The notes beneath the pieces were generated by a model. The model was not told the DNA's origin. It worked only from the letters and a program-made list of their open reading frames with translations, and searched no databases. This document shows, piece by piece, positions 1 to 64,000 of a stretch of DNA of 64,000 nt (its first letter is position 1; the number at the start of each line of letters is the position of its first letter). The stretch spans positions 1 through 64,000 of the forward strand of contig JABARQ010000014.1 of NCBI GenBank assembly GCA_019186985.1, read 5' to 3'. Origin of the DNA: Prosthecobacter sp. (lineage in GTDB: Bacteria; Verrucomicrobiota; Verrucomicrobiia; Verrucomicrobiales; Verrucomicrobiaceae). The translations under genes and the position numbers were made by a program.

Positions 1-74
1 TCCATCTCAACCCCGCTGACTTTCCAGGGCTTGCTCAAGCCCAACAGCCGTTCATAAAACTCGGTGTCTTGCAT
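1..74 (-). CDS. ISL3-family transposase, N-terminal fragment
   Basis: Reading leftward from the ATG at 74-72 gives MQDTEFYERLLGLSKPW and then KVSGVEM before the window ends. This matches the characteristic opening of ISL3-family DDE transposases (family pattern MQDT.LY..LLGL..PW.V..VE). Only 24 codons are visible, so the zinc finger, the HTH and the DDE catalytic triad cannot be checked. The gene reads away from the disrupted ATPase, as expected if the element's right inverted repeat sits upstream of the transposase gene. Confidence 0.75.
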   Translation of the reverse strand, partial: MQDTEFYERLLGLSKPWKVSGVEM

Positions 75-126
75 CCCTCATTCTAACCAGCCACCCAATT
101 AATCACACGCAGTTTTGCGAAGAGCC
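1..126 (-). mobile_element. Right end of an ISL3-family insertion sequence (cut by window edge)
   Basis: The transposase N-terminus at 74-1 is followed, reading outward, by a terminal sequence whose complement begins GGCTCTTCGCAAAACTGC (positions 126-109). That resembles ISL3-family inverted-repeat ends, which commonly begin GGCTCTT. The coding sequence of an AAA ATPase resumes immediately outside position 126, so 126/127 is taken as the element boundary. ISL3 elements usually make 8-bp target duplications; the candidate here would be positions 127-134, but the other end is outside the window and this cannot be verified. Confidence 0.7.
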
Positions 127-835
127 GCTTTTTCAGCGGCCCAACTCGTTTAAAGGCAAAACTGTAATCTTGCTCACCCACGACATCGAGCCGGTGATCG
201 ATACGACCAAGGTCTTGAGAAAATCATTTCGACAGTTCTCGACAGCGCATTTCCTGAAAAACAAAAACGGGATCCTCGGTGAACGTGAGATCAGGGCTGA
301 TAACATGCTCAGTTACACCCAGATTTGCCACAAGGTGCTCGCATCGCCCCGCCCGCAAATCATTAAACTCATTTACTTGCGGCGCTATTTTGAGATTATT
401 GATGACAGCGGGGATGCTTACGAGGTGCTGTCCAACCTTCTTCACAGGCGACTTATTCCTGAGGATCATCGCTTGCCGCCCCAGGACGAAGCAAGTGTCA
501 CACTGGACAATGAAGCGTTCCAATCTGGAATCGAAGAGATCAAGAAAATGATCAATATTCCAGACTTCAATTATGAACTTGAAGTATTGAAACTTCGTGA
601 CGAAACGGTTCTTCGCGTCCTTTATGAAAACGCTCAAAATGGATATGAGAAACTGATGATTTTCCGCCTTATCGATGAGAAGCACAAAAACTCAGTGATT
701 CGAAAATACATCAATGAGACTTACCACATCGAAAACGACTTCATCTGCCAACTCGACCCCTCCGAATTTGATCCAATCCCCCAATACGTAATTGATGAGT
801 GCGACAAAGTAGTAGCGGAAGTGGGTGCGAACTAA
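127..835 (+). pseudogene. AAA-family ATPase, C-terminal remnant cut by the ISL3 element
   Basis: An open frame with no native start runs from the IS boundary to the TAA at 833-835. Its first residues include FKGKTVILLTHDIEPVID, which has the hydrophobic strand plus conserved histidine (LTHD) seen just after Walker B in SMC/ABC-like AAA ATPases such as AAA_13 (RloC/PrrC-type) proteins. Walker A and most of the ATPase core are missing. A TTG at 170 could start a 221-residue product, but it lies inside the conserved motif and is unlikely to be authentic. The segment is visibly more AT-rich than the rest of the window. Such ATPases occur in type I restriction islands, which fits the hsdR gene downstream. 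The exact subfamily cannot be decided from the C-terminus alone. Confidence 0.65.
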
Positions 836-850
836 ACACCGATCCATCGC

Positions 851-1027
851 ATGCCTGAAATCACCCTTTCCGAATGCAAGACGCAGAATCGCGTCATCCA
901 GCTCTTAACCGGGCCGGGTGGTCTGGGCTACGACTACCTCGTGGAATGGAAAAAGCAGGAGAACAATTGCGCTTTCAAACAGGCGATGATGCAGGAACTC
1001 CTCACCGGGAGGACTCGACTGGTATGA
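851..1027 (+). pseudogene. hsdR 5' relic fused to the 3' end of another island gene
   Basis: The frame opens [19 protein letters not shown] and continues through [11 protein letters not shown]. Over its first 39 codons it matches the N-terminus of the intact hsdR at 5424, with 32 of 39 residues identical by eye. After ENNC the similarity stops. The last codons read ELLTGRTRLV and then stop, nearly identical to the last residues (ELLTGRTRLI) of the unknown protein at 3299-3838. The 58-codon frame therefore looks like a deletion scar that joined the beginning of an hsdR copy to the end of a homologue of the 3299 gene. The final TGA overlaps the ATG of the next ORF. Confidence 0.8.
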
Positions 1028-1329
1028 GGACGGAACCCCTCGAATCCCTCTGGTCCTACTGCACGGCTGAAAACCGCCTCGTGCCGCAACAGACGCCTTG
1101 GAGCGAACTCTACTCCAATCTCCAGCACACGCGCCAAAAGCCCTCCGGAGGCTGGGAGCCGCCCCTGCCGCTTATTCTCGCCGCTTGGCACCACTCGGTG
1201 CCCATCGAGAAACAGCTCCGCTTCAAAGAACACCTCGAATGGGCCGCGAAACAGGGCCAGCTTGATGAGATTGGCTCTTTTCTCCGCTCGCTGACGGAGA
1301 CGCAGTGGTGTCACTTCGGGGAGGTTTGA
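1024..1329 (+). CDS. Hypothetical protein, 101 aa, in the restriction island
   Basis: The start ATG at 1024 overlaps the stop of the preceding relic (ATGA), suggesting it was once translationally coupled to the gene whose 3' end survives there. The product is 101 residues, rich in Trp, Leu and Glu, with no signal peptide or membrane segment. The C-terminal half looks alpha-helical (RFKEHLEWAAKQGQLDEI). I do not recognise the family. Because the homologous upstream gene at 3299 is not followed by a copy of this ORF, the two were probably neighbours in an ancestral arrangement now rearranged. A longer reading frame starting at 874 exists but crosses the relic and is not favoured. Confidence 0.6.
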   Translation: MRTEPLESLWSYCTAENRLVPQQTPWSELYSNLQHTRQKPSGGWEPPLPLILAAWHHSVPIEKQLRFKEHLEWAAKQGQLDEIGSFLRSLTETQWCHFGEV

Positions 1330-1336
1330 ACGGCAT

Positions 1337-1393
1337 GGTGCTCAAAAGCACCTGGATGTAACATCAAGCTTGCGCTGGTGCCAAAAAGCACCA
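1337..1393 (+). promoter_or_regulatory. Two similar small inverted repeats, candidate toxin-antitoxin operator
   Basis: Two short dyads of similar sequence lie just before the candidate toxin gene: GGTGCT-CAAA-AGCACC at 1337-1352 and TGGTGC-CAAAAA-GCACCA at 1376-1393. The second covers the GTG at 1378. MqsA-type antitoxins bind palindromes of this kind upstream of their operons, so they are candidate operators for the HTH protein at 1791. They could instead be RNA hairpins affecting translation. Confidence 0.4.
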
Positions 1394-1779
1394 CCCTGGC
1401 AGGCCGCATGAACCTGCCTCCCCGTTTCGCCAGCAGCACCGTCCGCGAGAAGATCGTGGCTGCGCTGAAGGACCGGAGAAGAAGGTTTATCGGGCAAGAT
1501 GACCACACGAGCCGAAACTACCTCGATAAGTGGCGGATCACCGCAGACGGCCTGTTTGCGGAACTGGCCGCCGATCTGGGCACGCACCAGCTCTACCTGA
1601 AACCAAACAGCACCCCGCAGCGCTACCAGTATGTGCTGCCTCATCCCGGAGGTGAAACGACCGGAGCGCTGCTGATCCACATCACCCTCACCCCCAAGGG
1701 CGATCCCCCGCGGGTGAAGGTGTCCCTTCATCCTCATAACACCGGACACGCGCCCCTCAAGCGCGTGCCCCTCGCCTGA
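1378..1779 (+). CDS. Small protein, candidate toxin of an MqsRA-like pair
   Basis: A 133-residue reading frame begins at GTG 1378; an ATG at 1408 (MNLPPRF) is the alternative start and lies outside the upstream dyad. The gene ends 11 bases before the MqsA-like zinc-finger/HTH protein, the toxin-first order used by mqsRA. The protein is small and basic. Its C-terminal half alternates strand-like segments (ALLIHITLTPKG, RVKVSLHPHN) reminiscent of RelE/MqsR-fold toxins, but I see no diagnostic catalytic motif. The toxin role is inferred from size, position and partner, not from a recognised family. It could also be an unrelated accessory protein. Confidence 0.55.
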   Translation: MPKSTTLAGRMNLPPRFASSTVREKIVAALKDRRRRFIGQDDHTSRNYLDKWRITADGLFAELAADLGTHQLYLKPNSTPQRYQYVLPHPGGETTGALLIHITLTPKGDPPRVKVSLHPHNTGHAPLKRVPLA

Positions 1780-1790
1780 TCCCAACCACC

Positions 1791-3131
1791 ATGCCTGCGC
1801 GAAAGAAAAACGAACGCCTCCCCTGCTTTGAGTGTGACGGCACACTCGAAGCCGTGAAGCTGCCCTACACCACCGAACTGCCGGACATCGGCAAGGTGGT
1901 GATCGAGAACGTGCCCATGATGAAGTGCCCGAAGTGCGGGGACACCGTGCTCGGCGATGAGGGCAACCGCTTCATCGACGCCAGCCTGAACCGGATCACC
2001 GGTGCCATCACCCCGGAGGAGATGAAGCTCTTCCTCAAGCAATATGGCCTGACCCACAAGCAAGCCGCCGCCATCACCGGCTACGGGGAAAAGAACATCT
2101 CCCGCTGGGTGACCGGGAAAATGCGTCCCACGGCGTCCGTCTCGAACTTCTTCCGCCTGCTGATTGCCGACCGGTCCGCCTTTGAAACACTCAAAAGCCG
2201 CCAGTGGGGCGCGTCAGCCGTGGTGAGCTTCCCCACCGAGGAGCGTCAGCCGAGCGCGGAGGAACGAACCGTGCTGAAGCAGGTCGATTATGCCGCGCTG
2301 GCGCGAATCGGGCTGGTGGCCGCCAAAACGACCGCCAAGGATCGGCGCACGGAGCTGTGCCGCCGCTTTGAAGCGTCTGATTTGCTGACCTTGGGCAAAA
2401 AGGCGGAAGACAACCTGCTGGCGATGGCCGCCTACAAGGACACGCAGCAAAAATTCAGCCGCATCAGCGGTGGCCTCTGGATGGAGCTGGGCTGCCGCGC
2501 AGCCGAACGCATCCAGGTGAAGCCCTATGACCGCGACAAGCTGGCGGCGGCAGTGAAGGATCTGCGCGAGCTGACTCAGAAGAAGCTGGCGGAGGTGATC
2601 CCGCAGGTGCGCCAAATCCTGGCCGAGGCCGGGGTGGCGCTGGTGTTTGCCCCCATCATGAAGCAGTCCGCCTTCCGTGGCTGTACGCGGCTGATGTCAC
2701 CCACGAAAGCGGTGATCATCCACAGCATGAAGTATCGCAACCTTGCGCAGTTCTGGCTGATCCTCTTCCACGAGATCGCCCACCTGATGCTGCACATCAC
2801 CGACATGAAGGACATCTTCGCCGAGTATGAGGTCCGCAAGGATGATATTCGCGAGAAGCAAGCGGATGAGTGGGCGCAGGACACGCTGGTCTATAGCGAC
2901 AAGCTGATCGCCTTCAGCGCCCGCTGCCCAAAGCCCAAGCCCGCACAAATCGAGTCTTTTGCCCGTGACGTGAAGGTTCACACCGCCATCGCCGCCGAGG
3001 TCTTCAACAAACGCGCGGGCTCCGAGGTCATCTCCTACTCGCATCTCACCCAGCTTGGCCTCTTTCCAAACCTGTCAGAAGACGAAGCAGCGTTCCTTTG
3101 GAAGAACAATCCCCTGGAAGCTGCGGCATGA
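1791..3131 (+). CDS. MqsA/YgiT-type zinc-finger HTH protein fused to an ImmA/IrrE metallopeptidase
   Basis: The protein has 446 residues. The N-terminus holds a YgiT/MqsA zinc module with two CxxC pairs (Cys12/15 and Cys46/49). An HTH region follows at about 70-120 (TPEEMKLFLKQYGLTHKQAA, then TGYGEKNISRWVTGKMRP). The C-terminal half carries HEIAH at 327-331, the zinc-peptidase signature of the ImmA/IrrE (DUF955) family. Known MqsA antitoxins are about 130 residues and repress their own operon; ImmA-type proteases cleave repressors or partner proteins. The fusion suggests an antitoxin/repressor whose peptidase domain may regulate itself or its partner, which is inference. It probably forms an operon with the ORF at 1378 (11-base gap). 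Confidence 0.8.
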   Translation: MPARKKNERLPCFECDGTLEAVKLPYTTELPDIGKVVIENVPMMKCPKCGDTVLGDEGNRFIDASLNRITGAITPEEMKLFLKQYGLTHKQAAAITGYGEKNISRWVTGKMRPTASVSNFFRLLIADRSAFETLKSRQWGASAVVSFPTEERQPSAEERTVLKQVDYAALARIGLVAAKTTAKDRRTELCRRFEASDLLTLGKKAEDNLLAMAAYKDTQQKFSRISGGLWMELGCRAAERIQVKPYDRDKLAAAVKDLRELTQKKLAEVIPQVRQILAEAGVALVFAPIMKQSAFRGCTRLMSPTKAVIIHSMKYRNLAQFWLILFHEIAHLMLHITDMKDIFAEYEVRKDDIREKQADEWAQDTLVYSDKLIAFSARCPKPKPAQIESFARDVKVHTAIAAEVFNKRAGSEVISYSHLTQLGLFPNLSEDEAAFLWKNNPLEAAA

Positions 3132-3139
3132 GACAAAAA

Positions 3140-3212
3140 GCCGGTGGATATAGGTTCCGCTGATCGTGAGACCCGAAACACACGGCGCTGAGGCCGAGTT
3201 TCATCCACCGGC
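3140..3212. repeat. Long-range inverted repeat downstream of the zinc-finger/ImmA gene
   Basis: GCCGGTGGAT at 3140-3149 is repeated in inverse orientation as ATCCACCGGC at 3203-3212: a perfect 10-bp stem with a 53-base interior, starting 8 bases after the stop codon. There is no T-tract, so it is not a classical terminator. It may be a structured 3' end, a small mobile repeat or a recombination scar. Confidence 0.45.
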
Positions 3213-3298
3213 ACTATCAGTGCTGCCAGTCAGCCCACGAAAAGTCAACCATTCATCATTCGTCCATGTTCAGAGATCATCTTCAACCTGGTGAAAGT

Positions 3299-3838
3299 AT
3301 GAACCGCCAAACGCCTGACATCCTTGCTCTGGCGGCACGCATTGAGGCTTTTCTCATGGGATTGCCCAAAGAACTGCCACGCGGACATTCTGACACGGAA
3401 TGGACGACGCGGATCAAGTGCGGCATCGGGCAGATCGGTCTGGAGGCCGGACTGCTGGCGACCGCGTCCGGCTACCCCACTCCAAGAGACCGGGAATGGC
3501 TCTACGACCTCATCTGGTTTCAAAACTCGCCCGAGAAGCATCTGGAAAGACTGGTGATGGCGCTCGAATCAGAATGGAACCGGCATCCCGAAGAAATCCT
3601 TTACGACTTCGAGAAGCTGCTGGTGGCCCGTGCGGCGCTGAAGGTGATGATCTTCCAGGACAACGGCCGCAACCTGTCGGAACTATGGCAGATGTTCGAG
3701 AAGAGCCTGCAAACCTACGCGCACCACGATCCCATTGAGCTGTATGTGTGGGCCGCCTTCCAGGAGACGGATCATGCGTTCACGGTGAAGACAGCTCGTG
3801 TGGAGGAACTCCTGACCGGGAGGACGCGGTTGATTTGA
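3299..3838 (+). CDS. Hypothetical protein, 179 aa, restriction-island cargo
   Basis: The start was placed at ATG 3299 (MNRQTPDIL), preceded by GGTGAAAG as a plausible ribosome-binding site; an upstream ATG at 3266 is possible. The soluble product is largely alpha-helical, with no recognised catalytic motif (it contains ECxGIGQIG-like and ALKVMIFQD segments). Its last residues, ELLTGRTRLI, recur at the end of the hsdR relic at 1025, showing that a second copy of this gene once lay near position 900. It lies in a run of same-strand genes leading to the UPF0175-like and DUF3800 genes. No function is assigned. Confidence 0.65.
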   Translation: MNRQTPDILALAARIEAFLMGLPKELPRGHSDTEWTTRIKCGIGQIGLEAGLLATASGYPTPRDREWLYDLIWFQNSPEKHLERLVMALESEWNRHPEEILYDFEKLLVARAALKVMIFQDNGRNLSELWQMFEKSLQTYAHHDPIELYVWAAFQETDHAFTVKTARVEELLTGRTRLI

Positions 3839-3912
3839 AGTCGGTGCCTCCTACACGTTGACCCGGCAGCCTCGCCGTTGCCATAATGCCCTCCCCTGCC
3901 AATGTATGCCGC

Positions 3913-4110
3913 ATGAACTGGAAGGACAACATCACCCGCTGGCGCAGCCTGACGCCGGAGGAAAAGCTGCGCCGCAACTGGGAGGCGATCCCGATGGATG
4001 TGTCGCAGAGCATGGCCTTCGAGCGGGAGCCGGTGGCGATGAGCCGGATCCGCGAGACACTCGCCCGGATCGAGCCACCCGCTTTGTTGAAACCACGCAC
4101 GGTTCTTTAG
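3913..4110 (+). CDS. Small hypothetical protein, 65 aa
   Basis: The preferred start is ATG 3913 (MNWKDNITRWRSL); an ATG at 3886 adds nine poorly convincing residues. The product is charged and helical (TPEEKLRRNWEAIP) with a proline-rich end. It stops 8 bases before the UPF0175-like gene, so the two are likely co-transcribed, and their order and size suggest a two-gene cassette. No family is recognised, and a role as partner of the downstream antitoxin-like protein is only positional inference. Confidence 0.55.
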   Translation: MNWKDNITRWRSLTPEEKLRRNWEAIPMDVSQSMAFEREPVAMSRIRETLARIEPPALLKPRTVL

Positions 4111-4118
4111 CTCCCTTC

Positions 4119-4358
4119 ATGACCATCACCCTTCCAGACATGCCAGGCCTCTACTCCTTGGGAGAGCCTGCCATCCTTCTTGATCACGCCTGTGGTGCTT
4201 GCGCCGCAGGCCACCTCTCCCGCCAGGCCGCGGCGGACGTGGCTGGCGTCAGCCGGTTGGATTTCGATGAGGTTCTGGATGCCCGGCGCATCTCCGACTT
4301 CACGGAGGAGGCGTTGGCGCAGGATTTGGAAACCCTCCGCGTCCTCGGCTTCCGGTAA
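4119..4358 (+). CDS. UPF0175-like small protein, probable antitoxin
   Basis: This 79-residue protein starts at ATG 4119 (MTITLPDMPGL). The pattern AAGHLSRQAAADVAGVSRLD followed by FDEVLDARRI and an acidic tail resembles the UPF0175 family (short helix-turn-helix-like proteins with an LS..AAELAGLS motif). UPF0175 members are generally annotated as antitoxins, often paired with PIN-like toxins. No PIN toxin is obvious next to it; the neighbours are the 65-residue ORF at 3913 and the DUF3800 gene. A larger frame extending upstream to 3858 is an artefact of open GC-rich sequence. Confidence 0.6.
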   Translation: MTITLPDMPGLYSLGEPAILLDHACGACAAGHLSRQAAADVAGVSRLDFDEVLDARRISDFTEEALAQDLETLRVLGFR

Positions 4359-4407
4359 TCGTCGTTTCGGATACCTCGGAGCTAAACCCGCTTAACTTCT
4401 TTACTGC

Positions 4408-5196
4408 GTGCACCTCATCTACTTCGACGAATCCGGGAACTCAGGGAACAATCTCGACCATACGCAGCAGCCGGTTTTTGTGCTAGCTGCGCTGATTGTG
4501 CCCGTCGCCTCATGGACGGCAATCGAGCGAGATCTGGAGCAGGTGATTGAGGCGGCTTTTCCAACCCCCAGGCCGCTGGATTTCGAGATTCACGCCAACG
4601 AGCTGATTAATGCCCGTGGTTTCTTCCGGCAGTTCCCCATCGCCAAGCGGCTCCAGTTTTATCAAGACTGCATGGCTGTGGCGAAGAGGCATGGCTTGAA
4701 GGTGATTCACCGCGCCATCGCGAAGAAGCGCTATGCGGAATGGCTGCTCCGCACCTTCGGAAAGGGTATCGAGATCAATCCGCACATCGCCGCCTACGCC
4801 CTCGTGGCCCAGGTGGTGAATGCCTACCTCAAGGAACTGCCCGGAAGCCCGTTCGGCATCTTCATCTCGGATGAAAACAAGGAGGTCGTCAAAGATCTCG
4901 AGAAATCTCACCGCGTGCTGCGTGGCACGGCCGGGCCGCTGCATCTGAGCCAGGTGATTGAGAAGGGATTCTTCATCGACTCCCGGAAAAGCCTTCTCCT
5001 TCAGCTCGCGGACCTGTGTGCCTACAGCCTGCGGACAAAAGAGGAGCAGGCTGCCCAGCTCCCGGTGAAGCCACTCAATGCCACCGTGGCCCCGTGGGTG
5101 GAGCCGCTCATGCACCAGGGAAAAGAAGCTCTCCAGGACGTGATCGCCTGGCTCCAGGCTGAACAAGGGCAAAAAAAGGAGCGGCCAGGGACATGA
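4408..5196 (+). CDS. DUF3800 family protein
   Basis: This 262-residue protein starts at GTG 4408 and opens HLIYFDESGNSG, the hallmark of DUF3800 (YxDESG at the end of the first strand). Later acidic positions (FEIHANEL near residue 60; FISDENKE near 150; LQLADLCAYSL near 200) fit the family's RNase H-like fold with conserved Asp/Glu residues, including the usual LQ.AD..ay C-terminal motif. The biochemical function is not established; members are frequent in defence islands and mobile DNA. It lies 49 bases after the UPF0175-like gene and upstream of hsdR. Confidence 0.85.
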   Translation: MHLIYFDESGNSGNNLDHTQQPVFVLAALIVPVASWTAIERDLEQVIEAAFPTPRPLDFEIHANELINARGFFRQFPIAKRLQFYQDCMAVAKRHGLKVIHRAIAKKRYAEWLLRTFGKGIEINPHIAAYALVAQVVNAYLKELPGSPFGIFISDENKEVVKDLEKSHRVLRGTAGPLHLSQVIEKGFFIDSRKSLLLQLADLCAYSLRTKEEQAAQLPVKPLNATVAPWVEPLMHQGKEALQDVIAWLQAEQGQKKERPGT

Positions 5197-5423
5197 AGTC
5201 TCGGGGCCGAAAAGGTCGAACCCACGCTGGTCGCTGGTTAAGATACTAGCCTTCCATCACGCTCTTGCAATCCCTCTTTCTCTCTTCGCCCTTAGCTCTC
5301 TGCCCCATGCCCTCCTCCCGCCTTCAAGCCGAAGCCCGTTTCTGGATCGCCCCCGCACTACGACAGGCGATCCTGCAAGCCGCCAACGAGATGCCATGAT
5401 CGCTGACTTTGCCATTCACCCCG

Positions 5424-8400
5424 ATGCCTGAAATCTCCCGCTCCGAACGCAAGACGCAGAACCGCGTGATCCAGCTCTTCACCGGGCCGGGTGGGCTGGG
5501 CTATGATTACCTCGGTGAGTGGAACAAGCGGGAGAACAATCGCTGCATCGAGGTGGAGTTGCTTCGAGCGAATTTACTCAAGCGCGGCTACTCGGAAGCG
5601 CAGATCTCCGCCGCCCTGCAAAAGCTGATGGCCGCAGCCGATGCCACGGGCATCACCCTCTATCAGGCCAACCTGCGCACCTACCAACTGCTCCGCTATG
5701 GCGTGTCCGTGCAGACCGCCGCCGGCAAGCCGAACGAGCAGGTGCATCTGGTGGACTGGGAGAAGCCGGACAACAATGACTTCGCCCTGGCCGAGGAAGT
5801 GACGCTCAAAGGCGGGTACGAACGCCGGCCTGATCTGGTCATCTACCTGAATGGCATCGCTGTCGGGGTGATCGAGCTGAAGCGAGGCGCGGTGAATGTG
5901 GTGGAGGGCATCCGGCAGCTTTGGAGCAATCAGGAGGATGCTTTTAATGTGAGCTTCTTTGCGACGGCTCAGCTTCTCCTGGCCGGGAACGACACGCAGG
6001 GCCTGCGCTACGGCACGGCGACCACGAAGGAGAAGTTTTATGTCGAATGGAAGCCCAAGGCCCCGGATGAAAACACCCCCGGTGGACGGCTGGATCGTCC
6101 GCTGGCCGAGATGTGCGAGAAGACACGCCTGCTGGACCTGATCCGCAACTTCATGATCTTTGACGGAGGCATCAAGAAAGTGCCCCGGCAGCATCAGTAT
6201 GATGGAGCGAAGGCGGCGCAGCTCCGCCTGATCAAGCGTGAGGGCGGGGTCATTTGGCATACGCAGGGCAGCGGCAAGAGCATCCTGATGGTGCTGCTGG
6301 CCAAGTGGCTGCTGGAGCAGGATCCGCAGGCGCGGATTCTGATCGTCACCGACCGCATCGAGCTGAATGACCAGATCATCGGGGTGATGCGCAATGCCGG
6401 GGTCATCGGCGCGGAAGCGGGATCGCCGCTGATTTCATCCCGTGGGGAGTTGGTGACGAAGCTGGCCACACCCAGCCCCAGGCTGCTCTGCGCCCTGCTG
6501 CACAAGTTTGACACCTCTGACCTCACCGGCACGCCACCTCAGGTGCACGGGCAGTTTTACGTCCTGGTGGACGAATGTCACCGCACCCAGGGCGGAGACA
6601 TGAACCGTCAGATGAAGCGCTGGCTGCCCAACGCCATCTTCATCGGCTTCACCGGCACGCCGCTGCTGAGGAAGGACAAACAGACGACAAGGGATGTCTT
6701 CGGCACCTTCATCCATACCTACAAATTCCACGAGGCGGTGGAGGATGGCGTGGTGCTGGACCTGACGTATGAGGCGCGGGACACGGAGCAGAAGCTCGTG
6801 GTGCAGGAGGCGGTGGATGCCTGGTTTGAGGAGAAGACCAGGGGCCTGAACAACTTCCAGAAGGCCGTGCTGCGAAAGCGCTGGGCCAACCTGGAGGAGC
6901 TGATGAGCAGCCAGGAGCGCAAGCAGCGGATCATCGCGGACATCATCAAGGACTTCGGCGTGAAGCCACGCCTCAACAATGACCGAGGCACCGCCATCCT
7001 CGTGGCGAGCAGCATTTACGACGCCTGCCATTATTACCGGCTCTTTCAGGGCACCTCCTTCGGCAAGTATGTCGGCATCATCACCTCCTACGAGCCGCAG
7101 GCGACCAACATCAGCACCGAGCCGCCGGACAGCGACGAGCGCTACAAATTCGACACCTACACGGACCATGTCCTGAAGGGCTGGCCGGGCACCACCGCCT
7201 ACGAGAATGAGATGAAGCGCCGCTTCATCCACGAACCCGCCAATTTGAAGCTGCTGATCGTGGTGAGCAAACTGCTGACAGGCTTTGATGCCCCGAGCTG
7301 CACAGTGATCTATCTCGACAACGAGATGAGGGACCACACGCTCTTCCAAGCCATCTGCCGCACGAACCGGCTCGACGGCGATGACAAGCCCCACGGACAC
7401 ATCGTGGACTACAAGGCACTCTTCCAGGACGTGCAGAACTCCATTTCCGTCTATACCTCGGACGAACTGGACACGGAGGCCTGCGGCAATGACGCCAACG
7501 TGACCGTGAAAGACTGGCTGATGGAAGGAAAGAAGAAGCTGGACACGGCCCGCGAGGCCCTGCGCTACCTCTGCGAGCCTGTGGCGATGCCCAGGCAAGT
7601 GGAGCAATACCTGCTCTACTTCTGCGGCAGCTCCTCCGAACCCAAGGCGCTGAGCGACACCGAACCGCTGCGCATCAACTACTACAAGGCCACCACGACG
7701 CTGCTGCGGGCCTATTCGGACCTCTTCCAGCACCTGGAAGAGGCTGGCTATGGCCTCGAAGAAAGGGTCCGCATCAAGGAGGAGGTGGACTTTCACACCA
7801 ACACCCGGAACGAGATCAAGACGCACTCCGGCGAAGAGCTGGACATCAAACCCTTCGAAGGGGACATGCGCCACCTGATCAACACCTACATCCAGGCGGA
7901 GCATGTGCAGGGGCAGGGCGACCTCAGCGGGCTGACACTCACCGAATTGATCGTGGCCACCGGGATCAACGACGCCATCGCCAAGAAGCTGAACTCCAAG
8001 GGCAAAAGTTCGCGGAACTCCATCGCGGAAGGCATCATCAACAACCTGCGCAAGACCATCATCCGAGATCAACTCACGGACCCGAAGTATTACGAGCAGA
8101 TGTCGAAGCTGCTGGACGATCTCATTGCCCAAAGCCGAACCGATGCCGCTGCCTATGAGGCCTTTTTGAAGCGTGCCGAGGAGCTGGCGCAGAAGCTCGT
8201 CCAAAAAGCCGGGGGCGACCATCCGGCCACGCTGCACGGCAAGCCGGAAGCCATCGTGATCTTCCGCAACCTGGACGACCTGCCAGCGACGACCTTCCAA
8301 TGCCCGCAAGAGGACGAAGCCAAGGCTCAGCTCGCCCTGGAGATCGATCAAACGATGAAGGAGAAGGCGCAGTCTGGCTGGAAAGGCGATCAGGCAAAGG

Positions 8401-8498
8401 AGCGGGTCATTCAGAACTTCCTGCACAAGCTCCTCCAGAAGGATGTCGCCGCGATGCAGGCCTTGTTTGAGATCATCAAGAACCAGCCCGGCTACTGA
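5424..8498 (+). CDS. hsdR: Type I restriction enzyme R subunit (HsdR)
   Basis: HsdR is the ATP-driven translocase/endonuclease of type I restriction-modification complexes. From ATG 5424 ([15 protein letters not shown]) the protein has 1024 residues, a normal HsdR length. The N-terminal nuclease shows PD at 136-137 and ELK at 151-153. The SF2 motor shows TQGSGKS (Walker A, 280-286), VDECH (382-386), FTGTPL, and a motif VI-like segment near [10 protein letters not shown]. The helical C-terminus is complete. The ATG was preferred over an upstream TTG because the relic at 851 starts at the equivalent codon. The stop overlaps the start of the metallopeptidase gene (TGATG). Neither hsdM nor hsdS is in the window, so the complex depends on genes to the left or is incomplete. 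Confidence 0.95.
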
Positions 8499-9547
8499 TG
8501 ACCGAATGCATCCAGATCGGGGAGATCTCGATTCAGGTGACCCGCAAGGCCATCAAGAACGTCCACCTCTCCGTCCACCCGCCGGATGGCCGTGTCACAT
8601 TGACCGCACCCACTTCCACCCGTCTGGACGTGGCCCGGGCGTATGCCATCTCGCGTCTCGGCTGGATTCGCCAGCAGCAGGAGAAACTACGCGGACAGGC
8701 CCGCGAAACGCCGCGCCAGCTGATCGAGCGTGAGAGTCACTACGTGTGGGGCCGCCGCCATTTGATGACCGTCAAACATGCCGATGCCAAACCCAGCGTC
8801 AGACTCGATCATAAGCGCATCACCCTGACCGTGCGTCCGGGCAGCGATGCTCAAAGGCGGGCCGAAGTCGTTCATGAGTGGCACAAGTCACTGCTGCATG
8901 AGGCGGTGCCAGCCATCATCAAGAAATGGCAGCCAAAGCTGAAGGTGCATGTGGCTGGTTACTTCCTGCAGCGGATGAAAACCAAGTGGGTAAGCTGTAA
9001 CCACCGCGCCGGACACATTCGTCTGAACACCGAACTGGTGAAGAAGCCGAAGGACCTCCTCGAATACGTCATCGTTCACGAGATGGTGCATCTCCTCGAA
9101 CCGACTCACAGCTCACGATTTATCGAAATCCTCGAAATGCATTATCCCTCGTGGCGCGAAGCCCGGGCGGAATTGAACGAGTTGCCGCTGAGTGCTGAGG
9201 CGTGGCGGGAATCGGGAGAAACCCAAGCGTCTGTCCCTCTATGGGTAAAAAGAACGCCAGCCGGAGGGGCTGGCGTTCTGAGGAAAAACAGGAGCGGTGA
9301 GCTTACTTTTTCACCCGGGCGACCCGGACACCCATCTTGCTGGCGACGGGGTTGGGCGACTGGCGGGCGTTCATCCAGTATTTGGCCCCGGGTTCGTCCG
9401 GCTGTTCATTGCGGTCCAGAAGGCCGGGAGGGGCGTCGCTGTGATCGCGGGTCAGAACTCCAAGGAGGCCGTCTGACTCAACCGTTCTTTCGGCAGCGGT
9501 GCCGGAGGAGGCTGGAGCGTTGTCCGCCTTCACATGCCGGTAACTGA
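8498..9547 (+). CDS. SprT/YgjP-like zinc metallopeptidase with read-through C-terminal tail
   Basis: This is an M48-type YgjP/SprT-like protein (DUF45) with HEMVH at 194-198 followed by the expected third ligand region (EPTHSSRF). Family members are about 235-245 residues and end near the motif seen here as YPSWREARAELNELPLS. The frame then continues about 110 residues of Arg/Gly/Ser-rich low-quality sequence. It passes through a perfect hairpin (9251-9279) and antisense through most of the lipoprotein gene at 9303-9677. The natural stop has apparently been lost, and the island/chromosome junction probably lies near 9220-9250. Such peptidases are commonly the last gene of hsdR operons; coupling by TGATG supports this. 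Confidence 0.8.
   Translation: MTECIQIGEISIQVTRKAIKNVHLSVHPPDGRVTLTAPTSTRLDVARAYAISRLGWIRQQQEKLRGQARETPRQLIERESHYVWGRRHLMTVKHADAKPSVRLDHKRITLTVRPGSDAQRRAEVVHEWHKSLLHEAVPAIIKKWQPKLKVHVAGYFLQRMKTKWVSCNHRAGHIRLNTELVKKPKDLLEYVIVHEMVHLLEPTHSSRFIEILEMHYPSWREARAELNELPLSAEAWRESGETQASVPLWVKRTPAGGAGVLRKNRSGELTFSPGRPGHPSCWRRGWATGGRSSSIWPRVRPAVHCGPEGREGRRCDRGSELQGGRLTQPFFRQRCRRRLERCPPSHAGN
9251..9279 (-). terminator. Rho-independent terminator for the minus-strand lipoprotein gene
   Basis: A perfect 12-bp stem (AGAACGCCAGCC at 9251-9262, GGCTGGCGTTCT at 9268-9279) with a 5-base loop is preceded on the + strand by AAAAA, giving a T-run on the minus strand. It lies 23 bases past the stop of the lipoprotein gene at 9303, so it serves that gene. 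On the + strand no T-tract follows. Confidence 0.8.
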
Positions 9548-9677
9548 CGCCCATTTTCGATCCGATGGGCGAGGTGTTGACCGAAGAATACCGGCGGCCG
9601 TCCTTTTCACCGGAGGAACAGGAGGCAAGCAGCAGGGCGGCAGGCAGCAGGGGGAGGATCTTGGCAATCGAAGGCAT
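9303..9677 (-). CDS. Small lipoprotein, 124 aa
   Basis: The N-terminus is a lipoprotein signal: a hydrophobic core followed by LLASC, so the mature protein begins at Cys20 and is probably membrane-anchored. The remainder is polar. An internal similarity, SPIGSKMGVSYRHVK against NPVASKMGVRVARVK, suggests two copies of a short unit. No family is recognised. The gene is followed by its own terminator. Most of it is overlapped antisense by the abnormal tail of the metallopeptidase frame, which supports this gene rather than that tail as the real coding sequence. Confidence 0.8.
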   Translation of the reverse strand: MPSIAKILPLLPAALLLASCSSGEKDGRRYSSVNTSPIGSKMGVSYRHVKADNAPASSGTAAERTVESDGLLGVLTRDHSDAPPGLLDRNEQPDEPGAKYWMNARQSPNPVASKMGVRVARVKK

Positions 9678-9724
9678 GGGAGACTGACGGGATGGAGCAG
9701 GAAGCTGCCCAGGATGTGCTCGCT

Positions 9725-10042
9725 TCAGGGAACCAGGGCGTCCGGGGAGTCAACGAAGAAGTCCTTCAGCTCCGTCTCCGTGGAATTGGTGCGGATGCCT
9801 TCCAGGCGGCGGCGGCTGCCGCGGTCCGTGCGGGGGCTGTTGGCGGCTCGGCCGACGAGGTCGGTGAGGATCGGCGCGGCGACCACGGCGCTGGCGGCGA
9901 GCAGGGTGAGGGAGACGATGTTGGAGGTGCTGCGGCTCATGCCACGTCCGAAGAGAATGCCGAGGGCGCAGCCTGCGGCGGCGGGGGCGATCACGTTGGC
10001 GTAGGTTTCGTAACGGCTTTCGGCGGTGGTTTCTGGAGGCAT
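9725..10042 (-). CDS. Small membrane protein, 105 aa
   Basis: From ATG 10042 (MPPETTAESRYETYANV) the protein has two predicted hydrophobic segments, about 17-34 and 42-62, and then a basic stretch (RTDRGSRRRLEGIR) and a soluble tail. The topology suggests an inner-membrane hairpin with a cytoplasmic C-terminus. Longer upstream frames merely run antisense to manC. The start lies 68 bases from the divergently transcribed mannose-1-phosphate guanylyltransferase gene. No family is recognised. Confidence 0.7.
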   Translation of the reverse strand: MPPETTAESRYETYANVIAPAAAGCALGILFGRGMSRSTSNIVSLTLLAASAVVAAPILTDLVGRAANSPRTDRGSRRRLEGIRTNSTETELKDFFVDSPDALVP

Positions 10043-10109
10043 GACAAGACATGATAGCAGATCCCCACATTCTCCAAAGTGGAAATTGCCCGGCTGGGCG
10101 AACACTTCC

Positions 10110-11201
10110 ATGATGACTCGAATGACCCCCGCGACGAACTCCCGATACGCACTCATCCTCGCCGGCGGCAGCGGCCAGCGTTTCTGGCCCATCAGCCGTG
10201 ACGCCCTGCCCAAGCAGCTGCTGAAGCTTTTCGGCGACAAGACGCTGCTGGAGATGACGGTCGAGCGCCTGGACGGCCTGGTGCCGAAGGAAAACATCCT
10301 GATCCTCACCAACAAGCAGCAGGAGGCGGGTGTGAGGACGCTGCTGCCCCAGCTGCCCGAGGGCAACATCATCGCCGAGCCCGAGAAGCGTGACACCGCG
10401 CCTGCCATCGCCCTGGCGGTCGGCTGGGTGGTCGCGCGTGATCCAGCGGCGACGATGATGGTCCTGCCGGCGGATCACCTGATCCAGAACAAGGCGGAGT
10501 TTCAGCGTGTGCTGACCGTGGCCATGCAGGCGGCCGAGGCCGGCAACGCCCTGGTCACCGTGGGCATCAAGCCCACCTGGCCCTGTCCGAGTTATGGTTA
10601 TGTCGAGCGCGGCCGGCGCGCCGCCCTTCCCGGAGTGGACGACGGCGGCGTCTATGAGGTCGTGCGCTTCCGGGAGAAGCCCAACCCCGACCTCGCCGAG
10701 CATTTCATCAGCCAGGGCAGCTTCACCTGGAACGCCGGCATGTTCATCTGGACGATCCCGGCCATCTTCAGCGAGATGAGCCGTCACTGCCCCGCCCTGG
10801 CCGACTTCATCTCCGAGCTGCGGGGTTCCAAGGACTTCATGGCCACCGTGGCGCGTCAGTTTGGCAAGCTGCCGAAGCTGTCCATCGACTACGCCCTGAT
10901 GGAGCGTGCCTCCCGCGTGCTGAACGTCGAGGCCACCTTTGACTGGGACGACGTGGGCAACTGGACCAGCGTCGGGCGCTATCTGAAGTGCGATGACGAC
11001 GGCAACCAGCACAACTGTGCCTTCTCCCAGATCGGCGCCGCCAACAACCTGGTGTTCTCCCAGACCGGCCAGCATGTGGCGCTGCTCGGCGTGCAGGATC
11101 TGATCGTGGTGTCCGCCAAGGACGCCCTGCTGGTGACCAGCCGCGCCCATGCGGAAAACATCAAGAAGCTCGGCGACCTGCTGCCCCGCGAGTTGAAGTG
11201 A
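10110..11201 (+). CDS. manC: Mannose-1-phosphate guanylyltransferase
   Basis: The enzyme makes GDP-mannose from GTP and mannose-1-phosphate for surface polysaccharide synthesis. The N-terminus carries the nucleotidyltransferase signature LAGGSGQRFWPISR with the following lysine (LPKQLLKLFG). Further conserved segments are LPADHLI, RFREKPN, TWNAGMFIW and DWDDVGNW. At 363 residues it is the single-domain form, without the C-terminal cupin isomerase domain of bifunctional ManC/AlgA. The start was set at ATG 10110 (MMTRMTPATNSRYAL); ATG 10122 is also possible. The longer upstream frame is unlikely because it overlaps the divergent gene. Confidence 0.92.
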   Translation: MMTRMTPATNSRYALILAGGSGQRFWPISRDALPKQLLKLFGDKTLLEMTVERLDGLVPKENILILTNKQQEAGVRTLLPQLPEGNIIAEPEKRDTAPAIALAVGWVVARDPAATMMVLPADHLIQNKAEFQRVLTVAMQAAEAGNALVTVGIKPTWPCPSYGYVERGRRAALPGVDDGGVYEVVRFREKPNPDLAEHFISQGSFTWNAGMFIWTIPAIFSEMSRHCPALADFISELRGSKDFMATVARQFGKLPKLSIDYALMERASRVLNVEATFDWDDVGNWTSVGRYLKCDDDGNQHNCAFSQIGAANNLVFSQTGQHVALLGVQDLIVVSAKDALLVTSRAHAENIKKLGDLLPRELK

Positions 11202-11251
11202 CCTTCGATCCCGCGATTGCCAGGCGGCCACGACGCACGTAATCCCGCTGC

Positions 11252-11518
11252 ATGAATCCTGAATTCGGCACCCTCCAGGCCCTTCTCAAGCGCAGGCTCC
11301 AGCTCATCGCGGACCATGAGTTTCGCGATGTCGATCCGACCGGCCACCTCGCCGCCCTTCAGCAGGTCTCCGAACTGATCACGTCCGAGCATCACCGGCT
11401 CAGGCCCGTGCTGCCTGGACGCCTCAGCCATTTCCTCCAGCAGGCGAGCTTTTCCAAGGCGCTGGAGTTTCTGGAGGAGGACAGCCGGCTGGGCTCAGGC
11501 TTTGCGCAGGAGCATTGA
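11252..11518 (+). CDS. Hypothetical protein, 88 aa
   Basis: This small, soluble, mostly helical protein (TLQALLKRRLQLIADHEF; LAALQQVSELIT) starts at ATG 11252, 50 bases after manC, and is probably co-transcribed with it. Its 3' end overlaps the convergent symporter gene by 24 bases. It has no cysteine pairs, signal peptide or membrane segment. I do not recognise a family; the composition and amphipathic pattern look like a genuine protein. Confidence 0.65.
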   Translation: MNPEFGTLQALLKRRLQLIADHEFRDVDPTGHLAALQQVSELITSEHHRLRPVLPGRLSHFLQQASFSKALEFLEEDSRLGSGFAQEH

Positions 11519-12988
11519 GCCGCCGACGGCAATCAGGCTGTTGAGGCTGAGCGCGTAGATTCCGGGGTGGAAGCCGCTGGTCTTCAGCCAGGCCATGAAA
11601 CCGCCGCCCTTGTCGTCCACCCAGAAGAACGAAAGCGCAAAGAGCAGGCCGGCCAGCATCCCTGCAAAGACAGGCCCGGACTTCAGCCCCTTCCAGTGCA
11701 GGCCGATGAGAAAGGCGGGCGCGATCTGCAGCAGCATGTCGAACTTCATCTCCAGCAGCTCGACGAGCGTGAACTTCACCCCGGAGTTGTTCATGTAAAC
11801 CGCCAGGGAGGCCATGGCGAAAACGATGCCGGTGGAGGTCCATTTGCCCAGGCGAGTCAGCGATTCCTGGCCGGCCTGCGGGTTCACGAAGCCGGCATAA
11901 AGGTCCTTGGTGATCATGCTGGAGAGGGACAGCAGCGAAGAATCCGCCGTGGACATGATGGCTCCCAGCACGGCGGCGAAAATGAGCACGACGAGGGAAT
12001 AACCCAGGGTGCTCTGCTCCTGCACATGCCGCATCATGACACCGAGCACGGCGTCCGTGCTCGCCCCGGAAAGCTCCCCGGACAGGTTGGCGGCCGCCGT
12101 GACACCGGCGAGCACGGCGATCAAGGCGGTGGTCAGCGGCATGAAGGCCATCACCGCCAGGCTGCGGCGCAGGGCCGGGGCGCTGCGGGCGGCATAGATG
12201 CGCTGGATGGCCTGGGGATACAGGGCGGCCCCGACGCCCAGCAGGAGGATGTAGCTCAGCCAGCTGCGTGCCTCGACAGCCTTCGGCGGCAGCACCTTTG
12301 CTGGCGCGGCCTGGGCCAGCTTCAGGGTCGAGGCCTCCAGGGAGCCGTATTCGACAAAGATCAGCGCCATCAGAACCACAAAACCAATGGCCAGGATGCC
12401 GCCCTGAATCATGTCCGTCCAGGCCACGGCGCGGAAGCCGCCGAGGGTTTCATAGAGCAGCATGACCGCCGCCAGCACCCCCACGCCCCAGGCGAAGGCC
12501 GTGTCCGGAGGCAGGGTCGTCAGGCCCTCCACCGCGCGGCCCATCGCGGTGAGCTGGGCCAGGTAGAAGTTCAGCAGGGCGGCCACCATGATGAGGGTGG
12601 CAAGCAGGCTGAGCCCCCGGTGCCCGAAACGATGCGCCAGAAAGTCCGTCGGCGTGATGAACACATGCCGCTTGGCCAGCGTGAAGAGCTTCGGCGCCAG
12701 GATGAGATAGGTGATGACGATGGCCGTCATGAAATGCACGCTCGCCAGCCAGGAGAAGCCGACCCGGGAGGCCTTGCCCGAGAAGCCGAGGATGGTGTTG
12801 CCGCTGTACTGCGTGGCGTAGAGCGTCAGCAGCAGGACGAAGAAGCCCACGCCCGAACCACCGATGAAGTGGTCGCGCATGGAATTTTCCTCGCGCGCCT
12901 GACGTCCCAGCCAGCCGATCCAGACCAGGGAAAGCAGATAGAGCGCGATGAAGGCCAGGGCTCCGGGGCCGAAGGGCAGCACGTTCAT
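11495..12988 (-). CDS. Sodium:solute symporter (SSS family)
   Basis: This 497-residue integral membrane protein has about 13 hydrophobic segments. Family features include an N-terminal region with DHFIGGSGVGFF, the SSS-type motif ATQYSGNTILGFSGKAS near residues 58-75, and ADSSLLSLSSMITKDLY near the middle. The latter contains the serines that contribute to the Na2 site in this family. The substrate cannot be predicted; the PanF-like arrangement with a small upstream partner (12985-13209) suggests a pantothenate- or carboxylate-type transporter. Its ATG overlaps the stop of the upstream small gene, so the two are translationally coupled. Confidence 0.88.
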   Translation of the reverse strand: MNVLPFGPGALAFIALYLLSLVWIGWLGRQAREENSMRDHFIGGSGVGFFVLLLTLYATQYSGNTILGFSGKASRVGFSWLASVHFMTAIVITYLILAPKLFTLAKRHVFITPTDFLAHRFGHRGLSLLATLIMVAALLNFYLAQLTAMGRAVEGLTTLPPDTAFAWGVGVLAAVMLLYETLGGFRAVAWTDMIQGGILAIGFVVLMALIFVEYGSLEASTLKLAQAAPAKVLPPKAVEARSWLSYILLLGVGAALYPQAIQRIYAARSAPALRRSLAVMAFMPLTTALIAVLAGVTAAANLSGELSGASTDAVLGVMMRHVQEQSTLGYSLVVLIFAAVLGAIMSTADSSLLSLSSMITKDLYAGFVNPQAGQESLTRLGKWTSTGIVFAMASLAVYMNNSGVKFTLVELLEMKFDMLLQIAPAFLIGLHWKGLKSGPVFAGMLAGLLFALSFFWVDDKGGGFMAWLKTSGFHPGIYALSLNSLIAVGGSMLLRKA

Positions 12989-13209
12989 GCCTGGTCATCC
13001 TCCTCGTCAGGCCAGTGTTTCACCAGCAGCCAGGCCGTGTAGGCGGAGATCAGCGCCGAGCCGAGCACCGACACCGCCGCCCAGAGCGGCATGCCCAGGA
13101 GCAGCGGCCCGACCTCCTGCGGCCAGTACCAGGGAATCGAGACGGCGAACAGCACCGCATACACGGCCCAGACCCGCCAGGAGAGGAAGGAGAATTTCCG
13201 GTTCATCAT
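12985..13209 (-). CDS. Small membrane partner of the symporter (DUF3311/YhdT-like)
   Basis: A 74-residue protein (MMNRKFSFLSW; a start one codon later is equivalent) with two membrane segments separated by LLGMPLWAAVSVLG, a turn motif like that of DUF3311/YhdT proteins encoded next to PanF-type sodium symporters. Its stop overlaps the symporter start by four bases. It is likely an accessory subunit or assembly partner. The longer frame to 13851 is antisense to recO and not real. Confidence 0.75.
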   Translation of the reverse strand: MMNRKFSFLSWRVWAVYAVLFAVSIPWYWPQEVGPLLLGMPLWAAVSVLGSALISAYTAWLLVKHWPDEEDDQA

Positions 13210-13347
13210 GAATAGACAGGCCTTGGCGCAAACTTGCAGATCCTGCATCAAACGCGCCCAGCATGGCAGGACGACCACTCTTGGCAAGGCTTCGGCGGGC
13301 GAGTCCATGGAGTCCGCAGTTGTGCCGCCGCACTCATGGCGCGATGA

Positions 13348-13947
13348 GTGGGCGTGGAGAAGACGGAGGCCATCCTCATCGGACGCACGCGCTATTCCGA
13401 GACGACGCTGATCGTACACTGGTGCAGCGCGGAGCTGGGCTTGTTCCGGACCATTGCCAAGGGGGCGCTGAGGCCCAAGTCCGCATTTTCTGGCCTGCTC
13501 GACCTTTTTGTGTCGGCGGACATCCGCTTTTCCAGGGCCAGGACAAGCGACCTGCACACCCTGGTGGAAGCCCGCTGGGTCACGCCCCGGCTCGGCCTGC
13601 GGCAAAGCTACGGCCGGGTGCTGGCTGCGACCTACCTGGTGAAGCTCGTCGAACTGGTCGTCGAACCCCATGCGCCGCTGCCGGAAATCCACGACCTTCT
13701 GGCGAAGGCCCTCGACTACCTTGCCGAACACGATCCCAGCCGGGCGCTGGTGGAGCGTTTTGAGCTGCGCCTGGCGCAGGACCTGGGGCTGGTGGGGCCG
13801 GAGAACCAGGCGACGGGACTGTCCGCCCACGCCATCGAGGACACCTTCCACCGCCCCCTGCCGGTGCAGCGCCGGAAGCTGATCGAGTGGATCGATGCCA
13901 GGGCTGGCAGGGGTTCCGGAGCGGCACCCGGCAGGGATTCAGGATGA
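13348..13947 (+). CDS. recO: DNA repair protein RecO
   Basis: RecO anneals complementary strands and loads RecA with RecR. The N-terminus (VEKTEAILIGRTRYSETTLIV, here interrupted only for description) has the OB-fold pattern TEAI.L..R.Y.E..LIV of the family, followed by AKGALRPKSAF and a helical C-terminal domain with FELRLAQDLGL. At 199 residues it is shorter than the usual 230-260, and no CxxC zinc motif is visible. GTG at 13348 is the likely start; GTG at 13354 is an alternative. There is no ATG in the right frame. Confidence 0.85.
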   Translation: MGVEKTEAILIGRTRYSETTLIVHWCSAELGLFRTIAKGALRPKSAFSGLLDLFVSADIRFSRARTSDLHTLVEARWVTPRLGLRQSYGRVLAATYLVKLVELVVEPHAPLPEIHDLLAKALDYLAEHDPSRALVERFELRLAQDLGLVGPENQATGLSAHAIEDTFHRPLPVQRRKLIEWIDARAGRGSGAAPGRDSG

Positions 13948-13990
13948 ACGACGGCATGTTTTCGCTTGCTGGCAGACGGGGAGAACCGCG

Positions 13991-14869
13991 ATGGTACCTG
14001 ACAACCAACCCCGCCAGCCCTCCGTGTCCGACTTGAACGCAACCTCACCCTCGCCCGCCCAGATGCTGCTTGCCGAAGGCAGGCTGGAAGAGGCGCTGTC
14101 GGCGGCCAAGAAATCCCTGGAGCAGGCAAGGCTCGGCTCCCAGCCCGACGCCGTCTGCCGGGCGCTTCTGGACCTGGGTGACGTCAGGCGTGCTGAAGGC
14201 GACCCAGCGAAGGCGGAGGCCTGCTATCGCGAGGGGCTGGAGGAGCCGGCAGGCATGACCACCTTGTGCGCCTTGAAGATGCAGCTTGCAACCCTGCTCG
14301 ACTTTGAAGGGCGTGAGGCCGAGGCCGTGACCTTTTACGAGGAGGCGATCAGCGGGTTTGAATCCCTGAGCCCTCAGGATGAACTGCTGCTCTCCCAGCT
14401 CAGGAACAACCTGGCCATGATCTACAAGGGCCTGGGCAGGTTTGCCAAGGCTGAGTCGCTCTGCGTTCAAGCCCTCAACGCCCTGGAGCAGCGCCTGGGG
14501 CATGACACGGAAGAGGTCGCCTCCCTCTACAACAACCTCGGCTCCATCTACTACACGGCCGGATTTTCCGAGGAGGCCCGGAAGATGTTTGCCGATGCCC
14601 TGACCATCCGGGAGAAGCTGCTGCCTGCGGACCATCCGGACCTTGCGCAGTCACTCGGCAACCTGGCAACCGCCTGCCATGAGCTGGGTGACGACACCAG
14701 CTCTCTCCGGAACTTTGAGCGGGCCCTGGGCATTTTGAAGAACCATCTTTCCACGAAGCCGGACAGCTATGAGGCGGCGGCGGCGGATTTTGCCGCGCTC
14801 CTGGAGGCCCTGGGCAAGGAGGACGAAGCCCAGGCAATCCGTGACGAAGCACGGCGCCTGCTGGGCTGA
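13991..14869 (+). CDS. Tetratricopeptide-repeat protein
   Basis: A 292-residue protein built from tandem TPRs of the kinesin-light-chain type. Recognisable helices include ALLDLGDVRRAEGDPAKAEA, LRNNLAMIYKGLGRFAKAE, SLYNNLGSIYYTAGFSEEA and SLGNLATACHELGDD. There is no signal peptide or membrane segment, so it is probably a cytoplasmic scaffold for protein interactions. The start was placed at ATG 13991 because upstream in-frame sequence overlaps recO. It begins 43 bases after recO, and the two may share a transcript. No specific partner can be deduced. Confidence 0.85.
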   Translation: MVPDNQPRQPSVSDLNATSPSPAQMLLAEGRLEEALSAAKKSLEQARLGSQPDAVCRALLDLGDVRRAEGDPAKAEACYREGLEEPAGMTTLCALKMQLATLLDFEGREAEAVTFYEEAISGFESLSPQDELLLSQLRNNLAMIYKGLGRFAKAESLCVQALNALEQRLGHDTEEVASLYNNLGSIYYTAGFSEEARKMFADALTIREKLLPADHPDLAQSLGNLATACHELGDDTSSLRNFERALGILKNHLSTKPDSYEAAAADFAALLEALGKEDEAQAIRDEARRLLG

Positions 14870-14920
14870 GGGAGCAAAAGTGTTTCGACAAGGCGATGAC
14901 GGACGGCGTATGTGCCAGGC

Positions 14921-15697
14921 ATGAAATGTCTCCGCCACGCCATCCTGGTTCTTGCCTGCCTGCTTTGCTCCTGCTCAAAAAAGGACGTGCTGGTGATCGG
15001 CACGGACGCCACCTACCCCCCGTTTGAATACGTCGATGAGCAGGGCGTGATCCGCGGTGTCAGCGTGGCGATGGGCGAGGCGATCGCGCAGCGGCTGGGC
15101 AAGCCGGTGGAGTTTCAAAACATCAACTTTGACGGCCTGATCCCGGCGCTGCAGACCGGCCGGATAGACCTGATCATCTCCTCCCTGACCGCGAGCGAGC
15201 AGCGGCGCAGGTCCATCGACTTCTCCATTCCGTACGTGAAGACAGGCCTGGCCATCCTGGTTGCGAAGGACTCCAGCGTGCGTTCGGCCGAAGATCTCAA
15301 GGCCCCGGGGCGGAAACTCGCCGTGCGCATCGCCACCACGGGGGAGCAATGGTGCCGCGAACACATTCCCGGCGCGAAGCTGGTGGCGCTGGACACGGAT
15401 GCCGCCTGCGTGCTGGAGGTGGTCAACGGCACGGTGGACGCCTGGGTGTATGACCAGGTCAGCGTGATGAACTACCACGCCAAGCATGCCGGACGCACCC
15501 GTGCGCTGCTGGCCCCGCTGAGGGAGGAAGTGTGGGCCGTGGGCCTGAAGAAGGGCCGCGATGACCTGAAGACGCTCGTCGATGAAGTCATCGGCCGCAT
15601 GAAGGCAGACGGGTCTTTTTCCCGGCTTGCGGACCAGTACCTCGCCAGAGAGCGTGACATGATGAAGGCGCAGGGGCTGCCCTTTGTGTTTGAATGA
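14921..15697 (+). CDS. Amino-acid-type ABC transporter substrate-binding lipoprotein
   Basis: This is an SBP_bac_3 family protein of 258 residues. A lipoprotein signal ends with LLCSC (Cys18). The mature start VLVIGTDATYPPFEYVDEQG is the classic opening of polar-amino-acid binding proteins. Later segments (GLIPALQTGRIDLIISSLT, RSIDFSIPYV, VNGTVDAWVYDQ) match the fold. It is an orphan: no permease or ATPase gene lies nearby. It may feed a transporter encoded elsewhere or act as a sensor. Start ATG 14921; an in-frame GTG lies three codons upstream. Confidence 0.88.
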   Translation: MKCLRHAILVLACLLCSCSKKDVLVIGTDATYPPFEYVDEQGVIRGVSVAMGEAIAQRLGKPVEFQNINFDGLIPALQTGRIDLIISSLTASEQRRRSIDFSIPYVKTGLAILVAKDSSVRSAEDLKAPGRKLAVRIATTGEQWCREHIPGAKLVALDTDAACVLEVVNGTVDAWVYDQVSVMNYHAKHAGRTRALLAPLREEVWAVGLKKGRDDLKTLVDEVIGRMKADGSFSRLADQYLARERDMMKAQGLPFVFE

Positions 15698-15714
15698 ACG
15701 AAGGCAAAAAAGAA

Positions 15715-15742
15715 GCGCCGCCCGGAGTGAACCAGGCGGCGC
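15715..15742 (-). terminator. Terminator between convergent genes
   Basis: A stem GCGCCGCC (15715-15722) / GGCGGCGC (15735-15742) with a 12-base loop is preceded on the + strand by an A-rich run (AAAAAAGAA), giving a T-rich run on the minus strand. It follows the small lipoprotein gene at 15768. CTTTTC follows on the + side, so it may also act for the binding-protein gene. Confidence 0.65.
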
Positions 15743-15767
15743 GACGTGAGCTTTTCAGCCCCTTGGA

Positions 15768-15932
15768 TTAATGCTTGTGGCCGGTCTTGCAGCACTCGCC
15801 AGCCTTGCCGCAGCACTTGGCGGCGGCAGGTTTGGCGGCAGCGTTGCAGGAGGAGCATTCCTTCTTCTTCGTCGCGCAGGAGGCGAGAAGGAGGGAGGAG
15901 GCGGCCAGCGTGATGGTAAGGAGACGGATCAT
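15768..15932 (-). CDS. Cysteine-rich small lipoprotein, 54 aa
   Basis: From ATG 15932 (MIRLLTITLAASSLLLASC) the protein has a clear lipoprotein signal with LLASC. A short mature part carries seven further cysteines after the lipobox, in CSSC, KCC and ECC groups, and ends in GHKH. The Cys/His content suggests metal binding, but no family is recognised. It is followed by a terminator. Its start context (CACACTATG) is shared with the next small lipoprotein gene upstream. Confidence 0.75.
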   Translation of the reverse strand: MIRLLTITLAASSLLLASCATKKKECSSCNAAAKPAAAKCCGKAGECCKTGHKH

Positions 15933-15988
15933 AGTGTGTTCGGTTGGTAAACCCAATCTACGAAACAAGGCCCGGAAGGCCCGTCAGA

Positions 15989-16102
15989 TTACTTGGCGGC
16001 CTGCACAGGAGCAGGGGGCGGAGGAGGCGGGGGCTTGGAGGCGCAGGAGACGAGGCCGCCGGCGATGACCGAAGCCGCGAGGGCGAGGAGGGCGTATTTC
16101 AT
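15989..16102 (-). CDS. Small proline-rich lipoprotein, 37 aa
   Basis: From ATG 16102 (MKYALLALAASVIAGG) the peptide has a signal ending LVSC and a mature part of only about 17 residues dominated by a polyproline run (seven prolines). It is a membrane-anchored micro-lipoprotein of unknown role. The start context is the same CACACTATG as the neighbouring lipoprotein gene, and the spacing suggests the two are transcribed in the same direction. The longer upstream frame has no signal-like features. Confidence 0.65.
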   Translation of the reverse strand: MKYALLALAASVIAGGLVSCASKPPPPPPPAPVQAAK

Positions 16103-16239
16103 AGTGTGGTGTTCGTTGTGTTTGTTGTTGTTCTCAAGGCCCGTCTGAGGGGCGCATGGAATTGGCGAGAAATAACAATGAACGTCTGATTTGCAAACAG
16201 GCAAATGAACCGGCCTCAGGAAAGTCTCTCCATTGATTC

Positions 16240-18483
16240 TCAGCGTGGCGAAGCCGGAAGGTCGCCAAGCTGCTGCCTCAACGTGCTTTGAGGAGCCTTC
16301 AGCAGGGACGAACCCTGGACAGGGTCAGGAGGTGGAGGCAGGGCTGCAGGCTCAGGAACGACCACGGCTTCAGGGACGGAGGCGGCCTTGGTCAGTGGCT
16401 GTGCCCTGGGCGCCGGCGAAGCCGAGGCTGGACGTATGTCACGAACGGAAGGCTGCGGACCGGAAACCTCGGCCTTTTGCTGCCACATGGCGTCCCCGGA
16501 GAAGTGCGCCAGCATCGCCCCGGCGATCATGGAGCCGCCGAGGAAGACGGCGGCGCGCAGCCAGAATGGGACAAACTCGTCAGGAGGCAGCAGCGCCTCA
16601 TCCGCATGAATGGTCGGCGGAGCGTCGGCCGCCGTCTTGGCCCAGTCAGGTCCTGAAACAGGCGTGGTGACGCTGGTGCCGCGAAACAGCAGTTCGGCAA
16701 AACCCACGCTGGGCCGATCTCCGGTGCTGGGGCCTCCCTCGGTCAGTGCCGCCATGAGGGGAGGATCGGCGAGGGGTGAGACCGGGTCCTTGGGCATGGG
16801 GGTGGCCTGGATCTGCTGAAGACCGGCCGTGCGGCTGCGAACCAGCCTGGGCTTCACAGGTTCCAGCGGGCCGGAGGGAATGGACTCCACAGGCTTCACC
16901 AGATCATGGTGGTGCACCAACCGGGCATAACGGGCCAGAAACTCCCCGCGCTTCGTGCACATTCCGTCCCGGCTTTTGGCAATCTCCTCATCCAGGAGCC
17001 CGGCCACCAGCTCAATTTCGCGTCCTGTGCCAGGTGTTTCAGTAACCGCCCCGGGCAGCGGTTCCAGGGCCAGCAGGAATCGGCCGACGGCGGACAGCCA
17101 GGCAGCATCCCAGGAGGGCGACGCATCTGAACGCCGTGGTGCAGAAAGGAGCAGGGAGGGATCGGTGCCACGACCCGCCATCGAGGCCAGGGTGGGATGC
17201 GCCCTCAGCATGATCGAAAAGGCCGGCCAGTCCGTCAGCTTGGTCAGCAGGAGCTTCAGGCTGCGCGCATCCTCCCGGGGAAAGCCGGTCAGCAGGTGGA
17301 TGTCCTCCAGGCGCAGCCGGGAGGGCTCAAGCCCTGAGCTTTCAAGCTGGGTGAGCGCCGCATCAAGGCCGGCGAGCACCAGGTAGGTTTCATGCACGTT
17401 CAACGCCCGGCGTTGAAGCAGGAGGTCGGCCAGGCTGATGCCTTCCACGACTTCTTCCGCAAGGCAAAGGATGCCGTCGGCCTCATGCACCAGGACCACG
17501 GGGATGATGCCCGGAAAGCTGCCCTTGTTCTCCAGCCGGCAGGCACGTTCCTGCATGGCCTGCACCACCTCCGTGGCCAGCCGGACCGGAGGCACCTGCT
17601 CCACCAGCACGGCCCGGCCCGTCTTGGTCAGCGTGCCGCGCATGGCATAGGGGTTGGTCATGTCCAGGCGCTGGCTTTGAATGCGCACCCGGTTCACCAG
17701 GGCGCGCGCAACCTCCTGATAGCCCGCAAGCTGCGGCGCCAGCAGCGGTCGCGGCTTCAGCGCCGTCGGAATTTCGACCCCTTCCCTGCCCTCGGCCATC
17801 CGGCTCAGGGCCGCACGCAGCTCCTTCAACGCGGCCAGCACCTCCCCCCCCGTCGATTCCAGGCAGGAGGACAGCAGTTCGACCAGGTCCGCCGAGGCCG
17901 CCACAGCCGATGCTTTTTCCTCCAGAAAGCTCCTGAGAAACCCGGCCTGCCTGGCAAGCGGAACCTTCGGCGCACGCGCCTGATTTGAAGCTGCTGCCGT
18001 CAACACATAGTCAGCCACATGCACCTGCAGCGCCGCAGCACCGGTCTGCACCACCCGCAGTTGTTCCAGGGAGCGGCAGGACGCCGCCTCATTCCTCTCG
18101 GCCAGAGCCAGGACGGCCTCCACGGCACGCGAGGCCAGCAGCAGCGCCAGCCAGCCGGGAAGCTCGGGCTGCCGCGCCAGATAGGACGCCAGCGTCTCAC
18201 CATCGACATTGCCCGTGATGTAATACGGGTTGCCCTCGTCCTCGCCAAAGTCCACAAGGCGCGCCAGCAGCGCATGCCCGCCCTCCTGCTGACGACGGCA
18301 GGCCGCCTCAAAGGATGCACGTTCCTTGAGCGGCTCCAGCATCACATGACACTGCACGAACTCCAGGCGGCGCGTGTCAAAGCCGAGCACGTTGACCTGC
18401 TCCGCATTGCGGGTCAGCTCCACGTTGTTCCCGTCCCCGTCCTGGACGATGAGATAGTGCCTGAAAAGACTGGGTTCCGGCAT
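16240..18483 (-). CDS. Membrane-anchored tandem pseudokinase-like protein
   Basis: A 747-residue protein from ATG 18483 (MPEPSLFRHYLIVQD). Residues around 60-190 resemble the N- to mid-lobe of a Ser/Thr kinase: LARLVDFGEDEGNPYYITGN, then DGETLASYLARQPELPG. Where the HRDxxxxN loop should be there is CRSLEQLRVV, and no DFG is found, so catalysis looks lost. A second similar region lies around 330-480 (LAEEVVEGISLADLL, then LRLEDIHLL). One transmembrane helix (FWLRAAVFLGGSMIAGAML) near residue 650 is followed by an Ala/Pro-rich, probably periplasmic tail. The role is presumably regulatory or scaffold. Upstream frame sequence is antisense to the cytochrome gene and excluded. Confidence 0.6.
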   Translation of the reverse strand: MPEPSLFRHYLIVQDGDGNNVELTRNAEQVNVLGFDTRRLEFVQCHVMLEPLKERASFEAACRRQQEGGHALLARLVDFGEDEGNPYYITGNVDGETLASYLARQPELPGWLALLLASRAVEAVLALAERNEAASCRSLEQLRVVQTGAAALQVHVADYVLTAAASNQARAPKVPLARQAGFLRSFLEEKASAVAASADLVELLSSCLESTGGEVLAALKELRAALSRMAEGREGVEIPTALKPRPLLAPQLAGYQEVARALVNRVRIQSQRLDMTNPYAMRGTLTKTGRAVLVEQVPPVRLATEVVQAMQERACRLENKGSFPGIIPVVLVHEADGILCLAEEVVEGISLADLLLQRRALNVHETYLVLAGLDAALTQLESSGLEPSRLRLEDIHLLTGFPREDARSLKLLLTKLTDWPAFSIMLRAHPTLASMAGRGTDPSLLLSAPRRSDASPSWDAAWLSAVGRFLLALEPLPGAVTETPGTGREIELVAGLLDEEIAKSRDGMCTKRGEFLARYARLVHHHDLVKPVESIPSGPLEPVKPRLVRSRTAGLQQIQATPMPKDPVSPLADPPLMAALTEGGPSTGDRPSVGFAELLFRGTSVTTPVSGPDWAKTAADAPPTIHADEALLPPDEFVPFWLRAAVFLGGSMIAGAMLAHFSGDAMWQQKAEVSGPQPSVRDIRPASASPAPRAQPLTKAASVPEAVVVPEPAALPPPPDPVQGSSLLKAPQSTLRQQLGDLPASPR

Positions 18484-18606
18484 GGGACGGCAGAGGGAGA
18501 AAAAGTGGGGCCAAGTCTCGCCGGACTGATGCGTTTGACAAGGGCTGAATGTCAAGACCGTGCTTGCCTTCCTAGCCAACAGTTTGGTAAAGCCTCCCAA
18601 TTCCTC

Positions 18607-19188
18607 ATGAAATCCCCCCTCACCGCCGCCGTCGTGCTTGCCACCGCCGTCTCCGCCTCCGCCGTGGACTACACAAAGGACATCAAGCCCGTCTTCAGCC
18701 AGAAGTGCTACGCCTGCCATGCCGTCAGCAAGGGCAAGACCAAGGGCGACGTGGCCCTCGACACCCCCGAGGAGCTGGCCAAGGTCATCAAGCCCGGCGG
18801 CCACATCATCCCCGGCGACGCCGCCAAGAGCACCCTGCTGATCTCCTGCAAGCTGCCTGACGACGACGATGAAGTCATGCCCCCCAAGGGCAAGAACCGC
18901 CTCACACCGGCCGAGATCACCGCCCTGGAGACCTGGATCACGGAAGGCGCCTCGCTGACCGCAGGCGGCTCAGCACCTGCCGCCGCGCCAGCCGCCTCCA
19001 TGCCAGCCGCCGCGGGTGCCCAGACTTGGACCAGCAGCGACGGCAAGGCGATTCAGGCCACCTTCGAGGGCATGAAGGACGGCGGGGTCCTCCTGAAGAT
19101 GCAGGGCAGCGGCGAGGTCTTCCTGGTCCCGCTGACACGCCTTTCACCGGAAAGCCAGGCCCAGGCCAAGGCCGCCGCCGGCCAGTAA
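18607..19188 (+). CDS. Planctomycete-type cytochrome c with C-terminal SHD1-like domain
   Basis: A 193-residue exported protein with a signal peptide to about residue 19. The haem motif CYACH is at 34-38 within DYTKDIKPVFSQKCYACH, the typical opening of PSCyt1/cytochrome c domains of Planctomycetes and Verrucomicrobiota, and MPPKGKNRLTPAEI supplies the distal methionine region. After an Ala/Pro linker, the last 55 residues (TWTSSDGKAIQATFEGMKDG) resemble an SHD1 (SLA1 homology) domain, common in exported proteins of these phyla. It is probably an electron carrier or surface-associated protein. It is divergent from the pseudokinase gene, so they share a promoter region. Confidence 0.85.
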   Translation: MKSPLTAAVVLATAVSASAVDYTKDIKPVFSQKCYACHAVSKGKTKGDVALDTPEELAKVIKPGGHIIPGDAAKSTLLISCKLPDDDDEVMPPKGKNRLTPAEITALETWITEGASLTAGGSAPAAAPAASMPAAAGAQTWTSSDGKAIQATFEGMKDGGVLLKMQGSGEVFLVPLTRLSPESQAQAKAAAGQ

Positions 19189-19217
19189 CCGCAGGCCTAA
19201 CCGAACCTTTGTTCTGC

Positions 19218-19241
19218 CCCCGTTTTCCCGGGGGAACGGGG
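19218..19241. terminator. Possible hairpin between convergent genes
   Basis: CCCCGTT at 19218-19224 pairs with AACGGGG at 19235-19241 around a GC-rich interior, in the 73-base gap between the cytochrome and sufD stops. There is no clear T-run, so the terminator role is tentative. Confidence 0.35.
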
Positions 19242-19261
19242 CCTGGCCCTGGAGGGTGGTC

Positions 19262-20560
19262 CTACTCAGCACGCACCAGCTTCTCATCAATGCGCGCGAC
19301 GAGGGTGTCGAGCACCTCGCTGTTGCCGAAGCGTTCGATGACGTCGGCGAGGAAGCCTTCAACGATGAGGCGGCGGCTTTCGATGTCAGGGATGCCGCGG
19401 GCCTTGAGGTAGAAAAGCTCTTCATCAGCAATCGGGCCGCTGGTGCTGCCGTGGCTGCACTTGACCTGGTCGGCGTTGATTTCGAGGCCGGGCAGGCTGT
19501 TGGCCTCGGCGTCGTTGCTGTTGAGCAGGTTGCGGCAGGTCTGATAGGCGTCGGTGTAGTGCGCGCCTTCATCGACGATGATGAGGCCGCTGAAAACGGT
19601 GCGCGACTTGCCGTAGAGGGCGTTTTTGTAGAGCAGGTCGCTGGTGGCGTGCGGGGCTTTGTGACGCTGCAAAGTGCGCTGATCGACGATTTGATCGCCG
19701 ATGGGCAGACTGACGCTGAGCATGTCGCTGCGGGCGCCCTGCCCGACGAGGTCGCTGACGCTCTCGCTGCGGCTGAAGGCGGCGCCGAGCTGCACCTGGA
19801 AGCTTTTCACGCTGGCATCGCGTCCGGCGGTGATGCTGGAAAGATGCAGCGCCTGGGCGTCATCGGCCAGCTCCTGGCAGGCGGCGTAGGTGATCTGGCT
19901 GCCGCTGCCGCCGACGAGATCGGCGATGGCGATGCTGAGGCCGCCTTCACCTTCGAGACTGCGGTAATGATCGACGACGCTGACCTGCGCGTGGTCGCCG
20001 GTGACGACGAGTGTATGCGGAAAGATGGCCGCGTGATCACCGACGACCCAGTGGAAGATTTCGACGGGCTTTTCGATGACGACATTCTTCGGCACAATGA
20101 TGACGGTGCCCGCCTTGACATGCGCGAGGTGCAGCGCGGCGAATTTGCCGGACCCGAGCGGCAGATCGCCCTTCATGAAATGCTGCTGGAGGGCGGCTTC
20201 GTGCGATTTGAGGGCTTCCTCGAAACTCACGCACACGACGCCGGCAGGCAGTCCGCTCGTATCAGACTCGACGAGCGTGTCATTGACGAAGACAAAGCGT
20301 GCCGCGCGTTCTTTGAGGCCTTCCGTGGCTGCGAGCGCGGCTTTCGACTGCTCGGCGGTTGGTGTTTTGGCCGGAGCATGGTCGGCGAGCTCGATCTTCT
20401 TCGCGTTCGAGTAGCGCCAGTGCTCGTCTTTGAGACCGGGAAGCGGCAGGGACTGGAATTCGGCCCAGGCGGCGTTGGAACGCGTGGTGAACCAGGCAGG
20501 CGTGGAGGTGCTGCGAGCGGGTGCGATGGAGAGGAGGCCGGTGGGAGTATCTGAAGGCAT
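19262..20560 (-). CDS. sufD: Iron-sulfur cluster assembly protein SufD
   Basis: SufD forms the SufBC2D scaffold for Fe-S assembly. The 432-residue protein from ATG 20560 (MPSDTPTGLLSIAPA) has the Suf beta-helix core, with the family's late motif GLEINADQVKCSHGSTSGPI followed by EELFYLKARGI and a C-terminal helical domain. LKDEHWRYSNAKKI near the N-terminus is also typical. It is the last gene of fur-sufC-sufB-sufD, separated from sufB by a 178-base repeat-like gap. The upstream extension of the frame crosses that repeat and is excluded. Confidence 0.92.
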   Translation of the reverse strand: MPSDTPTGLLSIAPARSTSTPAWFTTRSNAAWAEFQSLPLPGLKDEHWRYSNAKKIELADHAPAKTPTAEQSKAALAATEGLKERAARFVFVNDTLVESDTSGLPAGVVCVSFEEALKSHEAALQQHFMKGDLPLGSGKFAALHLAHVKAGTVIIVPKNVVIEKPVEIFHWVVGDHAAIFPHTLVVTGDHAQVSVVDHYRSLEGEGGLSIAIADLVGGSGSQITYAACQELADDAQALHLSSITAGRDASVKSFQVQLGAAFSRSESVSDLVGQGARSDMLSVSLPIGDQIVDQRTLQRHKAPHATSDLLYKNALYGKSRTVFSGLIIVDEGAHYTDAYQTCRNLLNSNDAEANSLPGLEINADQVKCSHGSTSGPIADEELFYLKARGIPDIESRRLIVEGFLADVIERFGNSEVLDTLVARIDEKLVRAE

Positions 20561-20587
20561 GTGAGGGAAATAATCAGAAGGACGAAG

Positions 20588-20724
20588 TCTTTGGAGTGCG
20601 GCAGCCTGCTTTGGTGCAGGCAGCCCTGCTGCCGGAAAGGGAAAGGTCACATTGAGGACGGTAGCAACCCCGTCTCGCCAGCAGGCTGGCTTCGGAAAGC
20701 GGCAGCAGGTTGCCTCAGTCCATG
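20588..20724. repeat. Palindromic repeat-like element between sufB and sufD
   Basis: The 178-base gap contains imperfect terminal inverted repeats: TGGAGTGCGGCAGCCTGCT near 20592-20610 against the complement of AGCAGGTTGCCTCAGTCCA near 20705-20723, about 15 of 19 matching. Nested dyads include GCCTGC/GCAGGC, CTGCTGCCG/CGGCAGCAG and GCCAG/CTGGC. The structure suggests a REP/MITE-like intergenic element inserted inside an otherwise tight operon. Copy number elsewhere in the genome cannot be seen here. Confidence 0.5.
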
Positions 20725-20738
20725 TGGGTTGTTCCGCA

Positions 20739-22184
<1,446 letters not shown>

Positions 22185-22220
22185 AAGTAGGGAAGGTTTA
22201 AAGTTTCAGGTTCAGCGCAC

Positions 22221-22979
22221 TTATGCCGCCGCGGCGAGCATCTCCTCCTTGACCCAGTCGTAGCCCTTCTCTTCGAGCTTGAGGGCGAGATCCTTGCCGC
22301 CGGTGTGGACGATCTGGCCGTCCATGAGGACGTGGACGATGTCGGGCTGGATGTAGTTCAGGAGGCGCTGGTAGTGGGTGATGACGAGGAAGCCGCGGTT
22401 CTCGCTGCGCATGGCGTTCACGCCGCGGGAGACGATCTTGAGGGCGTCGATGTCGAGGCCGGAGTCGGTTTCGTCGAGGATGGCGTACTTCGGTTCCAGC
22501 ATCATGAGCTGGAGGATCTCGTTGCGCTTCTTTTCACCGCCGGAGAAGCCTTCATTGACGCTGCGGCTGGTGAAGCTGCGGTCCATCTCGAGCTGGTCCA
22601 TGCGGGCGTAGAGCTGCTTGTAGAACTTCACGGCGTCGATGTCCTCGCCCTTGGGCAGGCGGGCCTTCAGAGCGGCGCGGAGGAAGTTGGCGTTGCTGAC
22701 GCCGGGTATTTCGTGCGGGTACTGGAAGGCGAGGAAGAGGCCGGCGCGGCTGCGCTCATCGACGGCCATGTCGAGGATGTTCTGCCCGTCGAGCAGGACC
22801 TCGCCGCTGGTGACTTCGTAATCTTCGTGACCGCAGAGGACCTTGCTCAGCGTGCTTTTGCCGCTGCCGTTCGGGCCCATGATGGCGTGGACTTCACCGG
22901 GGTTGATCGTGAGGTTCAGGCCTTTGAGGATTTCGCGGCCGGGGATCTGGGCGTGGAGGTCTTTGATCTCGAGTGACAT
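22221..22979 (-). CDS. sufC: Fe-S assembly ATPase SufC
   Basis: A 252-residue ABC-type ATPase from ATG 22979 ([18 protein letters not shown]). Walker A is GPNGSGKST, the Q-loop region is [12 protein letters not shown], the signature FSGGEKKR is the Suf-specific variant, and Walker B with the D-loop is [19 protein letters not shown] supplies the switch histidine. SufC powers the SufBD scaffold. It starts 22 bases after the Fur-family gene and lies in the same operon. The longer frame to 23099 overlaps the regulator gene and is not used. Confidence 0.96.
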
Positions 22980-23001
22980 GTCGTGGGTGGGGGCGGGGGG
23001 A

Positions 23002-23451
23002 TTACTTGTTGGCACAGGCTTCGCAGGTGCCGTGGATGGCGATGTCCATGCGGGTGACCTTGGTGCCCTTGGGCAGGATCCAGAACCTGGCCGGGTCAAA
23101 GTCAGCGGCAGGGTGGGCGTCGATGACCTTGCCGCAGGTTTCGCAGTGAAAATGAACGTGTTCCTGCAGGTTGGCGCAGTAGCGGGACTGGCCGCGCTCC
23201 AGATGAACCTGCTTGATCAGGCCGGCGGAAGTGAGGTGGTCAAGGCAGTTGTAAACGGTCGCCAGGGAGATGCCTGGGGAACGGTCCTTGATCCGGGTGA
23301 AGATGTCCAGGGCAGTCGGGTGGTCGGTGGAAGCCGCCAGGGTGTCGAAAACCTCACGCCGGTGGGGGGTGAGGCGGACATCAGCACCGAGCACGGCCAT
23401 CCGACACTCGAGGCCGGTGGGTTTGGAAGCGGGGCGCGTAGGGGAGGGCAT
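23002..23451 (-). CDS. Fur/PerR-family transcriptional regulator of the suf operon
   Basis: A 149-residue Fur-family protein. The N-terminal winged helix contains [11 protein letters not shown] and the recognition region [17 protein letters not shown]. The metal-binding dimerisation domain contains [11 protein letters not shown] and a C-terminal CEAC, giving the two CxxC pairs of the structural zinc site. It is the first gene of the fur-sufCBD cluster and sits just behind a perfect 7-1-7 palindrome (23462-23476), so it probably represses itself and the suf genes in response to iron or peroxide. Whether it senses iron (Fur) or peroxide (PerR) cannot be decided; the operator resembles a Per box. 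Confidence 0.9.
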
Positions 23452-23461
23452 GGCTTTAGAA

Positions 23462-23476
23462 TTAGAATGATTCTAA
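23462..23476. promoter_or_regulatory. Fur/PerR-type operator (perfect 7-1-7 palindrome)
   Basis: TTAGAAT-G-ATTCTAA lies 10 bases upstream of the regulator's start codon. The 7-1-7 symmetry and TTAGAAT/ATTCTAA half-sites match the PerR/Fur box architecture (Per box TTATAATnATTATAA) with one difference per half. It is AT-rich in a GC-rich genome. The position predicts autoregulation of fur-sufCBD. Confidence 0.8.
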
Positions 23477-23532
23477 ATCTGTCTTGCAACGAAACGTCTC
23501 GCACGCAAGCCCGGGTTGCCCTTTTTCAAAAA

Positions 23533-23569
23533 AATTCCCCTTCTTCCGGGCTGCGGAAGAAGGGGAATT
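23533..23569 (-). terminator. Strong terminator of the beta-propeller gene
   Basis: A perfect 16-bp stem (AATTCCCCTTCTTCCG at 23533-23548; its complement at 23554-23569) with a 5-base loop. A run of seven A residues ends at 23534 on the + strand, giving a T-run on the minus strand. It lies 28 bases beyond the stop of the 23597-26896 gene. Confidence 0.9.
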
Positions 23570-23596
23570 GGGGGTCGCCGCTGGTTCTGAGACGGA

Positions 23597-26500
23597 TCAG
23601 GGGGCCAGCTGAGAACGTTGGAGAAACTCCACGCCGTAAATGCCCGCAGGCACCCAGACATCAAGGCCCGGGGTGAAAGTCGCCCGGTCCACACGCAGCT
23701 GGAGGTTCACGGGGGTGTCATAGGAGGCTGCCGGGGTCAGCACCCCGGTCAGGGAGATGCTGGCGACCTCCAGATTGCCGAAGCTGCTGGCCAGAAGGTG
23801 TCCATGACTCACATGAAGGAGGTTTGGTGCTTCGGCCATCGACCAGGAGCTGATCTGGCCCAGGCGGCCGGTGGCGCTGTTGTAGCCAATGCCAACCACA
23901 CCTTTTTTGGCGGAGGAATCACAGGCCAGATAAACGCGGATGCCGTCTGTGGTGCTGACGCCGCCGAAAGGTGTGGCGGAGATGTAGCTGTCGAGCTGCC
24001 AGGCGGAGACACCGTCGTAGGCGCAGGCCTGGATGGCGCGGGTGGTGGGGCCACGGGTGCCGATCCGCTGCTCACTGTGGGTCAGCACCACGGCGCCCTG
24101 GGCATCTGCCTGCGCCACGCTGAGAAGCTGGCCGGGGATGGACACCGGGTCGCGAAGGACAGGCTCGCCGCTGCGCCAGTCGATGACCTGAAGCCAGCTG
24201 GCAAGGCGCGCGGGTTTCAACGGAAAGACGCGCAGATTTGTGGCAGGTTTCGCAGGCTTGATCACCGGCTGCTGCGCCTTGCTGGTGTCGTAGCTCATGA
24301 ACATGAAGCCATCCTGGGCAAAGGCGCGGCTGGCCCCCCGCATGCCATCTTTGACCCGGATGACCAGGGGTGAGTCCGCCTGCATGCCGGCATCGCTCAC
24401 GGAAACCGGGCAGAGCACGGCGGCCGGGGCCGTCAAAGTGAGGACTGGCCCGGCCGGAGGAGGTGCAACGACCGCCCCTCCCCCCACCAAGGTGGAGGTG
24501 CCGTTCAAGGTCCCTTGCAGGATGATGGGCCGGGCGATGATCGGCTGAAGGGAGATGGGTCCGATGAAGACCGGCTGGATGAAAATCGGCCCCCACCAGC
24601 TGAAGGCGGGCTGCATCGGCACATACCAGACGAGCTTTTGATCCGTCACCCACAGGGGCTGCAGCAGCACCAGCTGCAGGTCGTAGCTGTCCAGGGCGGA
24701 CAGGTCATGCACGACATTGCTCCCCTCGACCACCTCCGGAGGTGAGCTGGCAAGGTCCACCTCCAGCGTGCGCAGGCCATGACCACGTTCGGTGGCCTGT
24801 ACCTTGTACTGAGCCAGGAAAAGGCGGTTCCCACGGCTGGTCAGGCCGACGATCTGGCCCTCCCCCAGATCCACCACCTGCTCCAGGGCATCCGGGTCCT
24901 GGGCGGACGTGACACGCAGCGTTGCCCGCCCCTTGTCGCCCCCATAGGAAATATAGTTCTGGCCGTACCTGTAGTTCCAGGTCGCAGGGCCATCCTCGAT
25001 TTGAACCAGCCAGTCTCCCACGGGCAGCACCCGGTCGGTGCGCCAGGCGAGGGGCAGCCTGACAACAGGCTCGGTGGCAGCCTCGGTGCCGGCGGAGTGA
25101 ACCAGCAGTTCATGGCCGGAGATGCTCACATAATGGTCGGCGATGAAGCCGCCACGCCGCGGGTTGAAGTCATGTTCCAAAGTCGGGCCGGCCGTGAGGT
25201 CGTCTTCACCCACCCCCACCACCTGAATCGCCTTTTGCGGTCCGGACGAACCCCACCACGTCTGAAATGGCACCATCACCACTCCCTGCTCCGGCAGGTA
25301 TTCGACGGCCTTTTCATCGTAATTGGCCTCGCTCCAGCTGGAAATGCCCGGTTCACCCAGGTGCAGGCGGGAGAGCATGGCCGGGGCTCTGATGTCAGTG
25401 ACGTCAAAGAGTGAAATGGTCACCTGCCCGGCCTCCACCCCGACGGCCAGCAGCCGGTTCCCGAGCGGTTCGAGATAGGTGCTCCAGCCGGGGATTTCCA
25501 GGATGCCCGAAAGCACGGGGGCCGACGGATCCGCCAGGTCCACCACAAAGAGCGGGTCGATCTGGCGGAAGGTCACCACATAAAGCCGGCTGCCATCAAA
25601 GCGCGTCGCATGCAGGCTTTCCCCGCGGGCGCCTTCGAGTTCCAGGGAGGCCAGGGCCGAGACGGAGCCGCCGCTCAGGGGGAAGGTCTCCACCCAGGTG
25701 CTGCGGTTGTTCCAGTCCCCTGAATTCAGGATGCTGACGAGCACGACCGCATCACCCGCGATGCTCATTTTAAACTTGTCCTGGATCACCCCCCTGGGCC
25801 GGAAGGTCTTCACCACCCTGGGAGCCTCCGCAACGTCGATCAGGTGCACGGCAGGAGTTGCCAGCGCACCCGACGCGTAAGACTGGGTGGCGACCAAAAG
25901 ATGTCCGCCAGCCGCCTGCAGGAATCCGTAACTGGAGGCGGCAAAACGCAGCGTGCCCAGTTTCTGCGGCGTCTCCAGGCTGCCCACGTCCACGGTGCTG
26001 AGCAGCACCTCGTTGTCCGTGGGCTGCCCATCCTTGTCCAGAACCACCCGGGTGCAGAGCACATGCAGACGATCGCCGATCAGCCGGCTGTCCGCGATCG
26101 CCCCCTCCATCGGCACCTCATTCACCAAAACCGGCACCCCCTCCGTCACCTCGATCAGCCAGAGCGACGACGCTCCAGGCCTTGCCTTGTCATTTGATCG
26201 TCCGAGCAGGGCCACCCGGGTGCCTTCCGTGTTCAGAACAAACATCTGCTCTCCGCTGGCGGGAAGCCGCAGGCTGCCCATGCGCGTCGGCTGGGTCGGA
26301 TCGCTCAGGTCCAGGATCTGAAGGCCGCGGTACTGATTGAAGAAATAAACCCGGCTGCCGACAATCTGCCAGATGTCCGACTCAATGGCTTCCGGCAGGG
26401 GTGCCGAAGTCAGGGCTCCTGCAGCGAGGGCCTGGGGGATGTCCGCCGACCGCATCCCGCTCACGACCACGCCGCTGGAGTAATTGATGGTTGGCATCAG

Positions 26501-26896
26501 GGTCAGCTGCCCTGAGGACGGGTCCACGCTGGGATCAGGCCGGTCAAAGTTCCTGCCTCCGCTTTTGAACCGGGCGGGGAACTTCGCCTTGCGATAACCT
26601 TGCACGCGCAGTTCCGAGGCAGGCACGTCTGCGGCTAGGTTGAAAACGGAGATCCTGGGCCCGTAGGGCAGCGGATAAGCCACTCCGACGGGCTTCCAGC
26701 CGATGCCGGACTTCTGCTCCAGCACCACCTGCTGCAGGCCCGGCTCCAAAAGAGCCGTGACGGTGCGCCTGCGCACGGTGAAACGCAGCGAAGTCAGGGC
26801 TTCGGCATTCGGAGGCGGAGGGATGGCGCTCGCGTCACCGAGGAGTGACAGGGCCAGGACCCAAAGGCAGGGCCTGAAAAGAAGACGGTTGAACAT
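23597..26896 (-). CDS. Large exported beta-propeller protein
   Basis: A 1099-residue protein with an N-terminal signal peptide (hydrophobic core ending GDASA). From about residue 160 it shows repeated blades like IVGSRVYFFNQYRGLQILDL, VVDLADPSAPVLSG and ISLFDVTDIRAPAML, matching the 'beta propeller domain' family (Pfam Beta_propel type) of secreted proteins. Around residue 790-830 a hydrophobic repeat with PIFIQPVFIGPISLQP is followed by a Gly/Pro stretch that breaks the propeller in two. The function is unknown, possibly adhesion or protein binding outside the cell. It is a single-gene transcript with its own terminator. Confidence 0.8.
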   Translation of the reverse strand: MFNRLLFRPCLWVLALSLLGDASAIPPPPNAEALTSLRFTVRRRTVTALLEPGLQQVVLEQKSGIGWKPVGVAYPLPYGPRISVFNLAADVPASELRVQGYRKAKFPARFKSGGRNFDRPDPSVDPSSGQLTLMPTINYSSGVVVSGMRSADIPQALAAGALTSAPLPEAIESDIWQIVGSRVYFFNQYRGLQILDLSDPTQPTRMGSLRLPASGEQMFVLNTEGTRVALLGRSNDKARPGASSLWLIEVTEGVPVLVNEVPMEGAIADSRLIGDRLHVLCTRVVLDKDGQPTDNEVLLSTVDVGSLETPQKLGTLRFAASSYGFLQAAGGHLLVATQSYASGALATPAVHLIDVAEAPRVVKTFRPRGVIQDKFKMSIAGDAVVLVSILNSGDWNNRSTWVETFPLSGGSVSALASLELEGARGESLHATRFDGSRLYVVTFRQIDPLFVVDLADPSAPVLSGILEIPGWSTYLEPLGNRLLAVGVEAGQVTISLFDVTDIRAPAMLSRLHLGEPGISSWSEANYDEKAVEYLPEQGVVMVPFQTWWGSSGPQKAIQVVGVGEDDLTAGPTLEHDFNPRRGGFIADHYVSISGHELLVHSAGTEAATEPVVRLPLAWRTDRVLPVGDWLVQIEDGPATWNYRYGQNYISYGGDKGRATLRVTSAQDPDALEQVVDLGEGQIVGLTSRGNRLFLAQYKVQATERGHGLRTLEVDLASSPPEVVEGSNVVHDLSALDSYDLQLVLLQPLWVTDQKLVWYVPMQPAFSWWGPIFIQPVFIGPISLQPIIARPIILQGTLNGTSTLVGGGAVVAPPPAGPVLTLTAPAAVLCPVSVSDAGMQADSPLVIRVKDGMRGASRAFAQDGFMFMSYDTSKAQQPVIKPAKPATNLRVFPLKPARLASWLQVIDWRSGEPVLRDPVSIPGQLLSVAQADAQGAVVLTHSEQRIGTRGPTTRAIQACAYDGVSAWQLDSYISATPFGGVSTTDGIRVYLACDSSAKKGVVGIGYNSATGRLGQISSWSMAEAPNLLHVSHGHLLASSFGNLEVASISLTGVLTPAASYDTPVNLQLRVDRATFTPGLDVWVPAGIYGVEFLQRSQLAP

Positions 26897-26962
26897 GGAC
26901 TGGGGGCTGGGTTGGATTTTACCAAAAAGGGTGGGAGCAGGGAAGCTTGGAATCGTGTCAGG

Positions 26963-28447
26963 TTAAGGCGGCGGCTGGACGGAAGAAGTCACGGGCACCA
27001 CGACAAATTGAACACCAGACTGAGCACTCGTCGAAAAAGACAAACCCCCCAGGGCATCCCCCGACGCTGCCCGGACCGAAGCAGCATCAATCACAGAACC
27101 GGTCACTGAGGGGTTCACGGTGAAGGTTCCTGGAACCGGCACGCTTCCCAGCACCAGGGTGGACGGGCCGGTTTGCTGCGGAGTGTCCGGCATCGGCCCC
27201 CGGGCTGCCACCAGCTTGAGGCGATCTCCGTCCGGCTCCAGCATCACAGGATCCGGGTTGTTCGGTCCTGCCAGCCTGGGGGTGAAGGTCAGCACCGGCT
27301 GCAGCCCCAGGGACTGGATCTTGTTCAGGGAGTCCTGCTTCTGCTCAGGCGTGATCACCCCGTCTGGCGGGGCTGCATCCTGGGGCACGGCATAAACCGC
27401 GAAGGTCGGCATCGGCATGAGCCCGACCTGGTCCCGCATGTCTGTCAGCAGCCGCAAGGCCTCCCACTGCCCGCGTGAAAGCTGCGCCGTTCCGTCAGCC
27501 GCCATCGGGATGCCCAGGGACGCGGCATCCTCCCAGAGCAGCACCATCCTGTCGGGATCCTCGACCATCGGCACACCTCCAGACGAAATCCGCCCGGCCA
27601 GCAGATCTGTCAGCACCCGCTTTTCCACCACCTGGGGAAAAATGCCCGGCTGCAGGATCAGCGCAATCGTCAGGTCATCCACCTCCACGTCACAGCCCGC
27701 CAGCGCCGCCACCGCCCTCACGGCCTTCAGGTAGGAAATCGGACCGCTGAAGAAAGTCACCCTCCGGCCCAGCGCCCCGGCCGGCACCGTGACGCGCAGC
27801 CTCTCCACAGGCAGGGTTTTCAATGAATCCTTCTCCACCAGGGCCTGCCGCAGTTCTGCCATCGCCTGCCCCAGGGGCACCTGGTCAAGGCTGACCCCAC
27901 GGATGAAAAACAGGTCGAGACGCTCCACCAGGGTGGGCTCGACGGCGGCAGGTGCGTTGAGCCCTGCTGTCACATTCTCGATGGGCGGCAGCTGCAGCGA
28001 CGCGCGCGGCGGCGGCAGAGGTTCCACAGCCACCGGCGCGACCGGTTTCCTGGCCTTCTGCTGACCAACCTGAACACCCCTCTGCAAATTCTCGGGCCAG
28101 AGCAGGGCGACGATCACCCCTGTCGCCACCAGCACGGCTGCCCAGGCAAATGCCCGCATGGAAACACCCGGCTTTTTCACAGACGCAGGCGCCAAAGCCG
28201 CTGAGAGCGGCCCTGTCTGGCGCGGCGAAACCGCCAGCACCTTGCGCGCCTCGGCCTCGACATCCCGCGCCTTGATCGTGTCCGCCAGCAGTCCTTCAAA
28301 CCGTGCCGCCGCCGCAAACTCCGCCGCGCATTCAGGGTGCTCCCGCACGCAGCGCCAGAGCAGATCCGCCTCCTCGTCCGTCAGGGTGGCGTCCATCCAG
28401 CGGTCGAGCAGTCGCGCAAATTCGGCGCTGTCAGCAGGCAGGGACAT
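26963..28447 (-). CDS. Transmembrane anti-sigma/FecR-like regulator with STN-like domain
   Basis: A 494-residue protein directly after the ECF sigma gene (2-base gap). The N-terminal 60 residues (LLDRWMDATLTDEEADLLWR, then HPECAAEFAA) match the cytoplasmic anti-sigma module seen in FecR-like proteins. One transmembrane helix lies at about 96-116. The periplasmic part contains a secretin/TonB-short-N-terminus-like unit (GVSLDQVPLGQAMAELRQAL, then DVEVDDLTIALILQ). The C-terminal end is Pro/Thr/Ser-rich. It likely controls the adjacent sigma factor. The STN-like assignment is by pattern only. Confidence 0.7.
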   Translation of the reverse strand: MSLPADSAEFARLLDRWMDATLTDEEADLLWRCVREHPECAAEFAAAARFEGLLADTIKARDVEAEARKVLAVSPRQTGPLSAALAPASVKKPGVSMRAFAWAAVLVATGVIVALLWPENLQRGVQVGQQKARKPVAPVAVEPLPPPRASLQLPPIENVTAGLNAPAAVEPTLVERLDLFFIRGVSLDQVPLGQAMAELRQALVEKDSLKTLPVERLRVTVPAGALGRRVTFFSGPISYLKAVRAVAALAGCDVEVDDLTIALILQPGIFPQVVEKRVLTDLLAGRISSGGVPMVEDPDRMVLLWEDAASLGIPMAADGTAQLSRGQWEALRLLTDMRDQVGLMPMPTFAVYAVPQDAAPPDGVITPEQKQDSLNKIQSLGLQPVLTFTPRLAGPNNPDPVMLEPDGDRLKLVAARGPMPDTPQQTGPSTLVLGSVPVPGTFTVNPSVTGSVIDAASVRAASGDALGGLSFSTSAQSGVQFVVVPVTSSVQPPP

Positions 28448-28449
28448 GG

Positions 28450-28977
28450 TTATTCAAAGGTAAGGCCCAGCCGACGCTGCACACATTCACGCAGCTGACG
28501 GCGCAGGCGGCTGAGGATCTGGTAGATGGCGTCGAGGCTCAGGCTCTCCTCCTCGGCCATTCGTTCGATGCTGTGATTCTGATGATAGCGTTCGCGGATC
28601 AGCCGGGAGCTGCGTTCAGGGAGCTGTTCCAGACAATGGTTGAGCGCCTTTTCACGATCCTTCCAGGAAGCCTCCGCCTCGTCTGCGTCAAACCCGTGGG
28701 AAAGGGCCTCCAGCGTCTCCGCCGTGCAGGATTCCGGCAGCCTGCCCTGCAGCCTCCTGTCCTCCAGGATCTTGCGGATGGCGATGCCCCGGGCCCAGGC
28801 CCCAAACGGCCGCGCCGGATCATAGAGGTCAAACTTCTTCCACAGGATCATCGCCACCTCCTGGAAGATGTCCTCGCGCGTCACCACATCCCGCACCGCC
28901 GCCCCGATGAACGCCCTCAGGTCCGCCTGCACAGGCAGGAAGAGGGGCAGGAATCGGTCATGAGCAGGCTCAGTCAT
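28450..28977 (-). CDS. ECF-type RNA polymerase sigma factor
   Basis: A 175-residue sigma-70 family protein from ATG 28977 (MTEPAHDRFLPLFLPVQ). Region 2 contains REDIFQEVAMILWKKFDLYD and PFGAWARGIAIRKI; region 4 contains IRERYHQNHSIERMAEEESL followed by DAIYQILSRLRRQLRECV. This is the compact sigma-70 subfamily common in Planctomycetes and Verrucomicrobiota. It is co-transcribed with its membrane regulator (2-base gap). Target genes cannot be identified. Confidence 0.9.
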   Translation of the reverse strand: MTEPAHDRFLPLFLPVQADLRAFIGAAVRDVVTREDIFQEVAMILWKKFDLYDPARPFGAWARGIAIRKILEDRRLQGRLPESCTAETLEALSHGFDADEAEASWKDREKALNHCLEQLPERSSRLIRERYHQNHSIERMAEEESLSLDAIYQILSRLRRQLRECVQRRLGLTFE

Positions 28978-29291
28978 GGTGGCTTGACTCACTTTGCCGG
29001 AGGGGCCGTCTTCCTGACAGATTATTTTTAAGTTCAAGAAAATGGGTGCCAGAGGAACGGCTCCAGGACACGACCGTCCGCCCATGGCCCATTCTTCCAC
29101 AAAAGGTCTGTCCCTTGATTGATAAGACGCTGGGGCGAACCCAAAGACTGCTCCAACAGGTGCCACCTTTTTGAAATGCGTGGATGACCTGAACCTTGGT
29201 CATTTAGAAGAGGCCCAGAACGCCCGCATCACGCGATGCATAAAATGATTCCGTTCCGCAGCTTGCAGACAGGGCAGTTCCTACGCATCAC
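28978..29291. other. Intergenic region between the sigma factor and recQ
   Basis: These 314 bases separate the divergent sigma-factor and recQ genes and should hold both promoters. I see one small dyad, ATGACC (29184-29189) / GGTCAT (29198-29203). There is no convincing coding frame, tRNA or terminator. Frames here lack protein-like composition. Confidence 0.5.
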
Positions 29292-31466
29292 TTGAACAGC
29301 TTGGAACCTCAGACCGAACTCCCCTCCGCCGCCTCCACTCCGATTCACGACGCCCGTGAAGCGTTGCGGAAGTATTTCGGCTTCCGGGAGTTCCTCGACG
29401 GCCAGGAGCAGGTGATGGCCAACATCCTGGCCGGTCGTGACACGCTGGTCATCATGCCCACTGGCGGAGGCAAAAGCCTCTGCTACCAGCTGCCCGCCAT
29501 GGTCATGGACGGTGTCACGGTCGTCGTCAGCCCGCTCATCGCCCTCATGAAGGACCAGGTGGACGCCCTGGAACGACGCGGCATCCCCGCCACCCTCATC
29601 AACAGCACCCTGACGCTGGCCGAGCAACAGGAACGCATCGCCGCCCTGCGCCGGGGCGAGTACAAGCTCGTCTACGTCGCTCCGGAACGCTTCCGCAGCC
29701 GCATGTTCACCAACACCATGCGCCAGGTGGAGATCGCCCTCTTCGCCGTTGATGAAGCCCACTGCCTCTCCCAGTGGGGCCATGACTTCCGCCCCGACTA
29801 CTTCCGTCTCGACGAAGCCCTGGAGCAGCTCGGCAGGCCGCAGGTCGTCGCCCTCACCGCCACCGCTACGCCCGAGGTTAGGGCCGACATCCTCAAGGTG
29901 CTCGCCCTGCGTGACCCCTTCATCACCATCCGCGGTTTCCAGCGGCCCAACCTGAGCCTCAATGTCCTCCACACCAAGAAGGGCGACGACAAGTACAGCC
30001 GGCTCAAGGAGATCATCCGCGACCATCGCAAGGGCATCATCTACTGTGCCACCCGCAAGCGCGTCGAGGAGGTCGGCGAGGCCCTGAAGGACATGGGCAT
30101 CCGCGCCGTCCAGTACCATGGAGGCCTTGATGACAAGGAGCGCGAGGAAAGGCAAAACCGCTTCATCAGCAAAAAGCACGACATCGCCGTGGCGACCAAC
30201 GCCTTCGGCATGGGCATCGACCGGCCCGACGTGCGCTTTGTCGTGCACTTTGACGTGCCCGGCAGCGTCGAGGCCTACTACCAGGAAGCCGGTCGAGCCG
30301 GACGCGATGGCGAGCCGTCCTGGTGCGAGCTGTTCTTCAACTTCGCCGACACCAAGACGCAGGAGTTCTTCCTCGATGGAGCCAACCCCGGCATCGATGT
30401 CATCCAGAGCATCTACCAGGCGCTGCTCAACCAGTCCAACGCCCAGAACGAAGTCGAGGCCAGCATCGACGACCTCACCGACCACGCCGGGCTGAAGAAC
30501 AGCATGGCCGTCAGCTCCTCCCTCAGCCATCTGGCGCGTGCGGGCTACATCGAGCGCTACGACATTCCCGGCCGGCGCATCCGCGGCACCCGCCTGCTTC
30601 AGCCCGACGTGCTCACCCGCGACCTGAAGCTCGACGCCGCCGCCATCCGTGAAAAGGAACGCCGCGACCGCTCGAAGCTGAAGGCCATGATCGACCTCTG
30701 CTATGACGAGCAGCGCTGCCGGCAGCAGCAGATCCTGGCCTACTTTGGCGAAGCCGAAAGCCAGCCCTGCGGCACCTGCGACATCTGCCGCCGCGACGGC
30801 GTGCAGGTGGAGCGTGAAGGCGGCGCGGATGAGGTGCTCATGCTGCGCCAGGTGCTCAGCGGCATCGCGCGCATGTCCCTGAAAAACGCCGACGGCCGCT
30901 GGGAGGCGCGCTATGGCAAGGGCCGCATCATCCAGATGCTCGTCGGCAGCCGCTCCAAGGAGGTGCTGGACGCCGGGCTCGACCAGCTCAGCACCTACGG
31001 ACTGCTGAAGAAGACCGGCACCAGCGCCCTGCATCCTTTGTTCGCCGAAATGGAGAAGCAGGGCCTCATCGAGACCAGCACCGGCGAATATCCGCTGGTC
31101 ACCCTCACCGCCCGCGGCGCCGAGGTCATGCGCACCGGGGCCAACGTACGCATGCTCTGGCCGAACACCGCGCCGAAGGCCGATTCCCCGCTGAAGCCCG
31201 GCGCGCGGCTTCCCGAGGCCAGCCTGGGCACCAGCGAGCTGGGCTTTGACGACGCCCTCTTTGAGAAGCTCAAGCACCACCGCAGCGTCCTCGCCCAGTC
31301 GGAAGGCGTGCCCGCCTACCTGATCTTCAGCAACCAGACCCTGGAGTTCCTCACCCGCCTCAAGCCCCGCACCCTGGCCGACGGCATGAAGATCCGCGGC
31401 GTTGGTGAAAAGAAGGCCGGCACCTACCTGCCCGACTTCATCCGCATCATCCAGAAGCACGGCTGA
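29292..31466 (+). CDS. recQ: ATP-dependent DNA helicase RecQ
   Basis: RecQ is a 3'-5' helicase for recombination and repair. The 724-residue protein has Walker [13 protein letters not shown], the DEAH box [18 protein letters not shown], and motif VI ([10 protein letters not shown]). The zinc-binding part of RQC has [12 protein letters not shown], then [12 protein letters not shown]-terminal HRDC-like domain contains LRPxTLADGxKIxGVGEKK-type sequence. The start is the TTG at 29292, as no suitable ATG precedes the conserved [19 protein letters not shown] region; a second TTG at 29301 is possible. Confidence 0.95.
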
Positions 31467-31531
31467 ACGGCGTGGAGGGTGGAACGCCCTGTTGTCATCC
31501 CGGCGCAGGTGAATACTGTCCGCCCCCTTCC

Positions 31532-32899
31532 ATGCCCCGCGTTTACATCAAGACCTACGGCTGCCAGATGAACGAACGCGACACCGAGCAGGTGTCGCAG
31601 ATGTTCACCGAGCGCGGCTACACCATGACGTCCACCGACGAGGACGCCGACGTGGTGCTGATCAACACCTGCTCCGTGCGCGATCAGGCGGAGCAGAAGG
31701 CCGTGGGCAAGATGGGCATGGTGCGCCGCCGCCGCATCCCCCTCGTCACCGGCTTCATGGGCTGCATGGCCCAGAGCCGCGGCTCCGAACTGGTGGACAA
31801 GGTGAACGTGGACCTCGTCGTCGGCACGCAGAAGTACCACCGCGTCGTCGACTATGTGGACGAAATCATCCGCGCCAAGGAGCAGCGCATGATGGACGAG
31901 GAGCGCTTTTCCATCGTTGACATCGACGAGGAGGAGTCGAGCCAGAACACCATCCGCGACCACACGCTCAAACCCGACCAGGGCAGCGCCTTCGTCAGCA
32001 TCATGCAGGGCTGCAACATGAAGTGCACCTTCTGCATCGTGCCCTACACCCGCGGTGGCGAGCGCGGCCGGCCCATCGCCGACATCGTCGAGGAGGTGAA
32101 ACGCCTCTCTGATCGTGGCGTCAAGGAAGTCACGCTCCTCGGCCAGATCGTCAACCTCTACGGCCGTCACGAGTTCCCCATGCAGGATGGCAAAAGCCCC
32201 TTCGTGCAGCTCCTCGAGACCGTGCATGAAGTCCCCGGCATCGAGCGCATCCGCTTCACCAGCCCGCATCCCATCGGCTACAAGAAGGACCTCATCGAGG
32301 CCTTCACCTACCTGCCGAAGCTCTGCGAGCACGTCCATCTTCCCGTGCAGAGCGGCAGCGACGAGATCCTGAAGAAGATGCACCGCCCCTACACGGCGGC
32401 GAAGTTCACCGAACTCGTCGAGCGCATCCGCGCCGCCCGGCCCGGCATCGCCGTCACCACCGACGTCATCGTCGGCTTCCCCGGCGAGACCGAGAAGCAC
32501 TACCTGGAGACGCGCGAGATGTTTGACCGCCTGAAGTTCGACAACGCCTTCATCTTTCGTTATTCCAAGCGGCGCGGCACACCTGCGGCCGAGATGCCTG
32601 ACGAAATCCAGGTCAGCGAAAAGGAGAAGGAGCGCCGGAACCAGGACCTGCTCGCCCTCGTCAACGCCCACGCCTACCCGCGCTACCAGGAGCTCATCGG
32701 CCAGCGTGTCGAGATCCTCTGCGAAGGCCCCAGCAAGACCAACGAGTCACGCCTTACCGGCCGCACCCGCACCAACCGCATCGTGGTGTTCGACGGCAAC
32801 CCCGCCCGCCACACCGGCCGGATCTTCGACGTGAACATCACTCACTGGGCCAACTTCACCCTCTTCGGCAACCCCGTGCTCGACGACGACCCGGCCTGA
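31532..32899 (+). CDS. miaB: tRNA-2-methylthio-N6-dimethylallyladenosine synthase MiaB
   Basis: MiaB adds the methylthio group to i6A37 of tRNA. The 455-residue protein starts at ATG 31532 (MPRVYIKTYGCQMNERDTEQ). The N-terminal UPF0004 domain has its three cluster cysteines (KTYGCQ, INTCSV, GFMGCM). The radical-SAM motif is CNMKCTFC followed by IVPYTRGGERGR. The C-terminal TRAM domain contains GRTRTNRIVVFDG. All family landmarks are intact. It lies 65 bases after recQ in the same direction and before the inserted restriction-modification cluster. Confidence 0.96.
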   Translation: MPRVYIKTYGCQMNERDTEQVSQMFTERGYTMTSTDEDADVVLINTCSVRDQAEQKAVGKMGMVRRRRIPLVTGFMGCMAQSRGSELVDKVNVDLVVGTQKYHRVVDYVDEIIRAKEQRMMDEERFSIVDIDEEESSQNTIRDHTLKPDQGSAFVSIMQGCNMKCTFCIVPYTRGGERGRPIADIVEEVKRLSDRGVKEVTLLGQIVNLYGRHEFPMQDGKSPFVQLLETVHEVPGIERIRFTSPHPIGYKKDLIEAFTYLPKLCEHVHLPVQSGSDEILKKMHRPYTAAKFTELVERIRAARPGIAVTTDVIVGFPGETEKHYLETREMFDRLKFDNAFIFRYSKRRGTPAAEMPDEIQVSEKEKERRNQDLLALVNAHAYPRYQELIGQRVEILCEGPSKTNESRLTGRTRTNRIVVFDGNPARHTGRIFDVNITHWANFTLFGNPVLDDDPA

Positions 32900-33048
32900 G
32901 CCAGGCAGGCGCGGCACATCAGCTCCTGGTCTGAATGACACAGGCCCGATGGGCTTGAACACTCATAGCCGGACAGAGCCATTGGCTTCCTCGCCAGACA
33001 CAGACGTTTGCCTGCCGCCAGAACCGCTGTATGCTGGATCAGCCGCGC

Positions 33049-34416
33049 ATGACACTTAACGCCATCAGCCTGTTTTCATCGGCCGGGATCGGCGATCTCG
33101 CCTTCCAGCGTCTTCCGGTGCGAGTGTTGGTGTCATGCGAGCTGCTGGAGGACCGCCATCAGGTTTACCAGGCGAATTTCCCTGACACCCACGCCCTCAC
33201 AGGAGACATCTGGAAGCTCTGGCCGCAGATCGTCAGTGAAACACATGCCCGACTGGATGGTGGCGCCCTTGACATCCTCTTTGCCACGCCGCCGTGCCAG
33301 GGCATGTCTAAAAACGGGCGCGGCAAGCTGCTCCAGGCCGTGCGCAACGGCTCCAAGCCAGCATTGGATGTTCGCAACCGTCTGATCATCCCGACTTTGA
33401 AAGTCGCACAGTCACTGAAACCGCGCTTGATCGTGCTGGAGAACGTCCCCGAGATGGAAAACACCCTCATCATGTCCGAGGGCGGCAGGCTTGTGCCGAT
33501 TCTAGACCTGGTCCGCGAGGAGCTTGGCCCGGAATATGATGGCGAGGCCAGGGTGGTCGAGTTCGCCGACTATGGCGTGCCTCAAAGGCGGCAGCGGCTC
33601 ATCACCGTCTTCACCCGTGATGCCGCGATGCTTTCATTGTTCAAAAGGCGCCGCTCCCTTCACCCCCGCCCCACTCATTCGCAGAACGGCGGAGGCAAGC
33701 CGCCATGGGTCACGGTGCGCGACGTGATCTCCCACATGCCGCCGCTCGACGCCGGCAGTCCTGACACCGCGCGGGGTGATGATGCGCTGCACTTCGTGCC
33801 CCTGCTTGATGAGGACAAATACTTCTGGGTGCGCCACACGCCGCCGGAAAAAGGCGCTTTTGACAACCAGTGCGTGGCCTGCGGTCACGACAAGAATCCA
33901 TGTCACGGCAATTTCCGTGATGAGGGCGGCATCAACCGCGCCTCGCGCGAGACACCGCTGCACTGCCTGAAATGCGGCACGCTGCTGCCGCGCCCATGGG
34001 TCAGGAACAAGGAAACCGGCGCGCACCGGCTGATGCGCGGCTACACCAGCGCCTACAAACGCATGAGCTGGGATCTGCCCGCCAGCGCTCTCACCACCAA
34101 CCTCGCCTACGCATGCAGCGACAACAAACTGCACCCGGAGCAGCACCGCGTGCTCTCGTTACGCGAGGCGTTGATGCTGCACACCATCACGGACTTCGAG
34201 TATCGCTTTGAGCGCGCCGACGGCAAAAAGGTCACCAGCGGCCTCATCTACGAGATCATCGGCGAAAGCATCCCTCCACGCGGTCTGGAGGTTTTTTTCC
34301 GCGAATGGACCGATGTGCTCAGGGGCGGGGCGGACGTTGTGATGAAAGGCGACTGGGCGGCGTCCGACCTGCCCCTGTTTCACAACTCGATGGCACAGCT
34401 CGCCAAATCCGCCTGA
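33049..34416 (+). CDS. C5 cytosine DNA methyltransferase of a type II R-M system
   Basis: A 455-residue methylase from ATG 33049 (MTLNAISLFSSAGIGDLAF); ATG 33031 is an alternative. It has motif I LFSSAGIGD, catalytic motif IV TPPCQG with Cys83, motif VI ENVPEM at 131, motif VIII RRQR, and the late motif X-like SGLIYEIIGESIPP. The target-recognition region contains a likely zinc ribbon: Cys275/Cys278, Cys285 and Cys306/Cys309 (CVACGHD and CLKCG). It protects host DNA against the convergent nuclease, with which its 3' end overlaps by 37 bases. The recognition sequence cannot be predicted. Confidence 0.93.
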   Translation: MTLNAISLFSSAGIGDLAFQRLPVRVLVSCELLEDRHQVYQANFPDTHALTGDIWKLWPQIVSETHARLDGGALDILFATPPCQGMSKNGRGKLLQAVRNGSKPALDVRNRLIIPTLKVAQSLKPRLIVLENVPEMENTLIMSEGGRLVPILDLVREELGPEYDGEARVVEFADYGVPQRRQRLITVFTRDAAMLSLFKRRRSLHPRPTHSQNGGGKPPWVTVRDVISHMPPLDAGSPDTARGDDALHFVPLLDEDKYFWVRHTPPEKGAFDNQCVACGHDKNPCHGNFRDEGGINRASRETPLHCLKCGTLLPRPWVRNKETGAHRLMRGYTSAYKRMSWDLPASALTTNLAYACSDNKLHPEQHRVLSLREALMLHTITDFEYRFERADGKKVTSGLIYEIIGESIPPRGLEVFFREWTDVLRGGADVVMKGDWAASDLPLFHNSMAQLAKSA

Positions 34417-35167
34417 AACTGCGTGCCGTTGTTATATTGGTCCAGGAATTCACGGCAGCGTGGTGAGTCGAGCACATACAGCCAGCCTTCGTACATCCTG
34501 CGCACACCCGCACGGGTCATGATTGACACGCTCGTCGTGTTGCCGCCGCCCTCCCGAGGCTGGATGATCCCGCCCCAATCAGCCTGTGTCAGCTCGTGCG
34601 AATAAAAGACGGCCGTGATGCATGGAACCCCCTTCACAAAGTCCCACATGATTCCCAGCAGGTTGTTGGTGCCCCGGTGATGGGCCTTCCAGTCGTACCC
34701 GCGCAGGAACTCGATGCGTGAGTCTCCGATGTCAGGCTTTTGCAGGCCGTTTTTTTGGAACCATTGCGGACTCGGAACACTGCCCACCGTCGCCTTGATT
34801 TCGATTCCACCGGGCCGGAACGGGCTGAATGGCTTCTTGTCCCTCAACTGCCCTGCCAGCCGTTCCCATTCTTGCCGGCCTTTGCCGTCCATCACCAGCA
34901 GGTCGGGGTAGCCGTCCTGATGCGGATTTTTGCGATACAGGCCGCCTGCTGCCTTGATTACCGACGCGCCGTAAAGCTCCCCGACAAACGCGCTGAGGTT
35001 GCGCATCCCCAGCAGTCTCGCAATGTCGATTTCAAATTCAGCCAGCTTGGCGATCCGCTCGTTGAAGAACGAGATCGCCTCGCCAAAAGGACAAGTCTCC
35101 ACCTTGCAGGCAGTCTTGTCCTCGCGTCTCACCTCGATGAAATGCCGCCTTCGCTTCAGGTAGCGCA

Positions 35168-35168
<1 letters not shown>
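34380..35168 (-). CDS. Type II restriction endonuclease (PD-D/ExK)
   Basis: A 262-residue protein from ATG 35168 (MRYLKRRRHFIEVRRED). GYPDLLV supplies Pro88-Asp89, and GGIEIKATVG supplies Glu123 and Lys125, together forming a PD-(D/E)xK catalytic site. The middle (SHELTQADWGGIIQP) and the C-terminus look soluble and compact. The start codon overlaps the stop of the HTH controller (TGATG), and the gene converges with the C5 methylase; this arrangement identifies it as the cognate restriction enzyme. No close named enzyme is recognised. The longer frame up to 35357 overlaps the HTH gene and is excluded. Confidence 0.85.
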
Positions 35169-37985
<2,817 letters not shown>

Positions 37986-39233
37986 TCAGTCGAGCTTGCG
38001 CACCAGCACGGAGCTGTTGTGGCCGCCGAAGCCGAAGCTGTTGCTCAGGGAAGCGTTCACCTTGGCCGGACGGGCGGTGTTGGCGACGACATCGACGTCC
38101 ACCTCCGGATCGAGGTTTTCGACGTTGATGGTCGGCGGCACGATCTGGTCGCGGATGGCGAGGATGCTGGCGGCGAGCTCGACACCGCCGGCGGCGCCGA
38201 GCAGGTGACCGGTCATCGACTTGGTGCCGGAGACGAGCAGGCCCTTCTGGGCGTATTCGCCAAAGGTGCGCTTGATGGCGCGCAGCTCGCAGAGGTCGCC
38301 CACCGGGGTGGAGGTGGCGTGGGCGTTCACATAGCTGACCTCGCTGGCGTTCATCCTGGCATGGCGCAGGGCCATGTCCATGCACTTGGAGGCGCCCAGG
38401 CCCTCCGGATGCGGGGCGGTGAGGTGGTAGGCGTCGGCGGTCACGCCGTAGCCGGCCAGCTCGGCGTAGATGGTGGCGCCGCGCTTTTTGGCGTGCTCGT
38501 ATTCCTCGAGCACCACGACGCCGGAGCCTTCACCCATGACAAAGCCGTCGCGGCCGACATCCCAGGGGCGGGAGGCGCGCTCGGGCTCGTCGTTGCGCAT
38601 GGAAAGCGCCTTCATGTTGCCGAAGCCGGACAGGCCGCAGGGGCGGATGGAGGCTTCCGCGCCGCCGCAGATCATCACGTCGGCATCTCCGAACTTCATG
38701 ATGCGCCAGGCTTCACCGATGTTGTTGTTCGAGGTCGCGCAGGCGGTGGTGATGCACATGTTCGGGCCCATGAAGCCGTACTCGGTCGCGATCATGCCGG
38801 AGGCGATGTTCGTGATCATCATGGGGATCAGGAAGGGGGAGACGCGGCCGGGACCCTTGTTCAGCAGGATTTCGTACTGGGTCTCGATGGTGCTCAGACC
38901 GCCGATGCCGGAGCCGACCATGACGCCCACGCGCCAGGGGTCGAGGCTGTCCGGGTTCAGGCCGGAGTCCTTCACGGCCATCTTGGAGGCGGCCATGGCG
39001 AGCTGGAAGAAGCGGTCGGCGCGGCGGGCCTCCTTGTGGTTGTTGAAGAAGGGGGTCGGGTCAAAATCCACCACCTCGCCCGCGATCTTGCAGTCATAGG
39101 CGGTCGTGTCCATGCTCTGGATCCGGCGGATGCCGCTCTTGCCGGCGATGAGGTTCTTCCAGAAGTCATCCTTGTTGTTTCCGAGGGGGGAAACGACTCC
39201 GATGCCTGTGACGACGATGCGACGCTCGCTCAT
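37986..39233 (-). CDS. fabF: 3-oxoacyl-ACP synthase II (FabF)
   Basis: FabF is the elongating condensing enzyme of fatty acid synthesis. The 415-residue protein from ATG 39233 (MSERRIVVTGIGVVSPLG) has the Cys-His-His active site: Cys in TTACATSNNNIGEA, His in NAHATSTPVGD, and His in GTKSMTGHLLGAAG. SNSFGFGGHNSSVL closes the fold. Length and motifs are standard. Other fab genes are not adjacent; the upstream divergent region leads to pheS. Confidence 0.96.
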   Translation of the reverse strand: MSERRIVVTGIGVVSPLGNNKDDFWKNLIAGKSGIRRIQSMDTTAYDCKIAGEVVDFDPTPFFNNHKEARRADRFFQLAMAASKMAVKDSGLNPDSLDPWRVGVMVGSGIGGLSTIETQYEILLNKGPGRVSPFLIPMMITNIASGMIATEYGFMGPNMCITTACATSNNNIGEAWRIMKFGDADVMICGGAEASIRPCGLSGFGNMKALSMRNDEPERASRPWDVGRDGFVMGEGSGVVVLEEYEHAKKRGATIYAELAGYGVTADAYHLTAPHPEGLGASKCMDMALRHARMNASEVSYVNAHATSTPVGDLCELRAIKRTFGEYAQKGLLVSGTKSMTGHLLGAAGGVELAASILAIRDQIVPPTINVENLDPEVDVDVVANTARPAKVNASLSNSFGFGGHNSSVLVRKLD

Positions 39234-39445
39234 GATTGAGTGGATTTTGGGTGGGTTTGGACGGTTGAGAGAACACGCTTTGCCCCCTGCGGCAAGGTGT
39301 TTTTCCCCTCGCGCCTCCAGCTTGAATGTTAGGCCGGGCCGGTTTCCCAACCCCGGGCGAAGCCCTGACCTGGTGGTTGCACCCCGCCTCCAGCCGTCCA
39401 TCATCCGCGCCCCCTTCGCGTATTCAGCGCCCTCCTTTCCCCGCC

Positions 39446-40471
39446 ATGCTCTCCGAACTCGACTCCCTGAAATCCGAGGCCCTCGCCGCCCTCGAAACGC
39501 TCACCGATGAAGCGGCGCTCGAGGCCTTCCGCATCGACTACCTTGGCAAGAAAGGCAGGCTCACCGCCCTCAGCGCCGGGATGCGCGACGTGCCGGTCGA
39601 GCAGAAAAAGGACGTGGGCGCCAAGCTGAACGAGGTGCGTGACGCCATCACCCAGGGCCTCGCCACCCGCAAGGAGGCCCTCCAGGCCGCCAAGGACGCC
39701 GCCGCCGTGGCGGGCATCGACCTCACCCTGCCCGGCCGCCCCGGCTCAGGCGTCGGCAGCCTCCACCCCCTCACCCAGATCCGCGACCTCGCCGTGCGCA
39801 CCCTGCGCCGCATGGGCTTCACCCTCGCCGACGGCCCCGAGGTGGAGACAGAGTGGCACTGCTTCGACGCCCTCAACACGCCTGCCGATCACCCGGCGCG
39901 CAATGAGAGCGACACCTTTTACATGCCCGACGGCAAGCTGCTGCGCACCCACACCTCCAGCGTGCAGATCCGCACCCTGGAGACCGTGAAGGACCTGCCC
40001 GTTCGCATCATTGCCCCCGGGGCCGCCTACCGTCGTGACGAGATCGACGCCACCCACCTGAGCGTCTTCAACCAGATCGAGGCCCTCTATGTGGACAAGG
40101 ACGTCTCTCTCGCCGACCTCAAGGGCACGCTGGAGTTCTTCTTCCGTGAGGTTTTCGGTCCAGGCACCGCCGTGCGGTTCCGTCCGCACTTCTTCCCCTT
40201 CACCGAGCCCAGCTTTGAGATCGACGTGAAGCTGGAGGCCAAGGGCCGTGAGGCCCGCTGGATCGAGATCGCCGGCTGCGGCATGGTGGACCCCGCCGTC
40301 TTCGCTGCCGTCAGCAAGACCCGTGGCGACACCCTCCTCGATCCTGAGCAGGTCACCGGCTTCGCCTTCGGCATGGGCCTCGACCGCCTCGCCATGATCC
40401 TCCACGGCATCTCCGACATCCGCCATCTGATTGAAAACGATGTCCGGTTCCTTCAGCAGTTTGCCGCCTGA
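39446..40471 (+). CDS. pheS: Phenylalanine--tRNA ligase alpha subunit
   Basis: The 341-residue alpha subunit starts at ATG 39446 (MLSELDSLKSEALAAL). It has the N-terminal coiled coil, then the catalytic core: HPLTQIRDLAVRTLRRMGF, the class II motif 2 region (GAAYRRDEIDATHLSVFNQI) and motif 3 (GFAFGMGLDRLAMILHGI). It pairs with the beta subunit 51 bases downstream to form the heterotetramer. The upstream in-frame extension has no conserved sequence. Confidence 0.97.
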   Translation: MLSELDSLKSEALAALETLTDEAALEAFRIDYLGKKGRLTALSAGMRDVPVEQKKDVGAKLNEVRDAITQGLATRKEALQAAKDAAAVAGIDLTLPGRPGSGVGSLHPLTQIRDLAVRTLRRMGFTLADGPEVETEWHCFDALNTPADHPARNESDTFYMPDGKLLRTHTSSVQIRTLETVKDLPVRIIAPGAAYRRDEIDATHLSVFNQIEALYVDKDVSLADLKGTLEFFFREVFGPGTAVRFRPHFFPFTEPSFEIDVKLEAKGREARWIEIAGCGMVDPAVFAAVSKTRGDTLLDPEQVTGFAFGMGLDRLAMILHGISDIRHLIENDVRFLQQFAA

Positions 40472-40522
40472 GCCCTGCTCCTTCCTGAACGCATTTTGAT
40501 CTCCTGACAGCCTTCCCCTCCC

Positions 40523-42922
40523 ATGCAAGTCTCCCTCAACTGGCTCCAGACCCATCTCGACCTCAGCGGCTACACCACCGCCCAGCTTTCCGACCTCCTG
40601 ACCTTCGCCGGCATCGAGGTGGAGGGCATCGAGGAAAAAGGCGTCGCCTCCGACAAGGTCGTCGTCGCCCAGATCCAGTCCTTTGAGCAGCACCCGAACG
40701 CCGACAAGCTCAGCGTCTGCCAGGTCGATGACGGCAGCGGCAGCCTGCGCCAGATCGTCTGCGGCGCGAAGAACTTCAAGGCGGGCGACAAGGTGCCTCT
40801 CGCCCTGCCCGGCGCAGCCCTGCCCGGCGGCTTTGAGATCAAGGAAGGCAAGCTGCGCGGCGCCGTTTCCAACGGCATGATGTGCTCCGCGAAGGAGCTC
40901 GGCCTCGGCGAGGACACCGGCGGTTTGTGGATCCTCGACAGCGAGCTGCCCGTCGGCAAGCCGGTCAACCAGATCGTCGAAAGCGACACGCTCTTTGACC
41001 TCGAGATCACGCCGAACCGCTCCGACCTGCTCAGCCACCTCGGCCTGGCCCGTGAGCTGGCGGCCCTCACCGGCCTGCCTTTGAAGGGCGAGCGCGATCA
41101 TGCCAAAGCCACCTCGAAGACCCGTGCCGCCAAGGCGGACGAGGTCACCCTCGAGGCGACCGACGGCTGCCCTTACTACACCGCCCGCATCATCAAGGAC
41201 GTCAAGGTTGGTCCCAGCCCCGCCTGGCTGAAGGCGCGCCTGGAAAGCATCGGCCTGCGCCCCATCAACAACATCGTCGACATCACCAATTATGTGATGA
41301 TGGAGATGGGCCAGTCGCTGCACGCCTTCGACCTCGCCAAGCTCCAGGGCGGCATCACCGTCCGTCGTGCGAAGGAGGGCGAGAAGCTCCTCGCGCTCGA
41401 CGGCCAGGAGTACGCCCTGCTCACCGAGGACCTCGTCATTGCCGACGCCCAGCGCCCGGTCGCCATCGCCGGCGTCATGGGTGGTGAGGAAACCGGAGTC
41501 ACGGAGTCCTCCACCGACATCCTGCTGGAGGCGGCCTATTTCACGCCCGGCAACGTTCGTCGCACGGCCCGCCGCCTTTCGCTGCACAGCGACTCCAGCT
41601 ACCGTTTCGAGCGCGGCATCGACCCGCAGCAGGTGCATGGCGGCAGCGACCTCGCCGTGAAGCTCATCCTCACCATTGCCGGCGGCACCGCCGAGGACGT
41701 CCTGCGCGTGGCCGGCGAGCCCCCGGTGCTCGTGGGCGAGGTGGAGCTCGACGAGGTGCGGGCGCATCGTTTGTTGGGCATGCCCGGCCTGTCCGCCGAC
41801 GAGGCGCACGCCATCCTGGAGAAGCTGGGCCTGACCCGCCTCAGCGCGAACAAGGAGAAGAGCCGCTGGGGCATCCCCGGCTACCGTCTTGACCTCCAGC
41901 GCAGCGTCGATCTGGTCGAGGAGGTCGCCCGCGTCATCGGCCTGGACCGTGTGCCTGCGAAGTTCACCGCCGCCTTCGCCCAGGGCGATGCCACGGACAA
42001 GGCCTATGACCACGCCATGCAGCTCCGCCAGGCTCTCGTGCATCGCGGCTTCAACGAGGCCCAGACCCTGCGCCTGGTCTCCACAGCGCAAACCAAGGAT
42101 GCTCTCGGCAATCCCACCGGCGGCGTCGCGGCGCTGAAGAATCCGCTGTCCGAGGACCACACCACCCTGCGCCCTAGCATCATCCCCGGCCTGCTCGCCA
42201 GCGCCGCCCTCAACGTCCGCCAGGGCGCCGAGCGCCTGCGCCTTTTCGAAATCGGCCGCGTCTTCCTGAAGATGCCCAACGGCATGGTTCGCGAGGAGGA
42301 ACGCCTCGCCATCCTGCTCAGCGGCCCGGTCGCGCCCAGCTCCTGGCACGCCCGCGAACCGAAGGCCGCCGATATCTTCGACCTCCGCGGCCTGGTGGAA
42401 AGCCTTCCCGGCGTCGCCACTCTGGAAATCAAGCCCCTCAAGGACAACGGCGCCTTCCTGCTGCACAGCGAGCTGAAGGCCGGCAACCGTGTGCTTGGCT
42501 GGATCGCCCAGGTGCATCCGGCCCGCGCCCGCGCCCTGGATGCGCGCGGGCCGGTGTATGTCTGTGAGCTCCTGCTCAGCGCCCTGCGCCAGGGCAGCAG
42601 CGGCCCCGCGAAGTTCACTGACCTGCCACGCTTCCCCGCCATCACCCGCGACGTGGCCTTTGAACTCGCCGCCGACGTGCCGAACGCCAAGGTCAGCGCC
42701 TTCTTCGCCGGCGTGAAGGAGCCCCTGCTCATCAGCAGCGCCCTTTTTGACGTCTTCGCCGATCCGACCGGCGTCAAGCTGCCGCAGGACCGCAAGTCCC
42801 TCGCCTGGACGCTCACCTATCGCAGCAGCGAAAAGACCCTCGAAACCGCCGAGGTGGACGCCGCCCACGCCCGCATCCTCGCGGCTCTGGAAAAAGCCCT
42901 GCCCGTGGTGGTACGACGCTGA
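40523..42922 (+). CDS. pheT: Phenylalanine--tRNA ligase beta subunit
   Basis: The 799-residue beta subunit starts at ATG 40523 (MQVSLNWLQTHLDLSG). In order: a tRNA-binding EMAP-like domain (QHPNADKLSVCQVD, then IVCGAKNFKAGDKVPLALPG); the B3/4 editing domain (NNIVDITNYVMMEMGQSLHA); B5 (LDEVRAHRLLGMPGLSADEA); and the catalytic-like core ending in the ferredoxin-fold anticodon-binding domain (PRFPAITRDVAFELAADVPN). It is translated with pheS. Confidence 0.97.
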   Translation: MQVSLNWLQTHLDLSGYTTAQLSDLLTFAGIEVEGIEEKGVASDKVVVAQIQSFEQHPNADKLSVCQVDDGSGSLRQIVCGAKNFKAGDKVPLALPGAALPGGFEIKEGKLRGAVSNGMMCSAKELGLGEDTGGLWILDSELPVGKPVNQIVESDTLFDLEITPNRSDLLSHLGLARELAALTGLPLKGERDHAKATSKTRAAKADEVTLEATDGCPYYTARIIKDVKVGPSPAWLKARLESIGLRPINNIVDITNYVMMEMGQSLHAFDLAKLQGGITVRRAKEGEKLLALDGQEYALLTEDLVIADAQRPVAIAGVMGGEETGVTESSTDILLEAAYFTPGNVRRTARRLSLHSDSSYRFERGIDPQQVHGGSDLAVKLILTIAGGTAEDVLRVAGEPPVLVGEVELDEVRAHRLLGMPGLSADEAHAILEKLGLTRLSANKEKSRWGIPGYRLDLQRSVDLVEEVARVIGLDRVPAKFTAAFAQGDATDKAYDHAMQLRQALVHRGFNEAQTLRLVSTAQTKDALGNPTGGVAALKNPLSEDHTTLRPSIIPGLLASAALNVRQGAERLRLFEIGRVFLKMPNGMVREEERLAILLSGPVAPSSWHAREPKAADIFDLRGLVESLPGVATLEIKPLKDNGAFLLHSELKAGNRVLGWIAQVHPARARALDARGPVYVCELLLSALRQGSSGPAKFTDLPRFPAITRDVAFELAADVPNAKVSAFFAGVKEPLLISSALFDVFADPTGVKLPQDRKSLAWTLTYRSSEKTLETAEVDAAHARILAALEKALPVVVRR

Positions 42923-43138
42923 TGTGAGCTCAGGATTTTCGAATCCGTTCTTCGCCTCCCGGAGGTTTCGCGCCGACACGCGCGTCGGCCCTGGCTGGAC
43001 ATCAGCCCAGCATCCAGCACAGGGCACCGCCAGAAGAAGCCCGCCAGGTCCGTCGGTCTCCGGACACCCCGGTGACTGGATCGGCGAAACGGACTCTTGT
43101 CCGGCGGCGTACTTTGCAGGTAGCATCCGTTTTCCTGC

Positions 43139-44245
43139 ATGAAATCCCCCGTCCTTCTCGGTCTTCTTTTTGCCTCCGGCCTGATCAGCGCCGCGAGCCT
43201 CGAACAGCCCCTCGCTGACCTGCGCGCCGTGCAGAAGGAGGGCGAGGGCAATGAAAAGGCCACCGCCGCCTGGCAGCAGATTGTCAAAGCCGACCCCGCC
43301 GCCCTGCCGGAAATCCTCGCCGCCATGAATGGCGCCAACCCGCTCGCGGAAAACTGGCTGCGCGCCGCCATCGGCGTCGTCGCCGACCAGGCCATCGCCG
43401 CGAAGAAGCTGCCGGTCGATGCCGTGAAGGCCTTCCTTCTCGACACAAAGAACAGCCCCGCACCCCGCGTGGTCGCCTTCGACCTCCTTCAGCATGCCGA
43501 ACCAAAAACGGCGGAAAAGCTCACGCCCGGCCTGCTCGAAGACCCCAGCAGCGAACTGCGCCGCCATCCGGTCGCCAGGCTCACCAGCGCCGGCGACGAA
43601 GCGCTTGCCCAGGGGAAAAAAGACGCGGCCCTGGCCTCCTACCAGCAGGCCATGAAGGGCGCCCGCGACGAGGATCAGATCAAGGACCTCGCCAAGAAGC
43701 TCAAGGACCTCGGCAGCCCGGTGGACCTGCCCACGCACTTCGGCTTTGTGCGCAGCTGGAAGCTCATCGCACCGTTCACGAACGTCGAGCGCAAGGGCTT
43801 CGACACCGTCTTTCCCCCCGAGGAAAAGATCGACCTCGGCGCCACTTATCCCGGCAAGAACGGCGACGTGAAATGGACCGACTTCACCAGCACGGACGAG
43901 TACGGACAGATCGACTTCAACAAGCCCTACACCATGCTCAAGGAGGTCACCGGCTATGCCTACACCGAGTTTGACTCCGCCGAGGAACGCGACGCCCAGA
44001 TCCGCCTGGGCTGCAAGAACGGCTGGAAGGTCTGGCTGAATGGCCGGCTCATCTTCGCCCGCGATGAATACCACCGCGGCGCCAAGCTCGACCAGTACAA
44101 GCTGCCCGTGAAGCTGAAGAAGGGCAAAAACCAGATCCTGGTGAAGTGCTGCCAGAACGAGCAGACCGAGACCTGGACCGTCGAATGGCAGTTCCAGCTC
44201 CGCCTCTGCGACGACACCGGCACGGCGATCCTGGCCGCGAAATAA
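43139..44245 (+). CDS. Exported protein of unknown function, upstream of a PQQ-like propeller gene
   Basis: A 368-residue protein with a signal peptide (MKSPVLLGLLFASGLISAA). The first half is helical, HEAT/TPR-like (AWQQIVKADPAALPEILAAM, then KKDAALASYQQAMKGARDE). The C-terminal 170 residues form a beta domain (FNKPYTMLKEVTGYAYTEFD, CKNGWKVWLNGRLIFARDEY) like the galactose/PA14-type carbohydrate-binding modules often found in Verrucomicrobiota exported enzymes. It lies 20 bases before the propeller gene and is likely co-expressed. No enzymatic motif was found. Confidence 0.7.
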   Translation: MKSPVLLGLLFASGLISAASLEQPLADLRAVQKEGEGNEKATAAWQQIVKADPAALPEILAAMNGANPLAENWLRAAIGVVADQAIAAKKLPVDAVKAFLLDTKNSPAPRVVAFDLLQHAEPKTAEKLTPGLLEDPSSELRRHPVARLTSAGDEALAQGKKDAALASYQQAMKGARDEDQIKDLAKKLKDLGSPVDLPTHFGFVRSWKLIAPFTNVERKGFDTVFPPEEKIDLGATYPGKNGDVKWTDFTSTDEYGQIDFNKPYTMLKEVTGYAYTEFDSAEERDAQIRLGCKNGWKVWLNGRLIFARDEYHRGAKLDQYKLPVKLKKGKNQILVKCCQNEQTETWTVEWQFQLRLCDDTGTAILAAK

Positions 44246-44265
44246 CATTCATCGACCCAAGCACC

Positions 44266-45435
44266 ATGAAGCTTCCCCTCACCCTGCTGACCTTGGCCGC
44301 CCTGTGCGGCACCTCCGCAGCCGCCGACTGGCTCCAGTTCCGCGGACCGAACGCCTCCGCCGTCTCCACCGAAGCCCAGGCCCCGGGGCCGAAGGTCGCG
44401 ATTGACTGGAAGGCGGAGCTGCCCGGACGTGGCCTGAGCAGCCCTGTCGTCGTCGGAGACAAGGTCTTCGTCACCTGCTCCAGCGGCCCCGACCAGTCGA
44501 ACCTGCACGTCTTCTGCTTCAGCGCCACCGACGGCAAAAAGGTCTGGGAGCGCGTCATGAAGGCCACCGGCCGCACGATGTCGCACAACAAGACCAGCGT
44601 GGCCGCCCCCACGCCCTGCAGCGACGGCGAGCGCATCTTCGCCATCTACTCCTCCAACGACCTCTTCGCCTTCGACCTCGCCGGCAACCTGCTCTGGCTG
44701 CGTGGACTTACTTTTGATTACGCCAACGCCAGCAACAGCCTCGGCATGTCCTCCTCCCCCGTCGTCGTGGACGGCACGCTTGTGGTGCAGGCCGAGAACG
44801 ACAGCGAGTCCATCGCGGTCGGCATCGACACGGCCACCGGCAAAAACCGCTGGAAGAAGGAGCGCCCCAAGGCCGCGAACTGGACCAGTGCCGTGGTTTA
44901 CAAGGGCGCCGTCGCCCTGCAGTCGAGCAAGGGCCTGACGGGCGTGAACCCACGCAGCGGTGCCGTCGAATGGGACTACACCGACGGTGCGGCCACCATC
45001 CCCAGCTCCGCCGTCACCCAGGACGCCATCTACGTGCCCTCCAACGGCGTCACCGCCCTGGTGCCTGAAAAGGGCGCCGTCTCCCAGCTCTGGCGCGCCA
45101 GCGGCCTCAAGCCCGGCACCGGCAGCCCGCTGGTGCTTGGCGACTCGATTTATGTCCTCAACGGCGCGGGAGTGCTGGTGAAGGCCGCCCTCTCGAACGG
45201 TGACGAGGCCTGGAAGCTTCGCCTCAAGGGCCCCTTCAGCGGCTCGCCCGTGGCCGCCGGGAAATACATCTACATCGTCAGCGAGCGCGGCGACTTCCAG
45301 GTCGTGGACACCACGGCCAAGGAAGGCGAGGTCGTCCACAGCGTCGAACTGAAGGACACCCTGCTCTGCACCCCCGCCATCAGCAACGGCGCCGTCTATG
45401 TCCGCAGCGACAAGGCGCTCTGGAAACTGAAGTGA
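44266..45435 (+). CDS. PQQ-like beta-propeller repeat protein
   Basis: A 389-residue exported protein from ATG 44266 (MKLPLTLLTLAALCGTSAA signal). The mature start DWLQFRGPNASAVS is the usual opening of PQQ-like (outer-membrane BamB/quinoprotein-like) repeats of these phyla. Blades such as VVVGDKVFVTCSSGP, DGTLVVQAEND, FDLAGNLLWLRGL and GKYIYIVSERGDFQVVD recur about every 40-45 residues. No PQQ-ligating catalytic residues are evident, so it is more likely a structural or binding protein. It shares an operon with the preceding exported protein. Confidence 0.85.
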   Translation: MKLPLTLLTLAALCGTSAAADWLQFRGPNASAVSTEAQAPGPKVAIDWKAELPGRGLSSPVVVGDKVFVTCSSGPDQSNLHVFCFSATDGKKVWERVMKATGRTMSHNKTSVAAPTPCSDGERIFAIYSSNDLFAFDLAGNLLWLRGLTFDYANASNSLGMSSSPVVVDGTLVVQAENDSESIAVGIDTATGKNRWKKERPKAANWTSAVVYKGAVALQSSKGLTGVNPRSGAVEWDYTDGAATIPSSAVTQDAIYVPSNGVTALVPEKGAVSQLWRASGLKPGTGSPLVLGDSIYVLNGAGVLVKAALSNGDEAWKLRLKGPFSGSPVAAGKYIYIVSERGDFQVVDTTAKEGEVVHSVELKDTLLCTPAISNGAVYVRSDKALWKLK

Positions 45436-45442
45436 ACCCTCT

Positions 45443-45856
45443 ATGAAACGCCGGCTGGCCATGTCTCTACTGGGCACGTGTTGTGCTCAGCCCATGGCCT
45501 ACGCAACGGACCCGTTTGTCACGCCGGACATCGATTCCAGCAAGCTCCCGGGCGTGTGGAGGTGCAGGATCGGCGGCACCGACGCACCCATCACGTTCCT
45601 AGAGTCGGGCCGGTTTAGCGGAAGCCTTCAAGAAGGGCCCTCCATACGGGATGCTTTCGAGGGTGAATGGAACATTAAGAACCAGTACATCGGCCCGACG
45701 ATGTTACTCTGGGAATTTACCAAGTCACGACTGATTCCAGCCGGCACTGTTGACAGGGATGAGATTGAAACCTTGAACGATGATTTCCTGATCCTTTGGA
45801 CTCGGCGAAGAGAACGCCGGGTCTATCACTGTGTGGTCTCGGCTGGGCTGAAGTGA
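45443..45856 (+). CDS. Small exported protein, lipocalin-like pattern
   Basis: A 137-residue protein with a signal-like N-terminus (MKRRLAMSLLGTCC, cleavage near AYATD). The mature part is beta-rich: LPGVWRCRIGGTD, FLESGRFSGSLQEGP, GEWNIKNQYIGPTMLLWEF, LNDDFLILWTRR. This pattern resembles small calycin/lipocalin-like domains, but I cannot name a family. Composition is less GC-biased than its neighbours, which may mean recent acquisition. It begins 7 bases after the propeller gene, so it may be co-transcribed. Confidence 0.6.
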   Translation: MKRRLAMSLLGTCCAQPMAYATDPFVTPDIDSSKLPGVWRCRIGGTDAPITFLESGRFSGSLQEGPSIRDAFEGEWNIKNQYIGPTMLLWEFTKSRLIPAGTVDRDEIETLNDDFLILWTRRRERRVYHCVVSAGLK

Positions 45857-45915
45857 CGAATCCGTCACGAGCACGGCATTGCGTGTGACGGCGGCTGCCG
45901 CAACGCAGCGCGTTC

Positions 45916-47634
45916 GTGAACCAGCTCTGCCTCATCGACGTCATCGGGCCGTTTTTTCGCGGCTATGAACGGCGCGTCATCAACTGGTCGAAGATCCCCT
46001 GGGATCATGTCGGGCGACAGGGCGCGTCCTGGTGGGAAAACGTCTGCCGTGAGCTGAACGTGCTGGCACGCCAGGCGGCGGCCTGGGGTTTCAACGCCGC
46101 CTCCATCGACGATGTGGCGCACCTGGCCGACCATGCCTGCCTGGAGCCGGAGGTTCGCGCCCGCATCACCCGCTACCGCAGCGAGATGCGACGATGCTTT
46201 CAAGTGCTGCACAAGGCCGGGCTGCATGTGCATGTGACCATGGACGTGTTTTCCACCACGCCCTGGCTGCTGAAAAGCCTGCGCATCGCCCGCAAGTCCG
46301 TGAACACCTATCTCGTGGAGCTGCTCGACCAGTTCTTCAGCGATTTCCCCGAGGTCGCAGGCGTCATCGTCCGCATCGGTGAATCTGACGGCAAGGACGT
46401 GCAGGACGACTTCCACAGCCAGCTCGTCATCAGGACCGCCGAAGATGCGCGCCGCCTTCTTCAGGCGCTGCTGCCCGTCTTTGAAAGGCACGGGCGGCGG
46501 CTCATCTTCCGCACCTGGACCGTCGGCGCCTATCCCATCGGCGACCTCATGTGGCATCGCGGCACCTTCGCCCGTGTCTTTGACGGCCTCACCAGCCCGG
46601 CGCTCGTCGTCTCCATGAAGTATGGTGAGAGCGACTTCTTCCGCTACCTGCCGCTGAACCGGAACTTCTTCCGCACCTCGCTCCCCAAGATCGTGGAGCT
46701 GCAGGCCCGGCGTGAATACGAAGGCTGCGGCGAATACCCCAGCCCGGTCGGCTGGATGTACGAACACTATGCCCGCGAGCTGCGCCAGGCCGACAACGTC
46801 ATCGGCTTCATGGTCTGGTGCCAGACCGGCGGCTGGGTGCCCTTCCGCAGGCTGGCCTTCCTGGATCCCGAGGCCCTGTGGACGGACCTCAACACCTTCG
46901 TGACCCTGCGTGTCGTAAGGGACGGCTGGCTGGTCGAGGACGCCGTGCGCGCCTTTGCCCAAGAACGCCGCCTGGCCGATGCCGACGCGCTCCTGGAACT
47001 GCTGCGCCTGGCCGATGAATGCGTCAGCGAACTGCTCTACATTGAGGAATATGCGCGGCAGAAGCTCTTCTTCCGCCGCGTCCGCATCCCGCCCATCCTT
47101 CAGGTTTACTGGGGCAACGTCTTCGTCTCCCACAGCCTGCGCCGCCTGCTCCGTCATTTCGTGCGCGATGCCGACGCCGCCCTGCGCAGCGCCCGACGCT
47201 GCCTCGACAACCTCGGCCGCATGGACGGGCTGGCTCGGCGCGCCGGCGTTCCCGTCGAGGACATCCATTACATGCGCGACACCTTCCATCTGCTCGCCCT
47301 GGCCCGTGAGTATTGCTTTGCTGAAAACAGCCCGGACATCGAAGCCAGGATCCTTGCCGCCAAGGCCGCCTACAAGGCCCGTTATCCCAAGCGCGGCCTG
47401 CACGCCCGCTACCGGATCAAGACCGACTTCAAGCCGCTCATGCTGAACCCCCGCTACCTGGCCTGGGCGGCGGCGTTTCTCCTGCGACGCCAGCGCGGCT
47501 ACCGCGTCATCGACCACATCGTCATCCTCAACGGCCTGTCGCTGATCTACCGTCTGATCTCCGCCCGAAAGCCGGACCTCATCCCCGGCTTCGCCTCCAA
47601 AAGCGCGATGGGCGTGGACGTGGTCTTCAAATGA
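45916..47634 (+). CDS. GH67-like TIM-barrel protein, unknown substrate
   Basis: A 572-residue cytoplasmic protein from GTG 45916 (NQLCLIDVIGPFFRGYERR). Segments such as VAGVIVRIGESDGKDV, RLIFRTWTVGAYPIGDLMWH, SPALVVSMKYGESDFF and NVIGFMVWCQTGGW resemble the (beta/alpha)8 barrel of family-67 alpha-glucuronidases and related 'hypothetical glycosidase' proteins. The Glu in RIGESDG and the Asp/Glu of YGESDFF are possible catalytic residues. A helical C-terminal domain (LLRHFVRDADAALRSARRC) follows. No signal peptide is present. The substrate and true family membership are uncertain. Confidence 0.65.
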   Translation: MNQLCLIDVIGPFFRGYERRVINWSKIPWDHVGRQGASWWENVCRELNVLARQAAAWGFNAASIDDVAHLADHACLEPEVRARITRYRSEMRRCFQVLHKAGLHVHVTMDVFSTTPWLLKSLRIARKSVNTYLVELLDQFFSDFPEVAGVIVRIGESDGKDVQDDFHSQLVIRTAEDARRLLQALLPVFERHGRRLIFRTWTVGAYPIGDLMWHRGTFARVFDGLTSPALVVSMKYGESDFFRYLPLNRNFFRTSLPKIVELQARREYEGCGEYPSPVGWMYEHYARELRQADNVIGFMVWCQTGGWVPFRRLAFLDPEALWTDLNTFVTLRVVRDGWLVEDAVRAFAQERRLADADALLELLRLADECVSELLYIEEYARQKLFFRRVRIPPILQVYWGNVFVSHSLRRLLRHFVRDADAALRSARRCLDNLGRMDGLARRAGVPVEDIHYMRDTFHLLALAREYCFAENSPDIEARILAAKAAYKARYPKRGLHARYRIKTDFKPLMLNPRYLAWAAAFLLRRQRGYRVIDHIVILNGLSLIYRLISARKPDLIPGFASKSAMGVDVVFK

Positions 47635-47645
47635 GCCGCAGCGTC

Positions 47646-49925
47646 TTACTTTGCGCCAAACGCGGCCAGCTCCTTGCCGTTGCTCGCATCCCAGACCCGC
47701 AGCAGGCTGTCCTCACCGCCGGCGATGATGATGCCGCCGTTCGGCGTGCTGGCGCTGGCCTGCATGTAGTCGGGCAGGCTGGCGATGCTGCGGACCTCCG
47801 CGCCGTCATCCGTCACCACGCGCACCCGGTTGTCGCCGGCGGAGGTGACAATCTGGTTGGTCGCGCCCACGAACTGCAATGAAGTCACCTCCTTGGTCCA
47901 GCCTTCGATCTTCTTCTTCCGCTCGCCGATGAGGAGATCCCAGGACGACACCACGCCGTCGGCGCCCGCCGTCGCCAGCACGCGGCCGTCCGCACGAAAG
48001 GCGACGCCCATGACATGATGCGTGTGCCCTTCAAAGGTGTTCAGCACCTTGCCGGTGGCGACGTCGGTGATGCGGGCGATCTTGTCCGCAGCCCCGGAGG
48101 CGAGGCGTTTTCCATCCGGCGAGAAGTCCAGGCAAAGGACGCTGTCGCTGTGATGTTCACTCCAGGTCTTCACGGGTTTGCCGCTCGCCACATCGAACAG
48201 CACGATATCGCCGGAACGTGACAGCTCGCCGCCGCCCGTGGCCAGGGTTTTGCCATCGGGGCTGAAGCGCACGGCATTGACGCGGTCCTGAAACAGGCCG
48301 GCCCCCGCCAGCTTGCGTTCCAGCGTCCAGGCCGGCTGGCTGCCCGCCGTCAGGCTCACCATCTGCGTCACCACAAAGCTGCCGTCGGCGGCCGGGTGCA
48401 GCGTGGTCGTCGCCTGGGGCGCGCTGGACTCGTCGATCACCAGCCCCGTGGCCGTGGCCCAGACCCGCAGCACGCCGCCTTCAAAGCAGGCCGCCACACG
48501 CCGGGCATCGCTGGAAAAAGCCACCGCCACCGGCTTCGCGCCCGGCTTGGCAAGGGTCTGCTTCAACGCGGCCAGGTCAGCCGCAGCCTTGTCCTGCACC
48601 GCCTTCGCCGCCTCAGCGGCCTTGGTGGCGGCGGCAATGTCCCGGGCATTCTTCGCCTTGGCCTCGGTGATGCGCTTCACGTCGTCCTCGGCATCTTTGA
48701 CATTGCTTTCGGCGGCGGTCACGGCCGCCAGCGCGGACACCTCGCTCATCTTGGCCGTGATGAGCTTGTCCTGGGCGGTCTTGAGTTCCTTCACCAGAGC
48801 TGCGTCAGGCTTGCCTCCGGGGGCTGCGGCGGCCTTTGCCTGGATTTCATCCACCGCCTTTTGCGCCACCGTCTTCGCCTCGGTGGCGGGCGGCACGGCC
48901 TTCTGCTTTTCGGGCAGCACCTTGCTCATCGCCGTGATGGCCTCCTTCGCCTTGCCCAGCAGCACGTCGAGCGCCTTGTCCTGCGCATCCATGCGGGCGA
49001 TCTCCGCCTTTTGAAACGACTGCTCCAGCGCCTGCGCGGCGACGGTCTTCTCCAGCGCGGCCGCCTGGTCCCTGGCGGCGAGCGTGCCACGCAGTTCCAT
49101 CGTTGGTTTGGCAGTGGCCGTGTCCCAGACGCGCACCGCACCGTCCGCGCCGGCGGTGACCACCTGCCTGCCGTCGGCGGAGGCTGCGCTGGCCAGCACC
49201 GCCACCTTGCCGGCGGCGGCCAGCTTTTCCACGAGGGCGGCGTCCACCGGCTTTGCCGCGGCGAGCTGCGCTCCGCCATGGCGCGTGTCCAGACGCCACA
49301 GCTTGACCTCCTTGTAGCTGCCGCTGGCGAGGTGCCTGCCGTCAGGGCTGAAGTCGAGCGACTGCACCAGGGCGCGGTGCGCGGCGCCGTTCTTCTCCGC
49401 AGGGTCGCTGAACTGCGTCACCAGCTCGCGCGTGGCGAGGTCATAGAGGTAGATGCGGTTGGAGCGGCCGCAGGCCGCGTAACGTCCGTCCTTCGACATC
49501 GCGACGCAGTAGATCGGGTCCACGCTGGCGGCAAAGGCCTGGAGCACCACGGCGCGCTCCTGCTGCACGGAGCCCTTCGCCCCCTGGTCAATCCACTGCT
49601 TCAGCAGGGCGACCTCGGCCGGCGTCAGATCCACGGCGCCTGACTTGTTGTTAGGCGGCGGCATCTCCATGTCCTGCTTGTGCAGCGAGGCGAGCACGAC
49701 CAGGCTTTCTCCGCTTTTTCCCGGCACGATGGACGGGCCGGACTCGCCCCCCTTGATCATCAGCTCGGGCGTCTCCATGTTCAGGTCCGCCTTGGTGGTG
49801 GTCTTGTTGTGGCAGGAGATGCAGTTCGTCTTCAGGAAAGGGTAGATGTCCTTGTAGTAGTCCAGGTCGGCGGCGGCCAGGGGCGCGACGAGGCTGGCGA
49901 AGGCGATGAGGGCGGCGGGCTTCAC
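47646..49925 (-). CDS. Exported cytochrome c-WD40 protein with coiled-coil insert
   Basis: A 759-residue protein with a signal peptide (LIAFASLVAPLAAA). The haem motif CISCH lies in a planctomycete-type cytochrome domain (DLDYYKDIYPFLKTNCISCH), with MPPPNNKSGAVDLTPAEVALLKQ completing it. WD40 blades follow (LDFSPDGRHLASGSYKEVKLW). About 200 residues of Ala/Lys-rich coiled coil (AKAKNARDIAAATKAAEAAK) are then inserted, and more WD40 blades follow (CLDFSPDGKRLASGAADKIA). It is presumably a periplasmic or surface electron-transfer scaffold. Confidence 0.85.
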   Translation of the reverse strand: MKPAALIAFASLVAPLAAADLDYYKDIYPFLKTNCISCHNKTTTKADLNMETPELMIKGGESGPSIVPGKSGESLVVLASLHKQDMEMPPPNNKSGAVDLTPAEVALLKQWIDQGAKGSVQQERAVVLQAFAASVDPIYCVAMSKDGRYAACGRSNRIYLYDLATRELVTQFSDPAEKNGAAHRALVQSLDFSPDGRHLASGSYKEVKLWRLDTRHGGAQLAAAKPVDAALVEKLAAAGKVAVLASAASADGRQVVTAGADGAVRVWDTATAKPTMELRGTLAARDQAAALEKTVAAQALEQSFQKAEIARMDAQDKALDVLLGKAKEAITAMSKVLPEKQKAVPPATEAKTVAQKAVDEIQAKAAAAPGGKPDAALVKELKTAQDKLITAKMSEVSALAAVTAAESNVKDAEDDVKRITEAKAKNARDIAAATKAAEAAKAVQDKAAADLAALKQTLAKPGAKPVAVAFSSDARRVAACFEGGVLRVWATATGLVIDESSAPQATTTLHPAADGSFVVTQMVSLTAGSQPAWTLERKLAGAGLFQDRVNAVRFSPDGKTLATGGGELSRSGDIVLFDVASGKPVKTWSEHHSDSVLCLDFSPDGKRLASGAADKIARITDVATGKVLNTFEGHTHHVMGVAFRADGRVLATAGADGVVSSWDLLIGERKKKIEGWTKEVTSLQFVGATNQIVTSAGDNRVRVVTDDGAEVRSIASLPDYMQASASTPNGGIIIAGGEDSLLRVWDASNGKELAAFGAK

Positions 49926-49999
49926 GATGGCAGACGGGGTTTCTTCATCCTACCTACGGTCCGGCAGGGCCCGAGCATTCAACGCGCCTGCAATCCGGT

Positions 50000-50419
50000 T
50001 TACTCACCCACCACGCTGACGACGATGCTGCGCGTGTGCGGCGCGCGGCGGTGCTCAAAGAGGAAGAGACCCTGCCAGGTGCCGAGCGCGAGGCGGCCGT
50101 CCACCACCGGAATCACCTCGCTGGTGCGGGTCAGGGCCATGCGCAGATGGCTGGGCATGTCATCCGCCCCTTCATAGGTGTGGACAAAGTAAGGCGTGTC
50201 CTCGGGCACCAGATGATCAAAGAACGCATGCAGATCCGTCCGCGCCGAAGGATCGGCGTTTTCAAAGATCACCAGGCTGCAGCTCGTGTGCTGGACAAAC
50301 ACCGTCGCCATGCCCGTGCGGATGCCGGAGTCACGGACGACCCGGGCGCAGCGCTCCGTGATTTCATAGGTGCCCTTGCCCCGGGTCTGGAGGGAGAAGC
50401 TGTCTGCGTGTGCGGCCAT
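50000..50419 (-). CDS. YjbQ/UPF0047 family protein
   Basis: A 139-residue protein from ATG 50419 (MAAHADSFSLQTRGKG). Family features are VFVQHTSCSLVIFENADPS, DLHAFFDHLVPEDTPYFVH, MPSHLRMALT and LALGTWQGLFLFEHRRAPHT, which carry the conserved His/Cys/Asp residues of UPF0047 (YjbQ), reported to have weak thiamine-phosphate synthase activity. Length is normal. It is divergent from the sialidase-like gene. The 12-codon upstream extension is not conserved-looking. Confidence 0.92.
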   Translation of the reverse strand: MAAHADSFSLQTRGKGTYEITERCARVVRDSGIRTGMATVFVQHTSCSLVIFENADPSARTDLHAFFDHLVPEDTPYFVHTYEGADDMPSHLRMALTRTSEVIPVVDGRLALGTWQGLFLFEHRRAPHTRSIVVSVVGE

Positions 50420-50489
50420 GACGACGGAAAGGAGCGTGGTCTCCTGCCGTGACAACGCAAAGCTTCACCACAGTGCGCGTAACCTGTTC

Positions 50490-51647
50490 ATGCACCGACC
50501 GCTGCTTCCCGCCCTCCTGCTCGCCGCCTCTCTTCTCCCTGCCGCCGAACCTCCGGCCTTTGAGGTCCTGGAAACGAAGGTCATCTCCCAGCAGCCCGAA
50601 TATTACCACGGCTGGTCCACCCTCGCCCGCCGTGCCAACGGCGAACTCTGGGTCACCTGGTCCGGCGGCCGCGAAGCCCACGTCTGCCCCTTCGGCCAGG
50701 TGCACGGCATGACCTCCAAAGACGACGGCAAAACCTGGACCTTCCCCCGCGTGCTGCTCGACAGCGCCATCGATGACCGCGACTCCGGCGTGCTGGAAAC
50801 CGCGAAGGGCACGCTGCTCGTCACCACCTTCACCTCCCTGGCCTACGAGCCCTACCTGGAGAAGCAGGCCTCCTTTGCCGAACTCAGGCCGAAGGGATGG
50901 GAGACCAAGGCGATGAAACCGGAGCAGCTCGCCCGCTGGAACGCCGCCCATGCACGTCTCGACGCCGCAGGCCGCAAGGCTGAGCTGGGCGAATGGGTGC
51001 TGCGCTCCACCGACGGCGGCCTCACCTGGTCCCCCCGCATTCCCACCGTCGTCAACAGCCCCCACGGCCCCATCCAGCTTAAGGACGGCCGCCTGCTCTA
51101 CGCCGGCAAGCAGCTCTGGACCGGTGAAAAGAAGATCGGCGTCTGCGAATCCAAGGACGACGGCCTGACATGGAAATGGCTCGCGGAAATTCCGGCGCGG
51201 AAAGGGGATGATCCCGTCGCCAGCTATCACGAGCTGCACGCCGTGGAGGCGGCCGATGGCACCCTCATCGCCCACATCCGCAACCACAACAAGGAGAACG
51301 CCGGCTGGACGCTGCAGACCGAATCTCGTGACGGCGGCCGCACCTGGAGCGAGCCGCATCCCGTCTGCTTCGGCCTTCCCTCACACCTGCTGCGGCTGCG
51401 GGACAACCGCCTGCTCATGACCTACGGCCACCGCCGCCCGCCCTTCGGCAACCAGGCGCGGATCAGCAGCGACAACGGCCGCACATGGAGCGAGGCCATG
51501 ATCCTCTCAGGCGATGGCAAGGGCGGCGACCTGGGCTATCCGAGCACGGTCGAACTGGCCGACGGCAGCCTGCTCACCGTCTGGTATGAAGCCATGACGC
51601 AGCCAAAGCTGGCCGTCCTGCGCCAGGCCCGCTGGCGGCTGAAGTAG
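50490..51647 (+). CDS. Exported sialidase/BNR-repeat protein
   Basis: A 385-residue protein with a signal peptide (MHRPLLPALLLAASLLPAA) and a six-bladed Asp-box propeller. Five Asp boxes are visible: SKDDGKTW, STDGGLTW, SKDDGLTW, SRDGGRTW and SSDNGRTW. This is the sialidase superfamily (exo-alpha-sialidase-like) widespread in Verrucomicrobiota. Whether it hydrolyses sialic acids cannot be judged, because the arginine triad and nucleophile Tyr/Glu pair were not established. It converges with the DUF1501 gene. Confidence 0.88.
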   Translation: MHRPLLPALLLAASLLPAAEPPAFEVLETKVISQQPEYYHGWSTLARRANGELWVTWSGGREAHVCPFGQVHGMTSKDDGKTWTFPRVLLDSAIDDRDSGVLETAKGTLLVTTFTSLAYEPYLEKQASFAELRPKGWETKAMKPEQLARWNAAHARLDAAGRKAELGEWVLRSTDGGLTWSPRIPTVVNSPHGPIQLKDGRLLYAGKQLWTGEKKIGVCESKDDGLTWKWLAEIPARKGDDPVASYHELHAVEAADGTLIAHIRNHNKENAGWTLQTESRDGGRTWSEPHPVCFGLPSHLLRLRDNRLLMTYGHRRPPFGNQARISSDNGRTWSEAMILSGDGKGGDLGYPSTVELADGSLLTVWYEAMTQPKLAVLRQARWRLK

Positions 51648-51663
51648 GGCGGCCCAACTCGTT

Positions 51664-53088
51664 TTACGAAATCAGCTCCGGGATCGCACGGCCGTTCTCC
51701 ACGATGTGGACAGGGCGGCCGTTGAGGTCGTCAAGGGTGATCTTTGAATAGTCGATGCCGAGATGGTGGTAGATCGTCGCCAGGAAGTCGCTGGCGTTGC
51801 AGGGGTGCTCCACCACGTCCTCGCCGCGCTTGTCGCTGGCGCCGATGACGCCGCCGGTCTGGATGCCGCCGCCGGCCCAGATGTTGGTGAAGGCGCGCGG
51901 CCAGTGGTCGCGGCCCGGCTGCAGCGTTCCGGCAGGGGCGCTGGCATCACCGGCGCCCGTGCTGCGGTCAAAGCTGATCTTCGGCGTACGGCCGAACTCG
52001 CCCGTGACCACGACCAGCACCTTCTTGTCGAGCCCGCGTGCATAGACGTCCTCGATCAGGGCGGACACGGCGCGGTCATAGGTCGGCATGCGGAAGCGCA
52101 GCGCCTCAAACTGATGCTGGTTCACGGCGTGGTCGTCCCAGTTCTGCACACGGCCGCACAACGGGCCGCTGAGCGTGCTGGTGACGATCTCCACCCCGGC
52201 CTCCACCAGGCGCCTGGCGAGGAGAAGCTGCTGGCCCCAGCGGTTGCGGCCGTAGCGGTCGCGCGTGGCGGCGTCCTCCCTGCCAAGGTCAAAGGCGTCG
52301 CGCGTGTTCGGATTGGTCAGCAGCGTGGCGGCCTGGGCTTCAAACTCGTCCAGCGCCCCCAGCTCACCCTCCCGGTCAAAGGCGCGCTCCATGCGGTCCA
52401 GCCTGCGGCGCAGCGCGATGCGGTCGCTCAGGCGGCGCGTCTCAGCCTCGTCTTCCAATCCTATGTTAGGCACCTGGAAGCTCGGGCGGTTTGGGTCGTC
52501 GCTGACGGAGAACGGCGCGTAGGCGTCGCCCAGATAGGCCGGGCTGGAATACTCCGGGGAGGCGGGAGGAACGCCGATGTAGTTGGGAAGCGGATTGTTC
52601 CTGCCGCCCTCCTTCGCCCGCAGGTAGTGCGCCACCGACATCCAGTCGGGCAGGCGAGGCTTCGGCTTGTCACGCGTGTCCTTGTCGCCTGAAAACATCT
52701 GCATGGTGCCGGCCGGATGCCCTCCCGCCGTCTGGTGCATGGAGCGCAGCACGGTGAACTTGTCGGCGATCTTCGCGTTCATCGGCAGCAGCTCGGTGAA
52801 CATCGTGCCCGGCACCTTTGTGGAGATGGTCTTGAAGGGGCCGCGGTACTCGCTGCTCGCGTCCGGCTTCGGATCGTAGGTGTCGATGTGCGACTGCCCG
52901 CCCGGAAGCCAGACCATGATGATGGACTTGCGCTCGCCCTTCGGCTTCTGCGCGTTCGCGGCCTGCAGCTTCAGCAGCGCGGGCCAGCTCAGCGTCGCCA
53001 TGCCGGCGAGGCCGAACTGCATGAAGCCGCGGCGCGAAAGCGGGCCGGCGCAACGCACCTGGGAGGAGGGCTGAAGGATCGAGGACAT
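51664..53088 (-). CDS. DUF1501 family Tat-exported protein
   Basis: A 474-residue protein from ATG 53088. The N-terminus has a twin-arginine signal (SRRGFMQFGLAG). The body shows the DUF1501 landmarks VWLPGGQSHIDTYDPKPD, MHQTAGGHPAGTMQMFSG, VTGEFGRTPKI, GRDHWPRAFTNIWAGGGI and the C-terminal DLNGRPVHIVENG. DUF1501 is an alkaline-phosphatase-like superfamily abundant in Planctomycetes and Verrucomicrobiota and usually paired with a DUF1549/PSCyt protein. That partner is absent here, so the gene is an orphan. Confidence 0.93.
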   Translation of the reverse strand: MSSILQPSSQVRCAGPLSRRGFMQFGLAGMATLSWPALLKLQAANAQKPKGERKSIIMVWLPGGQSHIDTYDPKPDASSEYRGPFKTISTKVPGTMFTELLPMNAKIADKFTVLRSMHQTAGGHPAGTMQMFSGDKDTRDKPKPRLPDWMSVAHYLRAKEGGRNNPLPNYIGVPPASPEYSSPAYLGDAYAPFSVSDDPNRPSFQVPNIGLEDEAETRRLSDRIALRRRLDRMERAFDREGELGALDEFEAQAATLLTNPNTRDAFDLGREDAATRDRYGRNRWGQQLLLARRLVEAGVEIVTSTLSGPLCGRVQNWDDHAVNQHQFEALRFRMPTYDRAVSALIEDVYARGLDKKVLVVVTGEFGRTPKISFDRSTGAGDASAPAGTLQPGRDHWPRAFTNIWAGGGIQTGGVIGASDKRGEDVVEHPCNASDFLATIYHHLGIDYSKITLDDLNGRPVHIVENGRAIPELIS

Positions 53089-53312
53089 GTGCCACCTACG
53101 GCCCCGGGACGGCGGCTTTATCCAAACAAACGATGCGATCAGGCTGCGGCCGTTTCCGACACCACGCCCGGCAAGTGACAAAATGTGCCGCATCCGTCGC
53201 GCGTGAAGGTGCCAAAAAGGCCACGCTGGCACAATTTTGAAAAGCTTTTGGGTAGGCTAAAGTTTGCCCAAGTCGTTGATTTCAAGGGGTTTTCACGGGC
53301 TCTTCGTCACCC

Positions 53313-53328
53313 TGGCACGCAGCCTGCA
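53313..53328 (+). promoter_or_regulatory. Sigma-54-like promoter of the hsp20 pair
   Basis: TGGCACG-CAGC-CTGCA matches the sigma-54 consensus (TGGCACGnnnnTTGCW) at all but one conserved base, with exact GG-to-GC spacing, 47 bases before the first hsp20 start codon. A partial second TGGCAC lies at 53226. It is read from sequence only; no sigma-54 activator gene is adjacent. Confidence 0.55.
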
Positions 53329-53374
53329 TGATCATGGATCCGTCAAAAACTGACAAACCCAGAACCCAAACACC

Positions 53375-53812
53375 ATGAAACTCGCCCGTTACACCCCATC
53401 CCTGAACCTTGGACGTGTCGCCGACTTCGGCCCCTGGCTCCGTCAGCCCTTCGCCGGACTGCCCGCCATGGCGCAGCTGTTCGAGGACTTCTTCCCGGCC
53501 ACCACGGCCTCCGCCAGCCGGCTCGCCCTGGACCTGCACGAGGACCCGGACAACTTCTACGCCCGCTTCGAGGTGCCGGGAGTGAAGAAGGACGGCGTCA
53601 AGGTCGAGGTGCGTGAAGGCGTGCTCAGCGTCTCCGCCGAACGGCGTGACAAGGACGGCGACACCGAGTCCACCTTCACCCTCAGCCGCTCCATCTCCCT
53701 GCCCGACAGCGTCCAGGACGACGCCATCAGCGCGAAGCTGGAGGACGGCATCCTCACCGTCACCCTGCCGAAGCAGGAGCAGCGCAAGCCGCGCCTCATC
53801 TCCGTGAACTGA
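53375..53812 (+). CDS. Small heat-shock protein Hsp20 (first of tandem pair)
   Basis: A 145-residue alpha-crystallin-domain chaperone from ATG 53375 (MKLARYTPSLNLGRVADFG). The crystallin core is clear: NFYARFEVPGVKKDGVKVEV, then EGVLSVSAERRDKDGDTEST, FTLSRSISLPDSVQDDAISA and the closing DGILTVTLPK. It binds unfolding proteins as oligomers. It is followed 34 bases later by a second, shorter hsp20 and preceded by a sigma-54-like promoter, and the two form one transcript ended by a strong terminator. Confidence 0.95.
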   Translation: MKLARYTPSLNLGRVADFGPWLRQPFAGLPAMAQLFEDFFPATTASASRLALDLHEDPDNFYARFEVPGVKKDGVKVEVREGVLSVSAERRDKDGDTESTFTLSRSISLPDSVQDDAISAKLEDGILTVTLPKQEQRKPRLISVN

Positions 53813-53846
53813 TCCCCGCCCGCCCATTCCTAACCTTCTTTCCAAC

Positions 53847-54224
53847 ATGAACTCCACCTGTTCCCCCTCCACCGCCGCCCCTGCCGCCGGCGTTTCTGAA
53901 AGCCTGCAGAAGCCCCGCTACGCCGTGGCCCGCAAGGACGACGCCTTTGTCATCCGCGTGGACATGCCCGGCGTGCCGAAGACCGGCGTGAACATCGAGT
54001 TTCACGACGACGTGCTGAGCATCCGCGGTGAACGCGGCGCCGAGACACCCCCCGCCTGGAAACCCCTGCATCAGGAGCTTTCCGCCCAGGGCTATCAGCT
54101 CCACCTGCGCATCAACGCCCTGGTCGACGAGGACAGGCTGGCCGCCGCCCTTGAAGACGGCGTGCTCACCCTCACGCTGCCGGTGAAGCCCGCCACGCAG
54201 CCGCGCCGCATCAGCGTCAGCTGA
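53847..54224 (+). CDS. Small heat-shock protein Hsp20 (second of tandem pair)
   Basis: A 125-residue Hsp20 from ATG 53847. The N-terminal arm (MNSTCSPSTAAPAAGVSESL) is short and low-complexity, and the alpha-crystallin domain follows (FVIRVDMPGVPKTGVNIEF, DVLSIRGERGAE, LHLRINALVDEDRLAAALED, GVLTLTLPVK). It lacks an obvious C-terminal IxI/V motif, as the end reads RRISVS. It is divergent from the first copy in sequence, so an old duplication or different partner specificity is likely. It is terminated at 54257-54288. Confidence 0.93.
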   Translation: MNSTCSPSTAAPAAGVSESLQKPRYAVARKDDAFVIRVDMPGVPKTGVNIEFHDDVLSIRGERGAETPPAWKPLHQELSAQGYQLHLRINALVDEDRLAAALEDGVLTLTLPVKPATQPRRISVS

Positions 54225-54256
54225 GCCAGTCGGCGTCCTGAATCCAAAGCCCCCTG

Positions 54257-54288
54257 GCGGCTGGAGACGACCTCTCCAGCCGCTTTTT
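54257..54288 (+). terminator. Rho-independent terminator of the hsp20 pair
   Basis: A perfect 10-bp stem GCGGCTGGAG (54257-54266) / CTCCAGCCGC (54274-54283) with a 7-base loop is followed directly by TTTTT. It lies 32 bases past the second hsp20 stop codon. Confidence 0.9.
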
Positions 54289-54721
54289 GCATGTGGATCT
54301 CATGCCGTCCGCAGTCCTGCTGAAACCGCAGACAGGGTCCGGCAGACAGAGAATAGGTGACTGTAATTGGTTAACCCTGGGCGGAGGTGGCCTGGGCGCG
54401 GGGTGTTGTGCCATCCTGTTTTCATGCACACCTTGACGGCGGACAGCCCCAGGCAAAAGGGACACCCGGCCAAGCCGGCCGATGGAGTTAGACCCTTTCG
54501 CTCCACAGCGCTTTCACATGCGGGATTTGCAGCGGGGCTCTTCCAGCAGGCGCCGGGGCCTCATATGATCTCACCCCCGAGTGCAAGTACATTGATCACC
54601 AGCCCTTCCCGTGTGATGACGAACCTGTTTGACGAATCACCTGCCCGCTGCTGCGTCATCATTGAATCAGCCTGGGCCCAGGAATGGTCGCCAGCCTGAC
54701 TGACGCTTCCAGCCACCGTGT
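54289..54721. other. Gene-poor stretch after the hsp20 terminator
   Basis: About 430 bases with no convincing gene. A 110-codon frame at 54367-54699 has no protein-like pattern or family similarity and is not annotated. A GGTTAACCC motif at 54368-54377 recurs at 55063-55072, on the other side of the small gene. Nothing else was recognised. Confidence 0.5.
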
Positions 54722-55018
54722 TCAGGCAGGAAACAGGGGCATCTGCTCATGAAAATCGAGCCTGTCAGCAATGCTGATGGAGGAACCGGCGGGTCCCCCC
54801 ACCCTCAGGCTCCCTCCCTTGTAGGCAAACCGCGTGTAAGCGGATTCCTCCTCAGGCTCAATGGAATCCTTTTCGATTTCAACGAGGGTGACGTGGTCGG
54901 ACCTGAGGTCATAAGCCAGGACAAGGTAAAACCTCCGGCCCTTTCCAACCATGATCCATTCACCCTCGACGGAATTTAAATACGGATAAAACACCAGCTT
55001 CGCCCTGATCCAGAACAT
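54722..55018 (-). CDS. Hypothetical protein, 98 aa
   Basis: The product starts MFWIRAKLVFYPYLNSVEGE and looks like a small beta-rich protein (RRFYLVLAYDLRSDHVTLVE, then an acidic stretch and YTRFAYKGGSLRVGG). It has no signal peptide and no known family. The codon composition and the alternation of hydrophobic and polar residues support a real gene. A perfect 8-1-8 palindrome lies 20 bases upstream of its start and could be its operator. It may share a transcript with the SOUL gene, whose stop is 89 bases upstream. Confidence 0.5.
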   Translation of the reverse strand: MFWIRAKLVFYPYLNSVEGEWIMVGKGRRFYLVLAYDLRSDHVTLVEIEKDSIEPEEESAYTRFAYKGGSLRVGGPAGSSISIADRLDFHEQMPLFPA

Positions 55019-55038
55019 CCTGCATCAACGCAGCCCAG

Positions 55039-55055
55039 AGGCATTTTAAATGCCT
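55039..55055. promoter_or_regulatory. Perfect 8-1-8 palindrome upstream of the 98-residue gene
   Basis: AGGCATTT-T-AAATGCCT is an uninterrupted palindrome with a single central base, AT-rich at the centre. It lies 20 bases before the start of the small minus-strand gene and 52 bases after the SOUL gene's stop. It is a candidate regulator-binding site; an alternative is a short RNA hairpin. Confidence 0.45.
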
Positions 55056-55107
55056 GCTAGCGTGGTTAACCCATAATCACGCATTGTCGACGGGCCTGGC
55101 AGGGAAA

Positions 55108-55764
55108 TCACCTCCGCTCCTCGACGGCAAGCATGATTTCGCTTCTCCTGAAAACGTCGGGTATCCACGGAGGATCATAGAAGACGTGCATCAGCGGACG
55201 GACGGATTTTTGCAGCCCCTGCCGCTCAAGCCAGGCTTCCATCTGCGAAATGATGATCTTCTCCTGATCCCTTGTCAGCCGTCCCTGAACCCTGCTGACG
55301 AGAACCCGCCCGGGCCTCAGTGTGTCGATGGAAAGTCCCGTGGAAAGGGGGGGCGGAGCGTTGTCAGGCCGACAGCCGGACAGCACAAGCCCCATGCTGT
55401 CACCAAGGGAGAAGATGGGAATGGTCATGGTCATGACACGATGGGCCGCATTGAATCCATGAAGGTACTCGGCGAGCCGCATAAATGCGGCCGCATCGTC
55501 TTCACGCCGGGTTTTGACCAGCGTGAGATCTGGATATTCACGCAGTTCAAACCCGTCCGCAGCCTCAATCATCCTGTAAGGTGCCGGCTCGTATCCCACC
55601 CATGAAGCCAGGCTGGCGGCCAGCCCGGCCACGATGACCAGGAGACAGAAGGCCGCGCTAAAGGCCAGAACACCGGCGGGGGACACCCGGCTGGACGCCG
55701 GGTGGACTGAACTACCTGCAGCCGACGCTGAAGCGCCGGGATTGTTTTTTACGCCTTGGGTCAA
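55108..55764 (-). CDS. SOUL-family haem-binding protein
   Basis: A 218-residue protein with an N-terminal membrane segment (LAFSAAFCLLVIVAGLAASL) and then the SOUL/HBP pattern. The pattern includes YRMIEAADGFELREYPDLTL, MTMTIPIFSLG, GLSIDTLRPGRVLVSRVQG, and the terminal YDPPWIPDVFRRSEIMLAV. SOUL proteins bind haem or related tetrapyrroles; this one is probably inner-membrane anchored with the domain outside. No haem-synthesis gene is adjacent. Confidence 0.88.
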   Translation of the reverse strand: MTQGVKNNPGASASAAGSSVHPASSRVSPAGVLAFSAAFCLLVIVAGLAASLASWVGYEPAPYRMIEAADGFELREYPDLTLVKTRREDDAAAFMRLAEYLHGFNAAHRVMTMTIPIFSLGDSMGLVLSGCRPDNAPPPLSTGLSIDTLRPGRVLVSRVQGRLTRDQEKIIISQMEAWLERQGLQKSVRPLMHVFYDPPWIPDVFRRSEIMLAVEERR

Positions 55765-55793
55765 TGTTGTGAACAGGATCTCAAACGTCAGTT

Positions 55794-58700
55794 TCAGGGT
55801 TTGCCGAGGGTGACGCGGCCTGCTTCAGGGTCGGTGTCCGAGCTGCGGTTGCTGATGAAGTAGCCGTAGCCTCCCTTCGACGTCCCCTTCTGCAGGATCA
55901 CCCCCTTGAACGCCGGCTTCGCCGCCGCGGCGCTCGTCCAGTTCGGCGCAAACGTGCCGCTGAACATCCCCGTCGTCGGCACCACCGTCAGCGTGAACGC
56001 CGGATTCGTCGCAGGCACCTTGCCCACCACGTTGTCCACGATCCTCAGGCCGTCCTGGCTGATCGCGCTGCTGAGCTTCCCTTCCGTGAACTCCAGCACC
56101 GCGTTCTTCACCCCGGCCGCAACCGTCGTGAGGTCCAGCGACACCTGCACCTTCACGCTCTTGTCATACAGGGCGCCCACTGCGTCCACCACGATGCCTG
56201 CCGGCCAGCCGTCCGTGTAGAGCTGCGTCGCTCGCGCTTTGACCGTCGTTCCCGACAGCTCCATCACCGCAGGACGGATCCACACCAGGTCCGTCGCCGT
56301 CACATCACTGTCCGCCTCCGTCTCGTCAAACGCCAGCACGCCTCCCAGGCTGCCGCCCTTCTGCGTCGTCGACCCCGGCGTCGCCAGCTGAGCAAACACC
56401 GGTGATTCATCACCGCCAACCAGTCCGCTGGAGGCCGTGTAGGCCGTGCCGTCCGCAAGCGTTCCTGCAAACGTCACCAGACCCACGTTGGTCAGTGTCA
56501 CCGTGCCCACGCCGTCACCCTGCGGATATGTGTCCAGGACCGCCGCAGGCGTCTGCGCCTTCGTCGTCACCGCCACGTTGTACAACCCGCTTGTCGCCCC
56601 CGTGTTCAGAAGCGCCGTGCGCACCTTGTTCGCTGCCGTGTGGATCAGACGCCGCGCCGTGCCCGTGCTCGTCACCCCGGACTTCTCCAGCACCGCCTGC
56701 ACGCCTCCGCCCGAATAGGCCAGCGTCAGGCTGTAGCCGCTGAAGCTCAGCGTGGACAGCTTCGTCGTGCCCACCGTGAATAGGCTGGTGCCGTCGCCGA
56801 AGAATGTCGCCGAGAACGCCTGGCTGAGACCTGCAACGAGCACCTTGCCGGTAAACGCTCCTGTCGTGCCCGTCAGCGTCCCGGTCAGGAAGCCCACCGT
56901 GTCGTTGCCCCTGTCCGCCGCGTTGACCGGCCGGATGAGCCCATAGAACACATTGCCCTGGCCGGTCGGCGCGAGGAACGGATAGCGTGACACGAAGTGC
57001 GCCGTGACACCGGCCACATCCGCCGAGGGCATCGTGAAGCTCATCACCGCGCCGCTCACCGTCGCCCCCGCAGGCGCGCCGGTCCAGTGGCTGAAGATGT
57101 AGCCTGTTTTCGGAGCCGCCGTCAGCTTCACCGCAGCGCCAGGTGTCACCTCCGAGGTGCGCGGGTTGGCGTTCGCCGTCGTCGGAGTCAGTGTCGTCGA
57201 GCTGAGGGCTGTCAGCGTCACCGTGCCCGCCGTGTCCAGGTCGATGCCCGCAGGTGCAGTTCGTGCCACCTCCAGCATGTATCGGCGGGTAAACGTGAAC
57301 GTGCGGCTCACCGTGTTGCCTGAGACCCCGTTGCTATCCTCCGCCGTCACCACGACCGTGTTGCTGCCCGCCACCGGAGTCACGTCCAGGCTCCATTCCG
57401 AAACCCCCGACGCGTTCGGCGCGCCCACCGTCGCAGTCACTGGTGCGCCCCCGTTGAGGGCCACCTTCACCCAGCTGATGCCTACCCCCTCGTTATCAGC
57501 GATCGTTCCCCGGACACGATAGGGCGCCTTGGAGCTAACTGCGGCGGCGGCAGGACTGATCACGCTCAGACGTGGCGGCTGGGAGGCAATGACGGTCACA
57601 TCAAATCCCAAATAGGCAGTCTGACCATCGGAGGCCTCAAGGTTCAAGGCCACACGGTGTGCACCAAGGGCCAGGGAGGTTCCTGGTTCAGGACTCTGGG
57701 TAACCACGCCGGTAACCGAAGGATCCATGGTCGCCTGCACCGTGTAGTCTGGAAGGGTACCCAGTCCCTGGCCGTTCGCCTTGATGATCATCGGCGTGAA
57801 ATTGCCGCCAAAGTCAAGCGCGTTGGGCGTGCTGCCGACGGGGTATCCCCCGAGGTGAGTCACCACCACCGACCCTGCGGAGCTGAAGCGTTTCCGATAA
57901 CCAAACTGGATCCCGGTGATCGGCGTACCTCTCAGGTCAACCCGCATCCATTTGCCGGTCTGCAGTTTGCCGACAAGAGGAGCTCCGTTCTCCACCACGC
58001 CGGCACCGGTGATCGGCGTGTCGCTGTAGCTAAAGATGGAGGCGTCGGTCACGGACGGGTAAACCTGGACGCCCGCAGCATTCCAGTAGCAGAAGTCCAC
58101 AAACTGCTCGCCCTGCTCGGCATCTTCGATGCTGAAGAAGATGAAGTCGAGGGGCTTCAGCGTGCTGGTCCCGGGTTCATAGAAGCGGAAGGTCACGGTT
58201 CCGGTGGAGCCGTTGTCGCTGCCGTTGATCAGCCAGCCAGCCTCGCCGCCAATGGTGACAAAGCCGTTGCCCGCCACGTTCCGGGTTGAGAGCTGAACGT
58301 CAAAACGGTTTTCGCAGACATTGGAGTAGAGCACCGGGGTCGTGGTGGTGTTGGGAATGATGGAGGAGTCCAGCATGCCCAGGGTCGGGTCGGCGCCCGG
58401 GGGGCCGAATTTAATGAACTGCTCGGCAATGACCAGCGATCCCTTGGCTGAGATCGTGGTCGCCAGCGATGCCGGGCCTCCGGCGGTGTCGCCATCTGCG
58501 TCGGTGTTGTCGCCGTCCGAGATGGTCAGCGTGTAGATCCTGCTGCCCATGGGCGGTGTCATGGAAGTGCTCCGGTAACGCAGCGCACGGACGAGAGCCT
58601 CCACCTGAGCATAGGTCGCTTCCGGATCCAGAGTCACCACCAGGCTGCTGCCAAGGCCTCCTGCAAAGGTGCCGAAGCTCTGCCCCTCGTACTTCACCGT

Positions 58701-61700
58701 GGATCCTGTGATGCCGACCTGGCCCGCGCCGCTTCCTGCATCCTCAATGCTGAATTCGTCATCGGCATCGAATGTGACGAACGCAATTTCAACCGTTCCA
58801 GCACCAAACACCTCGCTGGAAAGGTCACTGGTGGTCGCAGTGTCAAGGTCACCCAGGGTGAAGCTTGTCAGCAGTTTCTTGTAAGAGGTGCCTCCACCAT
58901 CCGCCGGGCTCTTCTTGACCAGGACACCTGAGAAGGCTGCCGGCCGTTCAAGCGCAGTTCTGTAAATGAAGCCGATGCTCGCCGCCGCTATGATCCGGGA
59001 ACCATCCGCACTGCAGGCAATGTCGGTCCAGGGGCGGCTGGTTTCAGAAGCCTGCCAGGTGACACCGCTGTCGAAGGAGTGATAGATCTGTTCATTGTCA
59101 GCCACGGCAAACATCCGGCGGCCGTCACGGCTGATGGCCGCTGATGTCCAGTTCCGGCTGGTTTCCACCGCCGTCCAGGCCGCTCCTGCATCGGTCGAAA
59201 CCTGGATCTGTCCGCCCGTCATGGTGGCGACTATGAGCGTGCCGCTGCCATTGACCGCCACAGATGTCCAGGCGCTGTTTGATGCACGCGCCGTCCAGGT
59301 GCTGCCACGATTGGTGGACACATAAATCTTTCCTCCGCTGTCAGCGGCGGCAAGCACGGAGCCATCCTCACTGCTGGTGACGCTGACCCAGTCACGGGAG
59401 GACTCGCGGGCCTGCCAGCTTGCGCCGCTGTCCGTTGAAACATAGATGAAGTCGTTGTCCGCAACGGCAGCCAGATAACGCCCGTCTGCGCTGCTGGTGA
59501 TGGCCGTCCAGTTCTTCACCGTCGCCGTGGCCGACCAGGTGGCTCCGGAATCTGCGGACACATAGATCCGGTCGTTGTCTGCAACCGCCGCCAGATAAGC
59601 GCCATCGGCGCTCGTGGAGACCGCGCGCCAGTTTCTGCTGCCAGAAGCCGTCTGCTCGGTCCAGGTGGTGCCTCGATCGCTTGAGGTGTAGATGTAGCCG
59701 TTGGTGGCAACGGCGGAAATGATCTTCATGCCGTCGGCGCTGGAGGCGATCGAGGCCCAGGCGCGTGAACGTTCCCGCGGATCCCAGGTGGCGGGGAGTC
59801 CGGCGCCAGCAATCACTGGATTGTCATTCAGCGGATTCAGGGTCACCTGCACCAGGACACCATCCACCGAGAACAGCGAGTCCTGACGCTCCTGCACGGC
59901 CGTGGCGTCCAGCGGATCCACATTCATGTCATAGGTCACAGGCAGGGTGATGTCCGTGGTCAGCGTGATGGAGCCGGTTAGGTTGTTGCTTCCATCGTAG
60001 GCAAGGCCGGCCGGCAGTGGCGAGCGCATCAGGGCGGAGCCCGCAGGCACCGCAGTCTCCACCGCATGCACGGTGATGGACGGCTTCACGCCGCCTGCGT
60101 CCGTGTTTGCCTCATCAAACGGCGCAAAGCGCACCTGTGCCGAGGTGGCCAGCAGCAGCGCGTTGGACGGGCTGACACCGCCGCCGGCAATGGCATGGCC
60201 GACATCCGTCAGGTTCTTCCAGGTGGTTCCGTTCAAGGAAACCTGCCAGTGTCCCTTGCCAGCATTGTCAAAACCAGACAGCGCGACCGCGGCGAGCGGG
60301 TTTGGGGAGATGTCATCCGGATCGGAATAGTAGGCGCCCAGAAGAGTGCTGAAGGAGGATGCTGATGTTGTGGTGCCTTCATCCGCCGTCAGCATCGCCC
60401 CCTGCGAGAACAATGGAGCGTCGTTTCGGGCCAGGATGTCCATGCTGACCGTGGCATGACCCGAGAGCTCGCCTCCGGAGCCCTGGGAGTTGCCGACGTT
60501 GCCATTGCCGTCATAGAAGATGAAGGTGATGGGCTTGGTGCCGGAGGCGAGCTTCGGATCGCCGTTGGAGTATGCCATGTTTTGCAGAAGCTCATCCAGC
60601 GAGGCCTTGTTGGCGCTGCTGTTGAAGGTGATGACCAGCTTGCCCGTCCCCACGCTGTTCTGCGTGATGGTGCCGACCACGACGCCGCCATACTGGATGA
60701 CCGAGCCGTTGTCGAAAACCTCGACGCCAGGCCCGACCTCGGTCAGGGAGCCGACGATGGCGATGCCGCCCGCGGTCTGGGGCAGGAAATAATCCTTGGG
60801 ATCCAGCGCCGTGTCGCCCTGGGCGAAGGTGCCCGCACGCACGACCAGTTTCGATCCGTTGAACGTCGTCTCCTTGCGGACCGTCAGCTCAACATCACTG
60901 AGGGTGGCAGGCTGCCGCAGCCCGGTCTTGTCATCCAGCACGATCGAGGGACCGGCCACGTTGATGCCAAAGGCTTCCGTGAAGAGGCTGTCATCGGCCA
61001 GGTCACTGATGACCGGGGCATCATTGACCTGGGTGACGGAGACAGCGATGGCGGCGCTGGAGGCCGCCCCGATGTCGGAGCTGCCCGTCCATCCGGTCAC
61101 CGTGTCCGCCGTGCTTCGAGCGGCATGAGTGGACCAGGTGCGGCTGCCGCTGCCATCGACCGCCACTGCGGTCAGCGCGCCAGGGCTGATGTTGCCCTGG
61201 TTGAAGCGGCCGTTGTAGTCGGCCACGGGCACGAACCTCAGCTGCGCGGTCTTTTCCAGGAGCAGCGCGCTGGTGGTGCTGACGGCAGTCGAGCTGACAT
61301 CCGCCCAGTCGGTGCCATTGGAGGAATACTGCCACTTGCCCTGCGTGGCGGCGTTGCTGGCGTCGCCCGTGATGGCGATGCCGACAAACTGCGCCCCTGC
61401 TCCACTGGGGTCGAGATCGGCAAACCTGGCCGCCAGAAGGTCGTTCACCGTGTGCCCGGAGGGGGCGGTGTTGTCCTCATTGACGCTGATGGAGGCGCCA
61501 CCGGTCAGGGTCGGGGCGTCATTGGTGTTCGTCACATTGACGGTGAAGGTCAGGGCGCTGCTGGTCAGCGAGCTGCCGGAGCCCTGGGCGCTGGCGACAT
61601 TGTCATCATAGAAGAACATCTGCACGCTGATGTCACCCGTGAGGTCGTCATCAATGTTGTTGTAGCTGACGCTCCGCATCACGGCCTGCACCGCCGCCAG

Positions 61701-64000
61701 GGTGGCGCTGCCATTGAAGGTCACCACCAGCGTGCCGGAGCCGCTGTTGTTCGTGATGGTTCCGACGGAAGTTCCGCTGAAGGAAACCGTGGTTCCCGAC
61801 ACCGTCACACTTCCGACATTGCTGACGCCAAACCGGTCCACGGAGACGGCCGCGACGGAGCGTCGCACGGTCAGCGTGCTGCCATTGAAGTTGTCCACCC
61901 CCTGGGTGACCAGCTCCATGTCGGCGAGGGTCGTGTCGCCATCGGCATCCAGGACGACGGACGTGCCCACAGCCTGCGGGCCCACACCTTCGGTGAAGTA
62001 AACCTTGTCACTGGTTCCGGAGAGGGACGGAGCATCGTTGACCGCGTTGACCGTGATGGTCTCCGTGGCGGTCGCAGCGCTCAGCGAAGCCGTGCCCAGG
62101 CCGGTGCTGACAATGTCAATCGCCCTGAACTCAAACTTGCTGCGCCAGTCGGTTCCTGTCACGGCCAGGGCGGAGTTGTAGTTGGCAGGCGGCGCGTAAG
62201 TCATGCTGGTCGCCTGGGCCACGGTGATCACGTGCTCGCCGGCGCCGAGTCCCAGATAACTGGCAGGGGCGACCGAACCCGCTGCTGTCAGCGTCTGGTT
62301 GTCGCTGGTCTTGAGCGTGCCCACAAGACCGGTGGTCGTCGGACTGTTGTCGGCGTAAATCTTGAGGTAATAATGAGTCACCCGGGCGTCCGTGGTGGAT
62401 GAAGTGCCGCTGTCGACGTCGCTGGAGGACAAGGAGAAGGTCACCGTGCTGTCTTCATTCACCGAGGTGGCAAGGTTGGCCACGGCAGGCAGGTCGTTCA
62501 CAGGATTCACCGTGATGGCCACCGTCTCCGTGTCGGACTGCGGAGTGTTGTAGGTGCCTGAGTTGCCGTTGTCGTTCACAACCACCGTCAGGGTGTCGGA
62601 ACCGAAATAGTTGGCGTTCGGCGCGTAGGTGAGTCCGTTGAGGGCGGCCAGGATGTTCGTCCTGCTGCCGCTGAAGGTGATGGTGCCCGTGCCATTGCCG
62701 GAGACTCCGGCCAGGCCGGTGGTGGAGGCCAGCGTGAGACTGCCCCGGGTCACGCTGACGCTGAAGCTGGCGCTTGCGGAGCCAAGGTCGCCGTCGGTGA
62801 AGCTCAGGCTTGTGCTGTTCGCTGTCGAGAAGACAAGGCTGCCATCTTCATTGAGGGTTTGCGCACCTGGGACCGCAAGCACCGGACCTTCGTTCATGCC
62901 CTCGATGGTCACGGCAAAGGTGTCGGTGTCAGATTTGGCCCCCCCTGAACCAGAATTGCCAAGATCGTCGACGACCATGGTGATGGTGTCGCTGCTTGAA
63001 ACTCCGGAAACCACGCCGGAGGTGTAGGTGGCCGAGGCCAGGGCGGTGTTCAGCGCACCAATCTTGCCCTGAATCACCACGGTGGAGGTTCCGTTTCCGC
63101 TCACCACCAGGGCAGGAGGCAGGTTGAGCACGCCGGCGGTGGCGCTCAGGGTGACACGCAGGGGGCCAAAGTTTGAGTCAACCAGGGTCGTCACTGCATC
63201 CACGCTGTCTGGATCCTGCACAGAAAGGCCAGTGATCGTCGTCGCTGTCTGTTCAACCACTGTCAGTCCGGCCGGCACCACGTTGACCGGCGCGTCATTC
63301 TCGGGCGTGATCGTGATGGCAAAGGTCTGCTGCTCCTCGGCACCGCCGCCGGAGTCGGAGATCTTGGCGTCAAAGCTGTCCGCCGTCGTCTCGCTCCCGT
63401 CATGCGTGTAGGAAAGCTTGTTGGCCTTCAGCTCCGCCAGCGTGATGCGACTGCCAACGCCGAGCACAACACCATCCAGCTTCAGGGATCCATGCTCAGG
63501 AGCGGTGACAAGCCGGAACTGCACCTGCGTGTCCGTGTTGTCTTCATCAGCACCCACAAGGAGAACCGCAGGAGCGCCTGTCCCCACCGTGCCGGGAATA
63601 AGCCCCGTGCCGCCTTCATCGACGGTCAGTCCGACATTGACGGTAAAGCGGGGGTCGTCATTGACCGGGATCACCTTGATCCGGATGCTGGCCTCCACCA
63701 CGGATGCCCCCTGTTCAGGAGGGCCGCGGTAAATTTGTCCTGAGGTGACGGTGGCCACCAGCGTGTCCGCATTGGCCGACTGGGCCGTCAGGCCCCAGTT
63801 CCGCGTGCTGTCCTGCGCAGCCCAGGTCTCACCGCCATCCTTGGAAAGGTAAAGGTTGTCGGCCGCCGTTGCGAGGACGGTCATGCCGTCCTCGGAGATG
63901 CTGACATGACGCCAGGCGCGCTCACGGCCCTCAGGCGTCCAGCTGATGCCCATGTTCGTTGAAACAAACACCTGCTCATCATCCGCCACCGCCACCAGGC
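55794..64000 (-). CDS. Giant repeat protein (cadherin/VCBS-like repeats with nested Asp-box arrays), partial
   Basis: This frame is open to the right edge with at least 2733 residues visible, and the N-terminus lies beyond it. From N to C: an Asp-box (BNR-like) segment with SKDGGETW; long cadherin/VCBS-like repeats with recurring NDAP or NDDP junctions (VNDLPAV, NDAPVIS); a second Asp-box array of about seven units at roughly 59800-58945 (DRGTTW, DSGATW, DSGASW, NRGSTW, DAGAAW, DSGVTW); a further cadherin-like unit; an Ig-like domain; an InlB-B-like GYIFSHWTGAPAG unit; and a beta-rich C-terminus ending EAGRVTLGKP. It is probably a secreted adhesin or surface protein. No PEP-CTERM, LPXTG or autotransporter barrel is visible at the C-terminus. 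Confidence 0.85.
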   Translation of the reverse strand, partial: LVAVADDEQVFVSTNMGISWTPEGRERAWRHVSISEDGMTVLATAADNLYLSKDGGETWAAQDSTRNWGLTAQSANADTLVATVTSGQIYRGPPEQGASVVEASIRIKVIPVNDDPRFTVNVGLTVDEGGTGLIPGTVGTGAPAVLLVGADEDNTDTQVQFRLVTAPEHGSLKLDGVVLGVGSRITLAELKANKLSYTHDGSETTADSFDAKISDSGGGAEEQQTFAITITPENDAPVNVVPAGLTVVEQTATTITGLSVQDPDSVDAVTTLVDSNFGPLRVTLSATAGVLNLPPALVVSGNGTSTVVIQGKIGALNTALASATYTSGVVSGVSSSDTITMVVDDLGNSGSGGAKSDTDTFAVTIEGMNEGPVLAVPGAQTLNEDGSLVFSTANSTSLSFTDGDLGSASASFSVSVTRGSLTLASTTGLAGVSGNGTGTITFSGSRTNILAALNGLTYAPNANYFGSDTLTVVVNDNGNSGTYNTPQSDTETVAITVNPVNDLPAVANLATSVNEDSTVTFSLSSSDVDSGTSSTTDARVTHYYLKIYADNSPTTTGLVGTLKTSDNQTLTAAGSVAPASYLGLGAGEHVITVAQATSMTYAPPANYNSALAVTGTDWRSKFEFRAIDIVSTGLGTASLSAATATETITVNAVNDAPSLSGTSDKVYFTEGVGPQAVGTSVVLDADGDTTLADMELVTQGVDNFNGSTLTVRRSVAAVSVDRFGVSNVGSVTVSGTTVSFSGTSVGTITNNSGSGTLVVTFNGSATLAAVQAVMRSVSYNNIDDDLTGDISVQMFFYDDNVASAQGSGSSLTSSALTFTVNVTNTNDAPTLTGGASISVNEDNTAPSGHTVNDLLAARFADLDPSGAGAQFVGIAITGDASNAATQGKWQYSSNGTDWADVSSTAVSTTSALLLEKTAQLRFVPVADYNGRFNQGNISPGALTAVAVDGSGSRTWSTHAARSTADTVTGWTGSSDIGAASSAAIAVSVTQVNDAPVISDLADDSLFTEAFGINVAGPSIVLDDKTGLRQPATLSDVELTVRKETTFNGSKLVVRAGTFAQGDTALDPKDYFLPQTAGGIAIVGSLTEVGPGVEVFDNGSVIQYGGVVVGTITQNSVGTGKLVITFNSSANKASLDELLQNMAYSNGDPKLASGTKPITFIFYDGNGNVGNSQGSGGELSGHATVSMDILARNDAPLFSQGAMLTADEGTTTSASSFSTLLGAYYSDPDDISPNPLAAVALSGFDNAGKGHWQVSLNGTTWKNLTDVGHAIAGGGVSPSNALLLATSAQVRFAPFDEANTDAGGVKPSITVHAVETAVPAGSALMRSPLPAGLAYDGSNNLTGSITLTTDITLPVTYDMNVDPLDATAVQERQDSLFSVDGVLVQVTLNPLNDNPVIAGAGLPATWDPRERSRAWASIASSADGMKIISAVATNGYIYTSSDRGTTWTEQTASGSRNWRAVSTSADGAYLAAVADNDRIYVSADSGATWSATATVKNWTAITSSADGRYLAAVADNDFIYVSTDSGASWQARESSRDWVSVTSSEDGSVLAAADSGGKIYVSTNRGSTWTARASNSAWTSVAVNGSGTLIVATMTGGQIQVSTDAGAAWTAVETSRNWTSAAISRDGRRMFAVADNEQIYHSFDSGVTWQASETSRPWTDIACSADGSRIIAAASIGFIYRTALERPAAFSGVLVKKSPADGGGTSYKKLLTSFTLGDLDTATTSDLSSEVFGAGTVEIAFVTFDADDEFSIEDAGSGAGQVGITGSTVKYEGQSFGTFAGGLGSSLVVTLDPEATYAQVEALVRALRYRSTSMTPPMGSRIYTLTISDGDNTDADGDTAGGPASLATTISAKGSLVIAEQFIKFGPPGADPTLGMLDSSIIPNTTTTPVLYSNVCENRFDVQLSTRNVAGNGFVTIGGEAGWLINGSDNGSTGTVTFRFYEPGTSTLKPLDFIFFSIEDAEQGEQFVDFCYWNAAGVQVYPSVTDASIFSYSDTPITGAGVVENGAPLVGKLQTGKWMRVDLRGTPITGIQFGYRKRFSSAGSVVVTHLGGYPVGSTPNALDFGGNFTPMIIKANGQGLGTLPDYTVQATMDPSVTGVVTQSPEPGTSLALGAHRVALNLEASDGQTAYLGFDVTVIASQPPRLSVISPAAAAVSSKAPYRVRGTIADNEGVGISWVKVALNGGAPVTATVGAPNASGVSEWSLDVTPVAGSNTVVVTAEDSNGVSGNTVSRTFTFTRRYMLEVARTAPAGIDLDTAGTVTLTALSSTTLTPTTANANPRTSEVTPGAAVKLTAAPKTGYIFSHWTGAPAGATVSGAVMSFTMPSADVAGVTAHFVSRYPFLAPTGQGNVFYGLIRPVNAADRGNDTVGFLTGTLTGTTGAFTGKVLVAGLSQAFSATFFGDGTSLFTVGTTKLSTLSFSGYSLTLAYSGGGVQAVLEKSGVTSTGTARRLIHTAANKVRTALLNTGATSGLYNVAVTTKAQTPAAVLDTYPQGDGVGTVTLTNVGLVTFAGTLADGTAYTASSGLVGGDESPVFAQLATPGSTTQKGGSLGGVLAFDETEADSDVTATDLVWIRPAVMELSGTTVKARATQLYTDGWPAGIVVDAVGALYDKSVKVQVSLDLTTVAAGVKNAVLEFTEGKLSSAISQDGLRIVDNVVGKVPATNPAFTLTVVPTTGMFSGTFAPNWTSAAAAKPAFKGVILQKGTSKGGYGYFISNRSSDTDPEAGRVTLGKP

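Follow-up and report, generated by a model that had tools for sequence, protein, structure and literature searches.

This locus raises the question of how the start of a restriction gene came to be joined to the end of another gene, and what such a join records. The window, the whole 64,000-nucleotide stretch of DNA analysed, comprises the left end of contig C19 in a Prosthecobacter genome of 5.9 Mb. Adjoining a type I restriction-modification (R-M) system, it holds an open frame of 58 codons (58 residues) at 851-1027, which the initial annotation described as a deletion scar joining the 5' end of hsdR to the 3' end of the gene at 3299, left by an ancestral tandem arrangement that had lost its middle or exchanged segments. 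Features lie on the + strand unless otherwise stated.

The first 39 codons (851-967) correspond, as had been claimed, to the beginning of the window's intact hsdR (5424), with 32 of 39 residues identical. A whole-genome search aligns 851-970 with 5424-5543 at 87% nucleotide identity over 120 nt (E=2.3e-35), and in local alignment the similarity starts at the ATG even when 70 upstream bases are added on both sides. The rest of the frame (971-1027) matches the end of hsdS, comprising its last ~18 codons and the stop. It scores 41.4 bits with an HMM of the HsdS C-terminus, which in relatives reads KQAMMQELLTGRTRL or a close variant at or near the protein end. Positions 955-1017 are 84% identical in nucleotides (E=1.6e-12) to the hsdS 3' end of L016, a locus from a Prosthecobacter debontii MAG that is the closest relative and whose hsdR is 93% identical to that of the window. 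Nucleotide alignment of both ends, which the initial annotation had proposed as its check, was run and gives similarity far better than chance at each end, and chance was rejected for both the hsdR part (E=2e-35) and the hsdS part (1.6e-12). The last codons had been attributed to the end of gene 3299. This similarity is real (990-1033 versus 3801-3844, 79.5% nucleotide identity, E=3e-4), but the donor is hsdS; gene 3299 was rejected as donor, its own tail being an hsdS remnant as well.

The hsdR and hsdS alignments overlap at 955-966, inside a junction zone (955-973) containing GCGGGAGAA, which is common to the two genes. By eye, the window's intact hsdR and the L016 hsdS both carry GCGGGAGAA in the same frame at the join. 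With these genes as stand-ins for the true parental alleles, we propose that the in-frame outcome would be explained by the shared GCGGGAGAA. The alignments show 851-1027 to be, by homology, an hsdR 5' stub joined in frame to an hsdS 3' tail, and the broader claim that such a join between an hsdR 5' end and another gene's 3' end records rearrangement of a type I R-M island holds. Other homes and donors for the chimera were considered and rejected. Below E 0.01 it matches, within its own genome, only C19 and the central repeat of an hsdS on contig C44; it has no phage match, and in the 17 plasmid records with a match, the matching part seems to be an ordinary hsdR start or hsdS end.

The contig edge upstream is occupied by a repeat (1-126, - strand) that truncates the next gene and was taken as the end of an IS, which we presume to belong to the ISL3 family. 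Positions 1-126 recur at 100% identity at C39:54620-54745 of the same genome, and 2-126 at C32:1-125. The truncated gene, just before the hsdR stub, encodes an AAA ATPase that PADLOC lists as a defence candidate (PDC-S06), and only its 3' part (127-835) is left after what seems to be interruption by the IS; 119-832 matches PDLC04889 at 463-689 of 693 (E=1.7e-81), and its matches in four other genomes (288 searched) lie in open frames of 681-737 codons. The stop of the chimera overlaps, as ATGA, the start of the following accessory gene X (1024-1329, 101 aa), homologues of which stand directly before hsdR in two other hsd operons, at 67% in G316 (inside a 283-aa gene) and at 63% in L133. Protein X has its own start in the window and in L133, and in L105 it corresponds to the C-terminal part of a longer frame (283 aa); it has no match in Pfam, NCBIfam or PADLOC. 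It is followed by a gene for an MqsA/HTH and M78-peptidase-like protein (1791-3131) that resembles PD-Lambda-2_B (PADLOC E=7.5e-26; Pfam MqsA and HTH_3 reach the cut-off and M78 falls below it). Further downstream are a DUF3800 gene (4408-5196, Pfam E=1.2e-16), the intact hsdR (5424-8498, TIGR00348 469.7 bits against a cut-off of 284.55) and, directly after hsdR as in relatives, a YgjP-like (M48/YgjP-like) metallopeptidase gene (8498-9547, Pfam E=3.8e-52).

Gene 3299 (3266-3838) is itself a second chimera. Its function is unassigned, its protein has matches in only two other genomes among 387 searched, and it ends in the last ~12 codons of hsdS (3801-3838), as judged by the match to L016. The match continues without gaps for 302 bases at 90% nucleotide identity (3801-4102 versus L016 808-1109), covering the L016 hsdS 3' end and the downstream ORF; the window counterpart of this small ORF (3886-4110) is 89% identical in amino acids. 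The homology to L016 goes no further than 4102, the position of a third junction. Read by homology, the window holds two hsdS 3' remnants and hence two scars, one behind the hsdR stub and one behind gene 3299. When window 3886-4110 is compared with L016 893-1650, the small ORF is followed in L016 by a gene with an HPFRDFNGR motif, which we take to be Fic-like; the Fic part is absent from the window, where the homology has ended.

No HsdS domain is present on contig C19, and no scanned ORF upstream is hsdM or hsdS, the contig beginning at base 1 of the window. The end of contig C44 carries hsdM and a cut hsdS, which is the hsdS most similar to the chimera in this genome. The repeat that truncates the PDC-S06 gene and the one that cuts hsdS at the C44 end (L091, about 17831-17957) are different, probably both IS elements; a C44-C19 linkage was considered and is unproven. 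With that hsdS cut, an intact hsdS partner for the hsdR at 5424 may be missing from the assembly.

Native gene order was compared in 76 loci, made up of 75 hsdR relatives and L105, using one HsdM and one HsdR as probes. Both hsdS and hsdR were found in 63 of the 76, with hsdS first and on the same strand in 63/63. The intact ancestor expected by the initial annotation, in which a 3299-type gene would come after hsdR, was not observed. The distance from hsdS to hsdR spans 15 to 5757 bases in the 63 loci, and long gaps hold accessory genes. The family order is hsdM-hsdS-(slot)-hsdR-metallopeptidase, where the slot contains exchangeable, often defence-type genes; in the window these are the PDC-S06 and PD-Lambda-2_B-like genes (PADLOC) and the DUF3800 gene (Pfam). 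Because hsdS natively precedes hsdR, an hsdR start upstream of an hsdS end cannot arise by deletion inside one operon and needs a tandem pair, a duplication or the joining of foreign DNA. One locus from a Nitrospira MAG (L020, 2738-7384) has hsdS and hsdR in a single stop-free frame of 1549 codons, possibly an HsdS-HsdR fusion protein.

Relics, defined as hsdR 5' stubs or orphan hsdS 3' tails, were sought with an HMM built on 74 HsdR N-termini, including that of the intact hsdR in the window, and with HMMs for the HsdS tail and central repeat, built without the window tails but with the orphan tails from other loci. All were applied in six frames, first to 90 sequences and subsequently to 20. 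With the window excluded, slots were definable in 75 loci (59 in the first set and 16 in the second, where borders were entered by hand). L162 and L164 have contigs as long as those of L077 and L038 and were taken as repeats of them, which leaves 73 distinct slots, some others being mutually close relatives. Relics are present in 13 of these 73 slots. Extra hsdR 5' matches of at least 8.5 bits in the 75 loci are L172 (37.3), L060 (30.2), L133 (28.6), L066 (28.1), L068 (12.7), L074 (11.9) and L034 (8.7). All seven lie in the slot on the coding (+) strand, although slots make up 6.35% of the two-strand space (chance about 4e-9); this limit was picked after seeing the list, and at 10 bits the result is 6/6 with a chance of 6.6e-8. 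The next-best extra match (L035, 8.1 bits) falls outside the slot.

Orphan hsdS tails were located in the slots of L038 (two), L040, L063, L132, L163, L165 and L172, while the weaker tails of L170 (7.8 bits) and L180 (10.0 bits) were excluded from the relic count. The L165 tail is fused in frame to an apparent accessory-gene start, like that of gene 3299. Copies of the hsdS 3' end 76 codons long follow hsdS twice in L038 (7965-8430, 238 bases apart) and once in L040 (7324-7551); these tails are of the same kind and may stem from one common event. Stubs measure about 11 to 52 codons and tails about 12 to 45. Tails that flank accessory genes prompted consideration of site-specific integration at the hsdS 3' end, which was rejected because the varying lengths indicate no fixed core site. 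Most stubs outside the window show no hsdS tail, and an hsdS-like tail proposed at the end of the L060 frame is without HMM support.

Another species of the genus provides an equivalent of the chimera. The slot of L133 (from G415) contains, after a GmrSD-type gene, a 56-codon frame, MHEQSHPDYRTQNLVIAFFTHKSRADCIGEWNKWKKPCAINQAMLKGLFTGRTRFL, in which the chimera recurs in an identical register. An ungapped comparison spanning the junction finds 61 of 84 nucleotides in agreement with the window, and both frames have a Cys at the joint; both also have 27 codons from EW to the stop and an ATGA overlap with the next gene. This likeness may reflect either a common ancestor or recurrent joining at one and the same short homology. 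Outside the window, L133 alone yielded a complete in-frame chimera; L068 appears to contain a degraded version, interrupted by frameshifts and stops, whose hsdS part was read by eye. Separately, the hsdR stubs of L133 (12425-12535) and L138 (9826-9936) both lack five residues (LGYxYLGEW to C[IL]GEW) that are kept in the aligned intact HsdR starts, hinting at common descent or repeated slippage.

These observations are probably best accounted for if 851-1027 is a fossil left by modules that replaced one another in turn at a site known for defence genes. A foreign hsd segment, consisting of an hsdS 3' end, accessory genes and hsdR, would recombine with the resident operon by homology on the hsdR side, and its left side would be joined by short homology into the resident hsdR or an accessory gene. 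The old hsdR start would be left as a stub, with the new module added behind it. As a guess, the in-frame state and ATGA overlap of both chimeras may have been kept to preserve translational coupling.

The alleles of the stubs bear on whether the extra hsdR starts could instead be local copies. In a tandem duplication or circle junction, unequal exchange between the hsdR 5' and hsdS 3' ends would double the slot, after which the two copies would diverge or be replaced; one such event would suffice to make the junction out of a single operon. Stubs produced in this way should resemble their own hsdR most. This is true of the window and L172 stubs, for which the own hsdR ranks 1 of 91 references (95/99 nucleotides identical in L172), and local duplication would fit both. 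For L133, L060 and L066 it is not true, the own hsdR ranking 82, 41 and 19; the ranks of 44 in L074 and 45 in L034 mean little, since these stubs of 11-14 codons are weak alone. In L133 and L060 the stub is clearly of another hsdR subfamily than the downstream gene, which counts against duplication, an unlikely explanation; the difference is weaker in L066, L074 and L034. The mixed ranks fit repeated replacement by hsdS-end/accessory/hsdR segments from near or distant donors. The same final order would result if two complete hsd systems in tandem had been fused by a deletion that began at codon 39 in the first hsdR and extended to the end of the second hsdS; GCGGGAGAA, in the same frame, is common to the likely parents of this join. 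None of the 76 loci showed a second hsdM or a second hsdR, with a single HsdM and a single HsdR as probes and many stretches truncated at contig ends. Parts of the join are matched in 9 of 68 family genomes, the own genome included, and the regions of seven of the nine were inspected. Tandem deletion also needs an extra unseen step each time, yet stubs recur. The tandem that the initial annotation envisaged is not in evidence among these loci, and a deletion between tandem hsd systems keeps a minority chance; recurrence in other genomes points rather to repeated replacement of modules between hsdS and hsdR.

Selection for a functional small protein with an HsdR N-terminus and an HsdS C-terminal end, for example a complex modulator or translational bridge, would account for the open frame and for the shared register and overlap in two diverged species. 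It is nevertheless very improbable, as replacements affect sites conserved in the HsdR alignment (R6L, R9C, R36Q), the L068 version is frameshifted and most other stubs have no hsdS tail. The stub differs from the own hsdR by 6 silent and 9 replacement changes, compared with 5 silent and 2 replacement changes between the own and L016 hsdR; on these small counts constraint on the stub looks relaxed. The chimera differs from its assumed parent at 22 sites, and when neutral histories with 20 random changes were simulated, 52% of them kept the frame open. The 851-1027 frame most likely has no protein function of its own.

Serial module replacement, the preferred reading, has a mechanistic parallel in homology-facilitated illegitimate recombination, which produces one homologous end and one end joined by microhomology. 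The predicted end types would agree with the proposal; no donor/recipient strain pair was seen. Recombination at conserved HsdS repeats is known to shuffle hsdS and create fusion genes in R-M loci, changing target recognition. The chimeras described here differ from such products in retaining only the last codons of hsdS and in having hsdR or an accessory gene as the other partner.

The slot itself is already known, as far as the accessible parts of the sources describe it. The rlo genes of Campylobacter jejuni have long been placed between hsdS and hsdR (PMC4619093, PMC5183652), and the GmrSD-like pair TgvAB of Vibrio cholerae VPI-2 is embedded in a type I operon (PMC11411939). The RptR-RMS-DarTG-M48 island of Escherichia coli E2348/69 is arranged hsdM-hsdS-darTG-hsdR-M48, at a site its authors call a potential recombination hotspot (PMC12255303); it shares with the window family the order hsdM-hsdS-(accessory)-hsdR-M48 metallopeptidase and the embedding of defence genes. 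Eight E. coli loci were examined, with darTG in the slot of five and a DUF262 gene pair in that of three. Unlike the window family, their slots have no stub or tail above 8 bits, and none occurs in two plasmid loci (10 further loci, drawn from 275 and 35 matching records). The consulted text on the slot offers no mechanism for its turnover (PMC12255303), and no hsdR-stub/hsdS-tail joins are described in the literature covered, which consists of titles, abstracts and some passages, mostly from outside subscription papers.

The stubs and tails seem to mark past exchanges directly in the sequence. Any genome can be scanned for them, and they might allow acquisitions to be ordered and exchanged modules to be identified. 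More tentatively, the conserved hsdS end and hsdR start could act as homology arms, making the type I operon an integrase-free capture platform. Defence genes would then move in modules with an hsdS 3' tail at one border and an hsdR 5' start at the other. These modules would accumulate one after another, and each acquisition would be recorded by an hsdR5'::hsdS3' join. Two loci carry relics away from any recognised hsdR. In L138, a stub some 36 codons long stands within 19.9 kb in which no hsdR was found. L136 contains at 9376-11454 an isolated hsdS tail, a GmrSD-type gene and an hsdR stub, with no hsd gene recognised in 16 kb, and this module looks as if it had moved as a unit or been left behind.
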